Source: Clostridia bacterium (GTDB lineage Bacteria > Bacillota_A > Clostridia > Christensenellales > Aristaeellaceae). From it: 7,383 bases of DNA. A program made the translations under genes and the position numbers. Location of the stretch: positions 1 to 7,383 of the forward strand of contig JAFXMP010000340.1 in the NCBI GenBank assembly GCA_017530275.1, read 5' to 3'. Shown piece by piece: positions 1 to 7,383 of the stretch. A model generated the notes under the pieces. That model made no database searches, was not told the origin of the DNA, and saw nothing but the letters and a program-made list of their open reading frames with translations. Within the stretch, counting starts at the first letter, position 1. Every line of letters starts with the position of its first letter.

Positions 1-492
1 CTCGGGCTTGTGAAGTCCGGGGTCTATAAGCATTTTGAGAGCAAAGTAGCGATTTGGAACGCACTGCTGGATCAGATGATTACCTATTATGCGGACCACT
101 TTGGGTCGGCGGAGCATCTGCCGCCTATACCGGATTCGCTGGAAGGGCTTGTCACGATGACGATGCAGATGGTAAACTTCACTGTGCATGATGAGAAGAT
201 CATCATGACGCGCAAGGTGCTGACGCTTGAGCAGTTCCGGGACGAATGCGCCAGAGATCTTGCCACAAAGCATTTTCTCACCGGTCTTACGGAGATGTTT
301 ACACAAGTTTTTACTGGCATGATGGATCAGGGTCTGCTTCGCCGGGATGATCCGGCGATGCTGGTCTTCGCCTACACCGCGCCGATCTCCGCCCTGATCC
401 ACCTGTGCGACCGGGAGCCGGAGAAAACGGAGGAGGCACTCAGGCAGGTGGAGGCGTTCAGCCGGCATTTTATCAAAACATACGGCGCATGA
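1..492 (+). CDS. TetR/AcrR-family transcriptional regulator, 5'-truncated by the window edge
   Basis: This is probably a ligand-responsive DNA-binding repressor of the TetR type; its target and ligand cannot be told from sequence. The frame is open from base 1, so the start lies outside the window. The first visible residues, GLVKSGVYKHFESK, match the end of the TetR helix-turn-helix (the recognition helix with the usual Y-x-H-F-x-S/N-K signature), so about 25-30 N-terminal residues are missing. The remaining roughly 140 residues are alpha-helical, as expected for the dimerisation and ligand-binding domain, and end at TGA 490-492 after an ordinary C-terminal length. A GTG at 10-12 lies inside the HTH and is not a credible start. 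The next gene begins nearly 490 bases downstream, so an operon with it is not evident. Family assignment is confident; specificity is unknown. Confidence 0.85.
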   Translation, partial: LGLVKSGVYKHFESKVAIWNALLDQMITYYADHFGSAEHLPPIPDSLEGLVTMTMQMVNFTVHDEKIIMTRKVLTLEQFRDECARDLATKHFLTGLTEMFTQVFTGMMDQGLLRRDDPAMLVFAYTAPISALIHLCDREPEKTEEALRQVEAFSRHFIKTYGA

Positions 493-530
493 TGCTAACG
501 TAGCAGCAACAGCAATAGCGAGGGAGCTTG

Positions 531-857
531 CCTGCTTCATATGGGGAATGATGACGGGAAACATCGCGTGAAGCAGGACTGAAAAGCCACTCGATAATGC
601 AAAGGAATGAATGACAATGCCCAAGGGAAGGAGCGCACGATGAAAGAGCCATAGGAGCAAAGCGGAAGGAAAAGTGATCTGCGATGGTTCTATGGTGACA
701 CACAAGTGATTCACGAGTGAAGATAGCAGCACAACCCGGCGAGCCATGATCCTGAGGTAACCAATCCCCGAATAACAGACTGGTCATTGCCGAGTAGCGC
801 GCTTTTATGGCTCTTTCATTGTGCGCTCATTTTCCTTTTGACAAATGGGCACTACAT
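531..857 (+). ncRNA. Putative structured RNA or long structured leader, class not recognised
   Basis: No protein gene is convincing between 493 and 978, but the + strand folds strongly when paired by eye. Bases 631-658 pair with 801-828 over 28 consecutive positions, including G.U at 639/820, 654/805 and 655/804. After one mismatch (630/829) pairing continues at 625-629/830-834, then across an asymmetric loop at 618-623/846-851. Inside, 684-690 pairs with 741-747 and 676-679 with 748-751 across a 4-nt bulge. Upstream, 531-540 pairs with 568-577 (10 pairs, one U.G). The imperfections become A.C mismatches on the minus strand, so the RNA would be read from +. It could be a free ncRNA or the 5' leader of the hydrolase mRNA. 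I could not match it to RNase P, tmRNA, 6S or a group II intron domain V. The ends given are only those of the visible pairing. Confidence 0.4.
631..828. repeat. Inverted repeat, 28-nt arms (631-658 and 801-828) around a 142-bp centre
   Basis: At DNA level the outer 23 bases of the arms (631-653 and 806-828) are inverted copies with one difference (G639 against T820). The inner five positions add two more G/T differences. The repeat could be read as terminal repeats of a MITE-like element or as an invertible segment, but I see no target-site duplication next to the arms, no transposase or recombinase in the window, and no clear promoter in the 142-bp centre. An RNA stem explains the pattern of differences better. 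Confidence 0.75.
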
Positions 858-966
858 AACAGAGCCTGACGGCGCAGCCGACGTAAAGATGCATCGAAAG
901 CAGGAGGATGAGACGAGGGTAACCACAAGAAAAGGTGAGATACATCCAGGCTGGAAGAGAGATATT

Positions 967-981
967 GGAGGATTGGAAGTG
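967..981 (+). promoter_or_regulatory. Ribosome binding site and GTG start of the hydrolase
   Basis: GGAGG at 967-971 is followed by a 7-base spacer and GTG at 979-981. This decides the start. The ATG at 991 is 19 bases from the GGAGG, too far for normal initiation, and the open frame extending upstream to a TTG at 787 has no ribosome binding site and no protein-like composition. Confidence 0.75.
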
Positions 982-1587
982 AACAAGAATATGAAAGGTT
1001 TTGTATTATACATTCACGGAAAAGGCGGCAGTGCGGCGGAGTGTGAGCACTATAAGCCGCTGTTTCCCGGCTGCGAGGTTTTCGGCCTGGACTACCGGAC
1101 ATTCACGCCATGGGAAACCGGTGCGGAGATTCATGCCGCAGTAGAAAAGCTGAAAACCGAAGATAAAAAAATCATCCTGATCGCCAACAGCATCGGCGCG
1201 TATTTCAGCATGAACGCCGGAATCGGCGGTATGATCCGTGAAGCATACTTCATTTCACCCATTGTCGATATGGAAAGATTGATCGGCGACATGATGCAAT
1301 GGGCGGGCGTGACAGAGACGGAGCTGAAATCAAAAGGCGTGATTCACACCGAATTCGGCGAAGATTTGTCCTGGGAGTATCTCCGCTATGTGCGAAGCCA
1401 TCCGATCAGCTGGGATGTACCGACGCATATCCTCTATGGGAAAAATGACAATCTGACAAGCTTTGAGACCGTTCATGCCTTTGCCGAAAGGCACAATGCG
1501 GCGCTGACTGTGATGGAGGGCGGCGAGCACTGGTTCCACACGGAAAAACAGATGCAGTTCCTGGATGACTGGATCAGAAAGCGCTGA
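979..1587 (+). CDS. Small alpha/beta-fold hydrolase (202 aa)
   Basis: Predicted cytoplasmic serine hydrolase or esterase of the alpha/beta fold; substrate unknown. After a short N-terminus comes a beta strand and oxyanion region, VLYIHGKGGSA (residues 9-19). The nucleophile elbow is A-N-S-I-G with Ser71; the usual first Gly is replaced by Ala, which is common in this superfamily. The acid is probably Asp157 in YGKND and the base His184 in GGEHWFH. At 202 residues it is a compact member with a small cap around residues 100-145. It has no signal peptide. The GTG start at 979 is chosen from GGAGG at 967-971. The frame stays open upstream to 787, but those residues look non-protein-like. It opens a co-directional block: the next gene starts 23 bases after its stop. 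The family is well supported; the enzymatic role is not. Confidence 0.85.
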   Translation: MNKNMKGFVLYIHGKGGSAAECEHYKPLFPGCEVFGLDYRTFTPWETGAEIHAAVEKLKTEDKKIILIANSIGAYFSMNAGIGGMIREAYFISPIVDMERLIGDMMQWAGVTETELKSKGVIHTEFGEDLSWEYLRYVRSHPISWDVPTHILYGKNDNLTSFETVHAFAERHNAALTVMEGGEHWFHTEKQMQFLDDWIRKR

Positions 1588-1610
1588 GGACCATGGAGGG
1601 AGGATGATTC

Positions 1611-2012
1611 ATGAAAAAGAAGATCATTTTGTTTTTCGCAGGGATTGCACTGATCATAGCCGCCGGGATTCTGATATTCACACGACAGCCTGAGACCCGG
1701 TTCGATGGAGACCGGATCAGCGATCCGGACTGCTTTTCCCTGCAATTTGTACGGATGAATATGACCGATTCTGAGACCATGGCACTTGAGGAAGGCGATA
1801 TCCTTCACGTCTCCTGGCGGATCGAAAGCGGGCACGTAGATATTCTCATCGGCATGGAAAGCGAAGAACCGGTCTATCGGGCCGATGACCGCGCCGCTGG
1901 GGATGATGCGGATTTTTACGTGGAAATTCCCAAAACGGGCACCTATACGATCACCGTTTCCGCACGGGAGGCGAAAGGGCGGATCATGTTTTTGAAGACG
2001 GAAAATGAATAA
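1611..2012 (+). CDS. Small membrane-anchored protein of unknown function (133 aa)
   Basis: I do not recognise a named family. The N-terminus is a classic membrane anchor or uncleaved signal: four residues MKKK, then about 20 hydrophobic residues, ending near FTRQPE (about residue 25). There is no lipobox cysteine. The rest is an extracytoplasmic domain of about 105 residues, rich in beta-strand-forming segments, with patterns such as EGDILHVSWRIESGHVDILI and a closing GTYTITVSA strand. These recall the small beta-sandwich domains of secreted Bacillota proteins that end in a 'tG.Y.i.v.a..a.G.i.f' pattern. A strong GGAGGGAGG at 1595-1603 sits 7 bases before the ATG. The gene lies 23 bases after the hydrolase stop, so cotranscription is likely. 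A single cysteine (near residue 43) argues against a disulfide. Confidence 0.75.
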   Translation: MKKKIILFFAGIALIIAAGILIFTRQPETRFDGDRISDPDCFSLQFVRMNMTDSETMALEEGDILHVSWRIESGHVDILIGMESEEPVYRADDRAAGDDADFYVEIPKTGTYTITVSAREAKGRIMFLKTENE

Positions 2013-2028
2013 CGCCCAAGAGGAAAAT

Positions 2029-2335
2029 ATGGAAGGAATGATAACGGAACGTCTTATCCTGAGACCATTCCGCGAATCGGATTACGACGATCTCTATGAA
2101 TTCCTGTCCCAGCTTCGGGACGACGAATTTGAGGGATACCCGGGCATTACCTACGAGAATGGCCGGGAACAGCTGAAAGCCCGACTCGGCTCGGACGAGT
2201 TCTACGCGCTGGAATTGAAGGAAAACGCCAAGGTCATCGGCAATATTTATTGCGGAAGCCGGGACTTTTATTCCTTCTCCAACAAAACGGGTGCTCTATA
2301 CATCCTCAACAAACAAAGAGCAGGGAAACAAAGCC
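2029..2335 (+). pseudogene. GNAT N-acetyltransferase, 3'-truncated remnant
   Basis: The first ~85 residues read as a normal RimJ/RimL-like GNAT N-terminus: ITERLILRPFRESDYDDLYE, then a segment ending KVIGNIYCGSRDF, which corresponds to the central beta strands. A short YILNK-like stretch follows, and then the acetyl-CoA-binding motif A region and the whole C-terminal half are missing. Family members usually have about 170-180 residues. Instead the sequence runs straight into the leader and start of the metallophosphoesterase at 2336; this frame stays open to 2544 only as an overlap with that gene and loses all GNAT character. ATG 2029 is preferred, with AAGAGG at 2018-2023; ATG 2005 overlaps the previous stop and lacks a clear site. 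Without motif A the product should be inactive. Confidence 0.75.
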
Positions 2336-3007
2336 ATGAAAATCGCCATTTTATCCGACACCCACGATCTTCTCCGCCCGGAAGTGCTTGCCTTGCTGCC
2401 GGGATGCGGCTGCATCCTCCACGGCGGGGACGTCAGCAGCCGGAAGATCCTGGATCAGCTTTCGCAGTTCGCCCCGGTCAGCGTGGTGCGGGGCAACAAC
2501 GACAAGGAATGGGCGGAGCATTTGCCGCTGTTTCTGGATGTTGAAATAGGCGGGCTGCGGGTGTACATGACCCACAAAAAGAAGGATTTGCCCAAGGATA
2601 TGTCATCCTACGATCTCGTAATCTTCGGGCATTCCCACCAGTACAGCGAAACGTGGGTGGATCATCCCGGCGGCAGGCGCACGCTGCTTTTGAATCCCGG
2701 CAGCTGCGGGCCGCGGCGGTTCCATCAGCCCATCACGCTGGCCATACTGACTATAAATGATGATGGTTGGAGCGTGAAACGCGTCGAGATCCCCCACGCG
2801 CCCAAAGAAACCGCGCCGAAGGCCGATCCACATAATATCAAGCAGCAAATCGAAATCGTGATGAAGGAAACACAGAAGGGGAACGGCGTTTCGTACATTT
2901 CCGAAAAGTACGGCATGGACAGGGCGCTGGTGGAGCAGATCGCCCGGCTGTACGTCACCCATCCCGGCGTCACGGCGGACGGGATCATGGGCAAGATGGG
3001 CATTTGA
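2336..3007 (+). CDS. YfcE/MJ0936-type metallophosphoesterase with C-terminal helical extension (223 aa)
   Basis: Predicted two-metal phosphodiesterase, cytoplasmic. All motifs of the calcineurin-like YfcE group are present: SDTH (Asp8, His10), HGGD (Asp32), GNND (Asn54), MTH (His80) and GHSH (His99, His101), followed by LNPGSCG near residue 120, typical of this group. These are the residues that normally bind the metals. The core ends near residue 155; E. coli YfcE has about 180 residues. The last ~57 residues (from about 167) form a helical region with HTH-like spacing (ISEKYGMDR, then ALVEQIARLY, then HPGVTADGI). I believe similar tails occur in other clostridial members. The ATG at 2336 follows AGGGAA at 2322-2327. 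The gene directly abuts the broken acetyltransferase, suggesting a deletion brought it into this block. Natural substrate unknown. Confidence 0.9.
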   Translation: MKIAILSDTHDLLRPEVLALLPGCGCILHGGDVSSRKILDQLSQFAPVSVVRGNNDKEWAEHLPLFLDVEIGGLRVYMTHKKKDLPKDMSSYDLVIFGHSHQYSETWVDHPGGRRTLLLNPGSCGPRRFHQPITLAILTINDDGWSVKRVEIPHAPKETAPKADPHNIKQQIEIVMKETQKGNGVSYISEKYGMDRALVEQIARLYVTHPGVTADGIMGKMGI

Positions 3008-3025
3008 AAAGGAGGAATTGAGATC

Positions 3026-3691
3026 ATGGAAAGAAAGTATCATTACAAAGATATGCCGGAATCCATGCGGGGAACCTACGGAGAATTTTCAAAAAACTTT
3101 GGGTTCGACTGGAAAGAGTTTGTGATGGGAATACCAACGCCGCTGTTTCTTGTAACGACCTACAAATCCAACGGGCAGCCAAACGCAACCATGCAGGCAT
3201 GGGCGTGCTTTACGAGCGCAAATCATGGCGGCGGATATTATGCGATCCTCTCCAGCGTGAATAAGCAAGGGCATCTCTGCCAAAGCCTGCATGAAAAGAA
3301 AGCGGCGGTGCTCAATTTTATGTCTCCCGATTTATACGAAGCCTGTATGCAGACCATCCGGAACAATCAGTTTGAGGCGGATGAAATCACTGCATCGGGG
3401 CTTACCGTGGAGAAAGCATCCTGGGTGGAAGCGCCAATGGTCGCCGAGTGCTTCATGAACCTGGAATGCAGATATATGTGGGAGAAGGAGATCGTTCCGG
3501 GAGACGACCATGTGATGGTGTGCATGGAAGTGATAGGCGGGCATATCGAGAAGGACTTTCTGGAAAACAGGTTTGGAGGCAAAGGAATCCTGTACAATAT
3601 CCATTATCCGATGAACCCGGAAGATGTGAAAGAAAAAGGGTGCGATTATACCGCCAGGCTTACGAAAGCAAACCGATCCTACGAATATTGA
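3026..3691 (+). CDS. Flavin reductase-like FMN-binding domain protein (221 aa)
   Basis: Predicted cytoplasmic FMN-binding protein of the flavin reductase-like split-barrel family (PF01613 type), which either reduces free flavin with NAD(P)H or acts as a flavoprotein oxidoreductase. The N-terminal third shows the expected strand pattern: GIPTPLFLVTT, a turn with NGQPN, then MQAWACF, which fits the 'vvlVTt...dG.pNa...sw..' signature where FMN binds. The middle (KKAAVLNFM, near residue 95) and the segment around EAPMVAECFMNLEC (near residue 140) also match the family. Length is normal. GGAGG at 3011-3015 is 10 bases before the ATG, and the gene starts 18 bases after the phosphoesterase stop, so it is probably the last intact cistron of the block. 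The electron donor and partner are not evident; no cognate monooxygenase is visible. Confidence 0.85.
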   Translation: MERKYHYKDMPESMRGTYGEFSKNFGFDWKEFVMGIPTPLFLVTTYKSNGQPNATMQAWACFTSANHGGGYYAILSSVNKQGHLCQSLHEKKAAVLNFMSPDLYEACMQTIRNNQFEADEITASGLTVEKASWVEAPMVAECFMNLECRYMWEKEIVPGDDHVMVCMEVIGGHIEKDFLENRFGGKGILYNIHYPMNPEDVKEKGCDYTARLTKANRSYEY

Positions 3692-3776
3692 TGATCGGGA
3701 CAGACGGCCGGAAACGTACGGCGCGCTTGTCAAGCGGCAGCATGAAGAATGATCCGGTTTCATGCAGGCAAAACAA

Positions 3777-3845
3777 ATGAGATTGCTGTTTGAAATGGAT
3801 AAAAAGGATTATGCTCATACATTGACGGGCGCAATAAACAAATGA
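3777..3845 (+). pseudogene. Possible 5' stub of a lost gene (22 codons)
   Basis: The ATG at 3777 opens a short frame beginning MRLLFEMDKKDY and ending at TGA 3843-3845. From memory this start resembles the first residues of some clostridial NUDIX hydrolases, which begin with a LLFE.D.KDY-like string, but the resemblance stops after about 12 residues and no NUDIX box follows. There is only a weak AGG upstream. It could be the surviving beginning of a deleted gene or chance. Low certainty. Confidence 0.25.
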
Positions 3846-3864
3846 ATGATGTTCATGATTCTGA

Positions 3865-4035
3865 TCAAGCCGTTCTATCTGTACAGATGAAACGATTGAT
3901 GATATAATGATCGCATTGAAAGCATTTCCCAATGTGGAAACGGCCACAGCTGGAAGGTATGGCACAGTGAACGATACCTTTGAACCGTTTGAGACGGACG
4001 AAAATGGGATGCAGCGAATCGCAATCTCCAAATAA
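3865..4035 (+). pseudogene. C-terminal fragment of an unrecognised protein
   Basis: Between TGA 3862-3864 and TAA 4033-4035 lies a 56-residue frame with protein-like composition. It includes DETIDDIMIALKAFPNVE, then GRYGTVNDTFEPFETDENG, ending RIAISK. It has no plausible start with a ribosome binding site, so it reads as the end of a gene whose beginning is gone. I cannot name the family. It shares frame with the YdcF remnant downstream but is separated from it by the TAA, so they are probably different genes. The alternative is chance openness, which the biased residue pattern argues against. Confidence 0.4.
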
Positions 4036-4065
4036 AGCGAAAGCGGCAAGCATAGAAAAGGCGGG

Positions 4066-4433
4066 ATGCTTATGATGCAGACAGAACAAAAAATCATCAA
4101 AATCTGCACCGGCGGCGGCACGGCGGCGGATGACCCCACCGCCACGGAAGCCGGGAAAACGGCGGAATGGCTCCGGGAAAACGGCGTCGATCCCGCCCGC
4201 ATCCTGGCGGAGGATCAGTCCATTACCACGGCGCAGAACGCCATCTTCACCTTTGACCTGCTGGAAGAGCACTGGCCCCAGGTGACCCGGCTCGCGATCA
4301 TCTCCAGCGATTATCACATCGCTACCGGCGCGCTGATCGAATTGTCCGGGGATGCGGAAACGGCGTTGTAATCTATTATGAAACCTATGATATCCACGAG
4401 CTTCCGCCGCTGCACGGGGAAGGAAAGGAGTGA
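4066..4433 (+). pseudogene. YdcF/DUF218-family protein, broken remnant
   Basis: The readable part matches the middle of a DUF218 (YdcF/SanA-like) domain: IICTGGG-like strand and loop (KICTGGG), a conserved acidic/Thr segment TATEAG, ENGVDPARILAEDQS, TAQNA, and LAIISSDYHIATG, the family's terminal 'iiTs.yH..Ra' strand. About 40-100 N-terminal residues expected before CTGGG are absent; only MLMMQTEQKI precedes it. After SGDAETAL the frame stops at TAA 4369-4371, yet the frame one base off continues with protein-like VVIYYETYDIHELPPL and ends at TGA 4431-4433. That stop lies just upstream of the next start, as a real gene end would. A one-base loss near 4366 would explain this. The stretch between YHIATG and ALIELSGD also looks shorter than in relatives, suggesting an internal deletion. 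Family is fairly sure; the detailed lesion is inferred. Confidence 0.65.
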
Positions 4434-4440
4434 GCGCATG
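4424..4440 (+). promoter_or_regulatory. Ribosome binding site and ATG start of the PreA-like gene
   Basis: AAAGGAG at 4424-4430 lies 7 bases before ATG 4438. It decides the start over the in-frame ATG at 4378, which has no such site and whose 20 extra codons are explained by the end of the YdcF remnant in another frame. Confidence 0.8.
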
Positions 4441-5937
4441 ATCCCTGTTGAACCCATTATTCTCAGATCGGATATGATCCGCTGTGCCCTGTGCCAGAAC
4501 GCCCCCTGCGACGCAGTCTGCGAAAAGGTGAAGCCCGCCGATTTGCTGCGCAGCGTCTGGTTCCAGAACGAGCAATGCGCCGCCCAAAGGCTGCCGGAGC
4601 AAAATCTCTGCATCACCTGCTCCGCTCCCTGCGAGCGGGCCTGCGTCCGGGCGGGAGAGGTGCCCATCCGGGATGCGGTCAACCGGCTGTATTATCAGGT
4701 GAAGCCGGAATGCGAAACGCCGCTCCCGGAGAATGAGGATCGGCTGAAATGCGACCTGTGCGGTATACCTTTGGAGAACCCCTTCCTGCTTTCTTCTTCC
4801 GTGGTGGCCAGCACCTACGATATGTGCGCCCGCGCCTTTGAAGCGGGCTGGGCAGGCGCGTGCTTCAAGACCATCTGCACCCTGGATATTCACGAGGCGT
4901 CGCCTCGTTTCTCCGCCATTTCCGGCAGCGACGGCAGCATCGTGGGCTTTAAGAACATCGAGCAGCTTTCCGACCACAGTGTGGCGGAAAACATGGAGAT
5001 CTTCCGCAGGCTGAAAGCCAACTATCCCACCAAATTCATCTTGGCCTCCATCATGGGCCAGAACGAAGCGGAATGGGGCGAATTGGCCCGGCTCTGCGAG
5101 GAGAACGGCGCGGACGCCATCGAGCTCAACTTTTCCTGCCCCAACATGGCGGAAGGCGGCCTGGGCAGCGACATCGGCCAGGTGCCGGAATTGGTGGAAC
5201 GCTTCACGCGCGCGGCGAAGCAGGCCTGCCATATCCCCGTGCTGGCGAAGCTGACCCCCAACGTGGCGAACATGTCCCCGGCGGCGGAGGCGGCCAAACG
5301 GGGCGGAGCGGACGGCCTCGCCGCCATCAACACCATCAAATCCATCGTGGGCTTCAATCCGCACACCTATGTGTCCGCCCCCGCCGTGCACGGGCACAGC
5401 GCCGTGGGCGGGTACAGCGGCAACGCGGTCAAGCCCATCGCCCTGCGCTTCATCGCGGAATTGGGCCAGAACCCTGCATTGAGCGGGATGCACCTGACCG
5501 CTATGGGCGGCGTGGAAACCTGGATGGATGCGCTGGAGTTCATCCTGCTGGGCGGCGGTTCCATCCAGGTGACCACCGCCGTGATGCAGTACGGCTATCG
5601 GATCATCGACGATCTGAAAGCCGGCCTCAACCTGTATCTGACGGAAAAAGGCTTTGGCAGCGTCAGGGAAGCCGTGGGCCTCGCCCTGGATACGCTCAGC
5701 CCCACCACGGACACTTTGGAGCGGGATACGGTGATCTTCCCGCATTTCATCCGGGAGCGCTGCATCGGCTGCGGGCGCTGCGCCATCTCCTGCGCGGACG
5801 GCGGGCATCAGGCCATCCGCCTGGATGAACGCCGCCGCCCGGTATTGAACGGCAAAAACTGCGTGGGCTGCCATTTGTGCATCCTGGTCTGCCCCCAGCG
5901 GGCAATCAAGCCGGGAAAGAAGCGGATTTCACGCTGA
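4438..5937 (+). CDS. preA: PreA-type dihydropyrimidine dehydrogenase with extra N-terminal Fe-S domain (499 aa)
   Basis: Predicted to interconvert uracil or thymine and their 5,6-dihydro forms; cytoplasmic flavo-iron-sulfur protein. Residues ~105-430 are the FMN-binding DHOD-like barrel, very close to E. coli PreA: ENPFLLSSSV, GFKNIEQ, ASIMGQNE, NFSCPN with the catalytic-type Cys234, AKLTPN, INTIKSI, GGYSGNAVKPIALRF, MGGVETW, QVTTAVMQYGYRII. Two C-terminal ferredoxin clusters follow (Cys442/445/448/452 and Cys475/478/481/485). It is about 90 residues longer than E. coli PreA. The extra N-terminus has CALCQNAPCDAVC (Cys16, 19, 24, 28) and CITCSAPCERAC (Cys58, 61, 65, 69), like the N-terminal Fe-S domain of mammalian DPD and of PreT, but no FAD/NADPH domain follows. 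No preT or hydantoinase gene is adjacent, so the electron partner must be elsewhere. The gene is intact and GC-rich. Related PreA-like enzymes acting on other compounds cannot be excluded. Confidence 0.9.
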   Translation: MIPVEPIILRSDMIRCALCQNAPCDAVCEKVKPADLLRSVWFQNEQCAAQRLPEQNLCITCSAPCERACVRAGEVPIRDAVNRLYYQVKPECETPLPENEDRLKCDLCGIPLENPFLLSSSVVASTYDMCARAFEAGWAGACFKTICTLDIHEASPRFSAISGSDGSIVGFKNIEQLSDHSVAENMEIFRRLKANYPTKFILASIMGQNEAEWGELARLCEENGADAIELNFSCPNMAEGGLGSDIGQVPELVERFTRAAKQACHIPVLAKLTPNVANMSPAAEAAKRGGADGLAAINTIKSIVGFNPHTYVSAPAVHGHSAVGGYSGNAVKPIALRFIAELGQNPALSGMHLTAMGGVETWMDALEFILLGGGSIQVTTAVMQYGYRIIDDLKAGLNLYLTEKGFGSVREAVGLALDTLSPTTDTLERDTVIFPHFIRERCIGCGRCAISCADGGHQAIRLDERRRPVLNGKNCVGCHLCILVCPQRAIKPGKKRISR

Positions 5938-5955
5938 AAACGGAGAACAAAACAA

Positions 5956-6511
5956 ATGAACTTCAAGGTGAATAATCTGATATACGCGGCAGGGGCGGAT
6001 ATGGTGAATACGCACAGGATCGCGGTAACGCTCAAGGAACCGGTGCAGCCGCAGAGCCTGGAAAAAGCGCTTGCCAAAGCCGCCGTCCGATTCCCCTATT
6101 TTTCGGTAAGGCTGAAGCGGCGGGGGGAAGAATACGTGCTCGAGCCGAACACGCTTCCGTTTGTCCTGTCCCCGGAAGGAAGAACGGTGACGCTTGGAAC
6201 GGCGGAAAGCCGTCCTGGACGGGATCGGGCAAAACACCTATGAGGTCAGTTACACCGGCCGCGTGCCCTGGAGCGGCCTGGATCGGTACATGGAGAATGT
6301 GGTTCCCTATCTTGATATGACGCTGAGCGGCGGGATCTCTGCGGAGATCTTCTCCGTTGGCGAAGTCTTCAGCGTCAATATCATGCAGCGCAATAACGAC
6401 AGCCGGTACGCGGATGCTTTTTGCGAGTTGCTCCGGGATAACGGGATTCAATATACCGCGGAAAAACCGGAGCGTTTTCGTCTGTGCGGTTTTCAGCTTC
6501 CGGATACATGA
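5956..6511 (+). pseudogene. Condensation/alcohol acyltransferase-like protein, internally deleted and frameshifted
   Basis: Two frames carry the two ends of one protein. The first, from ATG 5956 (GGAG at 5942-5945, 18 bases after preA), reads about 80 residues such as AGADMVNTHRIAVTLKEPV and AAVRFPYFSVRLKR, the N-terminal strand-helix-strand of the condensation/acyltransferase superfamily. Near 6195-6205 sense passes to another frame, with VLDGIGQNTYEVSYTGRVPW, PYLDMTLSGGI and MQRNNDSRY, ending at TGA 6509-6511, which looks like the family's C-terminus. A full-length relative has roughly 400 residues; only about 185 remain. The middle, which would carry the HxxxDG catalytic motif, is absent. 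As it stands the first frame ends at 6243, giving a 95-residue stub, so the gene is dead. Its intact role may have been acyl transfer to a small alcohol or amine; this is inference. Confidence 0.7.
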
Positions 6512-6566
6512 TTGCGTGCGGCTCCCCTCCCCCGTGCTTTGCACCATGCCTCTTTCAAGCACATTT

Positions 6567-6586
6567 TGCCATATGATGCCATATGA
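6567..6586. repeat. Perfect tandem direct repeat, 2 x 10 bp
   Basis: TGCCATATGA occurs twice back to back at 6567-6576 and 6577-6586, in the 89-bp gap between two convergent genes. Each unit contains the palindrome CATATG. It may be a simple slippage duplication. The same gap holds a small hairpin, GTGC-TTT-GCAC at 6534-6544, without a T-run, so no terminator is called. Confidence 0.7.
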
Positions 6587-6600
6587 GAATGGGACATGGT

Positions 6601-7383
6601 TCAGTATGCCCAAAAGAATATTTCTTCCCCCAAAGCATTGATATATCCCATTTGCTCTCCTTTCGCCACAAGCGCCAGGCCGTTGATGAACGCGCCGCCG
6701 GTATCGTAGAGGAAATCGACCGCCGTTTCCCCCGCCTCGTTGATATAGCCCACCTTGGTTTCATACACCGGCTCCTGATAATCGCCGGTTTTCGCGTTGT
6801 GCACCGTGCGCCATTCCCTGATCCCCGTGATCCTGTACACCGGCTGCAGGCCCTCGGAGAAGAATCGGTGACATTCCGGCATCTGCCAGTCGCCCCAGTT
6901 TCCGAATTCTTTCGGGTCAAGCAGCCATTCCCCGTTCAGGTTCATCAGGGTGCTTCTGTATCCGCCTGTTACGGGCTGCTGAATTTCCACCACCCCGCCG
7001 GGAGAAACGTAATAATCCTTCGCGTCGTTCATCTCGTCGTCCCACTGAAAAACCGGCTTCCATCCCTCCGGGATTGCCAGCGCCGCCGTTCCGTCCGGGC
7101 CGATCAACACGTTGGCTTCCTCGATCCAGGCATAGTCCCCGAAAAACTGGTAGGGCTGGGTGATCTGCCGCGTTTCCATGCCGAATTTGCTTGTCCAGGT
7201 CACATAACCGTCGTCGAACAGCAGGTTTCCCCGGGTGTCGATGTGCCCGTAGTTCCCGTTTTCCAGCCGCACGCAGGCGTAGCCGTTCCCGGAAAAGGGA
7301 TATGCCCCCCGGAAACGGCACACCAGGCCGTCCGCTTCGGTATAGGAGGCGATCCGCCAGTCCATGGCATTCAGGTCGAAATA
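6601..7383 (-). CDS. WG-repeat-containing protein, N-terminus beyond the right edge
   Basis: The frame is open to the last base of the window and stops at TGA (complement of 6601-6603), leaving 260 visible C-terminal residues. It contains WG-like repeats, beta units in which a glycine-aromatic pair opens 'G.in..G', here GYINEAGE, GYINALGEE and GHIDTRGN, each preceded by a strand such as GLALVAKGEQ or GYACVRLENG. The leading Trp of the classic repeat is replaced by other residues. Such proteins are common, poorly characterised and often surface-exposed in Bacillota; a signal peptide or anchor would be off-window. An in-frame ATG at 7365 has six in-frame codons before it and no clear ribosome site, so the true start is probably upstream. 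It converges on the broken condensation-like gene. Function unknown. Confidence 0.75.
   Translation of the reverse strand, partial: YFDLNAMDWRIASYTEADGLVCRFRGAYPFSGNGYACVRLENGNYGHIDTRGNLLFDDGYVTWTSKFGMETRQITQPYQFFGDYAWIEEANVLIGPDGTAALAIPEGWKPVFQWDDEMNDAKDYYVSPGGVVEIQQPVTGGYRSTLMNLNGEWLLDPKEFGNWGDWQMPECHRFFSEGLQPVYRITGIREWRTVHNAKTGDYQEPVYETKVGYINEAGETAVDFLYDTGGAFINGLALVAKGEQMGYINALGEEIFFWAY

Follow-up and report, generated by a model that had tools for sequence, protein, structure and literature searches.

The region from about position 488 to 862 of the window (the whole 7,383-nucleotide stretch of DNA that was analyzed) is very probably the 3′ part of an IS1111-group, IS110-family insertion sequence that carries a bridge RNA (seekRNA) gene. 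The region is a remnant, not a complete member, of the IS1111 group of the IS110 family, and the striking long RNA fold within it is explained as the guide RNA of an RNA-guided transposon. This kind of RNA was already described in 2024; the window thus holds a relic of a known kind, not a new RNA class, and the impression of an unknown class given by a sequence-only reading of the same DNA was wrong, the RNA being the bridge RNA/seekRNA of a truncated IS1111-type element. At the level of sequence, the identity of the element, the covariation of its stem, the correspondence of guides and flanks across relatives and the absence of the left part are all established. The features, numbered on the window, are:

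488-571, + strand: 3′ end of an IS110-family transposase gene, 27 codons plus stop (from translation, NF033542, identity to L013 and BLAST to L010/L011)
572-861, + strand: non-coding right end of an IS1111-type element, with the bridge RNA/seekRNA gene (from identity to L013, and profile and covariance-model matches)
631-658, + strand: 5′ strand of the 28-bp closing stem (from pairing and covariation)
639-820, + strand: bridge RNA/seekRNA region (from the covariance-model match; the stem reaches further out)
684-690, + strand: right-target guide, which in relatives is complementary to top-strand DNA on the right side of the insertion point
716-725, + strand: left-target guide region, in relatives in the same sense as the left flank and the first left-end bases
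772-778, + strand: putative donor guide, a copy of the element's right end (the same letters stand at 856-862) that changes together with that end from subgroup to subgroup
801-828, + strand: 3′ strand of the 28-bp closing stem (from pairing and covariation)
838-843, + strand: TTGACA near the right end, a putative −35 box (letters read directly, role suggested by analogy)
847-856, + strand: right subterminal inverted repeat (from repeat comparison; its left partner is missing from the window)
863-976, no strand assigned: DNA between the right end of the element and the start region of the hydrolase gene, its first bases being the element's right flank

The first lead came from BLAST, which aligned positions 508-571 with the 3′ end of a gene that is annotated as an IS110-family transposase and lies on Butyrivibrio proteoclasticus pCY186, and 497-577 with a human faecal contig carrying an open IS110-type transposase frame. 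The 27-residue piece encoded in the window matches positions 318-341 of the 343 of the NCBIfam profile NF033542 (IS110 family RNA-guided transposase) with an E value of 5.7e-4 and 19.1 bits, the cut-off for the whole protein being 140, and is 91% identical over 23 residues to the transposase of a relative, L013. The earlier claim that no protein gene lies in the 486-bp gap upstream of the hydrolase gene does not hold, since the gap contains these last 27 codons. L013, the best of 16 genomes with a DNA match among 300 genomes of the family to which the L001 genome (discussed below) belongs, is 86% identical to the window over 496-861 at the DNA level and has the layout of an intact element, i.e. 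a left subterminal repeat, a 368-residue transposase with both PF01548 and PF02371 (the DEDD_Tnp_IS110 and Transposase_20 domains), a right non-coding region and a right subterminal repeat; its transposase scores 222 bits against NF033542 (cut-off 140). Of such a protein only the last 27 residues survive in the window, and about 93% of the transposase, the left end and the left repeat are missing. DNA homology to L013 begins at 496, and the remnant joins the regulator gene somewhere between about 486 and 496.

A transposase search over 391 genomes of the class and a scaffold-pattern search over 381 genomes each recovered only the L013-bearing genome, G114 (the former at E 1e-60). Phages searched with the L013 right end gave nothing at E 0.01, viral contigs searched with an arm sequence gave no match, and plasmids searched with the L010 non-coding region returned L010 itself and one short Vibrio match. 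Besides the strong IS110 match, residues 189-299 of the L013 transposase weakly resemble the NCBIfam model for TIGR-Tas endonuclease (E 8.9e-5, 22.5 bits, cut-off 100).

The long non-coding region that follows the transposase stop codon at 572-861 is a trait of the IS1111 group. The right subterminal repeat stands at 847-856, and a search upstream in the window for the left repeat and the left-end motif found neither, leaving a repeat at one end only; in the intact elements L013, L010 and L022, which served as controls, the repeats are present at both ends with no mismatches. PMC11187229 reports a promoter formed by joined ends and, by analogy, the TTGACA near the right end might act as a −35 box that would meet a left-end −10 only in the circular form.

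The helix between 631-658 and 801-828, as the sequence-only reading had it, comprises 28 uninterrupted pairs, 25 of them Watson-Crick and three G-U (639/820, 654/805 and 655/804). It is extended outward by seven pairs (624-630/830-836), of which only five had been claimed, and by a further six (618-623/846-851) that had been counted correctly. The bulged hairpin reported inside the helix is present, but with 6+4 pairs (737-742/787-792 and 743-746/781-784) in the minimum-energy fold, not 7+4, and the region 737-792 is laid out differently in the consensus fold of relatives. The predicted structure is strong: 493-978 folds with a minimum free energy of −151.8 (z −3.9), matched by none of 100 shuffles, and 616-862 with −97.9 (z −7.5), matched by none of 200. 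The minus strand folds nearly as well as the plus strand (z −3.6). The structured RNA is encoded on the + strand, as had been proposed, because the transposase remnant and the guide order are on that strand; the original argument, that all non-Watson-Crick pairs are G-U on the + strand, is true as an observation but weak as evidence, the two-sided chance being 1/4 for three departures.

The separate 10-pair hairpin at 531-577, once counted with the RNA, does fold, but lies mostly within the 3′ end of the transposase frame and has no counterpart at the corresponding position of L013, L014 and L010, the three relatives folded; it was rejected as a part of the RNA. In line with the earlier failure to match the structure to a class, Rfam gives no match to the window at the gathering threshold, a lax threshold yielding two sub-threshold matches with E values of 1.2 and 1.6. 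A promoter and terminator scan of 400-1100 gave one promoter-like site (980-1009), with 0.7 expected, and no terminator.

Covariation at the main stem in homologues, which the proposal of an RNA had implied, is strong. A profile built from 12 non-coding regions, the window included, returned 51 rows in 50 sources, with many copies appearing twice. In the consensus fold of 13 sequences, 29 of the 49 pairs have at least one sequence changed on both sides with pairing kept. When the main helix of the window is counted alone, 17 of its 23 pairs have changes on both sides, a value equaled by none of 500 shuffles, and 93.9% of its cells are paired, compared with 39-46% when partners are slid by 1-3 columns, all of these values being somewhat favored in that the structure was derived from the same alignment as the covariation count. 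Because of this circularity, nine distant relatives, with the window, L013 and L014 excluded, were used to train a covariance model, and a search of 12 sources with it recovers L014, L013 and the window (639-820, + strand, 47.8 bits, E 3e-10). The conserved, covarying structure characteristic of a bridge RNA/seekRNA is therefore present, and the 28-bp helix is its closing stem. Among the matches listed in a scan with a 15-base pattern, only L206 passed the RNA profile, and a longer pattern gave no match.

Three segments inside the stem we read, from their correspondence with flanks and element ends, as the probable target and donor guides of a bridge RNA or seekRNA. At 16 loci drawn from the 51 profile rows (L069, L077b, L206 and L041 being read separately), the reverse complement of the right guide, i.e. 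the seven bases before a conserved TATG-type motif, agrees with the element's own right flank at 71 of 96 positions, with the guides and flanks of L014/L069 and of L077a/L077b being similar and hence not fully independent. The permutation mean is 26.3, with none of 100,000 permutations reaching 71/96, and the own right flank ranks first at 12 of the 16 loci. Not counted were repeat retrievals of one copy, copies at contig edges in which the guide or right end is lacking (L011, L015, L017, L026, L030, L032, L040, L045, L048, L057, L058, L071, L073 and L074) and short or decayed copies with no clear guide (L016, L024, L025, L029 and L034). The guide register and the L206 cut were first picked by eye; a strict L206 cut gives 67/96, again reached by none of 100,000. 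When gap-free columns from 13 elements are scanned against the right flank with no preset register, the same guide scores highest (z 7.9; 2,006 tests); against the left flank of seven elements the top score falls on the second segment in the same sense (z 4.6; 2,739 tests), with the third segment, which repeats the element's right end, scoring weaker (z 3.5-3.7); these z values are approximate, being based on 300 permutations per position.

The correspondence with target flanks, top-strand match first, is thus found for the family; on the right side the window alone is weak. Its 684-690 pairs with 862-866 through five pairs, one of them G-U, and a run of this kind is equaled at 100 of 7,376 window positions; its own left flank is lost. 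By Watson-Crick pairing, poor right-guide fits are seen for L013 (2/6) and for the window, L077b and L081 (3/6 each). Comparison of the window with L013 reveals that both guide segments differ within otherwise identical surroundings, which fits a re-aimed element. As side observations, G114 holds not only the intact L013 but also L029, a right-end fragment of the same subfamily, whose right flank (TACCA) by eye suits the L013 guide better than does L013's own flank, and the right flanks of L041 and L015 place these elements just before terminator-like hairpins.

The IS1111 seekRNA elements described in PMC11187229 (ISEc11, ISPa11 and ISKpn4) likewise carry an extended non-coding stretch after the transposase gene and have subterminal inverted repeats (here seen in the intact relatives), and of their two target-matching segments the one for the top strand comes 5′ of the one for the bottom strand, the order also found in this family. 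The RNA of ISEc11 is reported to co-purify with its transposase. Unlike those elements, the window copy has neither the left end nor most of the transposase, and its RNA region plus stem, about 180-235 nt as derived from sequence, is longer than both the peak seekRNAs (82-96 nt) and the 154-nt long form of ISEc11 given there. The bridge RNA of IS621, of the IS110 group, is similarly a guide RNA from a non-coding end with target- and donor-matching segments, according to PMC11208160, which places the IS1111 guide RNA in the right end, in agreement with the window; the L013 transposase matches IS621 in sequence only partially (E 6.8e-7, residues 199-295). Another close parallel is L010 (B. proteoclasticus pCY186, BPR_RS18445), where an RNA region of this type comes after an annotated IS110 family transposase and subterminal repeats flank the element; unlike the window, L010 is complete, and its guides and repeat sequence differ from those of the window.

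By analogy with these systems, the transposase of an intact element would bind the RNA, which would be transcribed from the element's right end and closed by the 28-bp helix. One guide would pair with DNA just right of the insertion point and the second would match the left side, with the further segment matching the element's own end, such that the RNA would select both target and donor. A narrow literature search, not such as to prove absence, found no work on non-autonomous IS1111/IS110 elements or on noncoding RNA of Lachnospiraceae IS110 elements. The gain here is a covariance-supported model, together with relatives having readable guide-flank matches, for an IS1111 subgroup without an Rfam match in the window. 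The results also carry a caution, in that orphan right ends of the IS110 family can mimic new classes of structured RNA in intergenic gaps.

The insertion can be viewed against L001, where the hydrolase gene (91% identical) and the preceding regulator gene (78% identical) overlap by two bases with no insert. At the same point the window has about 490 bp, made up of the element remnant to 862 and then 114 bp; this empty site is the only one seen, and it lacks 863-976 as well. Among nine hydrolase loci, a match to the window's regulator lies upstream only in L001, with L005 having a distant match (27%) downstream of the hydrolase, and L003 and L008 offering little upstream sequence (266 and 715 bases, respectively). 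The 114 bp are open in the hydrolase frame (ORF 787-1587); they gave a single, unconvincing 19-base match in 200 genomes and, in plasmids, a match of about 28 bases (E 0.3) in four plasmids. The loss of the left part was probably fairly recent, and the truncated locus is presumably unable to move by itself; the most that its well-preserved RNA part could do is work in trans alongside a related transposase.

That an orphan bridge RNA is still at work here, loading a related transposase in trans and so directing recombination or competing with intact elements, seems improbable to us. In favor of this reading, its stem and scaffold are intact and the two guides account for some of the few differences from L013 within the core, but no promoter-like site above chance was found. 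Other right ends lacking a transposase do exist: of 21 places with the non-coding region, 10 are preceded by a transposase of full or nearly full length, three (the window, L014 and L019, the last with only 656 bp available) keep a 3′ piece and eight show none in the 1.3-2.2 kb available, a ratio biased by the selection of these places through their RNA; for the same reason, abundance does not prove selection. It is similarly doubtful that the locus owes its retention to a guide RNA directing or titrating the RNA-guided recombinase that intact relatives would supply in the same cell. Were the orphan RNA functional, it would represent a stand-alone target-selecting RNA acting in trans.

A host cis-regulatory or stand-alone RNA tied to the hydrolase gene would account for an RNA directly upstream of that gene and on the same strand, but is very unlikely, given that the RNA is absent upstream of the 91% identical hydrolase of L001, that the covariance model is above chance in none of the nine hydrolase loci (its only match in L001-L009 scores 9.5 bits, E 1) and that the relatives of the RNA follow IS110 transposases.

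Right-end or RNA remnants with no full transposase upstream were noted at L014, L016, L024, L025, L029, L034, L069, L077 (second copy) and L206. A left end was sought in nine relics, a set leaving out L034 and L019; five have no copy of the repeat, and the other four have one isolated copy with two mismatches and no left-end motif. A MITE-like non-autonomous element moved in trans, with the helix arms as its terminal repeats, would suit the long inverted repeat (arms of 31 nt) and the lack of a full transposase in the gap, but is rejected on this search as highly implausible, there being no left-end repeat in the window, nor convincingly in eight further relics searched, and the arms lying inside a larger element and covarying as pairs across relatives. 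The arms do therefore belong to a transposable element, as the sequence-only reading had allowed, but as an RNA stem and not as subterminal repeats; only the outermost six-pair extension (618-623/846-851) runs into the right subterminal repeat (847-856).

Elsewhere in the window, three places hold genes that look short or frame-broken: 2005-2544 has a GNAT-like piece that runs into a metallophosphoesterase frame, 4066-4371 a short DUF218 frame, and 5956-6511 two adjoining frames around 6200.
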